A stretch of 64,000 bases of DNA from Bacteroidetes bacterium SB0662_bin_6 (lineage in GTDB: Bacteria; Bacteroidota; Rhodothermia; Rhodothermales; VXPQ01): NCBI GenBank assembly GCA_009839485.1, contig VXPQ01000018.1:62001-126000 (forward strand), given 5' to 3'. How positions within the stretch are numbered: position 1 is the stretch's first letter; every line of letters starts with the position of its first letter. The position numbers and the translations under genes were made by a program. A model generated the notes under the pieces. It saw only the letters and a program-made list of their open reading frames with translations. It did no database searches and was not told the origin of the DNA. Positions 1-64,000 of this stretch are shown here, in pieces.

Positions 1-1286
1 AAAAAGAGAAAGAGGAAGACGAGAACAGCTATGCGCTGGATGGGCTTCGTCTCGGGGAGGTTGTTCCCGGTGTGGGGACGGATTCGTTCCAGCAGCGTTC
101 GACGCAGGAGGAAAACACGGGCGAAGGTTCACTTCAACTGGATTACACCCGCCCGTTGGGCAACGGCAAACTGGAGGCGGGATACAGGGGGTCCATCGAT
201 TTGCTGGACAGCCGGTTCGGAGTTGAGACGTTCGATTATGACCTGAATACGTATCTGACGGATGTTCGCAGGACGAACACATTCGACTACCGGCAGAATA
301 TCCAGGCCGCGTACGGCATCGTGCAGCAGGAGTTCGGGCCTATTGCCGCGCAGGTGGGTTTGCGTTACGAGCAGGCGCGGACGACGTTCGACCTGACCAC
401 GGCGGACGAGCGGTACGAAAACGATTACAACAGTCTCTTCCCGAGTGCATTCCTGACCTGGGAATTGTCCCGGTCCGAAACGAGTTGGAAGCAGCTCAAG
501 TTCAGCTACAGCAAACGCATCAGTCGCCCAAGCACCTGGCGGCTGAATCCCTTCAACGACAACCTGGATCCGTATTCCCGTCGCGAGGGAAATCCGTATC
601 TCGAACCGGAATACACGCATGCGGTGGAGGGCAGCTACATTCACTTTGCCGGTTCTGTTTCCATCACGCTCACTCCGTATTACCGCCAGACGAACAACCG
701 AATCCAGTGGTACGAATTCATTAACGATCGAGGGGTGTCGATCACGACGTTCCGCAACTTCGATTCAAGCAGTTCCTGGGGTTTCGAGTCCATCGGTACG
801 CTGCGGCTGACGGACCGGTTGAATGCGTTCGGCAGTTTCAACGCCTTTCGGATGCAGACAGACGGATCCAACGTGGAGAGCGGACTCGGCAACGATGCCT
901 GGGGCTGGTCGACCCGCGCGAATGCCACGCTCAGTGTTCGAGAGGGGTTGTCCGTCCAACTCTCCTGGTTTTACCGGGCGCCTATGGACATTGAAAACGG
1001 CCGTATCGGTGCGTTTTCGAGGGTAAGTATCGGGGCGCGCCAGCAGTTGCTCAACGAACGGGCTACTCTAAGCCTGCAGATCCGCGATCCGTTTGACATG
1101 ATGCAGTTCAACATCACGCGCGACACGCCCCGGTTCTACCAGGAGAGCGTCCGCAGTTTCAATGCCCGCCAGGCCAATCTTTCCCTGACGTACAATTTCG
1201 GGCGGCAACGGCAGCAGCGACGGCGCGGGAACTACGAGAGAGGAGACGGCATGGATCAGGAAGTACAGCAGGAAGTGCAGATGTAG
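1..1286 (+). CDS. TonB-dependent receptor / outer-membrane beta-barrel protein, C-terminal part
   Basis: The reading frame is open from the left edge (in frame from base 3), so the N-terminus, plug and any carboxypeptidase-like domain lie outside the window. About 428 residues remain. They show the alternating aromatic/polar strands of an outer-membrane beta-barrel: the 'QVGLRYEQARTTFD', 'FPSAFLTWELS' and 'FSYSKRISRPSTWRLNPF' segments are characteristic of the Bacteroidota outer membrane beta-barrel family related to SusC/TonB receptors. The last barrel strand 'LSLTYNFG' is followed by a charged Arg/Gln/Glu-rich tail of about 30 residues ending at the stop. It should import a ligand across the outer membrane with TonB; the ligand cannot be read. 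The downstream SDR gene is on the opposite strand, so this gene ends its own unit. Confidence 0.85.
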   Translation, partial: KEKEEDENSYALDGLRLGEVVPGVGTDSFQQRSTQEENTGEGSLQLDYTRPLGNGKLEAGYRGSIDLLDSRFGVETFDYDLNTYLTDVRRTNTFDYRQNIQAAYGIVQQEFGPIAAQVGLRYEQARTTFDLTTADERYENDYNSLFPSAFLTWELSRSETSWKQLKFSYSKRISRPSTWRLNPFNDNLDPYSRREGNPYLEPEYTHAVEGSYIHFAGSVSITLTPYYRQTNNRIQWYEFINDRGVSITTFRNFDSSSSWGFESIGTLRLTDRLNAFGSFNAFRMQTDGSNVESGLGNDAWGWSTRANATLSVREGLSVQLSWFYRAPMDIENGRIGAFSRVSIGARQQLLNERATLSLQIRDPFDMMQFNITRDTPRFYQESVRSFNARQANLSLTYNFGRQRQQRRRGNYERGDGMDQEVQQEVQM

Positions 1287-1373
1287 GCCCTGCGTCCTGG
1301 ATTGTCTGACAAGGTGCGTTGCCTGTCACCAATACGGGGGAACTGAATCCGTAAGCCGGCGGCCGTATCCCCG

Positions 1374-2231
1374 CTACACGCCGCTGAATGCGCCGAAGCC
1401 TCCATCCACGGGCACGACCACGCCGGTCACGAATCGTGAGGCGTCGCTGCACAGCCAGACGAGTGTTCCCGCGAGTTCGTCCACTTCGCCAAAGCGTCCC
1501 ATGGGCGTATGGTCGATGATTTGCCGGCCCCGCTCGGTCAGTGAGTCGTCTTCGTTCAGGAGCAGGCTCCGGTTCTGTTCTCCGATGAAGAACCCCGGTG
1601 CTATGGCGTTCACGCGGAGTCCGTCGCCGAATATCCGGGCAAGCTCCACGGCCATCCACCGGGTGAAATTCTCCACGGAGGCCTTGGCTGCGGAATAGCC
1701 CACGACCCGGGTGAGCGCACGGCCCGCCGCCATGGAAGAGACGTTGACGATGGCGCCGGCGCGCGGAGTTTCCGTTTTTTCTTCTCCGGCGTTTTTTCTT
1801 GCCGCTCCCATCACTTCTCCAAAAACCTGCGTGGGCAGTACGGTTCCGATCAGGTTGAGGTCAAACACTTGCCGGAAGGCGGTTTCCGGCATGTCGAAAA
1901 TGCTGTCCCCGGGCTTGAGCGTGGCGGACTTGATGTTGCCTCCGGCGGCGTTCACGAGAATATCCACCTGTCCGAAGCGTTCAAGGATGAGGTCGCGGGC
2001 CGCCGTGAGTTGATCTTTCTTGAGTACATCCGCGGGGATGCCCGCCGCTGCCGTGGCCCCGGCCTCTTCCAGCGTCCGGGCGGCATCCTCGACTCGCTTT
2101 TTGTTGCGCGCCAGGATGACCACCGAGGCGCCGGCCTCGACGAGTCCCCGGCAGCAGGCCGACCCCAGCGCTCCCGATCCGCCCGTGACGACGGCTACGC
2201 GCCCCGTAAGGTCATAGATAGAATGTTGCAT
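1374..2231 (-). CDS. SDR family oxidoreductase, D-mannonate oxidoreductase-like
   Basis: A 285-residue classical short-chain dehydrogenase/reductase. The N-terminal Rossmann motif is 'VVTGGSGALGSA' (TGxxxGxG, residues about 14-25). It is followed by the 'LVNAAGG' motif and the catalytic Ser-Tyr-Lys set: Ser in 'IVNVSSMAAG', and Tyr and Lys in 'VGYSAAKAS'. The insert after NAAGG and the 'MPETAFRQVFDLNLIGTVLPTQVFG' stretch resemble the SDR type of D-mannonate oxidoreductase/fructuronate reductase, which works in uronate breakdown. Substrate assignment is inference. It is cytoplasmic with no signal peptide. It starts at ATG 2231 and is divergent from the isomerase gene at 2373, sharing a 141-bp intergenic region, so the two are probably co-regulated. 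Confidence 0.85.
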   Translation of the reverse strand: MQHSIYDLTGRVAVVTGGSGALGSACCRGLVEAGASVVILARNKKRVEDAARTLEEAGATAAAGIPADVLKKDQLTAARDLILERFGQVDILVNAAGGNIKSATLKPGDSIFDMPETAFRQVFDLNLIGTVLPTQVFGEVMGAARKNAGEEKTETPRAGAIVNVSSMAAGRALTRVVGYSAAKASVENFTRWMAVELARIFGDGLRVNAIAPGFFIGEQNRSLLLNEDDSLTERGRQIIDHTPMGRFGEVDELAGTLVWLCSDASRFVTGVVVPVDGGFGAFSGV

Positions 2232-2342
2232 AATCGTTACGAAAGATTGTCTTGCATGTCGTTTATTCTATGCGGGCGAGCGTAAATCATTGCAGAAAAG
2301 AGCCTGTGCGGGTGCGCCGGTGCAAGATGTGCGCATCAGACA

Positions 2343-2359
2343 TCGTATCGAAAATACGA
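2343..2359. promoter_or_regulatory. Inverted repeat in the SDR/isomerase divergent promoter region
   Basis: TCGTAT (2343-2348) and ATACGA (2354-2359) form a perfect 6-bp inverted repeat with the 5-base spacer CGAAA. It lies directly before the strong Shine-Dalgarno sequence GAAGGAGGG that precedes ATG 2373. It could be an operator or a small leader hairpin masking the ribosome site of the isomerase gene. No regulator gene is adjacent. Confidence 0.35.
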
Positions 2360-2372
2360 AGAAGGAGGGCAT

Positions 2373-3803
2373 ATGACGAACGATAATCCGGTGACGCTTG
2401 GCGTCATTGTCGGCAACCGGGGCTTTTTCCCGGACCATCTGTGCAGCGCCGGACGCCGGCAGGTTATAGCCTTGCTGGAGCAGGAAGGCATCCATGTCGT
2501 GATCACGCCCGAAGAGGCCACGAACAACGGCGCGGTGGAAACGCTTGCGGAGGCGCGTCTGTGCGCCGATCTGTTTCGCGCACGCCGCGACGACATCGAC
2601 GGGGTACTGGTCACGCTGCCCAATTTCGGGGACGAGCGGGCCGTGGCGAACGCGCTGCGCTGGGCCGATCTCGGCGTGCCTGTGCTTGTGCATGCCTTTG
2701 CGGATTCGAAATCGGACATGTCGCTGGCGAGCCGCCGGGACAGTTTTTGCGGCAAGATATCCGTTTGCAACAACCTGCGGCAGTACGGCATTCCGTTTTC
2801 GCTCACCAGCCGGCACACGATGGACCCCGGAAGCGAGGCGTTTGCGGAGGACCTGCGCCGCTTTGCGGCTACCTGCCGCGTCGTGCGCTCACTCAGAAAC
2901 CTGCGCCTGGGTCAGATCGGCGCCCGGCCTGCCGCCTTCAACACGGTCCGCTACAGCGAAAAACTGCTGGAACGGTCCGGTATTTCCGTGGAAACGCTGG
3001 ATTTGTCCGAATTGCTCGGATGGATTCGTCGTCTGGACGACGACGATACTTCCGTCGCCGACAAGATCGAGGCGATGCACGCCTATACGCGGATAGACGG
3101 CATTCCCAGGGAAAGCCTGCTGAAGATGGCTAAACTGGGGGTGTGCATCGACCGGTTCATGGAAGAGCAGGGCCTTGCGGCGACGGCCATCCAGTGCTGG
3201 ACCTCACTGGAAGAGTTCTACGGGGTGGTGCCCTGTACGGCGATGAGCATGATGAGCGACCGGCTTATGGCGAGCGCCTGCGAGGCCGATATCGTGGGGG
3301 CGTTGAGCATGTATGTGTTGCAGGAAGCGGCCCGCGTGCCTGCGGCGCTCCTCGACTGGAACAACGACTACGGAGACGATCCGAACAAAGGAGTCGTATT
3401 CCACTGCTCGAATCTGCCCAAATCCTTTTTTGTGGATGAGGGGGCGGACGCACACCGCATGGATTTTCAGGAAATCATCGCCGGGTCGGTCGGCAAGGAG
3501 AATACGTACGGCACGATTGTGGGGCGGGTCGCCCCCGGGCCGTTCACCTTCGCCCGGATTACCACGGACGACCTGGAAGGCCGCATACGCGCCTACGTGG
3601 GAGAGGGCGCCTTCACGCCGGACGAACTCCGAACCTTCGGAGGATACGGAGTGTTCGAGGTGGCGAACATGCAGGAATTGCTCCGGTACATGTGCGAATC
3701 CGGGTTCGAACACCATGTGGCGGCCACGCGGGCGCGCGTAGCCGGAGCCGTCCACGAAGCGCTCGACAAGTACATGGATTGGGAAGTGTATCATCACGCA
3801 TAA
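2373..3803 (+). CDS. L-fucose/L-arabinose isomerase-like sugar isomerase
   Basis: A 476-residue protein with the fold signature of the FucI/AraA-like isomerases. It has an N-terminal alternating beta/alpha region ('LGVIVGNRGFFP', 'LVTLPNFGDERAVANAL', 'VPVLVHAF') and a C-terminal barrel with 'FHCSNLPKSFF' and 'GPFTFARITTDD', as in fucose-isomerase-like proteins. It should interconvert an aldose and a ketose in the cytoplasm; the sugar is unknown. The start is well supported: GAAGGAGGG lies 5-6 bases before ATG 2373. It is followed after 18 bases by the first SSS transporter, fitting an uptake-plus-isomerisation operon. The last 135 bases of this gene are the left edge of a tandem duplication and recur at 5539-5864. 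Confidence 0.82.
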   Translation: MTNDNPVTLGVIVGNRGFFPDHLCSAGRRQVIALLEQEGIHVVITPEEATNNGAVETLAEARLCADLFRARRDDIDGVLVTLPNFGDERAVANALRWADLGVPVLVHAFADSKSDMSLASRRDSFCGKISVCNNLRQYGIPFSLTSRHTMDPGSEAFAEDLRRFAATCRVVRSLRNLRLGQIGARPAAFNTVRYSEKLLERSGISVETLDLSELLGWIRRLDDDDTSVADKIEAMHAYTRIDGIPRESLLKMAKLGVCIDRFMEEQGLAATAIQCWTSLEEFYGVVPCTAMSMMSDRLMASACEADIVGALSMYVLQEAARVPAALLDWNNDYGDDPNKGVVFHCSNLPKSFFVDEGADAHRMDFQEIIAGSVGKENTYGTIVGRVAPGPFTFARITTDDLEGRIRAYVGEGAFTPDELRTFGGYGVFEVANMQELLRYMCESGFEHHVAATRARVAGAVHEALDKYMDWEVYHHA

Positions 3804-3821
3804 GAAATCAGTACCGAAATC

Positions 3822-5495
3822 ATGACCCCCATTGACTGGATTATCGTATTTGCCTACTTCATGGTGCTTGTCTGGATCGTGTGGTGGTCCGCACGCCAGA
3901 CAAAGACTACCAAAGATTACTTTCTTGCCGGGCGCAACGTCGGCTGGGTCGTGGTGGGGGCTTCACTGTTCGCCTCGAACATCGGCTCCGAGCACATTGT
4001 GGGGCTTGCGGGCAGCGGTGCGCTGAACGGGATGGCGCAGGCACACTGGGAGTTGCATGCATGGATCATGATCCTGCTGGCGTGGGTGTTCGTGTCGTTC
4101 TACTATCGTTCCGGCGTGTTCACCATGCCGGAATTTCTGGAACGCCGGTTCGATGCCCGGTCCCGCTGGATTCTTTCAATCGTTTCTCTGGTTGCCTATG
4201 TGTTTACGAAAGTGTCCGTCACAGTGTACGCCGGCGCCCTTGTCTTCCGGACACTTTTACCCGACACGTTCGGGACGCCGGACAACGCGTTCTGGGTCGG
4301 CGCCTTCGTCACGGTGGTGCTGACAGGGATTTACACTGTTTTCGGCGGTCTGCGCGCCGTCGTGTACACGGAAGTGCTGCAAACGGTGCTGCTGCTCATG
4401 GGGTCGGCGTTCATTACCATGTTCGGGTTGTCCGAATTGGGGGGATGGAACGAGCTGCGGGCCATCGTGGGCGAAAACGCCAAACAATTTGCGCTCTGGC
4501 GCCCCAATTCCGATCCGAATTTTCCCTGGCTGGCGGTGATGATCGCCTCGCCTGTTGTCGGGGTCTGGTACTGGTGTACCGACCAGTATATCATCCAGCG
4601 CACCCTGGCGGCCCGGTCGCTGACGGATGCGCGCCGCGGGGCCATTTTCGGGGGCTTTCTGAAGGTGTGGCCCGTGTTCATCTTTCTCGTGCCGGGTATG
4701 ATCGGGTATGCGCTTCACCAACAGGGCCTGCTCGCCATCCCGGTATCCGCCGAAGGTAATCTCATGGGCGATATGGTGTTTCCCACGATGGTGGCGGAAC
4801 TGCTCCCGGCGGGTTTGCGGGGACTCGTAGTGGGCGGCTTGCTGTCCGCGTTGATGAGTTCGCTGGCGTCCCTGTTCAACTCGTGCGCCACGCTCTTTAC
4901 CGTCGATATCTATGAGAAACTGCGTCCGAACGCATCCGAGGCTCGGCTCGTTCGGGTCGGACGGGTCGCCACCGGCGTGGTGGTGGCTTTTGGTATCTTG
5001 TGGATTCCGATCATGAAGGTCATTTCGGAAAACAACGAAGGGCTCTATGATTATCTGCAGAACGTGCAGAGTTTTCTGGCGCCACCCATTACTGCTGTGT
5101 TTGTGCTGGGCATTTTCTTCAAGCGCATCAACGGCCACGGGGCGTTCTGGGGTTTGCTCGTCGGTTTCGTGCTGGGCATGCTGAAGCTTACGCTCCAGAC
5201 GCTGGTTCAGAGCGGCGTGATGGAGCCGACAGGCATTCTGGGGGGGATCGGCGCCTTCAACGGGTATTATTTCTCCGGAGTGCTCTTTCTCATCAGCGTT
5301 GTGCTTGTCGTGGCCCTGTCCTGGGCGAAGGATGCCGATGCGCTGGGCAAACTGAAAGGCCTGACCTGGGGGACCCTCAGTTCCGAGGAACAACTCGAAA
5401 CCCGTTCTTCCTGGGGCTGGTTCGACGTGGCGGGCACCGTAGTGGTGCTGGGGCTGGTCCTCTGCATCTACCTGTATTTCAGTTTCTGGCTGTAG
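3822..5495 (+). CDS. Sodium/solute symporter (SSS family), copy 1
   Basis: A 557-residue polytopic inner-membrane protein with about 14 hydrophobic segments. It has the family signature regions 'FLAGRNVGW', 'SNIGSEHIVGLAGSGALNGMA' and 'SSLASLFNSCATLFTVDIYEKL', placing it with the SGLT-like sodium/sugar symporters. It should import a sugar or sugar acid with sodium. The neighbouring isomerase makes a sugar the likely cargo (inference). The start ATG 3822 has only a poor ribosome site (ACCGAAATC), so translation may depend on coupling to the isomerase gene ending at 3803. It is nearly identical to the gene at 5883-7556; by eye about nine of ten residues match and lengths are equal. Confidence 0.92.
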   Translation: MTPIDWIIVFAYFMVLVWIVWWSARQTKTTKDYFLAGRNVGWVVVGASLFASNIGSEHIVGLAGSGALNGMAQAHWELHAWIMILLAWVFVSFYYRSGVFTMPEFLERRFDARSRWILSIVSLVAYVFTKVSVTVYAGALVFRTLLPDTFGTPDNAFWVGAFVTVVLTGIYTVFGGLRAVVYTEVLQTVLLLMGSAFITMFGLSELGGWNELRAIVGENAKQFALWRPNSDPNFPWLAVMIASPVVGVWYWCTDQYIIQRTLAARSLTDARRGAIFGGFLKVWPVFIFLVPGMIGYALHQQGLLAIPVSAEGNLMGDMVFPTMVAELLPAGLRGLVVGGLLSALMSSLASLFNSCATLFTVDIYEKLRPNASEARLVRVGRVATGVVVAFGILWIPIMKVISENNEGLYDYLQNVQSFLAPPITAVFVLGIFFKRINGHGAFWGLLVGFVLGMLKLTLQTLVQSGVMEPTGILGGIGAFNGYYFSGVLFLISVVLVVALSWAKDADALGKLKGLTWGTLSSEEQLETRSSWGWFDVAGTVVVLGLVLCIYLYFSFWL

Positions 5496-5538
5496 GTGCG
5501 GGCCGCCATGCAACAAGACGATTTGCCGGCTCCCGATT

Positions 5539-5864
5539 ATGCAGGAATTGTTCCGATACATGTGCGAATCCGGGTTCGAACGTCATGCGGCCGCCACGTG
5601 CGCACGTGTAGCCGGAGCCGGGCGCGAAGCGCTCGGCAAGTATAGGATACTCTGATCAAGTCCACTTCGATCAGCGCTTCACGTTCGTGCGTGAAGCGCC
5701 CTTCGGGAGGCTGCGAGAAGCACGCTGGCTGCGTCATTCCTCATTGTGTGGGGCCTACCACACTGCTTCGTCATTCCTTGCCAGCGCACCCCTCGCAGCC
5801 TCTGAACTTCGCGGACTTAATCAGAGTATCCTATATGGATTGGGAAGCGTATCATCACGGATAA
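5539..5864 (+). pseudogene. Duplicated 3' tail of the isomerase gene, interrupted by a palindromic element
   Basis: Bases 5539-5640 and 5832-5864 repeat the last 135 bases of the isomerase gene (3669-3803), including its TAA stop. Both ends match despite scattered substitutions, and the middle is split by the 187-bp family A element. It carries no start of its own and follows 30 bases copied from the 5' end of the ARMT1-like gene, so it is a by-product of tandem duplication with no evident product. It makes up most of the otherwise gene-free stretch between the two symporters. Confidence 0.88.
5645..5831. mobile_element. Family A MITE-like palindromic element, full copy (187 bp)
   Basis: The ends are GGATACTCTGATCAAGTCC (5645-5663) and GGACTTAATCAGAGTATCC (5813-5831), terminal inverted repeats matching at 18 of 19 positions. 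It is flanked on both sides by TATA (5641-5644 and 5832-5835). The uninterrupted paralogous sequence at 3768-3776 (AAGTACATGG) shows the empty site, so TATA is a 4-bp target duplication. Inside are a perfect 10-bp hairpin (5674-5683 with 5690-5699) and an 11-bp inverted repeat (5707-5717 with 5792-5802). It has no coding capacity, so it is non-autonomous, and no matching transposase lies in the window. Confidence 0.85.
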
Positions 5865-5882
5865 GAGATCAATGAGGAAATC

Positions 5883-7556
5883 ATGACCCCCATTGACTGG
5901 ATTATTGTCTTTGGCTATTTCATGCTGCTTGTCTGGATCGTGTGGTGGTCCGCACGCAGGACGAAGACTTCCGAGGATTACTTTCTTGCGGGGCGTAATG
6001 TCGGATGGGCTGTGGTGGGGGCCTCGCTTTTTGCCTCGAACATCGGCTCCGAGCACATTGTGGGGCTTGCGGGCAGCGGTGCGCTGAACGGGATGGCTCT
6101 GGCGCACTGGGAATTGCATGCGTGGGTCATGATTGTGCTGGGATGGGTATTCGTGTCGTTCTACTACCGTTCCGGTGTCTTCACCATGCCGGAGTTTCTG
6201 GAACGCCGGTTCGATGCCCGGTCCCGCTGGATTCTTTCGATCATGTCTCTTGTCGCCTATGTGTTCACGAAGGTGTCCGTCACGGTGTACGCCGGCGCCC
6301 TCGTTTTCCGAACGCTCCTGCCCGACACATTCGGGACGCCCGACAACGCGTTCTGGGTCGGCGCCTTCGCCACGGTGGTGCTGACAGGGATTTACACCAT
6401 TTTCGGCGGCCTGCGCGCCGTCGTGTACACGGAAGTGCTGCAAACCGTGCTGCTGCTCATGGGATCGGCGTTCATTACCATGTTCGGGTTGTCCGAACTC
6501 GGGGGGTGGAACGAGATGCGGGTCATTGTGGGTGAAAACGCCGAACGCTTTGCACTATGGCGCCCCATTTCCGATCCGAATTTTCCGTGGTTGGCGATTA
6601 TGATCGCCTCGCCCCTTGCAGGCATCTGGTACTGGTGTACCGACCAGTATATCGTCCAGCGCACCCTGGCGGCCCGATCGCTGACGGATGCACGCCGCGG
6701 GGCCATTTTCGGGGGCTTTCTTAAGGTATGGCCCGTGTTCATCTTTCTCGTGCCGGGCATGATCGGATATGCGCTTCACGAACAGGGTCTGCTCGCCATC
6801 CCGGTTTCCGCCGAGGGCAATCTCATGGGCGATATGGTGTTTCCCACGATGGTGGCGGAGTTGCTCCCGGCGGGGTTGCGGGGCCTTGTGGTAGGCGGCT
6901 TACTGTCCGCGTTGATGAGTTCGCTGTCGTCTCTCTTCAACTCGTGCGCCACGCTCTTTACCATGGATATCTACGAGAAACTGCGGCCGAACGCGTCCGA
7001 GACGCGGCTCGTTGGGGTCGGCCGGATCGCCACTGGCGTGGTGGTGGGTTTTGGCATCCTGTGGATTCCGATCATGAAGGTCATTTCGGAAAACAACGAG
7101 GGGCTCTACCACTACATCCAGAACATGCAGAGTTTTCTGACGCCGCCCATTGTCGCCGTTTTTCTCCTGGGCATTTTCTTCAAGCGCATCAACGGCCACG
7201 GGGCATTCTGGGGCCTGGTCGTCGGGTTCGGGTTGGGTATGCTGAAGCTTACGCTCCAGACGCTGGTCCAGAGCGGTGTGATGGGACCGACGGGCATGCT
7301 GGGGGCGATCGGCACCTTCAATGCGTATTATTTTGCCGGTGTACTCTTCCTCACAAGCATCGTGCTCATCATTGCACTGTCCTATGCGAAAGACGCCGAT
7401 CCACTGAGTAAACTGAAAGGCTTGTCGCGGGGGACGCTCACCCCCGAGGAAAAGATCGAAATCCGTTCTTCCTGGGGCTGGTTCGATGTAGCGGGTACCG
7501 TGCTGGTGCTGGGGCTGGTGCTCTGCATTTACCTCTATTTCAGTTTCTGGGTGTAA
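5883..7556 (+). CDS. Sodium/solute symporter (SSS family), copy 2
   Basis: A 557-residue paralogue of the gene at 3822, created by the tandem duplication. All signature segments are conserved ('FLAGRNVGW', 'SNIGSEHIVGLAGSGALNGMA', 'CTDQYIVQRTLAARSL'). Differences cluster in hydrophobic segments as conservative changes (A/G, V/I/L), so both genes look functional. In contrast to copy 1, the leader reads GAGGAAATC directly before ATG 5883, a usable Shine-Dalgarno site where copy 1 has ACCGAAATC. The family A element in the spacer separates it from the upstream unit, so it may be translated or expressed independently. The ARMT1-like gene follows 14 bases after the stop. Confidence 0.92.
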   Translation: MTPIDWIIVFGYFMLLVWIVWWSARRTKTSEDYFLAGRNVGWAVVGASLFASNIGSEHIVGLAGSGALNGMALAHWELHAWVMIVLGWVFVSFYYRSGVFTMPEFLERRFDARSRWILSIMSLVAYVFTKVSVTVYAGALVFRTLLPDTFGTPDNAFWVGAFATVVLTGIYTIFGGLRAVVYTEVLQTVLLLMGSAFITMFGLSELGGWNEMRVIVGENAERFALWRPISDPNFPWLAIMIASPLAGIWYWCTDQYIVQRTLAARSLTDARRGAIFGGFLKVWPVFIFLVPGMIGYALHEQGLLAIPVSAEGNLMGDMVFPTMVAELLPAGLRGLVVGGLLSALMSSLSSLFNSCATLFTMDIYEKLRPNASETRLVGVGRIATGVVVGFGILWIPIMKVISENNEGLYHYIQNMQSFLTPPIVAVFLLGIFFKRINGHGAFWGLVVGFGLGMLKLTLQTLVQSGVMGPTGMLGAIGTFNAYYFAGVLFLTSIVLIIALSYAKDADPLSKLKGLSRGTLTPEEKIEIRSSWGWFDVAGTVLVLGLVLCIYLYFSFWV

Positions 7557-7569
7557 GTACGGGCACGCC

Positions 7570-8772
7570 ATGCAACGAAACGATCTACCCCTCCCGGTCC
7601 GAACGGACACGAGCAATGCCTTTGCGCATCGCTCCATGGGGGTCCGGGTGCCCTCGATCATCGACGACACGATCGCCCGGAATGCGTACGCCGATCCCGT
7701 GGCGGACGCACTGAAACGGCTCCGGGACGACGTGGCCGGGAATGCCCCGCTGCGCCTTTTCGAAGCTCCGGCGCCCGATCATGCATTGTGGCTGCCTCGG
7801 TACGCACAACGCGAAGGGGAGACCTGGCTGGGCACGGAGTGGTTGTTTGCGGAAATGCTCGTGTACCGCCTGATCGTCGAAGCGTCCGGGTTTCTTGCAT
7901 CGGGCAGAGATCCGTTTGCGCCTTTCAAGCAGGAAGAAATGGCTTCCGAGGCGTTGTGGAGTACGCTGGAGGAGGTACTGGCTTTCGAAGGGGCGCTGCC
8001 GGAGCGCCTTGTGCGTATGCTGAAGGCCATGTTGTGGGGCAATCGCATCGATCTGAGCATCATGACCGTGGCCGAGCAGGGCGTGCATGCAACCGACGAA
8101 CATCTTCTGACCGACCGGTCGGAAGAGATTGTAGCGGGATTGCTGCAGCGTTCCCCGGGTTCCGTACATATCATTATGGACAATGCGGGCACCGAGGAGG
8201 CAATGGATCTGGCATGGAGCGATCTGCTGCTTGCGGAGGGGTTAGCTACGGAAATCGTGCTCCACGTGAAGATGCTGCCTGTCCTGGTGAGTGATGTGAT
8301 TCCCGTAGACCTTCACGACATGCTGCAGGCCATGACCGCCCGGGGAGGGGCCGCCGCCGGTCTTTCCGCCCGCCTTTCCGGGTACATGCAGGAGGGCCGT
8401 CTTCGCATGGAGGCGGATTATTTCTGGAACACGGACGGAAGGTTTTGGGAATTATCGTCCCACATAGCACATGCCCTCGGAGAGGCAGCGCTGGCGATCA
8501 GCAAGGGCGACGCCAATTACCGGCGGGCGACGAACGACGCGATCTGGCCGCTCGAAACACCCATGAGCGAAGCGCTGGGGCCTTTCCCTGCTCCGCTGGC
8601 GCTGCTTCGCACGCTCAAGAGCGATACGCTCGTGGAGGTCCCGCCTGAGCGGGCCGCCGAACTGGAGGTCGAGCATCCGCAATGGCGGGCTAACGGGACC
8701 TACGGCGTGATGCAATATGCTGCGGGTCAAGAGCATCCTGTTTTCGATGAAGAAGGTTCAACCTATGCATAG
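7570..8772 (+). CDS. ARMT1-like damage-control phosphatase (DUF89 family)
   Basis: A 400-residue cytoplasmic protein matching the damage-control phosphatase ARMT1 family (DUF89, subfamily III). The hallmark segments are 'IIMDNAGTEEAMDLAWSDLLLAEGLA', the Asp-Asn metal site followed by the conserved Glu, and 'ISKGDANYRRATND', the KGDxNYR motif, around residue 310. 'MEADYFWNTDGRFWEL' lies between them as in the family. Such enzymes use Mn/Co/Ni to hydrolyse phosphate from damaged sugar phosphates such as fructose-1-phosphate. Placement after sugar transporters and an isomerase suggests clearing phosphosugar side products (inference). The first 30 bases recur at 5509-5538 as the right edge of the tandem duplication. 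The last codons overlap the next gene (8765). Confidence 0.82.
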   Translation: MQRNDLPLPVRTDTSNAFAHRSMGVRVPSIIDDTIARNAYADPVADALKRLRDDVAGNAPLRLFEAPAPDHALWLPRYAQREGETWLGTEWLFAEMLVYRLIVEASGFLASGRDPFAPFKQEEMASEALWSTLEEVLAFEGALPERLVRMLKAMLWGNRIDLSIMTVAEQGVHATDEHLLTDRSEEIVAGLLQRSPGSVHIIMDNAGTEEAMDLAWSDLLLAEGLATEIVLHVKMLPVLVSDVIPVDLHDMLQAMTARGGAAAGLSARLSGYMQEGRLRMEADYFWNTDGRFWELSSHIAHALGEAALAISKGDANYRRATNDAIWPLETPMSEALGPFPAPLALLRTLKSDTLVEVPPERAAELEVEHPQWRANGTYGVMQYAAGQEHPVFDEEGSTYA

Positions 8773-9946
8773 ACGCTGCCAGCCATTTCTTGTCGCCTTG
8801 ATTTTGTTATTCGGCCTGTTTTCCTGTACGCAGCAAGGCGAAGACATACCTGCTGCAGAGGGATCGGCCGTTCCTCGAGGATTTACCATCCCGCTGATCG
8901 ATCTGGCGGACGAGACGCACCGGCAGGTGATGGTCGACAAGGAAGAAGGACAGTACCTCGGCCACCCAACGACGGTCCTGCTCGAAGATGATCGGACCAT
9001 CATCACGGTCTACCCGAAAGGGCATGGCGGCGGCGCCATCGTAATGAAACGGAGCACCGACGGCGGCCTCACCTGGAGCGACCGCCTGCCGGTGCCCGAC
9101 AGCTGGGCCACTTCCCGCGAGGTTCCTACGATTCACCGCGTCGTTGATCCGGCCGGCGTCAAGCGGCTGATCCTGTTCTCGGGTCTTCATCCGATCCGCA
9201 TGGCTGTTTCCGAAGACGACGGGACCACCTGGAGCGAACTCGAACCCATCGGCGACTTTGGCGGCATCGTTACCATGGGGTCGGTCGAGCGGCTGAAGAA
9301 TGGCGATTACATGGCGCTTTTTCACGATGACGGGCGTTTCATCGGCCCGGAGGATCAGGAGCAGGACCCGCCCGTTTTCCACGTCTACAAAACGCTCTCT
9401 CAAGACGGTGGCCTGACATGGTCGGCGCCGGAAGTCATCGCTACGCATCCGACGGCGCATTTGTGCGAGCCCGGCCTTGTCCGCTCGCCCGACGGCGACC
9501 AGATCGCTTTGTTACTGCGCGAAAACAGCCGCACCCTGAATTCCTTCATCATGTTTTCCGACGATGAAGGCCAGACCTGGAGCACGCCTCGCGAGGCGCC
9601 TGGCGCGCTCACCGGAGACCGGCACACGGCCAGGTATGGTCCCGATGGCCGCCTTTTCATTTCCTTCCGCGACACGGCGCATGAGACGCCGACACAGGGT
9701 GACTGGGTCGGCTGGGTAGGTACCTACGAGGACCTTGTCGAGGGGCGCGAAGGCCAGTACCGCGTGCGCCTGATGGACAACAAACACCAATGGGATACCG
9801 CCTATCCCGGCGTGGAGGTGCTTCCCGACGGCGTGTTCGTCGTAACGACCTACGGCCATTGGGACGAAGGCGCGGAACCCTATATCGTCAGCGTCCGCTT
9901 TACGCTCGACGAGTTGGATGGTAAAGCGGAGGCGATGCAGGGGTAG
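8765..9946 (+). CDS. BNR/Asp-box sialidase-like lipoprotein (exo-alpha-sialidase family)
   Basis: Starting at ATG 8765 gives 'MHRRCQPFLVALILLFGLFSC', a lipoprotein signal with Cys 21 in an LFSC lipobox. AAGAAGG lies 8 bases upstream, which is why this start is preferred over in-frame upstream codons (8717, 8747). The mature part, about 370 residues, has four Asp boxes (SxDxGxTW): 'STDGGLTWSD', 'SEDDGTTWSE', 'SQDGGLTWSA' and 'SDDEGQTWST', the repeat of six-bladed sialidase/neuraminidase-like propellers. It is probably anchored in the outer or inner membrane and releases or binds a sugar. Whether it is a true sialidase cannot be decided, because the Arg triad is not certain by eye. It overlaps the ARMT1 gene by 8 bases, so it closes this operon. 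Confidence 0.8.
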   Translation: MHRRCQPFLVALILLFGLFSCTQQGEDIPAAEGSAVPRGFTIPLIDLADETHRQVMVDKEEGQYLGHPTTVLLEDDRTIITVYPKGHGGGAIVMKRSTDGGLTWSDRLPVPDSWATSREVPTIHRVVDPAGVKRLILFSGLHPIRMAVSEDDGTTWSELEPIGDFGGIVTMGSVERLKNGDYMALFHDDGRFIGPEDQEQDPPVFHVYKTLSQDGGLTWSAPEVIATHPTAHLCEPGLVRSPDGDQIALLLRENSRTLNSFIMFSDDEGQTWSTPREAPGALTGDRHTARYGPDGRLFISFRDTAHETPTQGDWVGWVGTYEDLVEGREGQYRVRLMDNKHQWDTAYPGVEVLPDGVFVVTTYGHWDEGAEPYIVSVRFTLDELDGKAEAMQG

Positions 9947-10032
9947 GCTTATTCGCCGGTTCATGGCGCGCCGCTGTAATGCGACAGCTCTTGGCGTCTT
10001 CCCTTCCCGAATAGCCACACATTCAGAAATCC

Positions 10033-10578
10033 ATGCCGAACAAACACAAGGTATTTGCCATGATCGTTCCCTTCGTGCTGGCGTTTTCCGCCGGGCCCTC
10101 TTCTGCGCAGGATCAGGACTACAACCCCGAAGCGCGCCTCGCCGAACTGGGTATTACGCTGCGCAAGGCGTCTTCGCCCGTCGCCAATTACGTCAATGCC
10201 GTGCAAACGGGGGATCTGCTGTACCTGTCCGGGAAAGGGCCGCTGCGTCCCGACGGGACGCTGGTGACGGGTAAGGTCGGCGCGGACCTGTCCGTCGAAG
10301 AGGGGTACGAGGCGGCCCGGCTGACGGGAATCCAGTTGATCGCCACGATGAAGGACGAACTCGGGGACCTGAGCCGCGTCCGGCGTGTCGTCAAGGCGCT
10401 GGGCATGGTGAACGCCGCCCCGGACTTCGGAGCTCATCCTGCAGTCATCAACGGATTCTCGGACCTGATGGTGGAAGTTTTCGGCGACAGGGGTCGTCAT
10501 GCCCGGTCCGCCATTGGCATGGGCTCGCTGCCGGATAACATTGCCGTGGAGATCGAGGTGATTGTGGAGGTGGAGTAG
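10033..10578 (+). CDS. RidA/YjgF/UK114 family protein with signal peptide
   Basis: A 181-residue protein. Residues 1-25 ('MPNKHKVFAMIVPFVLAFSAGPSSAQ') form a Sec signal peptide ending SSA-Q. The rest is a RidA fold with 'ANYVNAVQTGDLLYLSGKGPLRPDG' near its start and 'VNAAPDFGAHPAVINGFSDLMVEVFGDRGRHARSAIGMGSLP' at the end; the latter includes the conserved Arg of the family (ARSAIG). Cytoplasmic RidA hydrolyses reactive enamines and imines. The exported subgroup is uncharacterised, so a periplasmic role is open. It stands alone between the sialidase gene (86 bases upstream) and the Uma2 pair on the other strand. Confidence 0.85.
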   Translation: MPNKHKVFAMIVPFVLAFSAGPSSAQDQDYNPEARLAELGITLRKASSPVANYVNAVQTGDLLYLSGKGPLRPDGTLVTGKVGADLSVEEGYEAARLTGIQLIATMKDELGDLSRVRRVVKALGMVNAAPDFGAHPAVINGFSDLMVEVFGDRGRHARSAIGMGSLPDNIAVEIEVIVEVE

Positions 10579-10631
10579 GGGAAAGCTCCTGTGCATGAAC
10601 AAGCATGCCGGTCCGGGATGCCGGGTAGCCC

Positions 10632-11228
10632 CTACCCCTCGAACAACTCCCTCACCTCCAATACAAATCCGGGCAATACCTCCGGATCTTCAAGGCGGTC
10701 CCCGTCCCGGAAGATTGTTTTTGACCCGTTCGCCCGGTGAATGGTCACGGTGCGCGTCTTCGGGTCCACCATCCATACGCGCAGCGCCCCGGCGTCGAAG
10801 TAATCGCGCATCTTTTCGCGCATGGCTCCGGGTCTGTTCGATGGGGAGAGTACTTCAACCGCTACGTCTGGCGCTCCACGTATCCAGTTGCCGGGTTCGC
10901 CTTCCCGGAATCGTCGGTCGAGCAGCACGGCCACATCCGGTCCCCGCACGGTCGCCGGACGGTCGCTGATAATAAAACCGGTTTCCGCGAAAACCTCGCC
11001 TTGCCCGAACGCTTCCATCCAGTTGCCCAGGCGCCGCGCCAATATGCTTTGGCTGCGCCCATGCGACCAGCCGGGAAGCGGTTCCCGGATGACGATGCCC
11101 CGGAAGAGTTCGGAGGAATATCCGTCATCCGGCTCGTCGAACCGCGCATATTCCTCCACCGTCATGGGTTCGGGCGGGGCAGGGCTTTTTCCGGTTCGCA
11201 CGCGGGTTGAGGTTCTTACGGTCGTCAT
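10632..11228 (-). CDS. Uma2 family endonuclease (DUF820), downstream copy
   Basis: About 198 residues. The Uma2/DUF820 family has a PD-(D/E)XK-like fold; visible motifs are 'MTVEEYARFDEPDDGYSSELFRGIV', 'GPDVAVLLDRR' (metal Asp), 'APDVAVEVLSPSNRPGAMREKMRDYFDAGALRVWMVDP' (acidic residue and Lys). ATG 11228 is chosen because it begins 4 bases after the stop of the paralogue upstream and the resulting N-terminus 'MTTVRTSTRVRTG' aligns with that paralogue. The family is widespread and often multiplied in genomes, with unclear roles (nuclease, possibly mobile-element or defence associated). The last 200 bases are almost identical to those of the upstream copy, implying recent duplication or gene conversion. 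Confidence 0.85.
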   Translation of the reverse strand: MTTVRTSTRVRTGKSPAPPEPMTVEEYARFDEPDDGYSSELFRGIVIREPLPGWSHGRSQSILARRLGNWMEAFGQGEVFAETGFIISDRPATVRGPDVAVLLDRRFREGEPGNWIRGAPDVAVEVLSPSNRPGAMREKMRDYFDAGALRVWMVDPKTRTVTIHRANGSKTIFRDGDRLEDPEVLPGFVLEVRELFEG

Positions 11229-11232
11229 GGGC

Positions 11233-11832
11233 CTATCCCTCAAATAATTCCTCCAGCTCCAACTCGAATCCCGGCAGTACCTCCGGGTCTTCGAGACGGT
11301 CCCCATCCCGGAAAATTGTTTTTGACCCGTCCGCCCGGTGTATGGTCACGGTGCGGGTCTTCGGGTCCACCATCCATACGCGCAGCGCTCCGGCCTCGAA
11401 GTAATCGCGCATCTTTTCGCGCATGGCTCCCGGTCTGTTCGATGGGGAGAGTACTTCGATCGCTATTTCAGGCGCTCCCTGCGCCCAGTTCCCTGGCGTG
11501 TTTTCCCAGGATACCGGTTCGAGGAAAATGCAAATATCCGGTCCCCGGACAGTCGCGGGGGTCATGCGGATAATGCAACCCATATCCACTGCCACCTTGC
11601 CACGTCCGGTTTGGCGCACCCAGTTTCCGAGGCGCCACGCCAGATCGGCTTGCAGGGATCCGTGCGGATAGCCCGGACTGGGCTCTTGCACCATGAGTAC
11701 GCCCCGAACCAGTTCGTACTTGTATCCGTCCTCCGGCTCCTCGAATCGGGCGTACTCCTCCACCGTCATGGGCCGGGGCGGAACAGGATCCGTACCGATT
11801 CGCGCACGGATTTTGGTCATTACGGTCGTCAC
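11233..11832 (-). CDS. Uma2 family endonuclease (DUF820), upstream copy
   Basis: About 199 residues, paralogue of the next gene on this strand. It has the same motif order: 'MTVEEYARFEEPEDGYKYELVRGVL', 'GPDICIFLE', and 'APEIAIEVLSPSNRPGAMREKMRDYFEAGALRVWMVDP'. The preferred start is GTG 11832, since GGAGG lies 7 bases before it and the product (M/V)TTVMTKIRARIG lines up with MTTVRTSTRVRTG of the paralogue. The ATG at 11838 is too close to that ribosome site. The two genes are 4 bases apart and surely co-transcribed. Homologous halves differ most in the N-terminal 120 residues and least in the C-terminal 70. Confidence 0.84.
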   Translation of the reverse strand: MTTVMTKIRARIGTDPVPPRPMTVEEYARFEEPEDGYKYELVRGVLMVQEPSPGYPHGSLQADLAWRLGNWVRQTGRGKVAVDMGCIIRMTPATVRGPDICIFLEPVSWENTPGNWAQGAPEIAIEVLSPSNRPGAMREKMRDYFEAGALRVWMVDPKTRTVTIHRADGSKTIFRDGDRLEDPEVLPGFELELEELFEG

Positions 11833-11993
11833 GAGCATACCTCCCTGCAAGAATGGTCCAATAGAAATGTCCGGCAGTAGAATAAAGCGCCTCATCCGGT
11901 CTTGTTTCCGACCAAACGGGAATAATTTGGATCGCCTGAATAGGGTTTCGAAGCATCGGGAGGTTCATACCATCCCGCAAGGTTCCCACCTCT

Positions 11994-13862
11994 CTATTCG
12001 CCATCCTCCGCCCGCACCAGCGCCACCCAATCCTTGCCGTCCGGCCCGGGTGGCGGTGCACCGATCGACACAGCGCCGTCTCCCTCGACATGCGCCACGC
12101 TGCCGGTTTGCAGCGCACCGCCTTCTGTCGGATCGTACCAGTGCACGGAGTAGTTGCCCGGAAGGATGTGCAGGGATATGCCCTCGTCATCCGGCGACGT
12201 CTCCGGCACATACACCGCATACATTTCTCCCGGCTTCGCCAGCACGTACCGGTCGCCCGGCGCCAGGCCGTCGTTCGGCGCCATTTCCCAATAGGGCAGC
12301 CAGGCGTCGAAGAAATGCAGGGCGTGGCGCACGTAATCCCAGAACCGGTCCCGGCTCCGGAAATCCTCCAGATTCAGGTCGTTGTGCGGGTGCTGGTAGC
12401 CGAAGTAAAACTCCAGCCCGGCGCCCCCGGCCATGAGATGCCCCCAGATGGTGCGCCGCCGGATGTCGCCGTGGTTGTTTTCCGGGCCGTCCGGCATGAC
12501 GCCGACTTGTGCATTGCCCTGTTCGTCGTTCGCGATCACCCATTTTTTGCCCGCCGCCGCCGAGACACGCCGCCACAGCAACGTATGCTCATGCACCCGG
12601 TTCCAGTGCGTTTGCAGGGAAATCCCCGCCAGTTCGGAAGCATTTCCCAGTAGAGGGGTGTACACCTCTATGTGCTGGTTGGGGTAGGTGTGTATCACGA
12701 TCGGATGGTCGTAGGGGTCCAGCGCACGAATGTACTCCGCATAAGACCGGATGTGGTACTGTTGCGGATCGTCCAGTTCTTCCCATATGTCGTTCTCCTC
12801 GCCCAGATTCCAGTTCAGGGCGAGATGGTGCCCGAAACGCGCCGCCAGTTCCCGGTAATACAACTTGCGCTCCGGGCCCAGTTCGCCGCCGTCCAGCAGC
12901 AGATCGTTTTCCGTTTCCTGTGTCTTGAAATGCAGGTAGAGGCCCAGGCTGTCGGCATGGGCGAAGATACGCTCCCACTGTGCGAGTTTGGAGACATCGT
13001 AGCGGTCGCGGGCGTCGTGCCGGATCCACGGCCACACATTTTTGCCGTCTCCCTCGACATTCATCGGAAGGAACGAAACGGCGTTGAGGCCTTCCGAGGC
13101 GAGATAATTCAGGGCACCGATGAGTCCCTTCCCTTTGCCGTCTTGCCAGACAGGATCTCCCTCGTTCCAGTCCCCGGTATGCGCTTCCCAGGTTTTGAGC
13201 GGAACGTCGCCCGCATGGACAGACGTGCCGTCGAAATCCGCGTAAGCCAGCAGGGTTTCCGGGCTGTCCGCGCCTCCTTTCACGAACCGGGAGCCGTCGT
13301 CGAAGCGCAAATAATGCTCTCCCACATAGCGCAGCATACCCTTGCCCCGGAAGCCCCGCCCGGTCTTGTCGGTCCCGGATACGGCAAAGGCGCCCTGCAC
13401 GCCGTCGAAGGACGTGGGCTCCCCGGCCAGCGGGTCCAGCCGGATCGCGATGTCGGTTCCTGTCCGGAAGGAAGCTTTCCAGGACCAGGCCCCGGTCCGG
13501 TGGGGCGTAAAATGCACACGCCACCGGTTCCCCGAATCGGCTCCGGTGTCCGCGGCGTTTCCGTCGGCGGCGAAGTAGCCCGGCGCGACGAGTTGGTCTC
13601 CCGTTTCCTCATGCCGGAATGTTACGTTGAGCCGGTAGTCGCGGAAAGGGTTCGGAGTGCCGGTTTCGGAGGCTTCCGGACCCTCGAACGTGATGCTGAT
13701 CGGATGATACAGCCTCTGTTCCCCGGCGATGACGGCCTGAGCCGATTGCTGCGCGGCTCCGATAGAAGGAGTGAATCCGAGCGCGAGGTAGCAGAATAAA
13801 AATGCTTTATTCCATAGGATCCGCTTGATATTATATGCATTATATGCTATCATATATGTCAT
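11994..13862 (-). CDS. DUF5060 domain glycoside hydrolase-like secreted protein
   Basis: The assigned start 13862 ('MTYMIAYNAYNIKRILWNKAFLFCYLALGF...') gives about 622 residues with a signal peptide ending near 'IGAAQ'. ATG 13853 is an alternative. Residues about 50-140 are a DUF5060 beta-sandwich ('FRDYRLNVTF', 'APGYFAADGNAADTG', 'WRVHFTPHRTGAWSW'). Next is a TIM-barrel-like region with 'GLNAVSFLPMNVEGDGKNVWPW', 'ALNWNLGEEND' (probable catalytic Glu region) and 'GISLQTHWNRV'. The end ('YVLAKPGEMYAVYVPE...GNYSVHWYDPTEGG') resembles the putative collagen-binding/beta-sandwich cap common in these enzymes. It should cleave a polysaccharide outside the cytoplasm; substrate is unknown. The 5' end abuts the divergent antitoxin gene, 16 bases apart. 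Confidence 0.78.
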   Translation of the reverse strand: MTYMIAYNAYNIKRILWNKAFLFCYLALGFTPSIGAAQQSAQAVIAGEQRLYHPISITFEGPEASETGTPNPFRDYRLNVTFRHEETGDQLVAPGYFAADGNAADTGADSGNRWRVHFTPHRTGAWSWKASFRTGTDIAIRLDPLAGEPTSFDGVQGAFAVSGTDKTGRGFRGKGMLRYVGEHYLRFDDGSRFVKGGADSPETLLAYADFDGTSVHAGDVPLKTWEAHTGDWNEGDPVWQDGKGKGLIGALNYLASEGLNAVSFLPMNVEGDGKNVWPWIRHDARDRYDVSKLAQWERIFAHADSLGLYLHFKTQETENDLLLDGGELGPERKLYYRELAARFGHHLALNWNLGEENDIWEELDDPQQYHIRSYAEYIRALDPYDHPIVIHTYPNQHIEVYTPLLGNASELAGISLQTHWNRVHEHTLLWRRVSAAAGKKWVIANDEQGNAQVGVMPDGPENNHGDIRRRTIWGHLMAGGAGLEFYFGYQHPHNDLNLEDFRSRDRFWDYVRHALHFFDAWLPYWEMAPNDGLAPGDRYVLAKPGEMYAVYVPETSPDDEGISLHILPGNYSVHWYDPTEGGALQTGSVAHVEGDGAVSIGAPPPGPDGKDWVALVRAEDGE

Positions 13863-13878
13863 ATTTCTGGAGATTGTG

Positions 13879-14118
13879 ATGCCTAAAAACCTGCAAGTTC
13901 GTAATCTGGACGAGGATCTGGTCATGCGTCTGAAACGCCGTGCGGCGCGCCACGGGCGTTCGGCGGAAGCGGAGCATCGTGAAATTCTGCGCCAGGCGCT
14001 TTCGGCGGAAGTGGAACCTGCGTTTGACGAATTAGCGGCTCGGCTGCGTTCCATGACAAAGGGGCGCTCACAGACCCCTTCAGAGGTGCTCCAACGTGAA
14101 GGACGGGAGGAACGGTGA
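13879..14118 (+). CDS. FitA/VapB-type ribbon-helix-helix antitoxin
   Basis: 79 residues from ATG 13879, which has GGAG 7 bases upstream. An upstream in-frame ATG at 13825 would add an unlikely hydrophobic stretch. The N-terminus 'MPKNLQVRNLDEDLVMRLKRRAARHGRSAEAEHREILRQAL' is the FitA-like Arc/ribbon-helix-helix DNA-binding domain: a beta strand with LQVRNLD, then two helices with the GRSAEAEHREIL turn. The C-terminal tail (about 35 residues, 'FDELAARLRSMTKGRSQTP') should wrap the toxin. It neutralises the PIN toxin downstream and autoregulates the operon, probably by binding the AT-rich, ATATATG-type repeats at 13833-13864 that also cover the start of the divergent hydrolase gene. Confidence 0.9.
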   Translation: MPKNLQVRNLDEDLVMRLKRRAARHGRSAEAEHREILRQALSAEVEPAFDELAARLRSMTKGRSQTPSEVLQREGREER

Positions 14119-14555
14119 ATCGCTTTGTTATTGATGCCAGCATTGCCATCAAATGGGTTGTGTATGAGGACGATTCTCTGAATGCCTTGGCCATTTTGCA
14201 GAATTTTCCTCTTTCATCTCCCGATCTTTTGATTGCCGAATGTTCGAACATTCTTTGGAAGAAGGTAAAGCGCGCGGAGCTTACCACCGATGAAGCGATC
14301 ATGGCCGCGCATCTCATACAAAGAGCCGATGTCGAACTGTTGCCCACGCGTCGCCTGATGGATGCAGCCACGCGTCTTGCAATAGAACTGGATCATGCCG
14401 CGTACGATTGTATCTATCTGGCGCTGGCCATTGAGCGAGATTGGCCTTTCGTTACGGCGGACGATCGCTTCCGCCGCAAACTGGCACAGGTTGCCGATGC
14501 GCGCGTGAGCCGGATTGTGCTTTCGATACAGGAGGCTCTGGCGATGCAGGCATAG
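14115..14555 (+). CDS. VapC-like PIN-domain ribonuclease toxin
   Basis: 146 residues starting with GTG 14115, overlapping the antitoxin stop by 4 bases (GTGA), so translation is coupled. The PIN-domain acidic residues are visible: Asp in 'FVIDASIAIKWV' (residue about 7), Glu in 'LLIAECSNILWK' (about 42), and the Asp pair in 'HAAYDCIYLALA' and 'FVTADDRF'. VapC-type enzymes cut tRNA or other RNAs when freed from the antitoxin. Full length and all catalytic positions are present, so the pair looks functional. 'IKWV' after the first Asp is typical of the FitB/VapC branch. Confidence 0.9.
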   Translation: MNRFVIDASIAIKWVVYEDDSLNALAILQNFPLSSPDLLIAECSNILWKKVKRAELTTDEAIMAAHLIQRADVELLPTRRLMDAATRLAIELDHAAYDCIYLALAIERDWPFVTADDRFRRKLAQVADARVSRIVLSIQEALAMQA

Positions 14556-14587
14556 CCAAGGCACCCTCAATCTTCACCCGGCCACCC

Positions 14588-15535
14588 TCACGCCCCGTTC
14601 CAACGCTCCAGCCCCAGCAGCCGCTTGCCGAGGTCGGTCAACTCGGCGTTTCCATACACTTTCTTTTCCAGTTCGCGCGGGTCGCCCGGGAAGGCAATGC
14701 CCTTGGGCGGTTCGCATTCGCGCCAGGAATGTATGCGCTGCTGGATGATATTCTCGTTGTCTTCGCTGGCCGGGTACATGGAGACGTACTGCGCCATCCG
14801 CACCCGATCTTTCGACGTGTTCGGACGGATTCCGTGCGCCTGCAGCGAATTCCAGATAATCAGGTCCCCGGCGCGCAGCGGGATGAACTGTACTTCGAAC
14901 CCGGTCGTGTCCGGCTGGAACGGGTCCCGGTCCGCAGGCTGCGTCTTGACCCATTCGTCAAAGGTGCGGAACAGTTCAGGGACGCATTGCAGTCCGCCGA
15001 CTTCCGCGTCCGTATCCACGAGAGACAGCACCCCCTGCACGTTCACGGGCAGCGGATCCTGCGAGGTGTCCACATCCCAGTGGATGAAGCCCCCGAACTT
15101 CCGCCCGTCCCGGTTGGGCGTGTTCAGGTTCGCCCGGTCGATGGTGACCCACAAATCCTCGCGGTCCCAGATGTCCACGTACGCGTTGTATACCCGGGGC
15201 GATTGCCGGGTGTCCCACAGGAGCTGGTGATTGTACACCTCCACCATACCCGAGTTGTTGAGTTCCGCCATCCCGTGCGCACGCCGGTCCGTTGCGCTCC
15301 ATGTGGACATGTCGTTGGGGTCCATTTCCTGAAATTCCCACAAAAAAGCCTTCAGATGCTCGACATGGTCAGGGGGGATGGCGTCGTGCACGATCACATA
15401 GCCCCAGGTGGTCCAGTGCTCCCAGTCTTCCTCGGAGAGAACCCGGAGGGGAAGCGTTTTTTCGATATCCTTGAGTTGGACGCCGAGCAGCGCCTGATTG
15501 CCCTCGTGATCCGGGCCTTTCATGGTTTCCTGCAT
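14588..15535 (-). CDS. Phytanoyl-CoA dioxygenase (PhyH) family protein
   Basis: 315 residues of the Fe(II)/2-oxoglutarate-dependent PhyH family. The facial triad is visible: His and Asp in 'GGFIHWDVDTSQDPLPVNVQG' (HxD) and the distal His in 'DLIIWNSLQAHGIRPN'. The 2-oxoglutarate Arg follows in 'RVRMAQYVSMYP'. 'GLQCVPELFRTF' lies between, as usual. No signal peptide, so cytoplasmic. In this lineage such proteins often accompany sugar or osmolyte catabolism, and the natural substrate is unknown. It is the last gene of the minus-strand set starting at 20582, separated from the PVC-type gene by 97 bases that contain the short family A repeat. Confidence 0.87.
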   Translation of the reverse strand: MQETMKGPDHEGNQALLGVQLKDIEKTLPLRVLSEEDWEHWTTWGYVIVHDAIPPDHVEHLKAFLWEFQEMDPNDMSTWSATDRRAHGMAELNNSGMVEVYNHQLLWDTRQSPRVYNAYVDIWDREDLWVTIDRANLNTPNRDGRKFGGFIHWDVDTSQDPLPVNVQGVLSLVDTDAEVGGLQCVPELFRTFDEWVKTQPADRDPFQPDTTGFEVQFIPLRAGDLIIWNSLQAHGIRPNTSKDRVRMAQYVSMYPASEDNENIIQQRIHSWRECEPPKGIAFPGDPRELEKKVYGNAELTDLGKRLLGLERWNGA

Positions 15536-15595
15536 GGGTTCCGGTACAGGTTTTAGTTGAAAAAATTATCGGGGAATAAATATACCCCACTTTAA

Positions 15596-15632
15596 GGATA
15601 TTCTGATGAAGTCTGCTTCGATCATAGTATCC
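15596..15632. repeat. Family A element, 37-bp miniature form
   Basis: Begins GGATATTCTGATGAAGTC and ends with ATCATAGTATCC, matching both ends of the 187-bp element with the interior missing. The first 27 bases align with 5645-5671 at about 22 positions. It is flanked by TTAA at 15592-15595 and 15633-15636, apparently a target duplication. The right TTAA contains the stop codon (TAA on the minus strand) of the PVC-type gene, so the element sits immediately after that stop. Confidence 0.7.
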
Positions 15633-18251
15633 TTAATCGTCTTGTTCGTCGCTTTCCGCCTGTTCTACGAACTGGTTGAGGCCGTCGATAATCACGGCCT
15701 GTTTATCCGTGTCTTCCAGCGTGCCCAGGTACCCGGACAACAGGGCGAGCGCCTCTTCCGTGCCCGTAGCCGCGATGCGGCTGACGGTGAACGACAGGAT
15801 ACGGGGCAACTCGGCCGAGAGCGCCATGTCCATGGCCCGCTGCATGTCCATCGGCGCCAGAGGCTCCAGCGCATACCATGCCATCAGCGGGATATTCTGA
15901 TCGGCGGCGTCTTCGGCCCGCTTCGTGAGCGCGTCCAGCGCGTCCCATCGCCGGTCGGGGGGCATGCGCTGGAGGGCGCTTGCGATGTAGAGTCGGACCA
16001 GGGCGGAAGAATCCTCCCCGGCCATCCGCGTGAATGCCTGCGCCGCCTCTTCGGGAACGTCCCGGTCTTCGGCCAGAAGATGGATCGCCCATGCCCGGAC
16101 GTGTTCGTTTTCGTGGTCGAGCAGGGCGGTCAGCGACTCGTCCGAAAGGCCGCCGGTCACATGCAGCGCCCAGAGCGCCCGCAGCTTCCGCGTCTCGTCC
16201 GGATTTTCCTCGAACCGGGTCCATAGCGCTTCGTGCACGGCTTCGTCCGGCCCCCGGTCCTGCAGGATGCGCCGCGCGGTGCGCACATACCAGTCGTTCG
16301 GGTGCATCTGGAGTTCGACCAGTTCCAAGGGAGAGAGCCGCTCCAGATCGACTGGCATCCACTTGTCGTTCTCGTGCGAAATCCGGTAGATGCGCCCGGT
16401 CTCGTGGTCGTGGCTTTCGGGGTTCCCGTGATGGCACTGGTTTTTGTCGTACCAGTCGATGACATGCACGGACCCGTCCGGGCCGTATACGAGGTCCAGC
16501 ATCTGGGACCAACTGTCATGGGTCAGCAGAAAATCTTCTCCGTGCCGGCCCACGTACCCGGAGCCTCTTCGTTCGAGGATTTCCGTGTTCGCCCGGAATC
16601 CGTGGATATTATGCATGAAAATGCGTCCGTGGTATGTTTCCGGCCACGAGCCCCCTTGGTAGATCATGGCGCCTGCATGGGCATGCCCGCCTCCCGCTAC
16701 ACCGGACCGCCGGTTACCTGCGTGGGGTCCCAGATTGCCCACCCAGTGCACATGGTCACTGATCGGGTCCAGATCGTCGTACACGTACGGATTGAAATGC
16801 TGGCCGGCCTGCCGCATCATGCGGGCGCCGGGAATGACGTGATGCAAGTGCGGAATGACGCAGGCCGTCAGGAACAGTTGCCCGTGCGCATCCCAGTCCA
16901 GCCCCCAGGAATTGCTGGTGCCGTACGCAAACACTTCGAAAATGTGCTGCGTCGGGTGATACCGCCATACGCCCGCATTGAGTTTTTCGCGTTCGTCGTC
17001 TTCCGCACCCGGTTTGCCCACGTTCGAGTGGGTAAACACGCCGTGCGTACCGTAGAGCCAGCCATCCGGTCCCCACATGAAGGAATTCAGGGTTTCGTGC
17101 GTGTCGTGGTAGCCGAACCCGTCCAGCAGCACCTCCGGAGGGCCCGCGGGCTGATCTCCGGATGCGTCGACAGGGATGTAAAGCAGGTAGGGGGCTGCTC
17201 CGACCCATACCCCTCCGAAACCCAGTTCCAGGCCGCTCACCAGATTCAACCCTTCCATGAAGACTTTCCGTACGTCGAACGCGCCGTCCCCGTCGGTGTC
17301 TTCAAAAATGAGAATCCGGTCCTTGCCTTCGCCTTCCGGCGCCCGGACCGGATAGGTCAGCCCCTCGACGACCCACACGCGCCCCCGGTGGTCGAGCGCC
17401 ATCGCAATGGGATTGACGACATCCGGCTCCGCCGCGGCCAGTTGCACACTGAAACCATCCGGGACGGTCATCGTCTGCGCGGCTTCCTGTGCGCTTCCCC
17501 CTTCCAGCAATACCGGATCCCAGGCCGGTAGCCTTGCAATGCCGGAAGGATCGAGTTCATCCGGGAAGGAAGGCCGCTCCGCATGGAAACGGAAGTGGTC
17601 GAAGTTGATGTGCGCGTACGCATTTTCGGGAATGTAGGCTGCCGTGGAGCCGCCGGTGTCCTCGTCCACAAGGCGTATGAAGATGGTCTCGCCGACATGC
17701 TCTTCCAGATCGGCCACGACGGGCCGCAGGGTAAGGTCATTGTCGCCGCTCGTCGAAAAAATGACGGCCCCATCGCTGGCCCGGATCAATTCCGCCCGGG
17801 TACTTTCCAGCGCACCCCCGGAAATCAGAAAACTTGCGTACGGATGCGTAACCTCGAATGGGGAAGATGTCAGCATACCCCGGCTTGCCGGTCCGTGCAC
17901 CACGCCGGAACTGACCCACCGGGCGCCCTTGTGTCCGCTGCGCAAGGCAGCGGGTTCCTGTCTGCGCCGTTCCCGCAGCGCCTGGATCATTTCCGCGACA
18001 ACCGCCTCACCCGAGGCGAACAGGTCGCCTTCGACGGGTTCGTTTCCGAAGGCTTCGCCTTCCGCCGTCCAGTCGGTCAGGTCACCTGCTTCGAAGTCTA
18101 CGTTCAGCGTGCGCCCGTCGGCCGCCGGCGCATGCCCGGCATCCTGTGCGGCCGCCGGTCCGGAACCGGTCGAAACGGCAAGCAGGAAGGCAGCGGCGAC
18201 AAGGGCGCTGCACGAAAAAGAGGAATGGCAAAAAATTAATTCCTGTCTCAT
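15633..18251 (-). CDS. PVC-type membrane-bound dehydrogenase-like protein with HEAT repeats, lacking cytochrome c
   Basis: 872 residues with a signal peptide ('SALVAAAFLLAVSTGSGPAAAQ'). An N-terminal lectin-like jelly-roll (about 50-215) is followed by the PVC-type beta-propeller: 'PDGFSVQLAAAEPDVVNPIAMALDHRGRVWVVEGLTYP' and 'RILIFEDTDGDGAFD', then 'HTLNSFMWGPDGWLYGTHGVF'-like blades. From about residue 690 come HEAT-like repeats ('ENEHVRAWAIHLLAED', 'SSALVRLYIASALQRM'). Relatives usually end in a CxxCH cytochrome c domain; here the protein stops after the HEAT region with a short acidic tail and no CxxCH. It is secreted and probably oxidises a sugar or alcohol. The cupredoxin-HEAT protein encoded upstream (19536) shares its HEAT region and may serve as electron partner (inference). 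Confidence 0.8.
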   Translation of the reverse strand: MRQELIFCHSSFSCSALVAAAFLLAVSTGSGPAAAQDAGHAPAADGRTLNVDFEAGDLTDWTAEGEAFGNEPVEGDLFASGEAVVAEMIQALRERRRQEPAALRSGHKGARWVSSGVVHGPASRGMLTSSPFEVTHPYASFLISGGALESTRAELIRASDGAVIFSTSGDNDLTLRPVVADLEEHVGETIFIRLVDEDTGGSTAAYIPENAYAHINFDHFRFHAERPSFPDELDPSGIARLPAWDPVLLEGGSAQEAAQTMTVPDGFSVQLAAAEPDVVNPIAMALDHRGRVWVVEGLTYPVRAPEGEGKDRILIFEDTDGDGAFDVRKVFMEGLNLVSGLELGFGGVWVGAAPYLLYIPVDASGDQPAGPPEVLLDGFGYHDTHETLNSFMWGPDGWLYGTHGVFTHSNVGKPGAEDDEREKLNAGVWRYHPTQHIFEVFAYGTSNSWGLDWDAHGQLFLTACVIPHLHHVIPGARMMRQAGQHFNPYVYDDLDPISDHVHWVGNLGPHAGNRRSGVAGGGHAHAGAMIYQGGSWPETYHGRIFMHNIHGFRANTEILERRGSGYVGRHGEDFLLTHDSWSQMLDLVYGPDGSVHVIDWYDKNQCHHGNPESHDHETGRIYRISHENDKWMPVDLERLSPLELVELQMHPNDWYVRTARRILQDRGPDEAVHEALWTRFEENPDETRKLRALWALHVTGGLSDESLTALLDHENEHVRAWAIHLLAEDRDVPEEAAQAFTRMAGEDSSALVRLYIASALQRMPPDRRWDALDALTKRAEDAADQNIPLMAWYALEPLAPMDMQRAMDMALSAELPRILSFTVSRIAATGTEEALALLSGYLGTLEDTDKQAVIIDGLNQFVEQAESDEQDD

Positions 18252-18332
18252 GTTAACCTAAATTATTTAGGTGATTACGACTTCGAGTTAGCGTGTGCCC
18301 CGGGTTTTGCATTTTCGTGTCCAGCGAGCCGT

Positions 18333-19532
18333 TTACCGGATATTCTGGCGGAAGATATACGCGCCTTTCTTGTTCACGACCAGAATATCCGGATACTCGT
18401 CGCCGTTCGCGTCCTTCACCGCGAGCGCGACCCCGACCCCCGAATCGTCGTCGACGAGATGAGGGATCCAGACGACATCGCCGTTGTCCGTCCGCGTGAG
18501 CCGGAACCAGTAGAGCACAGGCGGGGCATTCGGTTCGGGGTCCATGGCCTCGCCGTGCGCCCGGAATCGTTTTCCGGTCACGATATCCTTCAGTCCGTCC
18601 CGGTCCATGTCCGCCAGCGCTACGGCATGCAATTGGGAGAATCGGACCCTGCCCGGCTCGCGCGCCGCATCTCCCCGGAGAATAATGTGCTTCTCGAAGC
18701 CGCCGTCCGGGAGCTGCCGGAACCATGAAAGGCCCCAGCCGTGCGCGTCGCGGCCCGCGATCACATCGTTCAGCCCGTCCCCGTCCACATCGTAGGCGTA
18801 CATTTGCGCGGAGCCCAGGGCAAACGCTTCTTCATGGCGCTCCCAGGGCGTATCTGCATCGAATCCCGGATTTTCCCACCATCCGTTCGACATGAGCAGG
18901 TCAGGCAACCCGTCGCCGTTCACGTCCCCGACCCCGAATCCGTGCGTAAAGCGGAATAATCCCTCGTACGGACCGGCGACCTGCCGGAATTCCCACGGCT
19001 CGGCCGGGCGCTCCGGGTCGTACGATGCATAGCCCAGATACCCGTCCACATGACAGACGATCTCCGGGCGTCCGTTTCCGTCGATATCCAGAATGTGAGG
19101 CGACTCGTTGTCCACCCTGGGGAGGGCGAGATGCCGCGTCCAGTACCCGGCGCCTTCTGTATCCGGCTCTCCGGGATTTTCGTACCAGAACGCCTCTTGC
19201 CCCGGAAATCCGATCACGAGAATGTCGTTCCGCCCGTCGTCGTTGAAATCGTGCACCTCGACGATAAAATTGTCCGAATACGAAAAGCCCCTTATGCTGA
19301 ATGGCCTGGGTGCGTAAAACGCATGACGCGCCTCGAACGAGGGCCCGGCGTACCAGTACGGACCCGCCACCAGATCTGCCGCGCCGTCGCCGTTCAGGTC
19401 TCCGATGGCGCCTCCTTCCGCCAAAAAAAGATCGGTGAGGTGCGTTTTGTCGAAGGCGGATTGTCCCGATGCAGCGCCTGCCGTACAGAGCAGGAGACCT
19501 GCACATAACGTCGCATACATTGTTTTGGCCAT
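18333..19532 (-). CDS. FG-GAP/VCBS repeat secreted protein
   Basis: 399 residues with a signal peptide ('MAKTMYATLCAGLLLCTAGAASGQ'). The rest is a beta-propeller made of FG-GAP/VCBS repeats, each with a Ca-binding loop: 'IGDLNGDGAADLVAGPYWY', 'VHDFNDDGRNDILVIGFPG', 'LDIDGNGRPEIVC', 'GDVNGDGLPDLLMSNGWW', 'YDVDGDGLNDVIAG', 'ADMDRDGLKDIVTG' and 'VKDANGDEYPDILVV', seven in all. Such proteins bind carbohydrate or protein partners outside the cell and are common beside PVC-type dehydrogenases. The gap to the cupredoxin gene upstream is only 3 bases and to the PVC-type gene downstream 81 bases, so they form one operon. Confidence 0.88.
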   Translation of the reverse strand: MAKTMYATLCAGLLLCTAGAASGQSAFDKTHLTDLFLAEGGAIGDLNGDGAADLVAGPYWYAGPSFEARHAFYAPRPFSIRGFSYSDNFIVEVHDFNDDGRNDILVIGFPGQEAFWYENPGEPDTEGAGYWTRHLALPRVDNESPHILDIDGNGRPEIVCHVDGYLGYASYDPERPAEPWEFRQVAGPYEGLFRFTHGFGVGDVNGDGLPDLLMSNGWWENPGFDADTPWERHEEAFALGSAQMYAYDVDGDGLNDVIAGRDAHGWGLSWFRQLPDGGFEKHIILRGDAAREPGRVRFSQLHAVALADMDRDGLKDIVTGKRFRAHGEAMDPEPNAPPVLYWFRLTRTDNGDVVWIPHLVDDDSGVGVALAVKDANGDEYPDILVVNKKGAYIFRQNIR

Positions 19533-19535
19533 GAG

Positions 19536-20582
19536 TCAGTCGGGTTTAGTGATCCGGTTGATGCCGTACAGGATGGTTTTTCGTGCTTCGGCGTTCGCTT
19601 CGGGCAAACGCCCGGAAAGGATGCGAAGCGCTTCCTGCGATCCTTCCGCGGCGATGCGCTGTACCGTAAAGGATAACACATTTGGCCATTCCGAAACCAG
19701 TGCGAGCGCCAGCGCCCGATCCATATCCGTCGGCACGGCGGCCTCGGTGGCGTACCAGACCAGTATCGCTAGCGCATAGTTTGCAGCGTCTTCCGCATGG
19801 CTGTGCAGCCCTTCCAGCACATCCCAGCGTCGCTCCGGCGCGATTCGCCGCAACGTTTCCGCGAGGTACGTTCTCACCAGTGCGGAGGTGTCCTCCCGGG
19901 CTATGCGTGCAAAGGCGTTCAGGACATGCTCCGGGGCATTCCCGTCCTCCGCAAGCAATTGCACGGCCCTTGCCCGGATGTGCTCGTTGGGGTGATCCAG
20001 AAGGTCCGTCAGCTCCGTACTTGTGAGGCTGCCGGTTGTCTGAAAACCCGTGCCTGGCGGCAGTTCCAGCGCAGGCAGGGGAATATTTTCCGCAGGGGGC
20101 AACTCGCTCAGGGAAGGCACGCGCGTTGTATTCCCGCCCTCCCCGGTCGCTTCCGGCGCAGGGCCGGCGGCAACCCCTGCTTCCCGTATAATCTCAAACC
20201 GTCCTTCCATGCCGGCGGCCCGGTGCCCCGGAATCGTGCAGTAATAGATATCGTCTTCCGCGGCGGTAAACGTGAGGTCGGTCTGCTCGCCGATGTCCAG
20301 GATTTCCTTCGTTTTGATTTGCAATGTTTCAAGGGCCAGATCGTGCACGAGCGGTTCGATGTTCACAATCACGATACGTACGGTTTCGCCTTTTTCCGCC
20401 CGCAGCACCGGGTTGCGCACCCCGTCGATATCGCCGCCCACGCCCCAGTATCCGAGGATGTTGGTTTCAAGGACATACTCGCGGTTCGCATCCGGAGCCT
20501 CCTGCGCGAAGGCGGGGCGCAAGGCGGGCAGCAGTATTGCGAGAAGACCCGGCAACAGGAAGCAGGCGCAGCGAAAAAGCAT
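19536..20582 (-). CDS. Secreted cupredoxin-HEAT fusion protein
   Basis: Starting at ATG 20582 gives 348 residues with signal peptide 'MLFRCACFLLPGLLAILLP...AFAQ'. Upstream in-frame codons add only an Arg-rich stretch. Residues about 35-135 form a plastocyanin/azurin-like type I copper domain with all ligands: His80 ('PLVHDLALE'), Cys115, His120 and Met125 ('YYCTIPGHRAAGMEG'). A Pro-rich linker leads to HEAT-like repeats (about 205-348) that align along their whole length with the C-terminus of the PVC-type protein at 15633 ('NEHIRARAVQLLAEDGNAPEHVLNAF' against 'NEHVRAWAIHLLAEDRDVPEEAAQAF'). A periplasmic electron carrier is likely. It is the first gene of the minus-strand operon 20582-14588. 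Confidence 0.85.
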   Translation of the reverse strand: MLFRCACFLLPGLLAILLPALRPAFAQEAPDANREYVLETNILGYWGVGGDIDGVRNPVLRAEKGETVRIVIVNIEPLVHDLALETLQIKTKEILDIGEQTDLTFTAAEDDIYYCTIPGHRAAGMEGRFEIIREAGVAAGPAPEATGEGGNTTRVPSLSELPPAENIPLPALELPPGTGFQTTGSLTSTELTDLLDHPNEHIRARAVQLLAEDGNAPEHVLNAFARIAREDTSALVRTYLAETLRRIAPERRWDVLEGLHSHAEDAANYALAILVWYATEAAVPTDMDRALALALVSEWPNVLSFTVQRIAAEGSQEALRILSGRLPEANAEARKTILYGINRITKPD

Positions 20583-20791
20583 GATCCGGACAGCGTGGAT
20601 TTCGGTGGTTGTGCATGGGCCGGTAAAATAACCCTTCTTTCCGGCATCCGCGTCGCCAGAACGGATATGTCGCGATCGACAGGACCGGAAAAACAAGCCG
20701 CCTCACGGTATAATTTCAGGAAGAATGTAAAATCTTTGTAAAGATGTTATATTGCCTGCTGAATTTACATCTCCCGTATCGCTTAAACACT

Positions 20792-21901
20792 ATGCCGGAC
20801 AAGATCAACGTTGCAGTTGTCGGACTGGGTTTCGGCGCGGAGTTCATCCCGATATATCAACGCCATCCGGATGCCGAGCTGTGGGCGATCTGCAAGCGGG
20901 ACGAAAAGGGTCTGAACGAAATCGGAGATCAATTCGGCGTAGCGCGCCGCTATACGGACCTGAAAGCGCTTCTTGCGGAGCCTGAGGTCGACGCCATTCA
21001 CATCAACACCCCGATTGCGGCCCATGCTCCCATGTCCCTGGCCGCCCTGGAAGCAGGCAAGCATACGGCCTGCACCGTGCCTATGGCGACGACCGTGGAC
21101 GAATGCCTCCGGATCGCGGAGGCCCGTCGCCGGAGCGGCAAAGTGTATATGATGATGGAAACGGCCATCTACACCCGGGAATTCCTGTATGCCCGGGAAC
21201 TTCTCGAATCCGGACGTCTCGGGAAAATACAGTTTCTGCGCGGCTCGCATCAGCAGAACATGGGCTTGCCCGGATGGCCCGCGTACTGGTACGGCTTTCC
21301 TCCCATGCACTATGCTACGCATGCGGTCAGTCCGCTGTTGTTGCTTGCCGGGGCGCGCGCCGAGTCTGTCGTGTGTTTCGGCTCCGGGCGCATCCAGGAC
21401 GATTACATCGAGCCCTACGGTTCCCCGTTTGCCGTCGAGTCCGCGCTGGTGTCGATGGTGGATTCGGACCTGTGCTGCGAGGTGACCCGGTCCCTCTTCA
21501 ACACCATTCGGCAGTACCGGGAGAGCTTCGACGTGTACGGCACGGAAAGCTCGTTCGAGTGGGAGCAGACGATCGGCGACGGACCGGTCGTATACTCCGG
21601 TTACGAAGATGCCGAGCGCGTCGAGGTCCCCGACTACGCCCATCTGCTTCCTGACGAGATTGCGCCCTTTACCACCGGCGGCGTCTACGACGACGAGCAC
21701 GAGCACACCTCGTTCATTCAGGGCGGCGGGCACGGCGGATCGCACCCCCATATGGTCCACGAATTTCTTCGGGCGATTCTGGAAGACCGCGAGTCGGTCT
21801 CCGATGCGGCCCCTGCAGCCAACTGGACGATGACGGGCATTTGCGCCCACGAATCGGCGATGCAGGGTGGGCGGCGCATCGACATCCCCGAGGTTTCCTG
21901 A
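20792..21901 (+). CDS. Gfo/Idh/MocA family oxidoreductase
   Basis: 369 residues from ATG 20792 ('MPDKINVAVVGLGFGAEFIPIY'). The in-frame codon at 20744 would add 16 unlikely residues. The N-terminal Rossmann domain has GLGFGAE (GxGxxG). The position of the usual EKP catalytic motif reads 'HTACTVPMATTVDEC', so Glu-Lys is replaced by Thr-Val. The C-terminal domain contains 'GSHQQNMGLPGWPAYWYGFPPMHYATHAVSPLL', with the HYATH segment at the substrate site. It should be an NAD(P)-dependent sugar dehydrogenase or a relative acting on 3-keto-sugars; the cofactor chemistry is uncertain given the motif change. The MFS gene follows 31 bases later. Confidence 0.87.
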   Translation: MPDKINVAVVGLGFGAEFIPIYQRHPDAELWAICKRDEKGLNEIGDQFGVARRYTDLKALLAEPEVDAIHINTPIAAHAPMSLAALEAGKHTACTVPMATTVDECLRIAEARRRSGKVYMMMETAIYTREFLYARELLESGRLGKIQFLRGSHQQNMGLPGWPAYWYGFPPMHYATHAVSPLLLLAGARAESVVCFGSGRIQDDYIEPYGSPFAVESALVSMVDSDLCCEVTRSLFNTIRQYRESFDVYGTESSFEWEQTIGDGPVVYSGYEDAERVEVPDYAHLLPDEIAPFTTGGVYDDEHEHTSFIQGGGHGGSHPHMVHEFLRAILEDRESVSDAAPAANWTMTGICAHESAMQGGRRIDIPEVS

Positions 21902-21932
21902 ATTTCCCGTTCATTTATTCCGCAACACCATC

Positions 21933-23327
21933 ATGGTCAATAAAAACCGTCTTTTTGTAGGAAGCATTATAGCGCTGGTCGCTACGTCTTTCGGCTTCGT
22001 TATTCGAGCCGGCCTTCTTGGTACATGGGGCGATGAGTTCAATCTGAGCCAGGAACAGGTAGGATGGATTGCCGGGGCAGGCTTGCTGGGTTTCCCTATT
22101 ACGATCATTCTGTTCAGTCTGATCATTGACAAGATCGGATATCATACCTCCATCCGCATCGCGTGCGCGGGGCACCTTCTCTCCGCGGTCGTGACGATAT
22201 GCGCCGGGCATATAGGCGACCCGTTCTGGGTGCTCTACATCGGCACCTTCATCCTGGCGCTGGCGAACGGTATCGTGGAAGCCGTCATCAATCCGGCGGT
22301 GGCTACCTTGTATCCCGAGTCCAAGACGCACCACCTGAACATTCTGCATGCGGGGTGGCCGGGCGGTCTTGTGCTGGGCGGCATCCTGCTTATTGCGGTC
22401 GGCGATATCGGCTGGCGCTGGCAGGTGGCGTTCGTGATTCTGCCTACGCTGGTCTACGGCTGGATGCTGGTTCGGGAGACCTGGCCGGTGCAGGAACGCG
22501 TGGCCGCAGGCGTCGGGTACGGGGGCATGCTCAGGGCCATGTACCATCCCCTGTTTATCATCTTACTCATCATCATGGTCCCCCTGGCCATTACCGAATT
22601 GGGTACGGACAGCTGGATTACGGCGCTGATGGAAAGCGTACTGAGCAACACCCCGGTGCATCCGCTGTGGGTCCTGGTGTATACGTCGGCCATCATGTTC
22701 GTTCTGCGGTTTTTCGCCGGGCCGATCGTTCACCGGATCAATCCGCTGGGCCTCCTCGCGTGCAGCGCCGCGATCGCCTGCGTAGGGCTCGTCCTGCTTT
22801 CGGAGGCGGGGTCGGCAATGCTTGCGGTATTTCTTGCCGCTACCTGCTATGGCCTCGGCAAGACCTTCTTCTGGCCGACGACGCTGGGCGTGGTTTCCGA
22901 GCGATTTCCGCATGGCGGCGCCATGACGATTAACACGATCGCCGGCGTCGGTATGCTTGCGGCGGGGTTGCTGGGGAATCCGGTGCTCGGTTCTATCCAG
23001 GACCAGTTTATAGATAACGAACTCCATGCTACGGCGCCCGAACTGGTCGACCAGGTGCTTCAACCGGAAGGTTCCGGTCTGCTGGACGCGCGCACCCTCA
23101 ACGACGATGCAGTGGCGCTGCTTTCGCAGGAAGATCAGGATCGCGTCCTTGCCGTGCAGTCGGCTTCGAGCCAGTCCGCACTGCGGACCGTGGCTTGGCT
23201 TCCGGCCTTCATGTTCGTGTGCTACGTACTCCTGATCCTGTACTTCCGGTCGAAGGGCGGGTACAAGGCCATCGAACTGAAGGCGGAGGAGGAGACCGGC
23301 GGGGTCGAGGGCCCGGCTGAATTTTAG
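21933..23327 (+). CDS. MFS transporter
   Basis: 464 residues from ATG 21933 ('MVNKNRLFVGSIIALVATSFGFVIRAG'). Twelve hydrophobic segments are visible in two groups of six. The characteristic loop between segments 2 and 3 is 'LIIDKIGYHTSIRIACAG', a relaxed form of the MFS motif. A soluble loop of about 65 residues precedes the last segment ('QDQFIDNELHATAPELVDQVL...'), which is unusual in a position normally short. The chain ends in an acidic tail. It probably moves the sugar handled by the oxidoreductase 31 bases upstream (inference from adjacency). Confidence 0.88.
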   Translation: MVNKNRLFVGSIIALVATSFGFVIRAGLLGTWGDEFNLSQEQVGWIAGAGLLGFPITIILFSLIIDKIGYHTSIRIACAGHLLSAVVTICAGHIGDPFWVLYIGTFILALANGIVEAVINPAVATLYPESKTHHLNILHAGWPGGLVLGGILLIAVGDIGWRWQVAFVILPTLVYGWMLVRETWPVQERVAAGVGYGGMLRAMYHPLFIILLIIMVPLAITELGTDSWITALMESVLSNTPVHPLWVLVYTSAIMFVLRFFAGPIVHRINPLGLLACSAAIACVGLVLLSEAGSAMLAVFLAATCYGLGKTFFWPTTLGVVSERFPHGGAMTINTIAGVGMLAAGLLGNPVLGSIQDQFIDNELHATAPELVDQVLQPEGSGLLDARTLNDDAVALLSQEDQDRVLAVQSASSQSALRTVAWLPAFMFVCYVLLILYFRSKGGYKAIELKAEEETGGVEGPAEF

Positions 23328-23375
23328 CGCCGGTTTTCTGCGCAATCACCTGTACATTCATCGCAACGTACGGAC

Positions 23376-23406
23376 GGAGCGCCGCCGGGAAATCCGGGGG
23401 CGCTCC
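23376..23406 (+). terminator. Strong hairpin after the MFS gene
   Basis: GGAGCGCC (23376-23383) pairs perfectly with GGCGCTCC (23399-23406), and an inner CCGG/CCGG pair closes a GAAAT loop. It lies 49 bases after the MFS stop and 58 bases before the DUF1080 gene. No proper T-run follows, so it may be a terminator of a weak kind or an mRNA-stabilising element. Confidence 0.45.
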
Positions 23407-23463
23407 GCTGCGTGTTTATACGTAACCCGTACGCCATTCTTTTTTCATTACACACCTGACACC

Positions 23464-24228
23464 ATGAAATCGACACGCTATGCACTTTCGCTCTGCATGA
23501 TTCTGTTGCTCGCGCTGTGCGCCGTGCCCCGGACGGCCCATGCCCAGATGGAGGCTCCCGAGGGCTACACCTCCATATTCAACGGGGAAAATTTCGACGG
23601 CTGGGTCATTCCCGAAGGCGACGGCGGCCACTGGAAGGTGATCGACGGGGTGATCGACTATGACGCGGAAAGCGAGGCCGAAGGAGACAAGAGTCTCTGG
23701 ACCGAAAAGGATTATTGCGATTACACGCTCAAGATCGACTGGCGCCTCACCACCGTAGCGCCGTACACGAATCCCCGGGTGCCGATCATCCTTGCCGACG
23801 GCACGCACAAGAGGGATCAGGACGGCAACTTCATGGTGATGTCCGTGCCCGATTCCGATTCGGGCATTCTCCCGCGGGGCCACGGCAAGGCCCAGCACAA
23901 CATCTGGAACTGGCCGTACGGATCCGGGGAAGTCTATGGCTACCGCATGGATCGGAACCAGCCGCCGGAAGTGCGCCGGGCCGCCTTGCCGCTCGTCAAT
24001 GCGGACAAGGCGATCGGGGAATGGAACGCTTCGAAGATCGTCGTTCGGGGCAAGTTCATGACCATATGGATCAATGGCCAACTCGTCATCGACCGCATTC
24101 ACCTGAACGAAATTCCCGATTGCGGCCCCATCGGGTTGCAGCACCATGGCCACAAGAACGACGCCGGGGAGTGGGTCAGCCCGCCCTCACTGGTGCAGTT
24201 CCGTAATATCTACGTGAAGGAGCATTAG
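23464..24228 (+). CDS. DUF1080 family protein (3-keto-disaccharide hydrolase fold)
   Basis: 254 residues with signal peptide 'MKSTRYALSLCMILLLALCAVPRTAHAQ'. The mature part is a single jelly-roll DUF1080 domain (Pfam 3-keto-disaccharide hydrolase). It opens with the family start 'GYTSIFNGENFDGWVIPEGDGGHWKVIDGVIDYD' and continues with 'SLWTEKDYCDYTLKIDWRL', 'DSGILPRGHGKAQHNIWNWPYGSGEVYGYR', 'VVRGKFMTIWINGQLVID' and 'IGLQHHGHK'. Members hydrolyse 3-keto glycosides made by sugar-oxidising dehydrogenases, which fits the Gfo/Idh/MocA and MFS genes just upstream. It acts in the periplasm or outside. Confidence 0.88.
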   Translation: MKSTRYALSLCMILLLALCAVPRTAHAQMEAPEGYTSIFNGENFDGWVIPEGDGGHWKVIDGVIDYDAESEAEGDKSLWTEKDYCDYTLKIDWRLTTVAPYTNPRVPIILADGTHKRDQDGNFMVMSVPDSDSGILPRGHGKAQHNIWNWPYGSGEVYGYRMDRNQPPEVRRAALPLVNADKAIGEWNASKIVVRGKFMTIWINGQLVIDRIHLNEIPDCGPIGLQHHGHKNDAGEWVSPPSLVQFRNIYVKEH

Positions 24229-24264
24229 GCCCCGCAGAGCGCAACAAGACCATCCAACGCCGAA

Positions 24265-24318
24265 CCGCAAAATCGCAACCGGGAAAAGGCGCGTCCCAAG
24301 GCCCCCGCCCATGCGGAT
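24265..24318. repeat. Family B repeat, internally deleted copy
   Basis: Bases 24265-24289 (CCGCAAAATCGCAACCGGGA and on) are the exact reverse complement of 54566-54590. Bases 24288-24318 match the reverse complement of 54447-54477 with a few changes. In the longer copy about 90 bases separate these parts, so this is a deleted derivative. It fills most of the 97 bases between the DUF1080 and CotH genes. Confidence 0.75.
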
Positions 24319-24325
24319 CGCCCTT

Positions 24326-27300
24326 CTACCGCACCACGGTGAACGTCCGCATGGCGGAGAAATCTTCGGCCACGATGCGCAGGAGATAGACGCCGCTCGC
24401 CAGGGCGGCTCCGTCCACGACGAGCGTTTCGATCGTTTCGGAGGCCACCGTGCCGTTCAGGATGCTGCGCACCTCGCGTCCGAGCATGTCGTATAGCGTG
24501 GCGCGGACATGTTGCGTTCTGCCGACTGTCAGGTGGGTGCGGGCCATTCCCTGCGTCGGGTTGGGGTACGCCGCCGACAGATCGAACGCCCTGCCGTACA
24601 ACTCAGGAGGATCGGGCGGACGTTCGATCGGATGTACGGTGAGCATCCGCATCACCGTACCCCAATGCGCCGGGTCGCTGCCGAGCCCGGCAGCGCGGGT
24701 CCGGTACAGGGCCGCCCCTCCGCCGTCTGCGCTTTCGGGCCACGGGGCCGTATCGGTCCAGGTGACCCGCTCTTCGAGTACTTCCGGGACGAACGACGGG
24801 TCGTCCGCCGGGGGATCGTCCGGGCGGTTCAGTTCGATGGTTTCTCCTTCGTTCGCGAGGCGGCCTTCCCAGCCCCCGATCAGCCGCCGCCCGTCGTCCC
24901 AGCCGTACGCCAGCCGAAGCGTGGCTTCATTTTCCGTTTCGAGGGCCGGGTCGAAAGCCGTCACGAACAGGCTGTCCCCCGCCGCGAGCTGGAGTCCGTC
25001 CGGAAACGTGAAGTCCACGCCTTTTCGCAAGGTCCACCCGGTCAGGTTTTCCGTGCCGTTGCCCGCATTGTAGAGCGCGACATATTCGAGATTCGGGTTG
25101 TTGCCCGGCGGGTGATACATAATCTCCCGAAACACGACCTGCGCCGGTCTCGGCGCGCTGTTCGGACCGCCCAGCGTGGGTTCCTGCAGGGGCACAAAGG
25201 CATGGATATCACCCGGCGGCAGGCCGATCGTTTCCCCGGTGCGCGTGGCCCCGAAGGCGACCTCGTCGGCGAACAGGGCGGGATTCCCGTTCGCATCCGC
25301 GGCGACCAACCGCACCTCATCCCCGTATGCGCTGCTCAAGGCGAAGCCGTTCTCCGCGCCGGGGGCATTGAAATCGTTCTCGTCGAAGACGACGTATCCG
25401 CCGGCCTCAATGGTCGTGCCATCGGGAATGCGGTATTTGTCCAGGGGGGCGCCGTCACTCAAAAGCCACCCGCCGATATCGATTGGTCGGCTTGTGGGGT
25501 TGTGCAGTTCGATGGCGTCCACCTCGGGAGGATCGCTGTGCGCAAGCAATTCATTGACGATCACGTCGCGGAAGGAGGCGCGCCCCGATGCGCCCGGCGA
25601 TCCGCCGTATTCGATACTTGCCCGCCATGCTCCGGCACGGTCGATATTGTCCGCGGCGGCGGGATCCAGCGTCAGCGAACTGCCACCGCCATCCGCCCTC
25701 GCCGGCCAGGCGTCGCCGTCATTGTATTGAATGTGGAGCAGGCGTTCTCCGGCAGCGTTGCTGAGTGTCAGCGCCTCGCCGCCGTTGCTGAGCCTTCCCG
25801 AGGCGTAACTGCCGGCCACCTTCGCTCCCGGTCCGTACCGCATGCGGAAGGCGTTCTCGCTGGCGGCCACGACGATCCGGGCGCCCGGCGCAAGCGTCTC
25901 TTCCCCGAAGGCGAACGCAATGCCGTCGGTAAACGCCAGTCCGCCCAGCGCAACCGGTGCATTGGAAGGGTTGTGCAACTCGATGAATTCGAAATCGTCG
26001 TTGTTGTCGAATCCCGCCGCGATTTCCGCATCGGTGGGTTCCGTCGGGTTGTAGTGGATTTCCGAAATGACGAGTCGCGAAGAACCGGGGGAGGCGATGC
26101 CTGCAAAGTATTCTGCCTCTTCCATGGCCGACCATGCGCCGTCGTCCGAGCGGACACGCGCCATGACGCGATTGTACCCGGAGAGGGCGATTCCCGCGCC
26201 GTCGTACGCCATGGCCGACCCGGAAACATTCCCGCCGGGCATGCGGGGATCGGCGCCGTCCATCGTATAGAAAACGGTTCCGCCCGACGGCGACTGCACG
26301 GTCAGCGTAAAGGAGTCGGACGATTCGCCTTCCGGGTGGCTGAACACGGGCGCATCCACAGCCGGATACAGAGGCGCCTCCACCAGCGCGTTGCGGGACC
26401 TCCCGGATTCGTACCGGCGGGTTCGTTTGAGTTGTTCGAGGATAATGGGAGTCCGCCTGGTCAGGAACCCGTTCTCCACGGAAGTCACTTCCCGGAGCCA
26501 GTCGGCGGGCGTGAAAGCCGGCTCCCGTTTGGAGTCTCCCCACCGCGCCGATTCCGCAAGAATAATCGTGCTCACTTCGTCGGCCCGGCTTGTCCACCGG
26601 GCCAGAGCCTCCGGCCCGGTCAATGCTCCGTTTCCGGACAGGTGGCGCTGCGCAAGGTCCGCAAACCGGAGCCGGTATTCGTTCGACCCCATCAATTGCT
26701 GGTGAAGCCACTGCGGGTTGCTGAACTGGAACTGGTCTCCTGCGGGAAAGGGGCCGGTCCGGTTGTGGCCGTCTCCGAACTGAGAAGTTGAAAAGAGCGA
26801 ATGCTCGCTATCGTGCGCAAACCAGACGAAGCCCCGCTCGCCGGTGCGATCCCGGACGCCGAAGAAATTGTTGGTCCCATTGAACGGCGTAATCGGCGAA
26901 TCCGTGTTTCCGGTCCAGAAAATGACGAGCATGTACTGGATCAGATTGTCCGCATCCAGCAGCACCGGATAATCAGCGTTGCGCGACCCGTCCGGGTTCA
27001 GCCCTTGCAGTTTCATGTACAGCGCATCGCGTTCCTCCTCTGCGGGCAGCGCGGCCAGCCGATTGGCTTCGTCGTAAAGAAAGCGCCAGTCATCGAAGAC
27101 CCCTGCCGTGACCTCTACCGTGTATCCGCCGTCCAGCCCGGCGGACTTGACGACATCGTAGTCGTCCGGATTGCCGCCGAGATACGAAGCGCCGTGCCAG
27201 TGATCGGATCGTTCCTGGGTTTGAAAGAGGCCCCAATACTGGCCGTTCAGATACAAATGGTAGTAGCGGCTTCGGGTGTAGGGGACCCCCATGTCGCGCT

Positions 27301-29272
27301 GGGTATCGCGGGAGAACACCTCCCGGACCATCGTGTTGGCCGAAGAACCGTTGAACGACCAGGAATAATTCTGGGAAGTGCGCAGGTCGAACTTGTCGAA
27401 TTCGTCCACGCCCTCGTCGCCGAAGAGCGCGTAGGAAAGGGTGCTCGGCCCGTATTCGCCCCGGAAATACAGGCGAAAGGCATGCTTGGGGTTCTCGTCG
27501 TTGCGGCTCCATCCTCCGCGGATGCGCACGCCTGCATTGACCGCGAATCCGTCCCGCCCGCCGTGCCGGGCGCGGGGACCGGTTTCCGGCGGGAAGTCCG
27601 GAGGATAGATGAGTTCGAGGGAGGCGGGGCGCTCCCAGTCCCGTCCATAGTTGAGCGCGTTCGAGTATATCCCCCGTGCGCCGTGAAAGAGGGAATCGAA
27701 CGGGAGGACGATGGAGAAGGAGGGAGCGGCCGTCAGCGCCGCCATCACGTCGTTTTCCTGTCCTTCGACGACATTCGGGTCCATGCCCATATCCACATCG
27801 TTGCCGCCCCAGAACGAAGGCCAGCCTTTTGCCCGCATGTTGCCCGGCGTTTGCCGGATCACGTCCGCCGGGAAGATATACGTGCGCGTCACGCTGGCCG
27901 AGGGCGCCACGCCCTCCATGAAGGCGGCGGCGCGCACCACGGTCGTTTCGTCTATGTAGAGCGGTTCGGTATAGGGCGTCCCGTTTCCTTCCGAGGGGTC
28001 CGAATTGTCCAGCGTATAGCGGACGATGCTGCCGGGCGTTTCGGGAAACAGGTACAGCGAGAACGGTTCGTCGAGAATAGCGCCCGACGTGCTGAACGTG
28101 GGCGGCGCGAGGACATCGCTCATGCCCGGTACGTTGGGTCCGCCCGGCGTGGGCAGGTCGAACCAGGTATAGCCCCCGTCGATCAGCCCGTAGGAAACGT
28201 CGGGACGTTGCTCCGGATATTCCGGCGTAAACTCGGATACGGGTTGTCCGTCCGGGTCGATGAGCGCAAGGTATTCGCCGCCGCGGGCAAGGCGGAAGTT
28301 GGTGTGAAACTCGGTCCGGGAAGCGAACGTGATTTCCGGGGCCGGTCCCCGGTACGCCGCCGGTCGCGTTTCCGTTTGCAGGGAAAGGAAGGGGATGAGC
28401 GTAAGGTCCGAAGAGGTGGCGTTGGCATTGTGTACCTCGACGGCCAGCACGTTTGCGCCTGCCCTGAGCAGGTCCTGCGGATTCGATATGCCGAACGGTT
28501 CTGGCTCACCGCCCTGGTAGATCATGGCCTCGTGCAGGCCCGAAGCCGGGGTATCGAAGGAAGGAACGCCCGCATTCATGAAGCTGCGGGCGATTTCCTG
28601 GCCGTTCAGGTACGCCACGAACCCGTCGTCGTAGTCCATGTGCAACACGGCCTGAAGTACATTGTCGGGGTTGTCCACCGTGAATTCGATGCGTGCGTAC
28701 AGGGAGAGCAGATTTTCGATGTCCACCTCTGTCTGAATGTCCGCGCCCCCGTCACTCCGTTCGTATCCGAGCGCGCTCATTCCCTCGTCCCACTCGCTTG
28801 CGTCGAACCCCGGCTCGTTCCAGCTGGCGGGGGGCTGCTCCGTGCCCGGAAAATAGCGGAACAGGTCGCCGCGCCGCACCACGCTGTTCCACACGCCTGC
28901 TTCCGGTTGCCGGTCCTTTCCGGAAGCGAACACGACGAAGTATTCGCCGGCGTCGAGCGTTTTCGCCGAAAACACCCACTTGTCGGGTTGCTCCTCGTTG
29001 TCGGTGAGCGCCCATCCGCCGAGATCGATCGCCTGTCCGGTCGGGTTATACAGTTCGATCCAGTCCGAGGTCTCCTCGTCCTCGTCGTACAGCGTCGCCG
29101 AGTTCGACGCCATGAATTCGTTCACGACCGGCGCTGCGTCCTGTGCGGAAGCGGTTCCGAAAGCGAGCAGGAACAGCGGGATCTGTGCCGGGAATGCCGT
29201 TCGTAAGAACCATTCGCCCGGAGACCGCAATGTCAATTTTTGTACAGGACCTAACAAATTGACCGCGTTCAT
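24326..29272 (-). CDS. Giant CotH-kinase / lamin-tail domain protein with T9SS sorting domain
   Basis: 1648 residues. The signal region is 'TAFPAQIPLFLLAFGTASAQ', after about 25 residues. A lamin-tail domain follows ('VVNEFMASNSATLYDEDEETSDWIELYNPTGQAIDLGGWALTD'), then a beta-sandwich and a chitobiase-like segment ('GSIVRYTLDNSDPSEGNGTPYTEPLYIDETTVVRAAAF'). The central CotH-like kinase domain (about 500-900) includes 'GVRIRGGWSRNDENPKHAFRLYF', 'DLRTSQNYSW' and 'FVWFAHDSEHSLF'. Three more lamin-tail domains occupy the C-terminal half. The end ('AAYPNPTQGMARTHLTV', 'LYDMLGREV', 'ASGVYLLRI') is a type A T9SS sorting domain. It should be exported to the cell surface. It may phosphorylate surface proteins or bind polymers; no substrate is evident. 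It is divergent from the UPF0182 gene. Confidence 0.88.
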   Translation of the reverse strand: MNAVNLLGPVQKLTLRSPGEWFLRTAFPAQIPLFLLAFGTASAQDAAPVVNEFMASNSATLYDEDEETSDWIELYNPTGQAIDLGGWALTDNEEQPDKWVFSAKTLDAGEYFVVFASGKDRQPEAGVWNSVVRRGDLFRYFPGTEQPPASWNEPGFDASEWDEGMSALGYERSDGGADIQTEVDIENLLSLYARIEFTVDNPDNVLQAVLHMDYDDGFVAYLNGQEIARSFMNAGVPSFDTPASGLHEAMIYQGGEPEPFGISNPQDLLRAGANVLAVEVHNANATSSDLTLIPFLSLQTETRPAAYRGPAPEITFASRTEFHTNFRLARGGEYLALIDPDGQPVSEFTPEYPEQRPDVSYGLIDGGYTWFDLPTPGGPNVPGMSDVLAPPTFSTSGAILDEPFSLYLFPETPGSIVRYTLDNSDPSEGNGTPYTEPLYIDETTVVRAAAFMEGVAPSASVTRTYIFPADVIRQTPGNMRAKGWPSFWGGNDVDMGMDPNVVEGQENDVMAALTAAPSFSIVLPFDSLFHGARGIYSNALNYGRDWERPASLELIYPPDFPPETGPRARHGGRDGFAVNAGVRIRGGWSRNDENPKHAFRLYFRGEYGPSTLSYALFGDEGVDEFDKFDLRTSQNYSWSFNGSSANTMVREVFSRDTQRDMGVPYTRSRYYHLYLNGQYWGLFQTQERSDHWHGASYLGGNPDDYDVVKSAGLDGGYTVEVTAGVFDDWRFLYDEANRLAALPAEEERDALYMKLQGLNPDGSRNADYPVLLDADNLIQYMLVIFWTGNTDSPITPFNGTNNFFGVRDRTGERGFVWFAHDSEHSLFSTSQFGDGHNRTGPFPAGDQFQFSNPQWLHQQLMGSNEYRLRFADLAQRHLSGNGALTGPEALARWTSRADEVSTIILAESARWGDSKREPAFTPADWLREVTSVENGFLTRRTPIILEQLKRTRRYESGRSRNALVEAPLYPAVDAPVFSHPEGESSDSFTLTVQSPSGGTVFYTMDGADPRMPGGNVSGSAMAYDGAGIALSGYNRVMARVRSDDGAWSAMEEAEYFAGIASPGSSRLVISEIHYNPTEPTDAEIAAGFDNNDDFEFIELHNPSNAPVALGGLAFTDGIAFAFGEETLAPGARIVVAASENAFRMRYGPGAKVAGSYASGRLSNGGEALTLSNAAGERLLHIQYNDGDAWPARADGGGSSLTLDPAAADNIDRAGAWRASIEYGGSPGASGRASFRDVIVNELLAHSDPPEVDAIELHNPTSRPIDIGGWLLSDGAPLDKYRIPDGTTIEAGGYVVFDENDFNAPGAENGFALSSAYGDEVRLVAADANGNPALFADEVAFGATRTGETIGLPPGDIHAFVPLQEPTLGGPNSAPRPAQVVFREIMYHPPGNNPNLEYVALYNAGNGTENLTGWTLRKGVDFTFPDGLQLAAGDSLFVTAFDPALETENEATLRLAYGWDDGRRLIGGWEGRLANEGETIELNRPDDPPADDPSFVPEVLEERVTWTDTAPWPESADGGGAALYRTRAAGLGSDPAHWGTVMRMLTVHPIERPPDPPELYGRAFDLSAAYPNPTQGMARTHLTVGRTQHVRATLYDMLGREVRSILNGTVASETIETLVVDGAALASGVYLLRIVAEDFSAMRTFTVVR

Positions 29273-29381
29273 CGTATAATTCCAGGGGGTATTTGTGCAA
29301 TATAAACAGAATGGCCCGGCAAGGCGGTAAGATTCCCCACGCTCCTCGAAAGATACGGGCCCTCATCGACTCCGTGATCCT

Positions 29382-32123
29382 ATGCCGCGACGTCTGCGCA
29401 TTCTTCTTTATATCATCATTCCGCTCATCGTACTGAGCCTTTCTTCCACGGCCATTTTCGAATGGCTGTGGATGCGCCAGGTAGGGTACGAGGGCGTTTT
29501 CTGGACGCTCAAACTCGCGAAGTTGAGTCTCGGTATCCTGGCGTTTTTGATTGCCGGCGTTTTCCTGATCGTCAATGCGCGGATGCTGGCCCGGGAACTG
29601 CGTTGGGCGACCTTCGCCGGCACGCCGCTCCAGGACATCGAACTGAATCTCGGCGAGCCGAAACAATACGGTCGCGTGAAGAAGGTGCTGACCGGCGTGG
29701 CGTTGTTTTTTGCCCTGCTGTTCGCCCTCACCTTTTACCTCGGATGGGACGAATCGCTCCGGTTTTTGTGGAATGAGCCCTTTGGACAGACCGACCCCAT
29801 TTTCGGCAAGGATATCGGTTTTTACATGTTCCAGCTCCCTTTCTGGGAGATGATACAAACGTCCTTTGCGCTGCTTGTTTTCGTTACGCTGCTTTTTCTG
29901 CTGGGCATCTACTCCACGCTGCGTCTCATGAGGTTCGAAGGCATACGCCGGGGATTCCATGGCCGGAAGAATGTCCGCACGCACCTCAAACTGAATGCCG
30001 CGCTCTGGTTGCTGTTGCTCGCGTTCGGTCTCTTTCTGGACCGCTACGAAATTCTCTTTTCCTCGCAGGGGATTGTCTTCGGAGCGGGATTCACCGATGT
30101 GAAGATCGTGCTGCCCGCGCTGTGGATTGCGCTGGTCACTGTGGCGTTGCTTGCCGTGTTCCTTGTCGTGAGCACAAGGCGGGCTGTCAGCCGCAGGATG
30201 ATGGGAGCCGCGGTCGGCGTAGCCGTGCTTGCTTGGGTGCTGGGTCGCATGGTGCTTCCCGGTCTGGTGCAGCAGTTTCTTGTAGAACCGAACGAACTCG
30301 AACTGGAGACGCCGTACCTGGAGCACAACATCGCCATGACCCGGCTGGCCTATAACCTCCATGAAGTCACGGAGATCGAGTACGAGGCTGACGACACGCT
30401 CAGGATCGGGGATATTCAAACAAACCGGGACGCCGTGGACAACATCCGGCTCTGGGATCCCCGGTTGCTGATCCAGACCTACAAGCAGCTCCAGGAAATC
30501 CGCACGTACTACGAATTTTTCTCCGTAGACAACGACCGGTACGAATACGGCGGCGATGTAAAGCAGGTCATGGTGTCGGCCCGCGAGATATCGACGGAGC
30601 TGCCGGGGCAGGCGAACAACTGGGTGAATCGCCGCCTGCAGTTCACGCACGGGTACGGCGTGGCTCTGAGCCCCGTTACGGAAATGAACAGCCAGGGCGA
30701 GCCGATCCTGGTCGTCAAGGATTTGCCGCCGGATTACGGGTACGAGGAGTTGACCGTCGAAAATCCGGCCATTTATTACGGAGAGGAAGAAACCGGCGGC
30801 TACTACATCGTCAATACGGGAATTCAGGAACTGCATTACCCCAGCGGCGACGAGAACGTATACAATTCGTACGAAGGACAGGGCGGGCTGCCCATTCGCA
30901 CCCTGTTCCATCGCCTGTTGTATGCCTGGGAACTCAGCGATATAAACATTCTTCTTTCGGACTACATTCATTCCGGGAGCAGATTGCAGATCTGGCGAAG
31001 CGTACAGGAGCGCATCGAGCGGATTACGCCGTTTCTGGAACTGGACCGCGACCCGTATCTCGTCCTCGGTAGCGGGCGGCTGTACTGGGTGCAGGACGCC
31101 TACACGACCTCGCGGAATTTCCCGTATTCCCAACCGTTCCGAAATTTCAATTATATCCGGAATTCGGTAAAGATTATGGTGGACGCCTTCGAGGGCACGG
31201 TCGATTACTATATCGTGGACGACCAGGACCCCGTATTGCAGGTGTACCGGTCCATTTTTCCGAATCTGTTCAAGGCGCGCGAAGATATTCCTCCGGAACT
31301 CGAGCGCCATTTCCGCTATCCGCAGGACCTTTTCGAAATACAGCTCGAACGGTTCAATCGCTATCACATGACGAACCCGCAGGTGTTCTACAACAACGAA
31401 GACCTGTGGACGCGGCCGTTCGAGAAGTACGGGGGCCAGCAGCTCATCATGGAGCCGTACTATGTGCTGGCCCGGCTTCCCGCGGAGCCGGACGACGCGG
31501 CGGAAGGCGCCCGCGGCGTGCTGGAGTTCATGCTGATCAGCCCGCTCACGCCCGAAAACAGGGACAATATGATCTCATGGATGGCGGCGAAGTCCGATCC
31601 GGAAGAGTATGGGCGTCTGGTCGTGTACAAGCTGCCTAAACAGCGCCTTATCTACGGACCGGCTCAGATCGAGGCCCGTATCGACCAGGACCCGGAAATC
31701 TCCCAGCAACTGGCGTTGTGGGATCAGCGCGGCTCGCGGGTGATCCGGGGCAATCTCATGGTTATTCCCATCGAGAATTCGTTCCTGTACGTCGAGCCGG
31801 TGTTTCTGCTGGCCGAAGGCGTGGACATTCCGCAGTTGCAGCGGGTCATCGTGGCGTTCGGGGACGATATCGCCATGGAGCCGACCCTGGACGAGTCGCT
31901 GGCCGAGATATTTGGGGAGGGGGCTGCTCCTGCGGCGGTTGCGCCGGAAGAGGTTGCGCCGGATTCCGAAGGGGCTGTGGAAGCCGCTCCGGTGGTGGTG
32001 TCGGCGGACGATCTGGAGCGTGTGCGCGCGCTGTGGAGCCAATTGCGTGAAGCGTTCGAATCCGGCGACTGGGCGCAGTACGGCGAGGTGATGGAGGAAC
32101 TGGACCGGGCGATTACGGAATAG
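29382..32123 (+). CDS. UPF0182 family integral membrane protein
   Basis: 913 residues. The N-terminal third carries seven hydrophobic segments ('ILLYIIIPLIVLSLSSTAIF', 'LSLGILAFLIAGVFLIVNA', 'VALFFALLFALTFYLGW', 'LPALWIALVTVALLAVFLVV' and others). A large extracytoplasmic domain follows, with the family landmarks 'LRIGDIQTNRDAVDNIRLWDPRLLIQTYKQLQEIRTYYEFFSVDNDRYEYGG', 'HGYGVALSPV', 'NPAIYYGE' and 'YILSRPYTTSRNFPYS'-like segments. The acidic, Ala-rich C-terminus (about 830-870) is a linker before a final helical hairpin. The family is conserved from actinobacteria to cyanobacteria and its function is unknown. It borders the AT-rich defence island. Confidence 0.9.
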   Translation: MPRRLRILLYIIIPLIVLSLSSTAIFEWLWMRQVGYEGVFWTLKLAKLSLGILAFLIAGVFLIVNARMLARELRWATFAGTPLQDIELNLGEPKQYGRVKKVLTGVALFFALLFALTFYLGWDESLRFLWNEPFGQTDPIFGKDIGFYMFQLPFWEMIQTSFALLVFVTLLFLLGIYSTLRLMRFEGIRRGFHGRKNVRTHLKLNAALWLLLLAFGLFLDRYEILFSSQGIVFGAGFTDVKIVLPALWIALVTVALLAVFLVVSTRRAVSRRMMGAAVGVAVLAWVLGRMVLPGLVQQFLVEPNELELETPYLEHNIAMTRLAYNLHEVTEIEYEADDTLRIGDIQTNRDAVDNIRLWDPRLLIQTYKQLQEIRTYYEFFSVDNDRYEYGGDVKQVMVSAREISTELPGQANNWVNRRLQFTHGYGVALSPVTEMNSQGEPILVVKDLPPDYGYEELTVENPAIYYGEEETGGYYIVNTGIQELHYPSGDENVYNSYEGQGGLPIRTLFHRLLYAWELSDINILLSDYIHSGSRLQIWRSVQERIERITPFLELDRDPYLVLGSGRLYWVQDAYTTSRNFPYSQPFRNFNYIRNSVKIMVDAFEGTVDYYIVDDQDPVLQVYRSIFPNLFKAREDIPPELERHFRYPQDLFEIQLERFNRYHMTNPQVFYNNEDLWTRPFEKYGGQQLIMEPYYVLARLPAEPDDAAEGARGVLEFMLISPLTPENRDNMISWMAAKSDPEEYGRLVVYKLPKQRLIYGPAQIEARIDQDPEISQQLALWDQRGSRVIRGNLMVIPIENSFLYVEPVFLLAEGVDIPQLQRVIVAFGDDIAMEPTLDESLAEIFGEGAAPAAVAPEEVAPDSEGAVEAAPVVVSADDLERVRALWSQLREAFESGDWAQYGEVMEELDRAITE

Positions 32124-32352
32124 GGGAGGGTAGGGGCGGTGATATATTTCCATAAGACAGCGGTGCGGTAGACGGAAATGCTGAGTTTGTGGGCCTTGTC
32201 ATTCTTGATATAGTTCGGCTCCAAGTCACCACCTGCCAGAAACACTTCGGTGCCTGCGCCGACGACCTGAATGCTTCTTGGATAGTTCTTTTACGAAACC
32301 ATGTTATCGCAAATAATGTATCGGATTTTTTGCCTGTTAAGGGGGCGGATAT
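32124..32352. other. Left edge of the AT-rich island, no confident gene
   Basis: Base composition changes here from GC-rich to AT-rich. On the minus strand, 32160-32292 reads 'GAGTEVFLAGGDLEPNYIKN' and continues in frame without a start or stop of its own. It could be a degraded gene end, but no family was recognised. No direct repeat matching the right island edge was found. Confidence 0.3.
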
Positions 32353-33921
32353 CTATTTGAGCATTTCTTTGACTGTGCAGCGAATTTCTTCGAGAGCCGG
32401 ATGCTCTAGTGCAAGTGCAGTTATCATTGCATACGTTATGTCCCTTTCGGGAAGATTTAGGCTTTTCGAAAGTTGGTATGGTATACCATGATGATCCGGT
32501 AAGTTTTGCACCTGTTTAACTTTGTGGAGGGTGTCCGACTCGTTGCTCCCGATCTGAGTGGCGAATTTGCCTATATAAGGTTGTTTCTCAAGTTCCCGAA
32601 CGATCCAGCGTTCCGGGGGCAGATCGTCTCCAGGAAGTTGGCTATAATACTTTTTTGGAGTTCCCTTAAGATCTTCTCTATTCATCCATTTATTTATCTC
32701 TGCGCCTTGGCAGTCTCCGTCGAAGATGCACCTTGCCTGTCCCAGATAACCACCTCGAATATGGGCTCCCATTTGGCTGGCAACCTTAGAGGCATCACCT
32801 ATGGCTACGATACGGACTCTCGATCTAAGAGCCAACGGTAAGCAGTTAGACACGAGAGTCTCGGCAAAGTCGTCTTCCACATAGATCGTTGCCTCTTCTT
32901 GGGTTGTACCGATCATATTTGACATTGCTAACCGTGTGGTCGGAGATTGCAACACTTTGTGGTCATCATTCACTTTATTCACTAGAACTCGAGCTTCTCT
33001 GGGAAGGGCATCGATAATATGTTCCGAATGTGTGGTGAATATTATTTGTTGTTTTGTCTTCTTGACAATCTTTGTCAGGGCATTGATTAGCCTCTTTTGT
33101 GCTTCAGGGTGAAACCCATGCTCAATTTCTTCGATGAGAAGTAAACCCGCGTTCGGCAACCGCCCCAAAGCCGAAAGGATGGCGATTGCCGCATTTTCCC
33201 CAGCGCCCATATCAAAACCACTATAATCGGCACCTGCGTTGCATCTTGCTAGCCTGACTTTATTGGTTTCGTGTACATCGACCGTTGTGTATGGACGGTC
33301 CAAAATCCAGGAAAGGTTTTCCAATATATCTTCACTAAGGGATTCGGTGCTTGATTCTTTTTTGGTGCCAAACGCATTCCGTGCGTCGCGTAATTCACTG
33401 GGGGGAAGAATGCGAGACAGTGATACAAACTCGATTGATCGTTTTGGAAATCGAGGTTGTTTTGACCGGCCATAGTCTGGATTTGTCCGCCAGCGATACT
33501 TCTCTGTTCGAAGACGTTCGATCTCAATTTCGTTGCCTGCTATGCTGTAATCAAACCTGACCTTAAAATCAGTATATGAAGGAGCACTATGATGTCGAAA
33601 AAAGAAATCGCTCCAATGGTAGTTCATAAGAGATGATTGTTTACGCCTTGGTGAAGTTGGCCATGGAGCAACCCGCCAGTCTTTCGGACGCTTTGCTGAC
33701 AGTGCAGCCAGTGATAGGATTGTACTTTTCCCGACACCGTTCCGTCCGCATATTGCAGTGATTGGATAGTCAAATTCGATTCGCAACTTCTCGATTCCAC
33801 GCAACTTAGGTGGTCCGTCGATCGTTATTGCTTTCAGCAAAGTTTGGGAAAAGTCTGACGGAGGTTGTTGCCAGAAATCGAGGAGATTTTTCTCGCTATT
33901 ACTCAGACGACGACCGGGCAT
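32353..33921 (-). CDS. OLD-family ATPase-TOPRIM nuclease (GajA-like)
   Basis: 522 residues from ATG 33921, preceded by GAGGAAACTT; the in-frame TTG at 33933 is less likely. The N-terminal SMC/ABC-type ATPase has Walker A 'GRNGVGKST' (about residue 60), signature 'FDMGAGENAAIAIL', Walker B 'GLLLIEEIEHGFHP' and the H-loop 'IIFTTHSEH'. The C-terminal TOPRIM domain has the Glu in 'IYVEDDFAETLV' and the acidic pair in 'CIFDGDCQG'. This order defines OLD nucleases. OLD genes next to UvrD-like helicases are the class that includes GajA of the Gabija anti-phage system, and the upstream gene here is such a helicase (23-base overlap). It probably nicks or cuts invading DNA upon sensing. Base use is AT-rich unlike the flanks. 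Confidence 0.85.
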   Translation of the reverse strand: MPGRRLSNSEKNLLDFWQQPPSDFSQTLLKAITIDGPPKLRGIEKLRIEFDYPITAICGRNGVGKSTILSLAALSAKRPKDWRVAPWPTSPRRKQSSLMNYHWSDFFFRHHSAPSYTDFKVRFDYSIAGNEIEIERLRTEKYRWRTNPDYGRSKQPRFPKRSIEFVSLSRILPPSELRDARNAFGTKKESSTESLSEDILENLSWILDRPYTTVDVHETNKVRLARCNAGADYSGFDMGAGENAAIAILSALGRLPNAGLLLIEEIEHGFHPEAQKRLINALTKIVKKTKQQIIFTTHSEHIIDALPREARVLVNKVNDDHKVLQSPTTRLAMSNMIGTTQEEATIYVEDDFAETLVSNCLPLALRSRVRIVAIGDASKVASQMGAHIRGGYLGQARCIFDGDCQGAEINKWMNREDLKGTPKKYYSQLPGDDLPPERWIVRELEKQPYIGKFATQIGSNESDTLHKVKQVQNLPDHHGIPYQLSKSLNLPERDITYAMITALALEHPALEEIRCTVKEMLK

Positions 33922-36900
33922 AAGTTTCCTCAATAAGTTGATCCATTTCTTCCTTGCGATCTTCTTCTGGAGTGGATGTCTTGGTTACATTCCTGGAATT
34001 TGATATGAACTCACGATAACCAGAGCAGAAAACACGAAAGTCGCACTCCTTACATTGCCCCTCTGCAACACCTGTTTTCGGGAAATTGCTGTTGGTGATT
34101 CCTTTCTTGATGTCTTCAATAGTTGTCTTGACCTTTTCTTGTGCTTTTCTAAGGGTAGGAGGGGTGACATCTATCGGTATTCTAGCCTTAACCCCCTGTT
34201 GTTCGAGTTCTTCTGGAAATTCCGCGTGTGAAATGATGTGTATATCTGCTTGTTGGGGGTCTTGAGAGAAAGCATATCGAACGCCTAAAGCATAGAGTTG
34301 TATTTGGTCCTGCACTCGTTCATGAATTTTTTCATAATCCTTTAACGATTTGATGCGCGTCGCTTTGAACTCGACGAGACCGACAATCTCTCGTTGGGAT
34401 GGAGGTACATCTAAAGCATCCCGCCGCTCAAGAAGATCAACGACGCCAGAAATCAGTGCATCGGAATCTGGGACGAGTAATTCGAATGACTTCTCTGCAG
34501 CACGAGAATCCATAATCTTGTCGCCAAATTCTTCAACATACCGTGTCAGGCTGCAAATTGCAGCTTCTTGCATGGCTTTAAACGGATCTCCCCGGGTGTA
34601 ACGCAAATGAAACCTTGTTTTTACAAGCTCTTCAATCTCGGATGCATCGATAGGTGTCCCGTCGATGGCCTTCTGGTGTATCTCGGCGAGGATGTTATGT
34701 ATCTGTTGGCCATAGCCAAATTGTTCTCCAACGCCTGGACTAAAGTTCATCAATGTGCGTAATTGATATTCTCGCTCACATCGTCGAAATGTTGCCAAAT
34801 CAGAATAGGTGGTCTGAAGCATGTCAGCGTAAGCAGGAGGTTGTGGACTAGTCTTTCTACGTGGTGTAGAGTCGGTTCCATTTCTTGAAACACAGTCATG
34901 TGCGATTTCCTTGAAGTAGGCGGTTGGCCTTTTACGAGAGCGGTCTAAAGTTGACACATTCAGGAACTTTGCACAACGTGTGAGTCCAACATACCATAGG
35001 CGCCGTTCAGCGTCGTCGCCACCGACATAAGTATCAGAATTGAAAGAGTTTTCTGGAAGAAACGTATTGAGAGGTTGATTGCGTCGGCTACTAGGGAACA
35101 CATGCGACGAGATTCTCGGGAGGAACACAACCGGCCACTCCAATCCTTTGGAGGCATGCACCGTCATTATCTTCACAGAGTTAAGTGATGCGACCTCACT
35201 AATACCTCCTTCATCTACGTGACGTGCACCCCAGATCGAAAGAAAAACACACAGACTTTTCAATCGAGCCGGAGTGATCCACTGATGTACCGACTCGAAC
35301 TGTGTTAATAGGTTGCTGAAAGCACCCATATTAAACATGATATCGTTAGGCCAGTTGTCTTCAAGGATTCCGAGTTCTTGAAGCATTTTCTGAAATAGTG
35401 CCTGCGGATATATCCTAGATCCCTTATGAACATCGCGTTCATCTCTCGATAATCTCCTCTGGTCGAGATCAGCCCGCATCTTGTCGATCCAAGATAGATA
35501 ATGGGTGGAGTTGGCACTATCTCCAAAGTGGTTGCTATGCCTTAGATCGGCGATCTTTTTTCGTATGAATTCGCGGGTTCCGACTGTGTTTATTAGCTGC
35601 ATTTTTCCGTCTTTCCCTGGTAGATAGAAATCTGACTTTGCCAGCAGAGAAAAACTTGCCTGAATAAGCCGAACTTCATCGTTGTCAAAGAGACCGCCCG
35701 TACCACTGACAACGACAGGTATACCATGATCGCGGAGCGCTTTCGAAAAGTCCGTTCCAGCTCCCCGAACACTTCGCAGAAGAATCGCCATGTCACCGTA
35801 ATCTAGGCCTCGTTCTTCTCCATTTTTTTCCTTGAATACAGTCCCACGCAATTCCTCAATCCTTTTCGCGACCCACGCTGCTTCGTCAGCTTCCGTTGTG
35901 AAGCGCTGTAATTGCACATCACCTGGATCTGCGAGGTGTTCTTTTGGCGAACCATCAGGCACAAATACACGTGCAACTGGCTCCTTTGGGATGCGATGAG
36001 AAATTTTTCTGACAGCCTCATCGGCAATCTCAACGATCGCGTGGGTGGACCGAAAATTCTCTGTCAATTGAACGGTCGTGACATTAGGATATCGGTCTTC
36101 AAACCCCAACATATTTTCTACCCTTGCTCCACGAAACCCGTAGAGAGCTTGATCATCGTCACCTACTACAGTCAAGTGGGGACCACAGCCGCTATCGGTG
36201 AGCAGGTCAATAAGTCTCTCTTGGCGATCATCCACATCCTGATATTCGTCGACAAAAAGATGAGACAGATCCGAACGAAGCTTCATCAACTGATCTTTAT
36301 TTTTTTCAAGAAAATCGATCAAGTCATCAATGATTTGGTTGAAGTCCAGAAAATAGTTTGGATATCCGTATACAATCTCTCGATAATTTTCTACCGTCTT
36401 AGCAAGCACATTATCTTCGATGTTTCGGAGGTCGAGCCTTTGCTGATGCAGAACATTCAGCGTATTCATGAATGTATGCAGTGTATCGCCAAACGTCTTC
36501 ATTCGCGTACGAGAGAGAAGTTTCTCAAGTCCAATTCCCCTGCCAGAGTCTTCAAAGCGATAAAAATTGGAAGCCAAAAGGGCTGCTTGGCGGGTCTCAT
36601 CCATTACTTCAAAGCGACGAAAATCCTCTTTTCGCTCTCGTAAAACTTTTAGACAGTATGAATGGATCGTTCCAACATACATGTCCCCGAGAGAGGGCTC
36701 AGAGGGCAGCATAGTCTCAAGCCGTTGTCTGACCCGATGCTTTAGCTCGGCGCCTGCATGATTGGTAAAAGTGAAGGCGACGATTGATTCGCGGCGTACG
36801 CCATCCTTTACCATCTTGGCAATCCGATGCGCGAGCGTTTCGGTCTTCCCGCTACCGGCACAGGCAAGGATAAGAAGGTTTCCGCTATCGTGATCGATCG

Positions 36901-36934
36901 CGGCTTGCTGACTTGTTGTCGGAGAAAGAGTCAT
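33899..36934 (-). CDS. UvrD/Rep-like helicase fused to PD-(D/E)XK nuclease with Fe-S cysteines
   Basis: 1011 residues. Superfamily 1A helicase motifs are Walker A 'ACAGSGKTETLAHR' (about 24-37), Ia 'AFTFTNHAGAELKHRV', II 'LFVDEYQDVDD', III 'VVGDDDQALYGFRGA', IV 'LTENFRS', V 'VKIMTVHASKGLEWPVVFLP' and VI 'RRLWYVGLTR'. From about residue 740 comes a RecB/AddB/Cas4-type nuclease: 'YSDLATFRRCEREYQLR', then 'ISGVVDLLERRD', 'IVGLVEFKATR' (D...ExK) and 'QCKECDFRVFC', whose cysteines with the earlier Cys form a likely Fe-S cluster. It overlaps the methyltransferase stop by ATGA and the OLD gene by 23 bases. GajB helicases are about half this length and lack the nuclease, so this is not a plain Gabija pair. 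Confidence 0.9.
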   Translation of the reverse strand: MTLSPTTSQQAAIDHDSGNLLILACAGSGKTETLAHRIAKMVKDGVRRESIVAFTFTNHAGAELKHRVRQRLETMLPSEPSLGDMYVGTIHSYCLKVLRERKEDFRRFEVMDETRQAALLASNFYRFEDSGRGIGLEKLLSRTRMKTFGDTLHTFMNTLNVLHQQRLDLRNIEDNVLAKTVENYREIVYGYPNYFLDFNQIIDDLIDFLEKNKDQLMKLRSDLSHLFVDEYQDVDDRQERLIDLLTDSGCGPHLTVVGDDDQALYGFRGARVENMLGFEDRYPNVTTVQLTENFRSTHAIVEIADEAVRKISHRIPKEPVARVFVPDGSPKEHLADPGDVQLQRFTTEADEAAWVAKRIEELRGTVFKEKNGEERGLDYGDMAILLRSVRGAGTDFSKALRDHGIPVVVSGTGGLFDNDEVRLIQASFSLLAKSDFYLPGKDGKMQLINTVGTREFIRKKIADLRHSNHFGDSANSTHYLSWIDKMRADLDQRRLSRDERDVHKGSRIYPQALFQKMLQELGILEDNWPNDIMFNMGAFSNLLTQFESVHQWITPARLKSLCVFLSIWGARHVDEGGISEVASLNSVKIMTVHASKGLEWPVVFLPRISSHVFPSSRRNQPLNTFLPENSFNSDTYVGGDDAERRLWYVGLTRCAKFLNVSTLDRSRKRPTAYFKEIAHDCVSRNGTDSTPRRKTSPQPPAYADMLQTTYSDLATFRRCEREYQLRTLMNFSPGVGEQFGYGQQIHNILAEIHQKAIDGTPIDASEIEELVKTRFHLRYTRGDPFKAMQEAAICSLTRYVEEFGDKIMDSRAAEKSFELLVPDSDALISGVVDLLERRDALDVPPSQREIVGLVEFKATRIKSLKDYEKIHERVQDQIQLYALGVRYAFSQDPQQADIHIISHAEFPEELEQQGVKARIPIDVTPPTLRKAQEKVKTTIEDIKKGITNSNFPKTGVAEGQCKECDFRVFCSGYREFISNSRNVTKTSTPEEDRKEEMDQLIEETYARSSSE

Positions 36935-38013
36935 CCATGCTGCCGGATGGCTTCGCGGAATGTTGGGGCTAGGGCTCGTACTAGTTCGAAGGGAATGGCG
37001 TTACCAATTTGCGTGGCCACCATTTGGGGCGATCCTGCGAACGCATAGTCAGACGGAAACGTTTGTAGCAAAGCAGCTTCCCTAGGTGTAAGTGCCCGGT
37101 CATCCTCCGGATGAGCAAACCTTCCGCGTGTAACGTCGGTGCATCCGGTAGTCAAGGTAGGAGCTACGGTGTCCCATCTCATACGCCCATAAACATCTGG
37201 ATAGCAATTCGCAGAACGATGGCATTTCAAAGTCAATGACTTTGGCAAATCTTTCCGGCTTCCACCGTTTTGCGGGATTTCTTGCAATCGGCGGAGTGCG
37301 ATAAGCCGATGGTTTCGGGCCCGGTGAAGTGGATCGTCTGGATCTACCTCCCCCGATGAGAGGCGCCTGAGGTTAAAAATAGCATCGCGTACGGTTCGAC
37401 GCTTGTCAGGTGGGGTGGTTGGAGGTGGTAATGAGGGGACTGGTCCGTTTTTTGTCGCCATCAACAAGCATCGAAGCCGTCTCTGGGGAACGCCATAGTC
37501 AGCGGCATTAACGTGTAATGGTTGACTGAATTGATACGCTGGGCCGCAGGCTTCGCGAAACTCGGTTAGCAGATTGGCATTCACATCAGCCGCGAGGCCA
37601 GGAACATTTTCCACGAACAATACCTTTGGTTTCAACTCGGAGACGAATCGCGCTGCTTCAATCAGGAGTCGAGAGCGACGATCTCCTTTTCTGTTTCTAT
37701 TTTGGTTGCTAAACGGCTGACAAGGCGCACATACAATCATCAAATCTAAGGAAGTATTAGCCAAACATTCATTCCTGAGAGTTGACGGTGCGAGATTCCG
37801 GATATCCGTTTCATAAATAGGTACACGGGGATGATTCAACCTGTATGTAGCACACGCAACGGGGTCATTGTCGACCGCAGCAAGAACGCGGAAATGAGCT
37901 CGTTTCAAAGCTGCCGATGCTGCGCCCGATCCCGAGAAAAGGTCAATAGCCGTTGGCCATCGTCTTTCAGTTTTGCTTCGGCCCAGAAGAGAAGTGTACG
38001 GGAAGCTGTCCAT
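36931..38013 (-). CDS. C5-cytosine DNA methyltransferase (Dcm/HhaI type)
   Basis: About 360 residues from ATG 38013; GTG 38076 would add 21 residues, and neither start has a clear ribosome site. The conserved motifs appear in order: I 'AIDLFSGSGAASAALKRA', IV 'MIVCAPCQPFSNQNRNRKGD' with the catalytic Cys in PCQ, VI 'VLFVENVPGL', VIII 'GVPQRRLRCLLMA', IX 'LTPREAALLQTFP' and X 'ATQIGNAIPFELV'. The target recognition region lies between VIII and IX ('SLTLKCHRSANCYPDVYGRMRWDTVAPTLTTGC'). It transfers methyl groups to cytosine in a specific sequence, probably marking self DNA for the helicase-nuclease and OLD proteins encoded downstream with a 4-base ATGA overlap. Confidence 0.9.
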   Translation of the reverse strand: MDSFPYTSLLGRSKTERRWPTAIDLFSGSGAASAALKRAHFRVLAAVDNDPVACATYRLNHPRVPIYETDIRNLAPSTLRNECLANTSLDLMIVCAPCQPFSNQNRNRKGDRRSRLLIEAARFVSELKPKVLFVENVPGLAADVNANLLTEFREACGPAYQFSQPLHVNAADYGVPQRRLRCLLMATKNGPVPSLPPPTTPPDKRRTVRDAIFNLRRLSSGEVDPDDPLHRARNHRLIALRRLQEIPQNGGSRKDLPKSLTLKCHRSANCYPDVYGRMRWDTVAPTLTTGCTDVTRGRFAHPEDDRALTPREAALLQTFPSDYAFAGSPQMVATQIGNAIPFELVRALAPTFREAIRQHG

Positions 38014-38298
38014 GATTGGGTTACCGTTTTCCCTTAGTGGTTTGCCTTGACAAGTCGGGAAGTTCTGCGACGACACATAAGATTTGATTTCACCATGTCA
38101 TATACTCTGATGGAGTGTGGGCTTACATCGAAATTTTTTGAAGCCCTCTGTTTCAAGCGGGTTCCCCCTTACCCGAATAATCCCTTCTCTTCTCCCAGTG
38201 CTTTGTTCTTTTTTAGAACGAGGAGAGAACGTTTATTTTCGAACTAGTGACAGAAACCGGTGGGAGTTAGATGATGAGACTTGCCGAAATTGGCTGGC

Positions 38299-38418
38299 CT
38301 AGAATCGCTCGCAATCCAGTTCCTGCAACCGGCGGCCTTTCATGTGGGTCCAGGCATTGCACAGCAATTACAAGTTGTCGAAATGATCGTACCCGCTTCT
38401 CGACTGTGGTACAATGTG
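38299..38418 (-). pseudogene. HNH endonuclease remnant
   Basis: Reading the minus strand from 38418 gives 'HIVPQSRSGYDHFDNL', a stop (TAA, 38370-38368), then 'LLCNAWTHMKGRRLQEL'. Intact HNH nucleases read DHIVPxSxGGxDHxxNLQLLCxxCNxxKG, so the match covers the His, the Asn and the Cys. One CAA-to-TAA change creates the stop, and the second Cys is a Trp. The frame ends at a TAG (38299-38301). The upstream part with the first Cys pair is not recognisable. It lies 286 bases upstream of the methyltransferase start, on the same strand. Confidence 0.7.
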
Positions 38419-38542
38419 CCCGGTGCTTGAACGTGTGGTAATGCGGGGCTCTGCCTAGATCGGCGGCTCGCCCTACCCTATAGCTAGCATGTCAAGTGAT
38501 GGAGTACAGTGCCGAGGAATTTTTTCCGCAATCTCCCCATTG

Positions 38543-38770
38543 CTATAGCTCTACCCGATGTCCACGAACTTTCAGTACCCAGGTATCAGTATCATCCTTT
38601 TGTTCGGGCGCCATTATGTCTAGATTGTCTCCATGATCACTCCGCAGTCGTGTGTGCAAATCCTTATATTTCTCCTGAGTAAGGCCTTCGTGTATTAGAA
38701 CTTCTCCTATCTTCAGGTAACCCGCTGTCTGGGAGAATGCAGCCTTGAAGTCTTCCCATTCGTTTGTCAT
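38543..38770 (-). CDS. Small hypothetical protein
   Basis: 75 residues, hydrophilic, starting 'MTNEWEDFKAAFSQTAGYLK' and ending 'DTDTWVLKVRGHRVEL'. The composition looks protein-like, with a helical first half containing alternating charges and a beta-like last strand. No domain was recognised, no clear ribosome site precedes ATG 38770, and there is no signal peptide. It is the first frame on the minus strand of the AT-rich island, upstream of the HNH remnant and methyltransferase, so it could be an accessory or regulatory protein of that cassette. It may also be fortuitous. Confidence 0.45.
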   Translation of the reverse strand: MTNEWEDFKAAFSQTAGYLKIGEVLIHEGLTQEKYKDLHTRLRSDHGDNLDIMAPEQKDDTDTWVLKVRGHRVEL

Positions 38771-38995
38771 GGCTCGTATAGTTATGCTGGTGTATGTGAA
38801 TTACACAGGTTTTAGGTTGAACAGCTGAATGATTACAAGCTCTTGGGGACATTCGATGATTTCACGCAGTCCGGCAAGGCTTGCTTGCAATCGCCTTTCT
38901 GTTCTATGCAGGATACGGTAAGGCTTTGATTACACCCAACCCTTCGTCTTTTTTTCAAAAATACAATATCCAAAATCCCGCAGAGCCAAGGTACC
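38771..38995. other. Right edge of the AT-rich island, no confident gene
   Basis: The stretch is AT-rich up to about 38980 and then returns to GC-rich sequence at the end of the PVC-type gene. On the plus strand 38829-38934 reads 'LNDYKLLGTFDDFTQSGKAC' and ends in TGA after about 33 codons, without a start. It may be the tail of a lost gene, but no family was recognised. No inverted or direct repeat pairing with the left island edge was found. Confidence 0.3.
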
Positions 38996-41900
38996 TTACC
39001 CATCCCCTCCGGTCCGCCCGGAGCCCCGTATCGAAGCCATAAACTCCACGAGATCCCGGATTTCTCTCTCCGAAAGCAGGACGGACATGTCGGGCATCGC
39101 GGAAGGACCGCCTTCCGCGCCAAAACCCGGCGCGATGCGAGCCGCGGGATCCACCAGGGATTCAAGCAACTGCATCCGGTCCAGCAGCGACCCGATTCCC
39201 AAAAGAGACGGCCCTACGCCGTCCTCTCCGTTGAGACGATGACAGCGGGTACACTCTCCCGCGGAGTTCTCCAGAAAAATCCTCACGCCACGCCTCCGGT
39301 TGCCGCCGTAGAGCGCCGCGGCAAACGGCGGATTCGCTGCCCGCCAGGCTTCTACCCGGGTTTTCAGGGCATCGGAACCGGCCGCCTCCACCGCTTCCAG
39401 AATATCCAGGTGGATTTCCAGCGCGGCTTCTCCGTTCTCGAGGCGATCCAGCAATTCGCCCAGGACTTCGGTCGTCTGCGGAGAGGGCAATGCGCTCAGC
39501 GTAGTCAGCGCACTCTGCTGCTCCGGCACACTACCCTGATGCAGTGCTTCGCCGAGCACGGACGCCACTTCGTCATTGCTCAAATCGGTTTCCGTGACCA
39601 ATTCGAGCGCAAGCATGCGCACGTCGGCGCTCTCATCCGCGAGCGCCTGCCGCACGGCGCCCGCATGATCCGCTTCCGGTATGTCGAGCAGCGCCTGCAA
39701 GGCTGCTGCGCGGACTTCCTCCGAGTCGTCCATGCGCAGCCGATCCGCAAGGTGGGCGCCGGCGCCGTCGATATGCAGGCGGGCGACCGCACCGGCGGCC
39801 GCTTCGCGCACCGCCGCCTCCTCATCGGCCAACAGTATTTCTGCGAGGGGCGCGACCGCTTCCTGCGCCGCCGTCCCGGCGCGGTGTACCGGCCCCAGAT
39901 ATGCGCCGTCTACCCGATCGAGCGTGGAGGGCTCCGCCCACACGCCCAGCGCGGCAATAGCTTCCGCACGCATTGCCGCGGGCGCATCGGCCCGCGCTGC
40001 ATAGGCCGCCAGACGACCGGCATCGGCATCGCCGCCCACCCGCAGGTTGGCGCTGATCGCCCGGCGCAACAGAGACTCGTTCTCAAAAGAAGTGACATCC
40101 AGCAGGGCGGCCAGAGAAGGCAGAGCCTCCGGAATGCCCCCGTCGTCGTTGATAGCGCGGGCTGCCTCCGTAACCACGAATTCGTCGGCGTCGGCAAGAA
40201 AGGCCGAAACCCCTTCGTGCTGCATGCGCCGCAGCGCAAGCACGGCCCCCGTTCGTACTGCCTCGGAGGCATGCCCGGTAAGCGCCATGAGCGCCTCCGC
40301 ATCGCCAAGCCGCCCCAGAGCCAGCGAACCGGCGTGGCGCAGATATACGTCCTCGCCCCCAGCCTCGGCAAGCATGGTCACCAGCCCGTCCAGCGCGGGG
40401 TGGTATGCAATGCGCCCGAGGGCCTCCGCCGCAAAGAAGCGGACCCGGTCGGAATCGTCGGCAAGAAGGGGCGCGAGCGCTTCGCCTGCCGCCGCATAGC
40501 GCACGTCTCCAAGGACCTTGGCGGCCTGCGCGCGCATCTCGGGGTCCGCATCTTCCAGCAAGGCGACCAACGGCGCGGCCTGCTCCACATCCCGCAAGGC
40601 CAGTTGCCAGATCCCCCAGACGCCATGAATGCGGGCATAGGCCGTTTCGGTCTGCCGAACGGCTCGCAGAAACGTTTCCGCATCCCCCCGGCGCGCCAGT
40701 TCGAACTGCGCCTTCTGCCGCACCCGCATGTCCGGGCTATGCAGCAGATCGTAGAGCGCCTCCGCCTCTACCTCTCCAAAATCCGCGGCCAGTTGCGCGC
40801 GCACCTCGCTGCGCACCGCTTCATCCGGCTCGGCGGCGTCGAGTTTCCATACGCGCCCGGCTCCCTTGGTGCGCCATCCGTCGATCCAGTCGGCAAAGTA
40901 CAGCGCGCCGTCCGGGCCGAACGCCAACCCCACGCCGAGTACGCTCTTCACGGCCACATCTTCTTCCGCCAGTTCGAACCCTGCCCCTCTGGGCGCAAGA
41001 CGAAACGCATGAATATCCGAAGTGAAGGCGGAACCGGTGTACTCGGACATGAAAAACCGGCCGTTCCAGGCTTCGTTCAGGGCGGTGCCGGGGTTGTACA
41101 CGATCCCCGTCGGGCCGTCATGGTAATTCATGATCGGGGGAGTAATAAAGGCCGCCTGCCCTTCGAAGTGCGGCAGATACAACCCCTCGTCCATCCAGGG
41201 CTTATAGGGGTTGTTCGTTTCCTCGTGGTATTTGCCGAATTGCCAGTGCGTTCGCCAACCGCTGTCGGACCCCTCTACGAGGTATACGAGCCGCTCGCTC
41301 TCGTTCGGATGATCCCCGTCGTTGTCCACGCTGATCAGGTTGCCGTGGGCGTCGAACGCAAACTCATGCGTATTGCGCAGTCCGCGGGCGAACAGTTCCA
41401 GCCTGGAGCCATCGGGAAAAGCCCGGAGAATCGCGCCCTCCTGGGGATAATGGATAGATTCCCCTTCTTGGGAGACAAGGCTCAACCCCATATCGCCGAC
41501 GCCCCAGTAAATGCGTCCTTCCGGCCCTACGGTGATACCGGACACGCCATGTCCGGAAAATCCGGGGTGGACATTGTATCCCCAACTCAGGGTGGTTACG
41601 TCCGAGGCGTCCGGCGCGGCATTTCCCAGTACATCTTCCAGCCGGTACACGCCCGGCGCCGCGGACAAATAGATATCTTCTTCGTGCACCAGCAGCCCTC
41701 CCAGAATATCCGAAACCAGCGTATTGAAACCGGCGACGACCGTGTGCGCCTGGTCGGCTACGCCATCGCCGTCGGTATCCTCGATGCGATAAAGCCGCTC
41801 CTTGACCACCGTCAGATCGCGCCAGTCCCGCGACCCGTCTTCGTTGAGATCGGGTATCCATCCGTTCTCGTCGCTCAACTCCGGCGCCATGACCTCTCTC

Positions 41901-42349
41901 ATAAACGCTTCAAAGTCATGGGTCGTCTTCATTGCAAGCGCGTCGAGCCGCCAATCCGGGTGCTGCCGTATGTCCAGCAGACCCATGGTCCGGCTCGATC
42001 TGGTAACAAGCATTTCGCCGGTGTTCGCCACATCGATGGCCACAGGATCCTGGATCAGATCCTCGGTGGCGTACATGGAAAGAACCAGGCCGGGCGCCGC
42101 GGATGCCTCGAGGGCGGCTTCCGTCTCCCGAGCCTTGTTCGCGGCTTCGGCGGGATCCAGTTCGACGGCGGGTTCGGACGCAAAAACGAAGGGCAGCGTA
42201 TCCGGGGGGGCAATGGCCCGTTCGCCGGTGCTTTGCGCGGGACTGCACGCGGAAAACGCGCTAAAAAACAACAGGACAAGCACCGGGGCAAACAGGTAAA
42301 AACGGCAAACGGGACGGAACATCAGCGAAGCACAGGAAGAGGTGAACAT
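38996..42349 (-). CDS. PVC-type heme-binding dehydrogenase lipoprotein (propeller, HEAT repeats, cytochrome c)
   Basis: 1117 residues from ATG 42349, with ATG 42322 as alternative. The lipoprotein signal ends 'VLVLLFFSAFSAC'. A beta-propeller (about 85-510) contains 'LVLSMYATEDLIQDPVAIDVANTGEMLVTRS', 'RLYRIEDTDGDGVADQAHTVV' and 'GVGLAFGPDGALYFADWIDGW'. About 500 residues of HEAT repeats follow ('DPEMRAQAAKVLGDVRYAAAGEAL', 'SDRVRFFAAEALGRIAYHPALDGL'). The C-terminal cytochrome c domain carries the heme motif CTRCH in 'ECTRCHRLNGEDGVGPSLLGIG' and the axial Met in 'SAMPDMSVLLSEREIRDLVEFM'. This is the full architecture that the paralogue at 15633 lacks. It should oxidise a sugar or alcohol in the periplasm and pass electrons to its own heme. 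Confidence 0.9.
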   Translation of the reverse strand: MFTSSCASLMFRPVCRFYLFAPVLVLLFFSAFSACSPAQSTGERAIAPPDTLPFVFASEPAVELDPAEAANKARETEAALEASAAPGLVLSMYATEDLIQDPVAIDVANTGEMLVTRSSRTMGLLDIRQHPDWRLDALAMKTTHDFEAFMREVMAPELSDENGWIPDLNEDGSRDWRDLTVVKERLYRIEDTDGDGVADQAHTVVAGFNTLVSDILGGLLVHEEDIYLSAAPGVYRLEDVLGNAAPDASDVTTLSWGYNVHPGFSGHGVSGITVGPEGRIYWGVGDMGLSLVSQEGESIHYPQEGAILRAFPDGSRLELFARGLRNTHEFAFDAHGNLISVDNDGDHPNESERLVYLVEGSDSGWRTHWQFGKYHEETNNPYKPWMDEGLYLPHFEGQAAFITPPIMNYHDGPTGIVYNPGTALNEAWNGRFFMSEYTGSAFTSDIHAFRLAPRGAGFELAEEDVAVKSVLGVGLAFGPDGALYFADWIDGWRTKGAGRVWKLDAAEPDEAVRSEVRAQLAADFGEVEAEALYDLLHSPDMRVRQKAQFELARRGDAETFLRAVRQTETAYARIHGVWGIWQLALRDVEQAAPLVALLEDADPEMRAQAAKVLGDVRYAAAGEALAPLLADDSDRVRFFAAEALGRIAYHPALDGLVTMLAEAGGEDVYLRHAGSLALGRLGDAEALMALTGHASEAVRTGAVLALRRMQHEGVSAFLADADEFVVTEAARAINDDGGIPEALPSLAALLDVTSFENESLLRRAISANLRVGGDADAGRLAAYAARADAPAAMRAEAIAALGVWAEPSTLDRVDGAYLGPVHRAGTAAQEAVAPLAEILLADEEAAVREAAAGAVARLHIDGAGAHLADRLRMDDSEEVRAAALQALLDIPEADHAGAVRQALADESADVRMLALELVTETDLSNDEVASVLGEALHQGSVPEQQSALTTLSALPSPQTTEVLGELLDRLENGEAALEIHLDILEAVEAAGSDALKTRVEAWRAANPPFAAALYGGNRRRGVRIFLENSAGECTRCHRLNGEDGVGPSLLGIGSLLDRMQLLESLVDPAARIAPGFGAEGGPSAMPDMSVLLSEREIRDLVEFMASIRGSGRTGGDG

Positions 42350-42423
42350 TGAGGCCGCATGGACAGTATGTGATGTTGCGCGATCAGGCGCACTACAGAA
42401 GCATAACGATAGACAATTCTTGC

Positions 42424-43158
42424 ATGGGAATCCACCGGGAAACGAATCGGGAAATCCCTGCGGCCGCCGTGCTGAACGGGAAATTGCTCGAGGCCGTCAA
42501 TCGGCGCGCCGGATACGCTTCTTCCGGGAACGGATCCCCTTCGGGCGCGCACCGGAATGCGCCGGAATCGATGCGCCTGTGGTTTCTGGATACGCCGCTC
42601 GGACCCGTGCTGGCCGGATGCACCGGGGGCTCCGGCACGGCCGGCAGGCTGTGCCTGTTGACGTTCCCCCCCGAAGAAACGCTCCGGGAAACCGATTCCC
42701 TTTGCGAATATCTGACGAGGCTCGCGCAGCGGCTGGACCTGCCTGTTTCCTGCGGCGGCGAGTCGGAAAACGGCGCCCCTGGCATGGACCCGCTGGCGGA
42801 GCAACTGGCACGGGAACTCAGCGAGTGGTTCGCCGGAGCGCGCCGGGATTTCGACCTGCCGCTTGCCCTGCGCGGAACGCCATTCCAGCGAAGCGTATGG
42901 GAGGCGCTCCGCGCCATACCGTACGGAGCCGTGCAATCCTACGGGGAATTGGCGAAATCGCTCGGCAAACCCGACGCGGTGCGAGCGGTAGGCGCCGCCA
43001 ACGGGCGCAACCCGGTCTCCATCGTCGTACCGTGCCACCGGGTGATCGGCGCAAACGGCTCGCTGACCGGCTATGCAGGCGGCCTGGAGCGGAAACGCTT
43101 CCTGCTCGCCCTCGAACAGGGTCAGGCGCCGGAAGCACAGGGGGAATTGTTCGGGTAG
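42424..43158 (+). CDS. Methylated-DNA--protein-cysteine methyltransferase (MGMT/Ogt family)
   Basis: 244 residues from ATG 42424. The start is uncertain: the frame is open to 42349, and ATG 42571 ('MRLWFLDTPLGPVLAG') fits the family's usual 160-190 residues better. The C-terminal domain has all landmarks: the helix-turn-helix region 'GTPFQRSVWEALRAIPYGAVQSYGELAKSLGKPDAVRAVGAANGRNP', with Arg finger and Asn hinge, and the active site 'IVVPCHRVIGANGSLTGYAGGLERKR' whose Cys accepts the alkyl group. It repairs O6-alkylguanine by suicide transfer. An insert near 'CGGESENGAPGMD' lies in the linker. It is divergent from the PVC-type gene. Confidence 0.9.
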   Translation: MGIHRETNREIPAAAVLNGKLLEAVNRRAGYASSGNGSPSGAHRNAPESMRLWFLDTPLGPVLAGCTGGSGTAGRLCLLTFPPEETLRETDSLCEYLTRLAQRLDLPVSCGGESENGAPGMDPLAEQLARELSEWFAGARRDFDLPLALRGTPFQRSVWEALRAIPYGAVQSYGELAKSLGKPDAVRAVGAANGRNPVSIVVPCHRVIGANGSLTGYAGGLERKRFLLALEQGQAPEAQGELFG

Positions 43159-43255
43159 GGAAAACCCGATCAGATAGGAATGGCTGACACTATCACTTGA
43201 AACCCGGATGCCCTGTTAGAATACACTCCTTATATAATAGTATGGAGACAAAACG

Positions 43256-43666
43256 ATGAAGGGCTCTGAATTAGACGATTACAGGCGTGGCAAAATGTAT
43301 GAAAGGGGGCTTGGGGGCTTCCCACAAGACTTCCCCAAGGCAATGGAATGCTTCCGCCGCGTAGCAGATGAACAGAATCATCCGGGGGCACAATTCACAT
43401 TGAGCATGATGCTATTTCTCAAGTGGCTCATACTCCTTGACGATACGGACTACGAGGAAGGGAAAAAATGGCTCTATCGGGCAGAAGATCAGGGATTTGG
43501 GGAAGCGGTAGAGTTGAAATCATCATTTGACAAGTTCGACAGAAACCCTTCCCCGCATACACGCAAACACTTTATGCGAATGCTCCGGGAGTATTTAGGC
43601 ATGACCGGCATGGAAAAGAGTAACTGGAGGGTGTTCTTTGAACAGATGTCCGACATAAGCCCATAA
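43256..43666 (+). CDS. Small Sel1-like repeat protein
   Basis: 136 residues without signal peptide. GGAGA lies 7 bases before ATG 43256, supporting the start. Residues 8-50 ('YRRGKMYERGLGGFPQDFPKAMECFRRVADEQNHPGAQFTLSMM') match a Sel1-like repeat (G...Y..G.GV..D...A..W...A...G...A...L). A second, looser repeat follows ('YEEGKKWLYRAEDQGFGEAVEL'). Sel1 repeats form alpha-solenoids for protein binding; the partner is unknown. The local base composition is AT-richer than its neighbours, which may mean transfer. It stands alone between MGMT and the SGNH hydrolase. Confidence 0.7.
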   Translation: MKGSELDDYRRGKMYERGLGGFPQDFPKAMECFRRVADEQNHPGAQFTLSMMLFLKWLILLDDTDYEEGKKWLYRAEDQGFGEAVELKSSFDKFDRNPSPHTRKHFMRMLREYLGMTGMEKSNWRVFFEQMSDISP

Positions 43667-43685
43667 CTTATTATTCCGTAATAAT

Positions 43686-44375
43686 ATGAAGCGTGCAGCC
43701 ATGAAGCATATCAAAGCCCCCCTGTATCCGGCTCTTCTTGCCGGTATCCTGATGCTTTTCTCAGCATTGCAGCCGGCTCTCGCGCAGGAGCAATGGGAGG
43801 AGGCCATACAGGCCTTCGAGCAGATGGACGAGACGAATCCGCCGCCTGAGGGCGCCATCCTCTTTGCAGGCAGTTCGTCCATTCGCCTGTGGAGCACGCT
43901 GGCGGAAGATTTTCCCGATGCCCGGGTCATCAACCGGGGGTTCGGAGGCTCGCAGATGTCGGACCTGATCCACTTTGCAGACCGGATCGTTACGCCGTAC
44001 GCCCCGAGGCTTATCCTGGTCTACGAAGGAGACAACGATGTAGCTGCCGGCAAGACCGCCGAACAGGTCTTTGCGGATTATCAGCAGTTCGTTTCCCTGG
44101 TGCACGATCAGTTGTCGGATACCCGCATCGCATTCATCGCCATCAAGCCGAGTCTGGCCCGCCGGTCTCTCATGGACGAGATGCGAAAAGCCAACGGGCT
44201 TATCGAGGAGTATGCCGCTGCCCGCGACCACCTCGACTATATTGATATCTTCACCCCGATGCTGGGCGAGGACGGCGAGCCGTTGCCGGACATTTTCGTG
44301 GACGACGGGCTGCACCTGAACGCAGCGGGCTACGCCATCTGGGCGGAAGTCGTCCGCCCGTATCTTGCCCGGTAA
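43686..44375 (+). CDS. SGNH/GDSL hydrolase family secreted protein
   Basis: 229 residues with a signal peptide ('HIKAPLYPALLAGILMLFSALQPALAQ'). All SGNH blocks are present: block I 'ILFAGSSSIRLWSTL' (nucleophile Ser), block II 'VINRGFGGSQMSDLI' (Gly), block III 'ILVYEGDNDVAAG' (Asn) and block V 'IFVDDGLHLNAAGY' (Asp and His, DxxH). It belongs to the serine esterase/lipase-like branch that often deacetylates carbohydrates. Exported, probably periplasmic. It ends 15 bases before the end of the convergent VOC gene, with a GC-rich hairpin in between. Confidence 0.9.
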   Translation: MKRAAMKHIKAPLYPALLAGILMLFSALQPALAQEQWEEAIQAFEQMDETNPPPEGAILFAGSSSIRLWSTLAEDFPDARVINRGFGGSQMSDLIHFADRIVTPYAPRLILVYEGDNDVAAGKTAEQVFADYQQFVSLVHDQLSDTRIAFIAIKPSLARRSLMDEMRKANGLIEEYAAARDHLDYIDIFTPMLGEDGEPLPDIFVDDGLHLNAAGYAIWAEVVRPYLAR

Positions 44376-44389
44376 CGGGCGGCGCCCGT
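44375..44389. terminator. Short hairpin between convergent SGNH and VOC genes
   Basis: ACGGGC (44375-44380) pairs perfectly with GCCCGT (44384-44389) across a GGC loop. It sits exactly between the stops of two convergent genes, so it could act in both directions. No T-run is present, which lowers confidence. Confidence 0.35.
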
Positions 44390-44390
44390 C

Positions 44391-44780
44391 TTACGACCCG
44401 GCGAAGTGGGCGAACGTCACCACGTTCCCGGCGGGCTCGCGTACGGTAATTTCGTCGGCTCCGTAGAAGGTCTTTCTGCGGGGAATGACCCGGTCCGCAT
44501 CGGCCAGCGCTTCGTCTATGGCGTCGAGCTCCTCCAGGGTCGCCACCTTGACGAACAGCGCGTTTCCCCGCAAGGGGATATCGACCAGTTCCGGCACATC
44601 GTTCCGGACGCTCTCCAGGGTCTGATACATCACCTCGACCGGGCCGTGCGTCAGGATGACGAAACCGAGGCGATCCCCTTCGTTGACCTTGGCGGTGACG
44701 GTGAATCCGAGGCGGTCCACCCAGAAGGGCAGCACCGGTTCGATGGCTTCGACGATGACGTTCGGCGTGAGCGATTGCAT
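44391..44780 (-). CDS. VOC family protein (glyoxalase/bleomycin-resistance fold)
   Basis: 129 residues, cytoplasmic. It shows the two beta-alpha-beta-beta-beta modules of the vicinal oxygen chelate fold: 'VIVEAIEPVLPFWVDRLGFTVTAKV' and 'LGFVILTHGPVEVMYQTL' in the first half, and 'NALFVKVATLEELDAIDEALADAD' and 'EITVREPAGNVVTFAHFA' in the second, with the metal-site Glu in TVREPAGN. The specific reaction is not readable; such single-domain members include lyases, dioxygenases and binding proteins. It borders the gene-poor left edge of the second AT-rich insert. Confidence 0.85.
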   Translation of the reverse strand: MQSLTPNVIVEAIEPVLPFWVDRLGFTVTAKVNEGDRLGFVILTHGPVEVMYQTLESVRNDVPELVDIPLRGNALFVKVATLEELDAIDEALADADRVIPRRKTFYGADEITVREPAGNVVTFAHFAGS

Positions 44781-45020
44781 GACGTATGTAGCGGGTGCGT
44801 ACGAGGAGGGTTAAGGGAGATGCGCGGCGTGATGGATAAGGCGCAGGTCCGTTCTGTTTCGACTGCGGCAAGATACGTCGGTGACAAGATTGGGGTTTGC
44901 AAAAAAAATTGGAATTTCCCTACGGTTTATGGATATTATGCAATTAGGTTCGCCCTGCCTTAATCGTAACAGGCGAAAGCACTGCGCAATGGCGCTATCC
45001 TGCGGGGCCTGCCGCTTGCG

Positions 45021-45056
45021 GAAACCCTTTTGTCGGCTTGCCGATAGAAGGGTTTC
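45021..45056. other. 36-base hairpin upstream of the restriction-modification genes
   Basis: GAAACCCTT (45021-45029) pairs with AAGGGTTTC (45048-45056), and an inner GTCGGC/GCCGAT stem (TCGGC with GCCGA) closes a two-base loop. A second perfect hairpin, CACCCATG/CATGGGTG, lies at 45109-45130, 45 bases before ATG 45175. Together they fill the otherwise gene-free 394 bases between the VOC gene and the restriction-modification genes. They may be a terminator shielding the insert plus a control site for the methylase gene. Confidence 0.4.
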
Positions 45057-45174
45057 TTGCCGTTGTTGAAGGGGATTATATACTTTTTGCTATCCAAACC
45101 GCATTCAGCACCCATGTGTGGGCATGGGTGTCCCTAGAGGCACTGCGTGGCGGCAATAAGAACTGGGACATGAA

Positions 45175-47025
45175 ATGGCTTTGATAGGCAATTATTATCT
45201 GGTTCTGCCTGAAGACTGGCTGTTTCCCGGCCACGGCAATGTGATGGACGGTAAGCGTCGAGCCGAAGAATATTTCGAAATTCACGGCACCTACGACGGT
45301 GCCGAGTACAAGATTGAGGAGTTCATTCGCCAATGGGTCCTGGCTCAACTTCTTGAAGCATACAGGTATCCCGTCCATTGGATCGGAGAGCGGATCGTTG
45401 TCGAGGAACTTGTAAAGATGGGCTCCACTGAGAAAGAGGCTGATGTTTCTATCAAAAACGCGAATCACCGCACGTTCCTATATGTGGAAACCAAGAGTCG
45501 CGGAATTTCTGACAGCGAGTTCACAGAAGCGGAGCGACAGCTCGAAACATATCTTGCCTCCACACATACCGCGACCATCGGCATGGTGACTGATGGTGAA
45601 CGGGTCAAGGCCATTCGTAAGAAGGTCGATCCCAATGACTTTGAGTACATTCCTGACTTACCATCCTATGGTCTGAAACCGTCGATTAGGGCGCAATTGG
45701 TGCGCGAGTTGCCCGATAATATTGGAGAGGGCCGAAGCACTGGATTAAAGGTGCTGGATAACGACTACGAGCGTGTTTTATTTGACTGTCACAGTGCATC
45801 GCGTGATGCGGATGGATTACATGCCGATGAGGCCTTGGACGAAATTTGCAAAGTGATCTACGCAAAGATATTCGACGAACGTAATGTTACCAAACAGGCT
45901 GAGGGTACTCCGTTTCGATTTCAGACATTTGGAGCCAGCAACGCATCAGAAGTCGCATCAAATATTCGGGTGCTCTACGAAGAGGCGCGGAACACTGATA
46001 TCGAGGTGTATTCTAAGCGGATTCCGGGCTACGAGAGATCGCGAGGAGTTTTCAAGAATCAGCTGCGCTTGTCAGACGTGGCTCTGTATCGCGTAGTGGA
46101 GCGCTTGCAGGAATTTTCTCTCATTGATAGCAAGGCAGACATAAAAGGTAGGGCATTCCAGAAAATCCTCGGGCCCGCAATTCGGGCTGGAATGGGACAA
46201 TACTTCACGCCTGATCCCATCGTAGAATTGGCAATAGGCATCGTACAGCCACGGGCTACAGACCTCATTCTTGATCCGTTCTGCGGCTCAGCACACTTTC
46301 TGACCAAGGCGCTGAAGTTCGTGGTGGAGAATCAAAGTCATTCTCTTACACCGCACGCGTTGCACGAATTCAAATTTTTCCATCTGCATGGGATTGACAA
46401 ATCTGACCGGATGGTGCGTGTTGCAATGACAGACATGATGCTGCACGATGATGGCCACACAAATATCAGAAATCAAGACGCTCTATTGAGTTTTGACAAT
46501 TACCCTGATGTGATCGCTTTGCGCGATGACGGCAACCAAGATCCAGCAATCTTCGATATTGTCCTTACTAACCCACCGTTTGGGAGCATCATGAAACAAG
46601 AGGTCATAGAGATGCTCGGTCGTTTCGACTTGGGCCACAAGAGGAAGTCTCTGCCACTTGAAATACTAGGTTTGGAGCGGAGCCTGCAATTTCTAAAGCC
46701 GGGTGGAAGGTTGGCGATTGTGTTGCCTGAGCATTTGACGAAGGGCAAGAGAGCGTTATTTGTGCGGAAGTGGGTACATGAAATTGCCAGTATCAAGGCC
46801 ATCTTCTTCTTTCCAGAGGACGCATTTACTCCGTTCGGCGCAATGGTCAAGACATGCTTGTGCGTCTTTCAAAAGCTCAAGGAAGGCGAAAGGCCCACCG
46901 ATTCTCAACCTGCGTTCCTGTGTGAGATCGAGAACCTTGGGTACGAAGCGACCGGGAAAGCGAAGACGGGTACCGAGGTGCCAGCCGCCATTGCGGCATT
47001 CCATGCACAGGTGGGGTGGAGATGA
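45175..47025 (+). CDS. Restriction-modification fusion: PD-(D/E)XK nuclease + N6-adenine methylase (BcgI-A/HsdRM-like)
   Basis: 616 residues. The N-terminal 150 residues match the type I HsdR N-terminal nuclease: 'IVVEELVKMGSTEKEADVSI' (Asp90) and 'RTFLYVETKSRG' (Glu105-Thr-Lys107) form the D...ExK site. A helical linker follows. The N6-adenine methylase domain has 'GRAFQKILGPAIRAGMGQYFTPDPIVELA', motif I 'LILDPFCGSAHFL' (about 363), and the catalytic 'VLTNPPFGS' (NPPF, about 466). With the separate specificity subunit overlapping its stop, this matches BcgI-type type IIB enzymes in order and size, cutting on both sides of the site. Type I is less likely, as no HsdR helicase gene is present. 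The gene is AT-richer than its surroundings. Confidence 0.85.
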   Translation: MALIGNYYLVLPEDWLFPGHGNVMDGKRRAEEYFEIHGTYDGAEYKIEEFIRQWVLAQLLEAYRYPVHWIGERIVVEELVKMGSTEKEADVSIKNANHRTFLYVETKSRGISDSEFTEAERQLETYLASTHTATIGMVTDGERVKAIRKKVDPNDFEYIPDLPSYGLKPSIRAQLVRELPDNIGEGRSTGLKVLDNDYERVLFDCHSASRDADGLHADEALDEICKVIYAKIFDERNVTKQAEGTPFRFQTFGASNASEVASNIRVLYEEARNTDIEVYSKRIPGYERSRGVFKNQLRLSDVALYRVVERLQEFSLIDSKADIKGRAFQKILGPAIRAGMGQYFTPDPIVELAIGIVQPRATDLILDPFCGSAHFLTKALKFVVENQSHSLTPHALHEFKFFHLHGIDKSDRMVRVAMTDMMLHDDGHTNIRNQDALLSFDNYPDVIALRDDGNQDPAIFDIVLTNPPFGSIMKQEVIEMLGRFDLGHKRKSLPLEILGLERSLQFLKPGGRLAIVLPEHLTKGKRALFVRKWVHEIASIKAIFFFPEDAFTPFGAMVKTCLCVFQKLKEGERPTDSQPAFLCEIENLGYEATGKAKTGTEVPAAIAAFHAQVGWR

Positions 47026-47792
47026 AGATTCTACTTAAGAATTCTAAGGAGCTACAGAGTGCCGGTCGTTGGGACATAGATTTCCACCTGCCGCCCGAAG
47101 GCATCCTCAAATTTTCGAAGAGTCTTCTAAGGCGCGTTGATCAAGTCGCAGATATAGTTAAGGATAAACGTGATCCAACAAGGGAACCGGACAAAGGATT
47201 CCGATACATTGATATCTCTTCAGTGGATGTAGCTATCGGAGTAGTGACAAACCCACAGGACATCGAAGGCTCGGAAGCTCCATCCCGCGCACGAAAAGTA
47301 GTGCGAGCGTTTGATCTCGTGGTCTCTACATGCCGGCCAACACGAGGTGCTATTGCTGTTGTGCCCGTGAAGCTACACGATCAAATTGCATCAACGGCCT
47401 TTTCCATCGTGCGTGCACATGATGATGTCAACCCGTTTTACCTTCATTACGCATTGCGCCTCCCCAGTACTTTGGAGCAATTTCGAAAGTGGAGCACCGG
47501 TTCAAGTTATCCGGCTATTCTTGACAGCGATGTTAAAAAGACAATCATCCCGGTACCCACAATTGAAGAGCAGGACGCAATCGCAGCGAAGGTGGTCGCT
47601 GCCTTACGCGAATACAGAAAAGCAATCCGTGTCGCCAATAGAGATTGGAGCAAGGCCCTTGAGGAAATCACTGGGTCTCTCAGCGGTCAGCAGGCTTATA
47701 GACCAACGGCCGTTATAGAAGAAGAATTGGATGCAGTTTTACTGACTGATGTCCAAGCGAGGTTGGCTGAGCTACCACCAATTTCCACGTAG
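47022..47792 (+). CDS. Specificity subunit (HsdS/BcgI-B-like), single recognition domain
   Basis: 256 residues. ATG 47022 overlaps the methylase stop (ATGA) and is preceded by GGTGGAG, so it is preferred over 47016. One target recognition domain is visible: 'VDQVADIVKDKRDPTREPDKGFRYIDISSVDVAIGVV', 'ARKVVRAFDLVVSTCRPTRGAIAVVP', 'FYLHYALRLPSTLEQFRKWSTGSSYPAILDSDVKKTIIPVPTIEEQDAI'. A single coiled-coil-like helix ('AAKVVAALREYRKAIRVANRDWSKALEEI') follows. Type I S subunits normally carry two such domains and about 400 residues, so a half-size subunit would act as a dimer on a symmetric site or with another partner, as BcgI-B-like proteins do. It gives the methylase-nuclease its sequence recognition. 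Confidence 0.82.
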   Translation: MKILLKNSKELQSAGRWDIDFHLPPEGILKFSKSLLRRVDQVADIVKDKRDPTREPDKGFRYIDISSVDVAIGVVTNPQDIEGSEAPSRARKVVRAFDLVVSTCRPTRGAIAVVPVKLHDQIASTAFSIVRAHDDVNPFYLHYALRLPSTLEQFRKWSTGSSYPAILDSDVKKTIIPVPTIEEQDAIAAKVVAALREYRKAIRVANRDWSKALEEITGSLSGQQAYRPTAVIEEELDAVLLTDVQARLAELPPIST

Positions 47793-47819
47793 TATCCCAT
47801 TGGTTGGAGCTAGTAAAGG

Positions 47820-48356
47820 CGGATTACAACCCGAATCGGCGAGGTGCTGGTTAACGGGTGCGACTGGAACGAATTTTCCGTGACCGGATGGCGGGATATG
47901 CTTGGCGTGGTGCCTCAGAATGTCCGGATATTCAGCGGCACGCTGGTCGACAACATCCGGCTGGGTCTTGCAATCGACCCGCAGGAAGCCATGCGGAAAT
48001 GCGAGGAACTCGGACTCTCCGGCTTTTTCGACACGTTGCCTGGCGGGTACCTGACCCTTGTGGGAGAAGGGGGCGCTGCGCTTTCCGGTGGACAGCAGCA
48101 ACTGGTGGGTCTGGCGCGGGCGCTGGTGCGCGATCCGCAGGTGCTCCTTCTCGACGAGCCCACTTCCGCCATGGACAGCACGACGGCGCAGCAGGCCATG
48201 GATATGCTGGATCGCTACCGCAAGGATTGCATTGCGATCGTGGCCTCGCATTCGGCTGCGTTCCTGCCGCGGGCCGACCGCGTGTATCGCATCGAGCAGG
48301 GGACGTTCCGTCCGGATTTCACCCCGCTTGACCGGCTCCGGCCGGTCGGGAGCTGA
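47820..48356 (+). pseudogene. C-terminal remnant of an ABC exporter ATPase gene
   Basis: About 178 codons from 47820 to the stop at 48356. The frame is closed upstream by TAA at 47814. It retains 'RIGEVLVNGCDWNEFSVTGWRDMLGVVPQNVRIFSGTLVDNIRLG' (Q-loop region), signature 'ALSGGQQQLVGLARAL', Walker B 'VLLLDEPTSAMDSTTAQ' and the H-loop 'IAIVASHSAAF'. The Walker A and the whole membrane domain are missing, although the gene should begin about 1.6 kb earlier. The bases just upstream belong to the restriction-modification insert (stop at 47792), and no 5' part is found on the other side of it (44781-45174). The head of the gene was thus lost when the insert arrived. GC content is that of the host. 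Confidence 0.88.
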
Positions 48357-48360
48357 TCGG

Positions 48361-48474
48361 ATGACCACCCCGTTCTCCCATCAGATACTTCCGGCGACCG
48401 GAGGATATATCTCACAGCAGGGGGTGTCCGGCGCCCACAAGGAAGGTTTGCAGGCGCCGGCCCCGCCGGAATAA
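48361..48474 (+). pseudogene. Short reading frame after the ABC remnant, possible truncated partner
   Basis: 37 codons starting 'MTTPFSHQILPATGGYISQQ' and ending at TAA 48474, 4 bases after the ABC remnant's stop. In exporter operons of this kind the next gene is often an HlyD-type adaptor, whose N-terminus could look like this, but the sequence is too short to prove it. It is followed directly by the convergent T9SS protein gene. Confidence 0.3.
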
Positions 48475-48475
48475 A

Positions 48476-50794
48476 TTATTTGAGCAAGGTCATCTTCTTC
48501 ACCGAGACGTTCTGCCCGGTACGCAGCACGTACAGGTACGTACCCCCGGCCAGACCCGCTCCATCGAACGAAATGCTGTAGCGGCCCGCCGGCTGCACAC
48601 CGTCCGCCAGCACCCGGACCTCGCGGCCGAGCATGTCATAGACCGTCAGCGTGATCGCCTGCGCCCGCTCGAGGGAGAACTCGATCGTTGTGGCGGGATT
48701 GAACGGGTTCGGATAATTCTGCTCCAGCGCGAAGGCCGCAGGAATTTCTCCGTCCAAAGGCTCGACCGACGTCATGTCATCCCCATATATGCCGGCGCCA
48801 ATGATGACTACATTGGTTCTTTCGGTATTATCGGGGAGGGTGATTGTAAATTCATTCTCCAGGGCGTAGGTCACCTTGGGTATTTCGGCGCTGTCGGTGT
48901 CGTCGTCGGGGTTGTCGAAATGATACCTGACGAAGTCTCCCTCTCCGTCGTTTCTGGCCGCCGCCGCGATAATCTGCGGCAGAATAAGCTCGTTGGTAAC
49001 GGCGTCTCTGAGGGTCTCCGTGGGGGTTTGAAACTCGTACTTCTCCGGAAACGCCCCATGAAAGAACGTGTAGCCGGTGCGTTCCATCGTAAAGAGGTAG
49101 ACGGGGCCGTGTCTCCAGTACCCGGTGGTCGTATCCCGGAGCGCCCTCTTTATTCTAAGGCGGCCTTCATAGCCTTCCGTGGTATTGATATTCCCCAAGT
49201 AATCCTTTGCCCCGGTCACGAAAGCCTTCAGGCTTGCACGGTCCGTCACATCGCGGGCCGTTACGGCAGGGGCCTCGCCGGGGTCGAAGGGTTCGTCCAC
49301 GAGATGGGATTCCTGAATATCGAGGCCGATCGTCACGAGGGCCGCGCTACCGTCGGGATTAAAGTAAGGGCCGGCGTACCCGTCGTCGCCTCCCACATCG
49401 AACGTGCCGCCACGTAGCGACGAAGCCGCTGCTGCGGCGATCGGCTCGAGAACAGCCGGGTCGAGCAGTCTGCCCGACAAAACCACATTGTCTCCGTGCA
49501 GACCCACTCTACCGGTGGCCGTCATGGTAACCACGTACGTGGAACCGTATTTCCAGGGCCCCTCATGCGTCAAAAGACATCCGGCGTAACCGTTCGAAAG
49601 GGGGTGATTCCGGATTTGCCGCGAGTATAACAACAAACCGGTCACGAACTCCGTAAGGGTGGCCTCGCCGTTCTCTACCTGTTGAGCCGTTGCATTGCTC
49701 GCGGGTATCTCCGGAATTCCCTCCGGCCTCCGGCACGCCGCCACGGCATCCTCGTATATGCCGGCGCCCAGGATGAGTTCATTGGTTGCCTCAGTACCAT
49801 TGGGCAGAGTGAATGTAAACTCATACTGGCGGGCGAAGGTCACCTTGGGTATGTCGGCGCTGTCGGTGTCGTCGTCGGGGTTGTCGAAATGATATTCGAC
49901 GAAGCCTCCCTCGGGGTTGCTCGCCGCCGCCTCGATAATCTGCGGAAGAATAAGCTCGTCGGTAACGGCGTCCCTGAGGGTTTGCGTGGGGGCCTGAAGC
50001 TCGTACTTCTCCGGAAACGCCCCGTGGAAATATGTGTAACCCGTGCCGTCCATGATAAAGAGGTAGGTGGGACCGTACCTCCAGTAGCCGGTCGTATCCC
50101 GGAATACCCGCTTGATTCTGAGACCGGCATCATAGCCTTCTTCCTCATAGAGCGCCTGGGCATAGTCCGCCGCTCCGTTCACGAAGGCCTTCAGGCTCTC
50201 GCGATCCATCACGTCGCGGGCCTGTACGGCGGGGGGATCGCCGGGATCGATCTCAGGTTCCGTGACGTGGGATTCCTGAATATCGAGGCCGGCGGTCAGG
50301 ATGCCTGCACTGCCGTCCGGATTAAAGTACGGCCGGGCGTAGAAGTCGTCGCCCTCGAACTCGGAAGCGCCGCCCGTTGCCGACATATCCGCCGCCGCAC
50401 TGACCGCCTCAAGCATCGTAGAGTCAACCACTCCGCCCGTCAAAAGCACATCCTGCCCGTGCAGAGCCAGGGTGCCGCTGGGGGTCATCGTAGCAATGTA
50501 GGTGGAACCGTAATTCCAGGGGCCCTCGTGCGTCAAAAGACATCCGAGGTACCCGGCCGACAGCCGGGGAGCGCTGATCGTGATTTGAAATGCGTAATTC
50601 CAATAATCGCTCACCAACTGCGCCAGGGTGGCCTGGTCATTCTCCACCTGTTCGGCCGTTGCGATGGCCGAACCCGGAGGCGTAATGCCTTCCGGCGCCG
50701 GACAGACATCCTGCGCAAAGGCCGGGCGTGCACCGGCAAATATGCCTGCAAACGCCAGCAAGCATCCCAGGAACATGGATAGTTTAGCCTTCAT
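48476..50794 (-). CDS. T9SS protein with repeated Cache-like sensory modules
   Basis: 772 residues with signal peptide 'MKAKLSMFLGCLLAFAGIFAGARPAFAQ'. The mature part is two copies of a unit of about 320 residues (about 30-345 and 355-670). Each unit holds two Cache-like modules, seen from recurring 'GPWNYGSTYIATMTPSGTLALHG' and 'GYWRYGPTYLFIMDGTGYTYFHGAFPEKY' segments, with 'GCLLTHEGPW' and 'YHFDNPDDDTDSA' also duplicated. The pattern is that of single-Cache ligand-binding folds (YxxxYxxxMxxxG...HG). The C-terminus 'NYPNPFNPATTIEFSLERA', 'YDMLGREVRVLADG' and 'AGGTYLYVLRTG' is a type A T9SS sorting domain. Unlike known Cache proteins it has no membrane helix or signalling domain, so it would be a secreted binding protein. 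It has its own promoter region (TGTACA repeats upstream). Confidence 0.78.
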   Translation of the reverse strand: MKAKLSMFLGCLLAFAGIFAGARPAFAQDVCPAPEGITPPGSAIATAEQVENDQATLAQLVSDYWNYAFQITISAPRLSAGYLGCLLTHEGPWNYGSTYIATMTPSGTLALHGQDVLLTGGVVDSTMLEAVSAAADMSATGGASEFEGDDFYARPYFNPDGSAGILTAGLDIQESHVTEPEIDPGDPPAVQARDVMDRESLKAFVNGAADYAQALYEEEGYDAGLRIKRVFRDTTGYWRYGPTYLFIMDGTGYTYFHGAFPEKYELQAPTQTLRDAVTDELILPQIIEAAASNPEGGFVEYHFDNPDDDTDSADIPKVTFARQYEFTFTLPNGTEATNELILGAGIYEDAVAACRRPEGIPEIPASNATAQQVENGEATLTEFVTGLLLYSRQIRNHPLSNGYAGCLLTHEGPWKYGSTYVVTMTATGRVGLHGDNVVLSGRLLDPAVLEPIAAAAASSLRGGTFDVGGDDGYAGPYFNPDGSAALVTIGLDIQESHLVDEPFDPGEAPAVTARDVTDRASLKAFVTGAKDYLGNINTTEGYEGRLRIKRALRDTTTGYWRHGPVYLFTMERTGYTFFHGAFPEKYEFQTPTETLRDAVTNELILPQIIAAAARNDGEGDFVRYHFDNPDDDTDSAEIPKVTYALENEFTITLPDNTERTNVVIIGAGIYGDDMTSVEPLDGEIPAAFALEQNYPNPFNPATTIEFSLERAQAITLTVYDMLGREVRVLADGVQPAGRYSISFDGAGLAGGTYLYVLRTGQNVSVKKMTLLK

Positions 50795-50890
50795 CGTCTT
50801 GTAAAGAGTTTTTTCGCGGATTCAGGGGCACTGCCACGCCGGATTATTCCGTTTGGGGCAGCGGCTTTTACGTACCTCTCCTCGCAAAAT

Positions 50891-50915
50891 ATGTACAAAA
50901 TGTACAATATGTACA
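50891..50915. promoter_or_regulatory. Three TGTACA repeats at 9-bp spacing upstream of the Cache/T9SS gene
   Basis: TGTACA, itself palindromic, occurs at 50892-50897, 50901-50906 and 50910-50915 with exact 9-bp spacing. The region lies 98-121 bases upstream of the gene's start (50794, minus strand). A TGCACA-like half follows at 50921. The regular spacing suggests a multi-site operator. The remaining 237 bases between this gene and the amylase show nothing else. Confidence 0.45.
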
Positions 50916-51031
50916 TTCTCTGCACATCCTTCACAGAATACATCGCCGGGGTTCGGTTGTCAAATCCGTGGCGGGGATGTACGGATTGACCCGTGAAACA
51001 GGCAGCAAGTCTTTCATGGAACGTCTTGCCC

Positions 51032-52960
51032 TCATCCCCGAATCAGGATCATGGCCGTTCGGGGAGGCAGTTCCAGCGTGAGTTGGCCGTTTTCCGATTG
51101 CACGGTGGTTTCCGGCGCCAGTGCATCCTCGAAACTCCCTTCGATCGCGATATCCGCCGTGTGCGTCTCTTCGGATGCATTGAACGCCACCAGGGCGGCT
51201 TCCCCTTCCCAGGTGCGGACATAGGCAAGCAGCCGCCGGTCGTCGTCGGCCAGCACATAGTCAAGATCGCCGCGCACGAAGAGGTCCATGTGCGCCTTGC
51301 GGATGCGCGCGAGGTCCTGGTAGAATGCGTACAATTCCATGTCCGGCGCAACCTGGTCCGTCCGGCGGGGTGTTTCATGGGGCATGCTGCGCTCGTCCTC
51401 GTACGCAAGATCGGCCCACACCAGCGGTTTGCGGCAGTCGGGATCGTCCGCGCCCCACATGCCCACTTCGTCGCCGTTCCAGATATGCGGCGCGCCGTAA
51501 TACGTGAACTGCTGGGTCAGCAACAGGCGCCGCACGGCGTCGGTCCGTTCGTCCGGACGATCGATCTTGTACTCGGGATTGCCGCGGGGGTGGGCCTGGT
51601 ATTTGTATTTCGTCTGGTTGTTGTAGAGCGAGGTGCCGAGGCGCGGGGCATCGTGGCTGGCGCCGAGATTCATCATGGCCTCGAGATGCGCCCGGTCGAT
51701 CCCGCTTTCCACGGAATCGAGGTGGGCGATATACCTGGTGGCCGTAAGGTGGGGCGGCGCTTCGGCGAAGAAACTCCGGGTGGGCATGTACCAGCGGTAA
51801 TTCATCACCGCATCGAACACGTCGCCCTGCACCCAGGGAACCGGATCGGCCATGTGGTCCGGCCAGTCTTCCCACCATACCTCGCCCACCAGATAGGCGT
51901 CCGGGTTGATGTCGCGCACAAAGGCCCGGTACTCGCGCCAGAACCCCTTGGGCACGTGCTCCGCCACGTCCAGCCGGAACCCGTCTACGCCGTCGCTCGG
52001 GTCGCCGTCCCCGTTGGGGTCCATCCAGCGCCGCGTCACGTGATACACATGCTGTTTCACCTCGGGATGCAGGTTGCCCTCGTCGAATCCGTTCTCGTCC
52101 ACCCCGACCTTTTTCAGGTTGGGGAGCGTGGAGACGCCCAGCCAGCCCTGGTATTCGAATTCGTTTTCCTCGGTGTCGGGGTCGTCGAACTGGACGATTT
52201 CATACCAGTCCGCATAGGGCGAGGCGGCCTGGTTCTCCAGAATATCTTTCCAGGCCCAGAACGTAATCCCCGTGTGATTCCACGAATAGTCGAGGATGAT
52301 GCGTATGCCCCGCTCATGCAAGGCGTCGACGAGCTCCAGGAAAAGCAGATCCGCTGACGTCCATTGCCAGGTGTCGGGATCGACCGGGTTTTCCTCCGCC
52401 ATGATCGCGGCGTCCCCTTCAGGGTCCGGCCCGAAATGCCGGTCGATATGCCTGTAGTGCCGGGCATCGTACTTGTGCAGCGACGGCGCATCGTTGATCG
52501 GATTGATGTACAGCGCCGTCACGCCCAGTTCCTCCAGATAATCGAGCCCGTCCAGCACGCCTTGCAGGTCGCCTCCGTACCGCCTTGCCTGCACGGTCCG
52601 GTAGAACTCCTCGCCGGAAGCCGCAGCCCAGTCTTCTTGTTCGTACCAGTCATGGGTCCACGGGGTGGGACTCCATCCTTCGAACGGTCTGTTGGGATAT
52701 GCCCCTTCGGTACTCTCGAAGACGGGGTCGTTGGACGGGTCGCCGTTGCGGAATCGTTCCATAAAAATCTGATACCAGATCGCCTCGCGGCTCCATTCGG
52801 GCACGCTGGTCAGGTCGTCGGAGGTCGTCACGGATTCGTCCGCGGTGTTTCCCCCGGCCTCCACCTGGCAGGATAGCCCGGTGATAGCGAGCAATACCGC
52901 GAGAAAGACGGTCAGGGCGCGGGTTTCCATGGCGCCGCAGGGCGTTGCATGATGTTTCAT
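51032..52960 (-). CDS. GH13 alpha-amylase family lipoprotein (neopullulanase/cyclomaltodextrinase-like)
   Basis: 642 residues from ATG 52960; ATG 52930 ('METRALTVFLAVLLAITGLSC') is an equally good start. The lipoprotein signal has Cys in 'ITGLSC'. The GH13 catalytic barrel is complete: 'VTALYINPINDAPSLHKYDARHYRHID', 'RIILDYSWNHTG', 'DGVDGFRLDVAEH' with the nucleophile Asp (about 330), 'AYLVGEVWWED' with the acid/base Glu (about 360), and 'LGASHDAPR' with the third Asp (about 437). The last region has Ser where NHD is common. It should hydrolyse alpha-glucans at the cell envelope. It lies 10 bases after the sulfatase stop, so the two form an operon. Confidence 0.92.
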   Translation of the reverse strand: MKHHATPCGAMETRALTVFLAVLLAITGLSCQVEAGGNTADESVTTSDDLTSVPEWSREAIWYQIFMERFRNGDPSNDPVFESTEGAYPNRPFEGWSPTPWTHDWYEQEDWAAASGEEFYRTVQARRYGGDLQGVLDGLDYLEELGVTALYINPINDAPSLHKYDARHYRHIDRHFGPDPEGDAAIMAEENPVDPDTWQWTSADLLFLELVDALHERGIRIILDYSWNHTGITFWAWKDILENQAASPYADWYEIVQFDDPDTEENEFEYQGWLGVSTLPNLKKVGVDENGFDEGNLHPEVKQHVYHVTRRWMDPNGDGDPSDGVDGFRLDVAEHVPKGFWREYRAFVRDINPDAYLVGEVWWEDWPDHMADPVPWVQGDVFDAVMNYRWYMPTRSFFAEAPPHLTATRYIAHLDSVESGIDRAHLEAMMNLGASHDAPRLGTSLYNNQTKYKYQAHPRGNPEYKIDRPDERTDAVRRLLLTQQFTYYGAPHIWNGDEVGMWGADDPDCRKPLVWADLAYEDERSMPHETPRRTDQVAPDMELYAFYQDLARIRKAHMDLFVRGDLDYVLADDDRRLLAYVRTWEGEAALVAFNASEETHTADIAIEGSFEDALAPETTVQSENGQLTLELPPRTAMILIRG

Positions 52961-52970
52961 AACGATGCGT

Positions 52971-54398
52971 TTATTCGGTACTCGAAACGATGTTTGCTTT
53001 CCAGGCCGTGATGGCTTCCAGAAACCGGGGCGCGAGATCTGGGTGGCCGCTTATGACGTTTTCGGAGGCTTCCGGGTCGCGCTCCATGTCATACAGTTGC
53101 ATGGAGGCGGTGCCGGTATTTCCTTCGCGCGCGTCCCATATAAAATGCCATCTCGGCGTACGTACATAATAATGATCGGCGGACTGCCCCATCACGTCGT
53201 CTTCGCTGCGTTGCTGGGTGGCGTGTCCCACCAGCATGTCGCGATCGATGCTGCCGGCGCCTTCTATGACAGGGCGCAGCGACTGCCCCGGCCACATGGC
53301 CTTGAGATCGTCCGGGATGGCCACGCCCGCGTAATCGAGGAGCGTAGGCGCGATATCCACCGTACTGACGAGGTCCTCTCCGAAAATACCGGGCTCGATG
53401 GCGCCGGGCCAGTGAAAAATGACCGGCGTCCGAAAGGCCAGATCATGCAGCGACAGTTTCCCCTTCGGCCCGCCATTGGAGTACAGGATATGGTCGCCCA
53501 CGTACTCCTCGAAGGGAGGCTGCTCCCAGCCGTTGTCGTTGACATACACGATCAACGTGTTTTCCCGCAAGCCCCGGGCCTCTATGTGGTCCAGCAGCTC
53601 GCCTACGCCGACGTCGAACCAGGTGCAGTTGGCATAGTATTGCTTCGCCGATTCGGACAGGGCCGTGTTCGCATAGTACTTGTAGTGCGAAAAAGGAGCG
53701 TCCAGCGGCGTATGCGGCAGGGAGGGGCCGTACCAGACGAAGAAAGGCCGGTCCGTGTGCCGGTCGATGAAATCGAACACCGGCTGCATGGTGTCTCTCC
53801 CGATCGCTATCCCGTCGCCCCCCATCAGCAGCTGGAACCATCCGGGTTTTCCCCAGGCCTCCATATCCCATTGCTGCGACATTCCTTCCGTGAACCCCCC
53901 GTTTTCATACGATCCTTCCCACCATTTTCCTGCCTGAAAACTTGCGTATCCGTTTTCGGCGAGCAGTGCGGGCAGCGTGGCGAACCGTCGCATGACCTCC
54001 GACATAAAGACCGCGTCCCGCTTCCGGCGCGCCTCCCCGGAAGCCGCCTCCCAGTCAGGATCGCCCTGCACCGCCTCGGCATGATAGCGATCGGCAATCC
54101 GCCGGTACTGCGAAGGATACAGACCCGTAACCAGCGTATGCAGCGAGGGGCGGCAATAGTTCGCTGTCGCGTGGGCGAACGAAAACACGGTTCCTTCGTG
54201 CGCCAGCAGGTCCAGGTTCGGGGTCCGTACGTGTTCCGATCCGGTGAATCCGAAGTAGGGATATCCGTGATCGTCCCCGATCACGAGCACGATGTTCGGG
54301 GGGTGGTCCGGGCCCTCTTGTGCATACAGTGCGTTGCCCGGGGCCGCCAGATACAGCACGGTCAGGATCGGAAAAATACAGGCCCTAAAGCGTCTCAT
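52971..54398 (-). CDS. Sulfatase-family hydrolase with atypical Cys motif (CRPSL)
   Basis: 475 residues with signal peptide 'MRRFRACIFPILTVLYLAAPGNALYAQ'. Arylsulfatase landmarks are present: the metal-binding 'NIVLVIGDDHGYPYFGFTG' (Asp-Asp), 'RTPNLDLLAHEGTVFSFAH', the modifiable Cys82 in 'NYCRPSLHTLVTGLYPSQ', 'PFFVWYGPSLPHTPLD', 'LIVYVNDNGWE' and 'TVDIAPTLLDYAGV'. The formylglycine motif reads C-R-P-S-L, where the usual form is C-x-P-S-R; Arg at the fourth place is replaced by Leu. It is probably exported and either desulfates a polysaccharide or acts as a phosphodiesterase-like hydrolase. It leads the two-gene operon with the amylase. Confidence 0.88.
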   Translation of the reverse strand: MRRFRACIFPILTVLYLAAPGNALYAQEGPDHPPNIVLVIGDDHGYPYFGFTGSEHVRTPNLDLLAHEGTVFSFAHATANYCRPSLHTLVTGLYPSQYRRIADRYHAEAVQGDPDWEAASGEARRKRDAVFMSEVMRRFATLPALLAENGYASFQAGKWWEGSYENGGFTEGMSQQWDMEAWGKPGWFQLLMGGDGIAIGRDTMQPVFDFIDRHTDRPFFVWYGPSLPHTPLDAPFSHYKYYANTALSESAKQYYANCTWFDVGVGELLDHIEARGLRENTLIVYVNDNGWEQPPFEEYVGDHILYSNGGPKGKLSLHDLAFRTPVIFHWPGAIEPGIFGEDLVSTVDIAPTLLDYAGVAIPDDLKAMWPGQSLRPVIEGAGSIDRDMLVGHATQQRSEDDVMGQSADHYYVRTPRWHFIWDAREGNTGTASMQLYDMERDPEASENVISGHPDLAPRFLEAITAWKANIVSSTE

Positions 54399-54432
54399 TG
54401 GTTTCAGGGAGAATCGGGAGCGGAAGGCTTAA

Positions 54433-54606
54433 GGAACCTCTGATAAATCCACATGGGCGAGGACCTTGGGACGCGCCTTATCTCAAAACATAAACGTGCG
54501 GTTGGCCGCGGGTTTGCAGGATATCCCGGGCCCGATGTTTTGTTCGAATGCGCGTCCCAAGGTCCCTTTTCCCGGTTGCGATTTTGCGGAGCGAATAAGA
54601 GGTTCC
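54433..54606. repeat. Family B palindromic repeat, full copy (174 bp)
   Basis: The ends are GGAACCTCT (54433-54441) and AGAGGTTCC (54598-54606), a perfect 9-bp inverted repeat. Inside, GGACCTTGGGACGCGC (54461-54476) and GCGCGTCCCAAGGTCC (54550-54565) are a perfect 16-bp inverted repeat. The flanks are TTAA on the left and TCAA on the right, perhaps a decayed target duplication. A shortened copy lies at 24265-24318. No protein-coding potential. It occupies the first half of the 459-base gene-free stretch between the sulfatase and parvulin genes; the second half contains a CCCCGG/CCGGGG hairpin at 54671-54691. Confidence 0.78.
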
Positions 54607-54830
54607 TCAATAATACGCCGGTTCGGGCATCGCATCCCGTTTTTCGCTACGTATTCTCGTATATTTTGCCTCCCCGGCCATCCAATCCGGGGAAGTGTGC
54701 AAAGACTGTACAAAAATCCCGCAAAAACTGCACAGATATTGCACCATCTGCATGGACGCCTTCATGCCCGCGATGCCCCGAACCCGCAGTGTTTTCCGCT
54801 AATTTCAACGATGCAATAATAATATCTTTT

Positions 54831-54878
54831 ACGCACGAACGTGAAGCGCTGAGCAAAGTGGCCTTGATCAGAGTACCC
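54831..54878. repeat. Family A element, half copy at the start of the parvulin gene
   Basis: These 48 bases are the reverse complement of 5645-5692 with 44 of 48 positions equal, ending TTGATCAGAGTACCC next to TTATATATA. Only the outer TIR and the first half of the internal hairpin remain. The GTG start codon of the parvulin lipoprotein (54858) and its first seven codons lie inside this copy. Confidence 0.85.
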
Positions 54879-56243
54879 TTATATATATCGGTTTTCGCTG
54901 CGATCCTGCTGTCCGCCTGTGGCAGGACGCCGGAAAGCGAGCCCGTTGCGGTCGTGGCGGGCAAACCGATCGACGCCGAGGAATACCGGGCGCGCTATGT
55001 GGATTTCCTGCTCGACAGCGGACTGCCGGACGAGGCGGGCCGCCGCGCCGCGTATCTGGAGCGACTGATCACCATGAAACTCATGGCCCACGATGCGCTC
55101 GAAGGCGGACTTGCGGAAGATGCGGCCTACCTGTTCACAGCCGAACGCATGCGCCGCAAGCTCCTCATGGACGCCTGGGTACACCGCGCCGTGCACGACA
55201 CGATTACGGTTTCGGAGCAGGACCTCCGGGACATGTTCGTCCGGGTCAACACGACCGTAACGGCCCGCCACCTGTATGCGCCCACCCGGGAGGCAGCCGA
55301 CACGCTGTACGAACGGCTCCGGCGGGGCGCCTCGTTTGAAGCACTGGCGGAAGAAGTGTTCGCCGACACGGCGCTGGCCCGCCGCGGCGGGCATCTCGGC
55401 TCCTTCGGTTTTGACGAAATGGACCCCGCTTTCGAGGAAGTCGCGTTCACCATTACGCCCGGCGATTTCAGCCGGCCTGTCCGTACGGCTCAGGGGTATT
55501 CGATCGTACAGGTCGAGGACCGCTTCACGAAGCCCATCCTGACCGAGACCGAATTTGCGGCGCAAAAGAACAAGATGGAATGGTATGTCCTCGACCGAAA
55601 ACGGCGCCGGGCCCGCACCGCGCTTTCCATGCGCCTCCGCGAAGAGGCTTCCGTGTCGTATCATGCCCCCGCGTTCCAACGCCTGCTGGCGCAGGTCACC
55701 GGCGAGGCGGATATGCCGGAAGATGCGTCATCGGAAGACGGGGAGCCTGCCTGGCTGGGCGCTCCGCTTGCGACGTTCGGGCCACCGCAGGCCCGTCGGA
55801 CCTGGACCGTCTCCGAATTTCGGGACCACGCCCGGTTTACCGACCCTCGGCAGCGCGCCCGGGTTCGTACCGCCGAGGAACTCCGGCGCTTCATCGACGG
55901 GCTGATCGTGCAGGAGGCATTGCTTGAAGCCGCCCGCCTTGCCCGCGTCGATCGCACTCCCGAGTTCGCCCGGGCCCTGGCCCGCGCCATGGAAGACTGG
56001 GCCTTCGAACAGGCCTGGGACCGCCTTTCCCGCGGCGTGTCCGTGCCGGAAGATTCCATCCGCGCCTGGTACGAGGCGTATGACGAACCCTCCACGCCGC
56101 CGGGTATCATCCAGGCCCGTCTCCACGAAACCATGATGGACGAGGCGCTTCGGGAACATGCGCGCGATCTTCGCGAACGATACAATGTCAGGATGTATCC
56201 CCAAATTGTATCCGAATTGCATATCTTAAGCGACGCGTTCTGA
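54858..56243 (+). CDS. Parvulin-type peptidyl-prolyl isomerase lipoprotein (PpiC/SurA-like)
   Basis: 461 residues from GTG 54858; TTG 54864 is an alternative. The frame is open further upstream, but only this region gives a lipoprotein signal: (M)ALIRVPLYISVFAAILLSAC, Cys at 21. The rest shows a SurA-like chaperone N-terminus ('AVVAGKPIDAEEYRARYVDFLL') and a parvulin domain at about 135-245 ('VTARHLYAPTREAADTLYERLRRGASFEALAEEVFADTALARRGGHLGSFGFDEMDPAFEEVAF'). A second helical domain follows to the end. It should assist folding of outer-membrane proteins in the periplasm, fitting the TonB receptor gene 112 bases downstream. Start and n-region are encoded by the family A repeat, so the original 5' end was replaced. 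Confidence 0.85.
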   Translation: MALIRVPLYISVFAAILLSACGRTPESEPVAVVAGKPIDAEEYRARYVDFLLDSGLPDEAGRRAAYLERLITMKLMAHDALEGGLAEDAAYLFTAERMRRKLLMDAWVHRAVHDTITVSEQDLRDMFVRVNTTVTARHLYAPTREAADTLYERLRRGASFEALAEEVFADTALARRGGHLGSFGFDEMDPAFEEVAFTITPGDFSRPVRTAQGYSIVQVEDRFTKPILTETEFAAQKNKMEWYVLDRKRRRARTALSMRLREEASVSYHAPAFQRLLAQVTGEADMPEDASSEDGEPAWLGAPLATFGPPQARRTWTVSEFRDHARFTDPRQRARVRTAEELRRFIDGLIVQEALLEAARLARVDRTPEFARALARAMEDWAFEQAWDRLSRGVSVPEDSIRAWYEAYDEPSTPPGIIQARLHETMMDEALREHARDLRERYNVRMYPQIVSELHILSDAF

Positions 56244-56355
56244 TCCGGTTTTCATTCCTGCTGCGCTTCCCCCATATTGCATTCCGGCGCCTCCGAGCGC
56301 TACTCCGTTATTCAAACACCACCTGTTCGTCTCCAGCCTGCTTCTCTTGCAGATC

Positions 56356-59184
56356 ATGTTTCGACGCCTGATCCCGGTCCTCTTGCTCTTGTTCGCTGCG
56401 GGCTCCGCCCATGCGCAGAGCGGCAAGATCGTGGGTACGGTGACGGATAGCGCCACCGGCGAGCCCCTGCCCGGCGTCAACGTGGTCATAGAGGGCACCA
56501 CACAAGGCACCGCTACCGGTATCGACGGTACGTACGTCATTATCGGCGTGCGTCCCGGCGTATACGATGTGGTGGCTTCGTTCATCGGGTTCTCCCGCCA
56601 GCGTATCGCAGGCGTGCAGGTGAACGTGGATCTGACCACGACGGTCGATTTCCGGATGGCGGAAGAGGTGATCGAAGGCGAAGAGATCATCGTTACCGCC
56701 CAGGCCGAGGCCGTTCGCAAGGACCTTACCAGTTCCGAGGCCCGCGTCACCGCCGAAACCATCGACAAACTGCCGGTCACCGAGCTTTCCCAGGTGCTCG
56801 ACGTGCAGGCCGGAGTTACCACGCGGGACGGCATTCATATCCGGGGCGGCCGCAGCAGCGAGGTGGTTTTCATGGTGGATGGCGTGCCGGTCAGCGATAG
56901 CTACGACGGCTCGTCCGTGATCCAGCTCGAAAACGACGGCATCGAGGAATTACAGGTCATCTCCGGCACGTTCAACGCCGAGTACGGCAATGCCATGTCC
57001 GGCGTCGTGAATGTCGTCACGAAGGAGGGGCGCAGCGACCGCTTTTCCGGCTCGGCGCAGGTGTATTCCGGGGGATATGCGGTCACCGGCGAAGGCGGCG
57101 GCGATTTTTTGCGGGGCATCCGCACCGAGGAACACACCAAAGCGGGCATTCAGTACCGCGACATCGATCCCTATTCCTATCTGCCGTTCCAGGCCGATCA
57201 TTTTCGGAACGCCACGGTATCCCTCGAAGGCCCCGTCTGGAAGGATCGCATCACGTTTTTCGCCCTGGGGCGCTATTTCAAAAACGACGGCTGGCTCTAC
57301 GGCGCCCGCCTTTTCGGGACCGATGGTTCGGCGGGGGATTCTTCGCTGGTCCCCATGAACAATTTCGAAAAGACCAGTTGGCAGGGGAATCTCAAGGTCC
57401 GCCTCAGCCGCAAACTCATTCTCAACGTCATCGGCCTCGGTTCGTTTTCCAGTAGCCGCCCGTACAATCTGTTCCGCCGGTGGTCCCCCGACGGACGCTT
57501 CCGCAGTTTCGACGACGGCTACGACGTCAAACTGAAGCTCACCCACCTCATAAGCCCCCGGACGTTCTACACGTTCAATGCGGGCGTTTTCAACCGCGAG
57601 GCGAAAGGGTATCTGTATGAAGACCCGTTCGATTCCCGGTACAACGATTTCGACCTCGTTGCGCGGGATTCCGTCGAATTCCTTCCGGGCCAGTATATCG
57701 AAGTGCTCAGCGGCGGCCAGCGGTATGCGCGCGGGGGAACCAATCTGACCCATTTCAACCGTACCTCCCGTTCGTACTTCGTCAAGGGCGATCTGTCCAG
57801 CCAGATCACCGATCATCACCTGATCAAGACCGGCTTCCAGTTGCGCATCGACGAACTTGCGCTGACCGCGTTCAACCTCATTCCGGGGATCGACGAGACG
57901 GGGCAGCGGATCGAACCGTTCCGGCCCGCCATTCCCGTGGAATCCAGTGTAGCCTACAGCAGTTTCAGCGATCTTTCCCCGCGCACGATAAGCGCCTATG
58001 CCCAGGACAAGATGGAGTTCAACGACTTCATCGTGAATGCCGGCATCCGGCTCGATTATTTCGATGCGCGCGCCCGGGTTCCGGCGGACCCCGCGGACCC
58101 CAATATTTTCAATCCCCTCAAACTCACGAACCGGTTCCGCGACACGGACGGGGACGGCGTGATCCAGCCGGAGGAGGAGCTTCCCGAAAACGTCCTGACG
58201 GTTGCGGATCGGGAGGCGTACTGGTGGGAGGATAGCACGCCCAAGCTGCAGATATCGCCCCGCCTGGGCGCCGCGTGGCCCATCACGGAACAGGGCGTGA
58301 TCCACTTTTCCTACGGCATCTTTTTCCAGATTCCCACGCAGAACAGACTGTTCGAGAATTTCGGTTTCAAGATGCCGGCGCTTTCCGGTTCGTACGGCCC
58401 CTTCGGCAACCCGGACCTCGACGCGCAGAAAACCACCATGTACGAGATCGGCCTGCGGCAGGGATTCGGAGGCATCGTGGCCGACGTGACCGGGTATTAC
58501 CGGGATGTGCGCAGTTGGGTCTCCACCTCGCAGCCCATCATCGCCGCGCTGCCCGGCATCAGTTACGTCATCTACACGAACCGCGATTATGCGAACACGC
58601 GCGGGCTGACCGTGCATCTGTCGCGCACGTTCACAAACCACTACGGATTCGACGCCAGCTACACCTATCAGGTGGTGGAAGGCTCCAATTCGAACCCCGC
58701 GGACGAGTTTTTCGCGCTTCTCAACAACAGCCAGCCCACCCTGGCGCTCCTGCCATTGAACTGGGATCAGCGGCACAAACTGGCGGGCGCCTTCTACGCG
58801 GGCGCGGATACGTACGGCGGCTCGATTCGATTCCGGTACGAATCGGGTTTCCCGTACACGCCCACCTTCGCTTCCGCGGCGCTGACCGGCAACGATGTGC
58901 AGCCCGAATTTCCTTCCAATTCGCGGCGCGCATACACCACCTTCGAGGTAGATCTGAACCTGTACAAGGAGTTCGTGATGGGAAGGGTCCGTCCCCGGGT
59001 CTTTCTCGAGGTGTTCAATCTCCTCGACGCCCGCAATGTGTCCACCGTGTTCCCCGACACGGGCGAGCCGGACGTGACGCTGGATCAGTTGCGCACGGGG
59101 CAGTTCGATCCGGGATGGTTCGTGCGTCCCGAACACTACCGCGAGCCGAGAAGAGTGCAGCTTGGCGTCGAAGTGCGTTTCTGA
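56356..59184 (+). CDS. TonB-dependent receptor with carboxypeptidase-like regulatory domain
   Basis: 942 residues from ATG 56356 ('MFRRLIPVLLLLFAAGSAHAQ'), preferred over TTG 56347. Order of domains: signal peptide; carboxypeptidase-like regulatory domain ('GKIVGTVTDSATGEPLPGVNVVIEGTTQGTATGIDGTYVI'); plug domain ('VTELSQVLDVQAGVTTRDGIHIRGGRSSEVVFMVDGVPVSDSYDG', 'IEELQVISGTFNAEYGNAMSGVVNVVTKEG'); and a beta-barrel from about 240 to 'PRRVQLGVEVRF' ending in the classical C-terminal Phe. It imports a ligand across the outer membrane. It lies in an operon with the giant surface protein (22 bases downstream) and PorV-like protein. Confidence 0.93.
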   Translation: MFRRLIPVLLLLFAAGSAHAQSGKIVGTVTDSATGEPLPGVNVVIEGTTQGTATGIDGTYVIIGVRPGVYDVVASFIGFSRQRIAGVQVNVDLTTTVDFRMAEEVIEGEEIIVTAQAEAVRKDLTSSEARVTAETIDKLPVTELSQVLDVQAGVTTRDGIHIRGGRSSEVVFMVDGVPVSDSYDGSSVIQLENDGIEELQVISGTFNAEYGNAMSGVVNVVTKEGRSDRFSGSAQVYSGGYAVTGEGGGDFLRGIRTEEHTKAGIQYRDIDPYSYLPFQADHFRNATVSLEGPVWKDRITFFALGRYFKNDGWLYGARLFGTDGSAGDSSLVPMNNFEKTSWQGNLKVRLSRKLILNVIGLGSFSSSRPYNLFRRWSPDGRFRSFDDGYDVKLKLTHLISPRTFYTFNAGVFNREAKGYLYEDPFDSRYNDFDLVARDSVEFLPGQYIEVLSGGQRYARGGTNLTHFNRTSRSYFVKGDLSSQITDHHLIKTGFQLRIDELALTAFNLIPGIDETGQRIEPFRPAIPVESSVAYSSFSDLSPRTISAYAQDKMEFNDFIVNAGIRLDYFDARARVPADPADPNIFNPLKLTNRFRDTDGDGVIQPEEELPENVLTVADREAYWWEDSTPKLQISPRLGAAWPITEQGVIHFSYGIFFQIPTQNRLFENFGFKMPALSGSYGPFGNPDLDAQKTTMYEIGLRQGFGGIVADVTGYYRDVRSWVSTSQPIIAALPGISYVIYTNRDYANTRGLTVHLSRTFTNHYGFDASYTYQVVEGSNSNPADEFFALLNNSQPTLALLPLNWDQRHKLAGAFYAGADTYGGSIRFRYESGFPYTPTFASAALTGNDVQPEFPSNSRRAYTTFEVDLNLYKEFVMGRVRPRVFLEVFNLLDARNVSTVFPDTGEPDVTLDQLRTGQFDPGWFVRPEHYREPRRVQLGVEVRF

Positions 59185-59206
59185 TGCGGCGAGGTCTGCA
59201 ATACCC

Positions 59207-62200
59207 ATGAAATATCCCCGCTTCATACGACAGGATGTTCCGGCGCGTCTCCTTTCCGGAGGGGCGGTTCCGCGCATGCCTGGCGCGCTGGTTGTTCTGA
59301 GCCTTGTGCTGCTGCCCGGGATTGTTGGCACGGCCCGTGCCCAGGGCGTCATCGACCGGAATCACGTGCCGGGCACGGAGCGCGTCGATCCCTTCGAGCG
59401 CCGCCGCGACAACATCGACGCCAACAACGTCCGGGCCACCATTACCAACTGGGCGCAGTCGGGCCAGTCCGGAAGTCCGGGCGATTTCTGGTACGAGTGG
59501 CCCAAGAACACGGGCCGGCGCTACGTGGCGCTTACCCAGTTGTGGGTGGGGGCCGAGGTCGAGGACGAAAACAACGACACGCTGTGGGTCGTGAACGTGG
59601 CGGATTTCCGCAGCAATCCCGTCAACGACAACATTTCGTGGACCTTCGAGCCGATCAAGGGATACGTGAATCCGGCGGGAGCGGAGTACGGCATCGCCCA
59701 GTCGGACGAGCCGACTTCCTGGCCGGACGCCTGGCCGGACAAACTCGGCGACGTCCAGGACCCGGGATGGAGCTTTTCGTGGAACGGCTTTTTCGGCAAG
59801 AATGTGTTCAACGCCGATCAGGAATTTTTCTACAAGATCGGCGACGACCAGTACGACCGGTATCCCACGTATTTCCCCGACTCGACCGATTTCAGCCGCC
59901 GGGGCATGGGCCTCGTCGCCGAAGTGCGGGTGCTGGCGTGGAGCCAGATTCTCATCCAGGATGTGGTCTTTTTCATCCACGGGGCGAAGAACGACGGTAC
60001 GCGCGACCTCCGAAAGGCGGGCATGTCCATATGGCTGGCGGACTGCGTGGGCGGCGATTGCAGCGACGACATTCCCTATTTCGATCTCCTCGAGGACGTC
60101 GCCTTCATGACGGACCTTGACGGGATAGGCAACGAGTTTTTCGGGGCGGATCCGGTGGGGGTCGCCACCTTCGCCTTTCTGGAATCCCCCGGCAACGCCG
60201 AGGACCGCATCGACAACGACGGCGACGGCTCCACGTCCGAAGACTGCGATCCTTTGATCGGCGAATGCAACAGCCCGGTGATTCCCGGTTCCTTTCTGCA
60301 GGGCGAGAATCCCACCAATGCGCTGGACGACAACGGCAACGGGCTGATCGACGAGAACCAGACGCATGTGCCGTTCATCACGGCCAGCGGCATCCCGCAG
60401 ACAGGGGTAGGCTATGCGGATTATATCGACAACGACGGGGACGGAGAAGCGGGCAGCCCGGTGGTCACCGCAGAGATGGCGGCGCTTGCTACGACCGATC
60501 ACTGGCGAAGATGGCCGCCCGTGCTTGCCACCGATCAGGATGTGACGGTCCACCTTGTGGGCGTGGAAGAGGACGATGTGGGCCGCGCGTTCAAGGACGG
60601 GATCGACAACAACGATACGTATCTCGAAGAGGGCAACTATCTCGCCGAACCCGGATCGCCCACGGTCACGCAGGACATGGTGAATGCCGCCGCGTCCGAT
60701 AGCTACCGGCGGTACCGCGTGCCCGGCACGGATATCGTGCTGTACGACGTAGGTTCTGAAGATATCGGCAAGGCCTATGCGGACGGCCTCGACAATGACG
60801 GCGACGGCGCCACGGACGAGGGCATCGACGAGGAAATCGACGAAATGATCGACGAAAGCCGCGCCGACGGGATAGACAACGACAAGGACTGGAACCGTTT
60901 CCTCAACGACACCGGGCTGGACGGCGTGCCGTTCAACGGCGATCCCGGCGATAACGACGGCGTGCCCACCTCGGGCGCCGGCACGGGTTTCCCCGGCGAG
61001 CGCAACATCGACGTGACGGACATTTCCGAATCGGACCAGATCGGCATCACGAACGTGCGCATTTTCGGGGCCGGGACCCTCGGAATCGGCAGTTCCTCCG
61101 ATCGTTTCCTGTTCCGCCGCTTTATGCTGCCGGGCAATTTCGATACGGAACTTCCCGATCCCGGCGACACCGACATCACCGTGTCCAGCGGCATTTTCCC
61201 GCTCAAGGCCGGCCAGACCGAGCGCATTTCGCTGGCGGTCGTGATGGGGGGTACGCAGGAAGAGGCGCTCCAGTCGAGAGATTATGCTCTGCAGGCCTAC
61301 CACGAGGATTACCAGTTTGCCCAGGCGCCCATTACGCCCAAGCTGCGCGCCGTGCCCGGCGACGGCAAGGTGACCCTCTACTGGGATTCGATTTCAGAGC
61401 AGTCGTACGATCAGTTCCTTGCGGGCCTTGGGCGTGATCCGAACGACTTCGAGGGCTATCGCATCTATCGTTCGACGGACCCCGCCTTCCTCGATCCGCA
61501 GATCATTACCGACGGCTTCGGCAACCGGCTCCTGCGCAAGCCGATCGCGCAATTCGATCTCATCAACGGGTTCGAGGGATTCCACCCTGTGGATATCAAC
61601 GGCATCCAGTTCTACCTCGGGGACAACAGAGTGAGTCCGGGCGAGGGGAGTAACGGGCTGGCCCACCTTTTCGTGGACGAGGACGTTACGAACGGCATCA
61701 CGTACTTCTACGCCGTAACGGCCTACGACTTCGGTTCCGCGCAGGATAACATTCCGCCCACCGAGACCCCCATTCGCATCCAGCGGCTCGCGGACGGTTC
61801 CATCCGGACAGGCCCCAACGTGGTGGAAATCACGCCCTCGGCGCCGGTGGCCGGCTATGTGGATCCCACGCTCGGTGAACTGGAGCGCGTGGCGGGCACG
61901 ACCAGCAGCCGCATTCTCTACGAGATTGTCGATCCGATTTCCATTGCCGACGGGCACCGGTTCCGCATTGTGTTCGAGGACACGCTCGTCTCCGGCGGAC
62001 GCTTCAGTCCCGACACCCTGACGACCAGAAACTTCTCGCTCGTGGACGTTACGGAAAACGACACGCTGCTCAAGCGTTCCACAGCGTTCCGCGCAGGCCG
62101 GGAATTCCCCCTGCTTGCCGACAACGGCGATCCCATCGGGTTTTCCCTGGCGTTTTTCCCCGAGCCGTTCATTGTGCTCAACAAGGTGGAAACAGCCTGG

Positions 62201-63070
62201 AACAGCGAAGATATTTATCCCATATCGCTGGATCCGCATTCGTCGGCGGGGTTCGTGCGCGGGTTGCGCAATCCGTTCGATTACCGGGTGAAGGTGGTGG
62301 GGCCGGGGCAGGGCCAGTCTATCGAAATGCAGGTGACCCGGCGGCTTACGCTGCCCGCCCGCCCGACCAACGTGGAAGTATACCGCCTGCTTCCGGACGG
62401 CACCGAAGTACCGATAGAATATGCTTTCTGGGATATCACAGGGGATGATTTCGTCTCGTCCCTTTCGACCGAGCCGGCCTCCTGGACCGCCAATCCGGAC
62501 ATAGGGGAGAGCGACTTTATCGTGCTCCGGGAGACCAAGGTGGGCGATGACGGCGGCGATCCTGTGATTACCTGGCGCATCGGGCTGAATTTCGTGTTCA
62601 GGGACAACCGCGATCCCCAGGAAGGCGATGTGGTGACGATCATTACGCGGAAGCCGTTTCTCGCCACCGATGCATTCGAATTCACCGCGACCGGGCCCAA
62701 GGCGGACCTCGACGCGGCCCGCGAGATGCTGGAGGCTATCCGTGTCGTGCCGAACCCCTATGTGGCGACGAACCAGTTCGAGGGGCTCAATCCGTTCAGT
62801 ACGGGCCGCGGCCCCCGCGTCATCAAGTTTATCCACCTGCCCCCGCAGGCCACCGTCCGGATATATACCGTGAGCGGACGCCTCATACGCACCCTCCAGC
62901 TTTCCGAGGGGAGCAACGAGGGGCTCACACCCACCGCCCTGCTTGACGGCACGCTGGACTGGAATCTGGAAAGCGAAGAGGGACTATCCGTCTCGTACGG
63001 GGTGTATTTGTATCATGTGGAAGCGCCCGGCGTCGGCGAGCGGACCGGCACGTTCGCGATCATCAAGTGA
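59207..63070 (+). CDS. Giant surface protein with Ca-binding-like DNDGDG repeats and T9SS-like C-terminus
   Basis: 1287 residues from ATG 59207 ('MKYPRFIRQDVPARLLSGG...PGALVVLSLVLLPGIVGTARAQ' signal); in-frame codons upstream overlap the receptor gene. The middle has thrombospondin-type-3-like loops ('DRIDNDGDGSTSEDCDP', 'DNNGNGLIDENQ', 'DYIDNDGDGEAG', 'DGLDNDGDGATDEGIDEEIDE'), expected to bind calcium. A fibronectin-III-like segment ('TPKLRAVPGDGKVTLYWDSISEQSYDQF') and later beta domains follow. The C-terminus ('AIRVVPNPYVATNQF', 'TVRIYTVSGRLIRTLQL', 'LSVSYGVYLYHVEAPG') resembles a T9SS type A sorting domain. It is probably delivered to the surface by T9SS, helped by the PorV-like protein encoded next. 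Confidence 0.85.
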   Translation: MKYPRFIRQDVPARLLSGGAVPRMPGALVVLSLVLLPGIVGTARAQGVIDRNHVPGTERVDPFERRRDNIDANNVRATITNWAQSGQSGSPGDFWYEWPKNTGRRYVALTQLWVGAEVEDENNDTLWVVNVADFRSNPVNDNISWTFEPIKGYVNPAGAEYGIAQSDEPTSWPDAWPDKLGDVQDPGWSFSWNGFFGKNVFNADQEFFYKIGDDQYDRYPTYFPDSTDFSRRGMGLVAEVRVLAWSQILIQDVVFFIHGAKNDGTRDLRKAGMSIWLADCVGGDCSDDIPYFDLLEDVAFMTDLDGIGNEFFGADPVGVATFAFLESPGNAEDRIDNDGDGSTSEDCDPLIGECNSPVIPGSFLQGENPTNALDDNGNGLIDENQTHVPFITASGIPQTGVGYADYIDNDGDGEAGSPVVTAEMAALATTDHWRRWPPVLATDQDVTVHLVGVEEDDVGRAFKDGIDNNDTYLEEGNYLAEPGSPTVTQDMVNAAASDSYRRYRVPGTDIVLYDVGSEDIGKAYADGLDNDGDGATDEGIDEEIDEMIDESRADGIDNDKDWNRFLNDTGLDGVPFNGDPGDNDGVPTSGAGTGFPGERNIDVTDISESDQIGITNVRIFGAGTLGIGSSSDRFLFRRFMLPGNFDTELPDPGDTDITVSSGIFPLKAGQTERISLAVVMGGTQEEALQSRDYALQAYHEDYQFAQAPITPKLRAVPGDGKVTLYWDSISEQSYDQFLAGLGRDPNDFEGYRIYRSTDPAFLDPQIITDGFGNRLLRKPIAQFDLINGFEGFHPVDINGIQFYLGDNRVSPGEGSNGLAHLFVDEDVTNGITYFYAVTAYDFGSAQDNIPPTETPIRIQRLADGSIRTGPNVVEITPSAPVAGYVDPTLGELERVAGTTSSRILYEIVDPISIADGHRFRIVFEDTLVSGGRFSPDTLTTRNFSLVDVTENDTLLKRSTAFRAGREFPLLADNGDPIGFSLAFFPEPFIVLNKVETAWNSEDIYPISLDPHSSAGFVRGLRNPFDYRVKVVGPGQGQSIEMQVTRRLTLPARPTNVEVYRLLPDGTEVPIEYAFWDITGDDFVSSLSTEPASWTANPDIGESDFIVLRETKVGDDGGDPVITWRIGLNFVFRDNRDPQEGDVVTIITRKPFLATDAFEFTATGPKADLDAAREMLEAIRVVPNPYVATNQFEGLNPFSTGRGPRVIKFIHLPPQATVRIYTVSGRLIRTLQLSEGSNEGLTPTALLDGTLDWNLESEEGLSVSYGVYLYHVEAPGVGERTGTFAIIK

Positions 63071-63077
63071 TCAGGAT

Positions 63078-64000
63078 ATGAAGGGGAAAAAGAACATAGC
63101 GTTTCTGGTTCTTGCGGCGTTTCTCCTGCCGGTATCTTCCGCATTCGCGCAGCAGGGATTCGACAGCCAGACCCGCACCGTGAGCAAGCGGGGCACTACG
63201 GCCGCCGACTTCCTCGGTATTCCTGTGGGCGCCCGCGCCACGGCTCTTGGCGGCGCTATCACGGCCGCCGTTTCCGATCCCATAGCGATCTACTGGAATC
63301 CCGCCGGGATCGCCGGCATCGAGGATGTGAGCTTCACCGGCGAATACGCCAACTGGCTCGCCTCCATTGACCTCAACTTCCTTGCGGTGGTGATTCCCAG
63401 CCGGTTCGGGGTGCTTGGCGTCGGCATTACCTCCATGCGCACGCCGGAGATGGAAGTGACGACCGTGGCCATGCAGGACGGCACCGGCGAAACGTTCGAT
63501 GCTTCCTCCTATGCCGCGGCCCTCACGTACGCCCGCGCGCTCACGGACCGCTTCTCCATCGGCGGCTCCGTCAAGTTGATCCAGGAGCGCATCTGGAATT
63601 CGTCCTCCGGCGGCCTGGCCTTCGATGTCGGCACGCAATTCGAGACGCCCTTCCGGGGGGTCCGTCTCGGGGCTTCCATCAGCAACTTCGGCACGAAACT
63701 GCAAATAGGAGGGGACGACCTGCTTGCCCGCGTGGATGTGGATCCCAACAACCGGGGCAACAACGAAAGCAACCGCGCCCTGCTCAAGACCGACCGCTTC
63801 GATCTGCCGCTCATCATGCGCATCGGGTTGTCCGGCGAGGTGTTCCAGCGCGGCGGCAACCGCCTCACGCTTTCCATCGACGCGCTCAATCCCAACAACA
63901 GCGAGCAATACCTGAATGCCGGCGCGGAGATCGGCTTGCTCGGGGACCTGATCATGTTCCGGGGCGGGTACAGCGAACTGCTGCTGGAAAACAGCCTGCG
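63078..64000 (+). CDS. PorV/UPF0164-like outer-membrane barrel protein (truncated by window end)
   Basis: The first 307 residues are visible; the frame continues beyond the window. ATG 63078 follows the upstream stop (63070) by 7 bases. Signal peptide: 'MKGKKNIAFLVLAAFLLPVSSAFAQQ'. The mature start 'GTTAADFLGIPVGARATALGGAITAAVSDPIAIYWNPAGIAG' is the hallmark of the PorV/PorQ family (UPF0164), whose barrel relates to FadL. PorV is the shuttle that moves T9SS cargo to the attachment complex, which suits a gene next to a putative T9SS surface protein. Regular 'GVGITSMRTPEMEVTT' and 'LGASISNFGTKLQIGG' strands support the barrel. Confidence 0.9.
   Translation, partial: MKGKKNIAFLVLAAFLLPVSSAFAQQGFDSQTRTVSKRGTTAADFLGIPVGARATALGGAITAAVSDPIAIYWNPAGIAGIEDVSFTGEYANWLASIDLNFLAVVIPSRFGVLGVGITSMRTPEMEVTTVAMQDGTGETFDASSYAAALTYARALTDRFSIGGSVKLIQERIWNSSSGGLAFDVGTQFETPFRGVRLGASISNFGTKLQIGGDDLLARVDVDPNNRGNNESNRALLKTDRFDLPLIMRIGLSGEVFQRGGNRLTLSIDALNPNNSEQYLNAGAEIGLLGDLIMFRGGYSELLLENSL

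What the first reader, a model, noticed from the sequence alone, without database searches (positions are those of the whole stretch)
32353..38418. Candidate composite defence cassette: C5-cytosine methylase + UvrD-PD-(D/E)XK helicase-nuclease + OLD ATPase-TOPRIM, with a decayed HNH nuclease
Three genes overlap (4 bases ATGA, then 23 bases), share a strand and are AT-rich against GC-rich flanks, so they moved in together. OLD-plus-UvrD is the core of Gabija, but GajB helicases lack the C-terminal RecB/Cas4-like Fe-S nuclease seen here and GajAB has no methylase. The methylase would let the system tell self from non-self DNA, turning a Gabija-like effector into a restriction-like system. An HNH remnant upstream suggests an earlier nuclease was replaced by the helicase/OLD module. 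I know of no described system with exactly this gene set.
Basis: partly seen in the sequence, partly recalled or inferred. Interest (0 to 1): 0.82.

Follow-up and report, generated by a model that had tools for sequence, protein, structure and literature searches.

The report
Methylase, helicase-nuclease and OLD defence operon
A recently acquired bacterial operon joins a DNA-cytosine methylase and a DNA-unwinding nuclease, a pair already suspected of destroying foreign DNA, to a third gene resembling a known phage-blocking protein; the pair recurs in unrelated bacteria, but the third gene looks like an exchangeable add-on.

Summary
They sit in a 6.9-kb AT-rich insert (47% GC against 61-64%) that is absent from sister genomes. 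The core is not Gabija. It is a C5-cytosine methylase (MTase) paired with a UvrD helicase fused to a Cas4/RecB-type nuclease, a context described in 2017 as a predicted defence module (PMC5704561). Among 12 other loci found by helicase similarity alone, 10 have the MTase next door. The figure is 0/44 for more distant fused helicases and 0/102 for unfused UvrD-like ones. The two proteins diverged in parallel (Mantel r = 0.88), and the window's MTase falls in a clade made almost wholly of such MTases. The third gene is not GajA: its best PADLOC match is HEC-04 (184 bits; GajA 44), the IbfA-like ATPase-TOPRIM family reported to block phages alone. It is an occasional partner (this locus and one prophage of 13), and other HEC-04-like genes sit alone at this same chromosomal site in three sister species. 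Most likely: a restriction-like MTase/helicase-nuclease pair that picked up an abortive-infection-type second effector. The HNH remnant is probably real. New variant of a known, untested kind.

The parts
36931..38076 (-). C5-cytosine DNA methyltransferase (P0001), all catalytic motifs intact (DLFSGSG, PCQ, ENV, QRR, IGN)
   Evidence: PF00145 E=1.3e-54; falls in the clade of MTases adjacent to UvrD-Cas4 genes, support 100/98; alignment A4
33899..36934 (-). UvrD-type SF1 helicase fused to a C-terminal Cas4/RecB/AddB-type Fe-S nuclease (P0002, 1011 aa)
   Evidence: PF00580/PF13361/PF12705; invariant helicase, nuclease and Fe-S residues in 15 relatives; AlphaFold2 model pLDDT 77.6, best PDB match AddA 4cej_A
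32353..33921 (-). OLD-type ABC ATPase + TOPRIM protein, HEC-04/IbfA-like (P0003); the mechanical ORF extends to 33933 with TTG
   Evidence: PADLOC HEC-04 E=1.2e-54, 183.8 bits against GajA 44.3 and Old 43.4; conserved E353, D405, D407; ATG with GAGGA upstream
38299..38454 (-). Probable HNH endonuclease remnant with an internal stop
   Evidence: HNH_5 E=2.9e-4, HNH E=4.3e-4 on read-through with X, below gathering scores
38543..38776 (-). Small ORF of 77 aa of unknown nature inside the insert, upstream of the operon
   Evidence: no Pfam or PADLOC match
32131..38993 (.). Horizontally acquired insert between the UPF0182 gene and the heme/HEAT-repeat gene
   Evidence: no match to sister genomes between 32130 and 38994; site empty in G353 and G314; HEC-04-like gene at the site in G302, G540 and G541; GC 0.474 against 0.61-0.64

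Best explanation
A mobile, restriction-like defence operon made of a two-gene core and an add-on. Core: the C5-MTase marks a fixed sequence in host DNA, and the UvrD-Cas4 helicase-nuclease unwinds and degrades DNA that lacks the mark, probably recruited or licensed through the MTase, because the helicase carries no recognisable target-recognition domain. Add-on: a HEC-04/IbfA-like ATPase-TOPRIM protein, translationally coupled to the helicase, acts as a second, abortive-infection-type effector if the core is blocked or overwhelmed. Shown: intact active sites, overlapping genes, horizontal insertion, a conserved and co-diverging MTase-helicase pair. Inferred: defence function, discrimination by methylation, licensing through the MTase, the backup role of OLD.
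For: MTase adjacent in 10/12 loci of the close helicase family, against 0/44 more distant nuclease-fused and 0/102 unfused UvrD-like genes. Parallel divergence of MTase and helicase, Mantel r=0.877, p=1e-4. MTases of these loci form one supported clade that holds the window's, and their TRD region is strikingly conserved, suggesting one target site. Repair genes for deaminated 5mC often sit beside the pair: Vsr in 6/12, HhH-GPD glycosylase in L034. Extra nucleases vary between loci: HNH_2, HNH, NOV_C. Loci lie in prophage or integrase settings (L116 Phage_GPD; L119 and the more distant L033 integrase). OLD: best match HEC-04, whose E. coli member is reported to protect alone against T4 and T5 (PMC12111858). 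HEC-04-like genes also sit beside a type II RM with C5-MTase (L018), a type I HsdR gene (L015) and an N6-MTase (L019). PMC12839542 proposes TOPRIM/OLD proteins as backup suicidal effectors of methylation-based systems.
Against: No functional data. The window's helicase is an outlier (about 30% identity to the rest, which share 46% or more), so function may have drifted. No gene in the window operon obviously reads unmethylated sites. OLD is in only 1 of the other 12 loci. PMC12111858 argues that IbfA works without ATP depletion, so its mode of action is unsettled.
Confidence: 0.55

Rival explanations
1. OLD is a pure passenger: an autonomous HEC-04/IbfA-like defence gene that happens to lie downstream of the MTase/UvrD-Cas4 pair and has no functional tie to it.
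For: Lone HEC-04-like genes occupy the same chromosomal site in G302, G540 and G541. HEC-04 and IbfA act as single genes (PMC12111858). Only 2 of 13 loci have an OLD in the operon.
Against: The 23-base overlap with a Shine-Dalgarno-like GAGGA inside the helicase gene implies co-translation. The lone OLDs at the site are only about 25-27% identical to P0003 and have host-like GC (0.57-0.58 against 0.46), so P0003 came with the insert. A second operon (L116) independently has an OLD 39 bases from its MTase.
Confidence: 0.25
2. One reading: one integrated three-component machine in which OLD is the main restriction nuclease, the helicase its partner as in GajAB, and the methylase its licence.
For: Gene order and overlaps; OLD plus a UvrD-type helicase resembles GajAB in gene content; a C5-MTase is present.
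Against: The helicase pairs with the MTase without OLD in most relatives. OLD and helicase are not GajA/GajB-like by score. The helicase carries its own complete nuclease.
Confidence: 0.12
3. Not defence: the MTase/UvrD-Cas4 pair serves repair or recombination (AddAB/RecB-like end processing) linked to 5mC and T:G mismatch repair.
For: Top structural match is AddA; Vsr or HhH-GPD neighbours.
Against: Patchy, mobile distribution: an insert at a variable site here, prophage or integrase settings elsewhere; HNH, NOV_C and OLD neighbours.
Confidence: 0.08

Closest known systems
UvrD-Cas4 fusion in Dcm (+/- Vsr) context, predicted defence module (Hudaiberdiev et al. 2017, PMC5704561)
   Same: SF1 UvrD-like helicase fused to a pfam12705 Cas4-like nuclease, next to a DNA-cytosine methylase; Vsr in several loci
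   Different: The passages read there do not describe an OLD/TOPRIM gene in this context; the window lacks Vsr and its helicase is a divergent member (about 30% identity)
HEC-04 / IbfA (ABC ATPase-TOPRIM; PMC12111858)
   Same: Best PADLOC model, nearly full-length match, intact ATPase and TOPRIM residues
   Different: Single-gene defences; HEC-04 was found embedded in Hma loci, here overlapping a UvrD-Cas4 gene
Gabija (GajA OLD + GajB UvrD-like)
   Same: An OLD ATPase-TOPRIM gene next to a UvrD-family helicase
   Different: Helicase has a C-terminal Fe-S nuclease and a methylase partner; OLD scores 184 bits as HEC-04 and 44 as GajA; helicase scores higher as PcrA (246) than as any GajB (176)
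Hma (helicase, m5C methyltransferase, ATPase; PMC8565338)
   Same: Same three activity words, including an m5C methyltransferase
   Different: No Hma model among the best matches; the ATPase here is HEC-04-like, not shown to be HmaC-like
Dcm/Vsr/MORC restriction-like systems (Iyer et al. 2008, PMC2292703)
   Same: Cytosine methylase plus Vsr with an ATPase and a helicase
   Different: Those use GHKL ATPases and SF2 helicases; here an SF1 helicase-nuclease and an ABC-type OLD ATPase

Membership tests
UvrD-Cas4 / Dcm predicted defence module | UvrD-like SF1 helicase fused to a pfam12705 nuclease in one protein | tested here: met
UvrD-Cas4 / Dcm predicted defence module | Adjacent DNA-cytosine methylase | tested here: met
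   4-base overlap; same MTase clade as relatives
UvrD-Cas4 / Dcm predicted defence module | Vsr nuclease gene (optional: in some loci only) | tested here: not met
   No Vsr in the insert (ORFs); optional feature, 6/12 relatives have it
Gabija | OLD protein of GajA type | tested here: not met
   GajA 44.3 bits against HEC-04 183.8
Gabija | GajB-type UvrD helicase without nuclease domain | tested here: not met
   1011 aa with complete Cas4-like nuclease; solved GajB chains are 493-499 aa
HEC-04 / IbfA | ABC ATPase fused to TOPRIM, best match to the HEC-04 model | tested here: met
   E=1.2e-54, residues 144-512; TOPRIM part alone also best as HEC-04
HEC-04 / IbfA | Embedded in an Hma locus | tested here: not met
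   Neighbours are the C5-MTase and UvrD-Cas4 genes; no Hma models in the complete lists for the nuclease, TRD and TOPRIM fragments
HEC-04 / IbfA | Phage protection as a single gene | not testable with these tools
   needs plaque assays
Hma | HmaA, HmaB and HmaC model matches | tested here: inconclusive
   Not among the 25 best PADLOC families of any of the three proteins, but longer lists were cut
Type II restriction-modification | MTase with cognate site-specific endonuclease | tested here: inconclusive
   MTase matches type II MTase models; no recognisable type II REase in the insert

The most novel reading that the evidence does not exclude
A methylation-licensed restriction system in which an MTase/UvrD-Cas4 pair and an OLD ATPase-TOPRIM nuclease work as one coupled unit, the OLD firing only when the core meets unmethylated DNA or is inhibited.
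Probability: 0.18. Interest if true: 0.6.

Novelty: new variant of a known kind. Interest (0 to 1): 0.38.

Why it matters
The MTase/UvrD-Cas4 pair was predicted in 2017 to be a defence module, and I found no experimental test of it. Here it is shown to be a conserved, co-diverging, mobile pair across at least four phyla, with repair and nuclease add-ons that differ from locus to locus, so it is ready to clone and test. The OLD gene adds a case to an emerging pattern: ATPase-TOPRIM genes attach to methylation-based systems and occupy variable chromosomal sites, as if they were plug-in second effectors.

Tried and rejected
Gabija membership: rejected on model scores and on the fused nuclease. 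OLD as a conserved third component: not supported, 1 of 12 other loci. 'HNH replaced by helicase/OLD': rejected, since relatives keep HNH genes beside the helicase. Close relatives of P0002 and P0003 in viral contigs by single-protein scans: none. OLD alignment as a collection query: too divergent. AlphaFold model of OLD: pLDDT 44.6, not used. Flanking repeats and tRNA at the insert: no convincing direct repeats, no tRNA. Promoter and terminator scans: no more hits than shuffled sequence. Plasmid and phage collections: one plasmid relative in a type III-like (DNA methyltransferase plus DEAD helicase) context (Athalassotoga) and one phage helicase.

Full report
WHAT IS THERE. The MTase stop and helicase start share ATGA. 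The OLD gene most likely starts at ATG 33921, inside the helicase gene, preceded by GAGGA, which gives the stated 23-base overlap. Domains: C5-MTase; UvrD helicase plus PDDEXK_1 nuclease; AAA_15/21-type ABC ATPase, with the TOPRIM motifs E353 and D405/D407 conserved in eight aligned proteins. The nuclease keeps every active-site residue of the RecB/Cas4 family and the four Fe-S cysteines, all but one (E/D at motif III) invariant over 15 relatives. An AlphaFold2 model (pLDDT 77.6) matches AddA best in the PDB.

IT MOVED IN AS ONE PIECE. The insert runs from about 32131 to 38993, GC 0.474 against 0.61-0.64 in the flanks. In the sister genomes G353 and G314 the UPF0182 gene is followed within about 10 bases by the MGMT/heme-protein block, so the site is empty. 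In G302, G540 and G541 the same site holds one HEC-04-like ATPase-TOPRIM gene with near-host GC of 0.57-0.58. The site is therefore variable in this genus and has twice held an ATPase-TOPRIM gene. The 4.2-kb MGMT/heme block is inverted in the window and G541 relative to the other sisters.

THE CORE PAIR. Relatives were collected by helicase similarity only. Of 12 non-redundant close relatives (profile score of at least 1000 bits), 10 have a C5-MTase within 1.5 kb: 8 upstream on the same strand, 2 divergent. The two exceptions are L118, cut by the contig end, and L037. Of 44 more distant nuclease-fused helicases none does, and of 102 unfused UvrD-like helicases none does. The hosts include genomes of the window's own phylum (G001, G061, G108, G137, G303), Dehalococcoidales, Nitrospirales, deltaproteobacteria, and viral or prophage contigs. 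MTase and helicase distances correlate (Mantel r=0.877, p=0.0001, 11 loci). In a tree with ten other sequences from a search with the window's MTase or from an OLD locus, the pair's MTases, the window's included, share a supported clade that holds only two others. Their TRD region is unusually conserved, so I infer a common or similar target site. Vsr or an HhH-GPD glycosylase, which would repair deaminated 5mC, often sits alongside, which suggests that the MTase really methylates. Extra nucleases vary: HNH_2 (L028, L029, L032), HNH (L116), NOV_C (L035, L118).

THE OLD GENE. Its best PADLOC model is HEC-04 (183.8 bits); GajA and Old are near 44. HEC-04 and the related IbfA are reported to interfere with phages as single ATPase-TOPRIM genes (PMC12111858). 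Among the pair's relatives only L116 also has an OLD, immediately upstream of the MTase and about 22% identical. HEC-04-like genes elsewhere in the phylum sit beside a C5-MTase type II RM with a PDC-S36 gene (L018), a type I HsdR gene (L015) and an N6-MTase (L019). This fits the proposal that TOPRIM/OLD proteins serve as backup suicidal effectors of methylation-based systems (PMC12839542). That role is inference here.

HNH REMNANT. The frame at 38454-38299 (-) reads HIVPQSRSGYDHFDNL*LLCNAWTHMKG, an HNH-like motif with a stop. E=2.9e-4 for HNH_5 on the chosen piece and 0.0045 on the whole frame: probable. HNH genes accompany the helicase in relatives, so this is better read as a decayed accessory than as a predecessor.

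COMPARISON. The UvrD-Cas4/Dcm(/Vsr) context was described in 2017 as a predicted defence system (PMC5704561), so the core is known in kind; I found no experimental work on it. Hma has the same three activity words but no model match here. Gabija fails on both genes. The new points are the OLD gene coupled to this core, the quantified pairing and co-divergence, and the variable insertion site.

Noticed in passing
window 45175-47792 (+): A second AT-rich locus (about 50% GC, 45-48 kb): an HSDR_N_2 + N6_Mtase fusion overlapping a Methylase_S-like gene, i.e. a type IIG/I-like restriction-modification locus 7 kb from the cassette.
   Followed up: partly
window 38994-43157: The block with the heme/HEAT-repeat gene and an MGMT gene is inverted in the window and G541 relative to G353, G314, G302 and G540.
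   Followed up: partly
L013:7295-8845, L188:4405-5982, L191:8395-9945: Lone HEC-04-like ATPase-TOPRIM gene at the same chromosomal site in three sister genomes (91-98% identical to one another, about 26% to the window's OLD).
   Followed up: yes
L018:4407-9727: Tight operon of C5-MTase, a REase_II/PD-Lambda-3_B-like gene, HEC-04-like OLD and PDC-S36: another case of HEC-04 attached to a methylation-based system.
   Followed up: partly
L044:7980-15296, L114:4506-12800, L174:6938-15799: More distant UvrD-nuclease fusions next to an N6/N4 methyltransferase (L174: annotated DNA methyltransferase) and a ResIII/DEAD helicase, matching the type III context of the 2017 paper.
   Followed up: no
window 38543-38776 (-): 77-aa ORF upstream of the MTase without any family match.
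   Followed up: no
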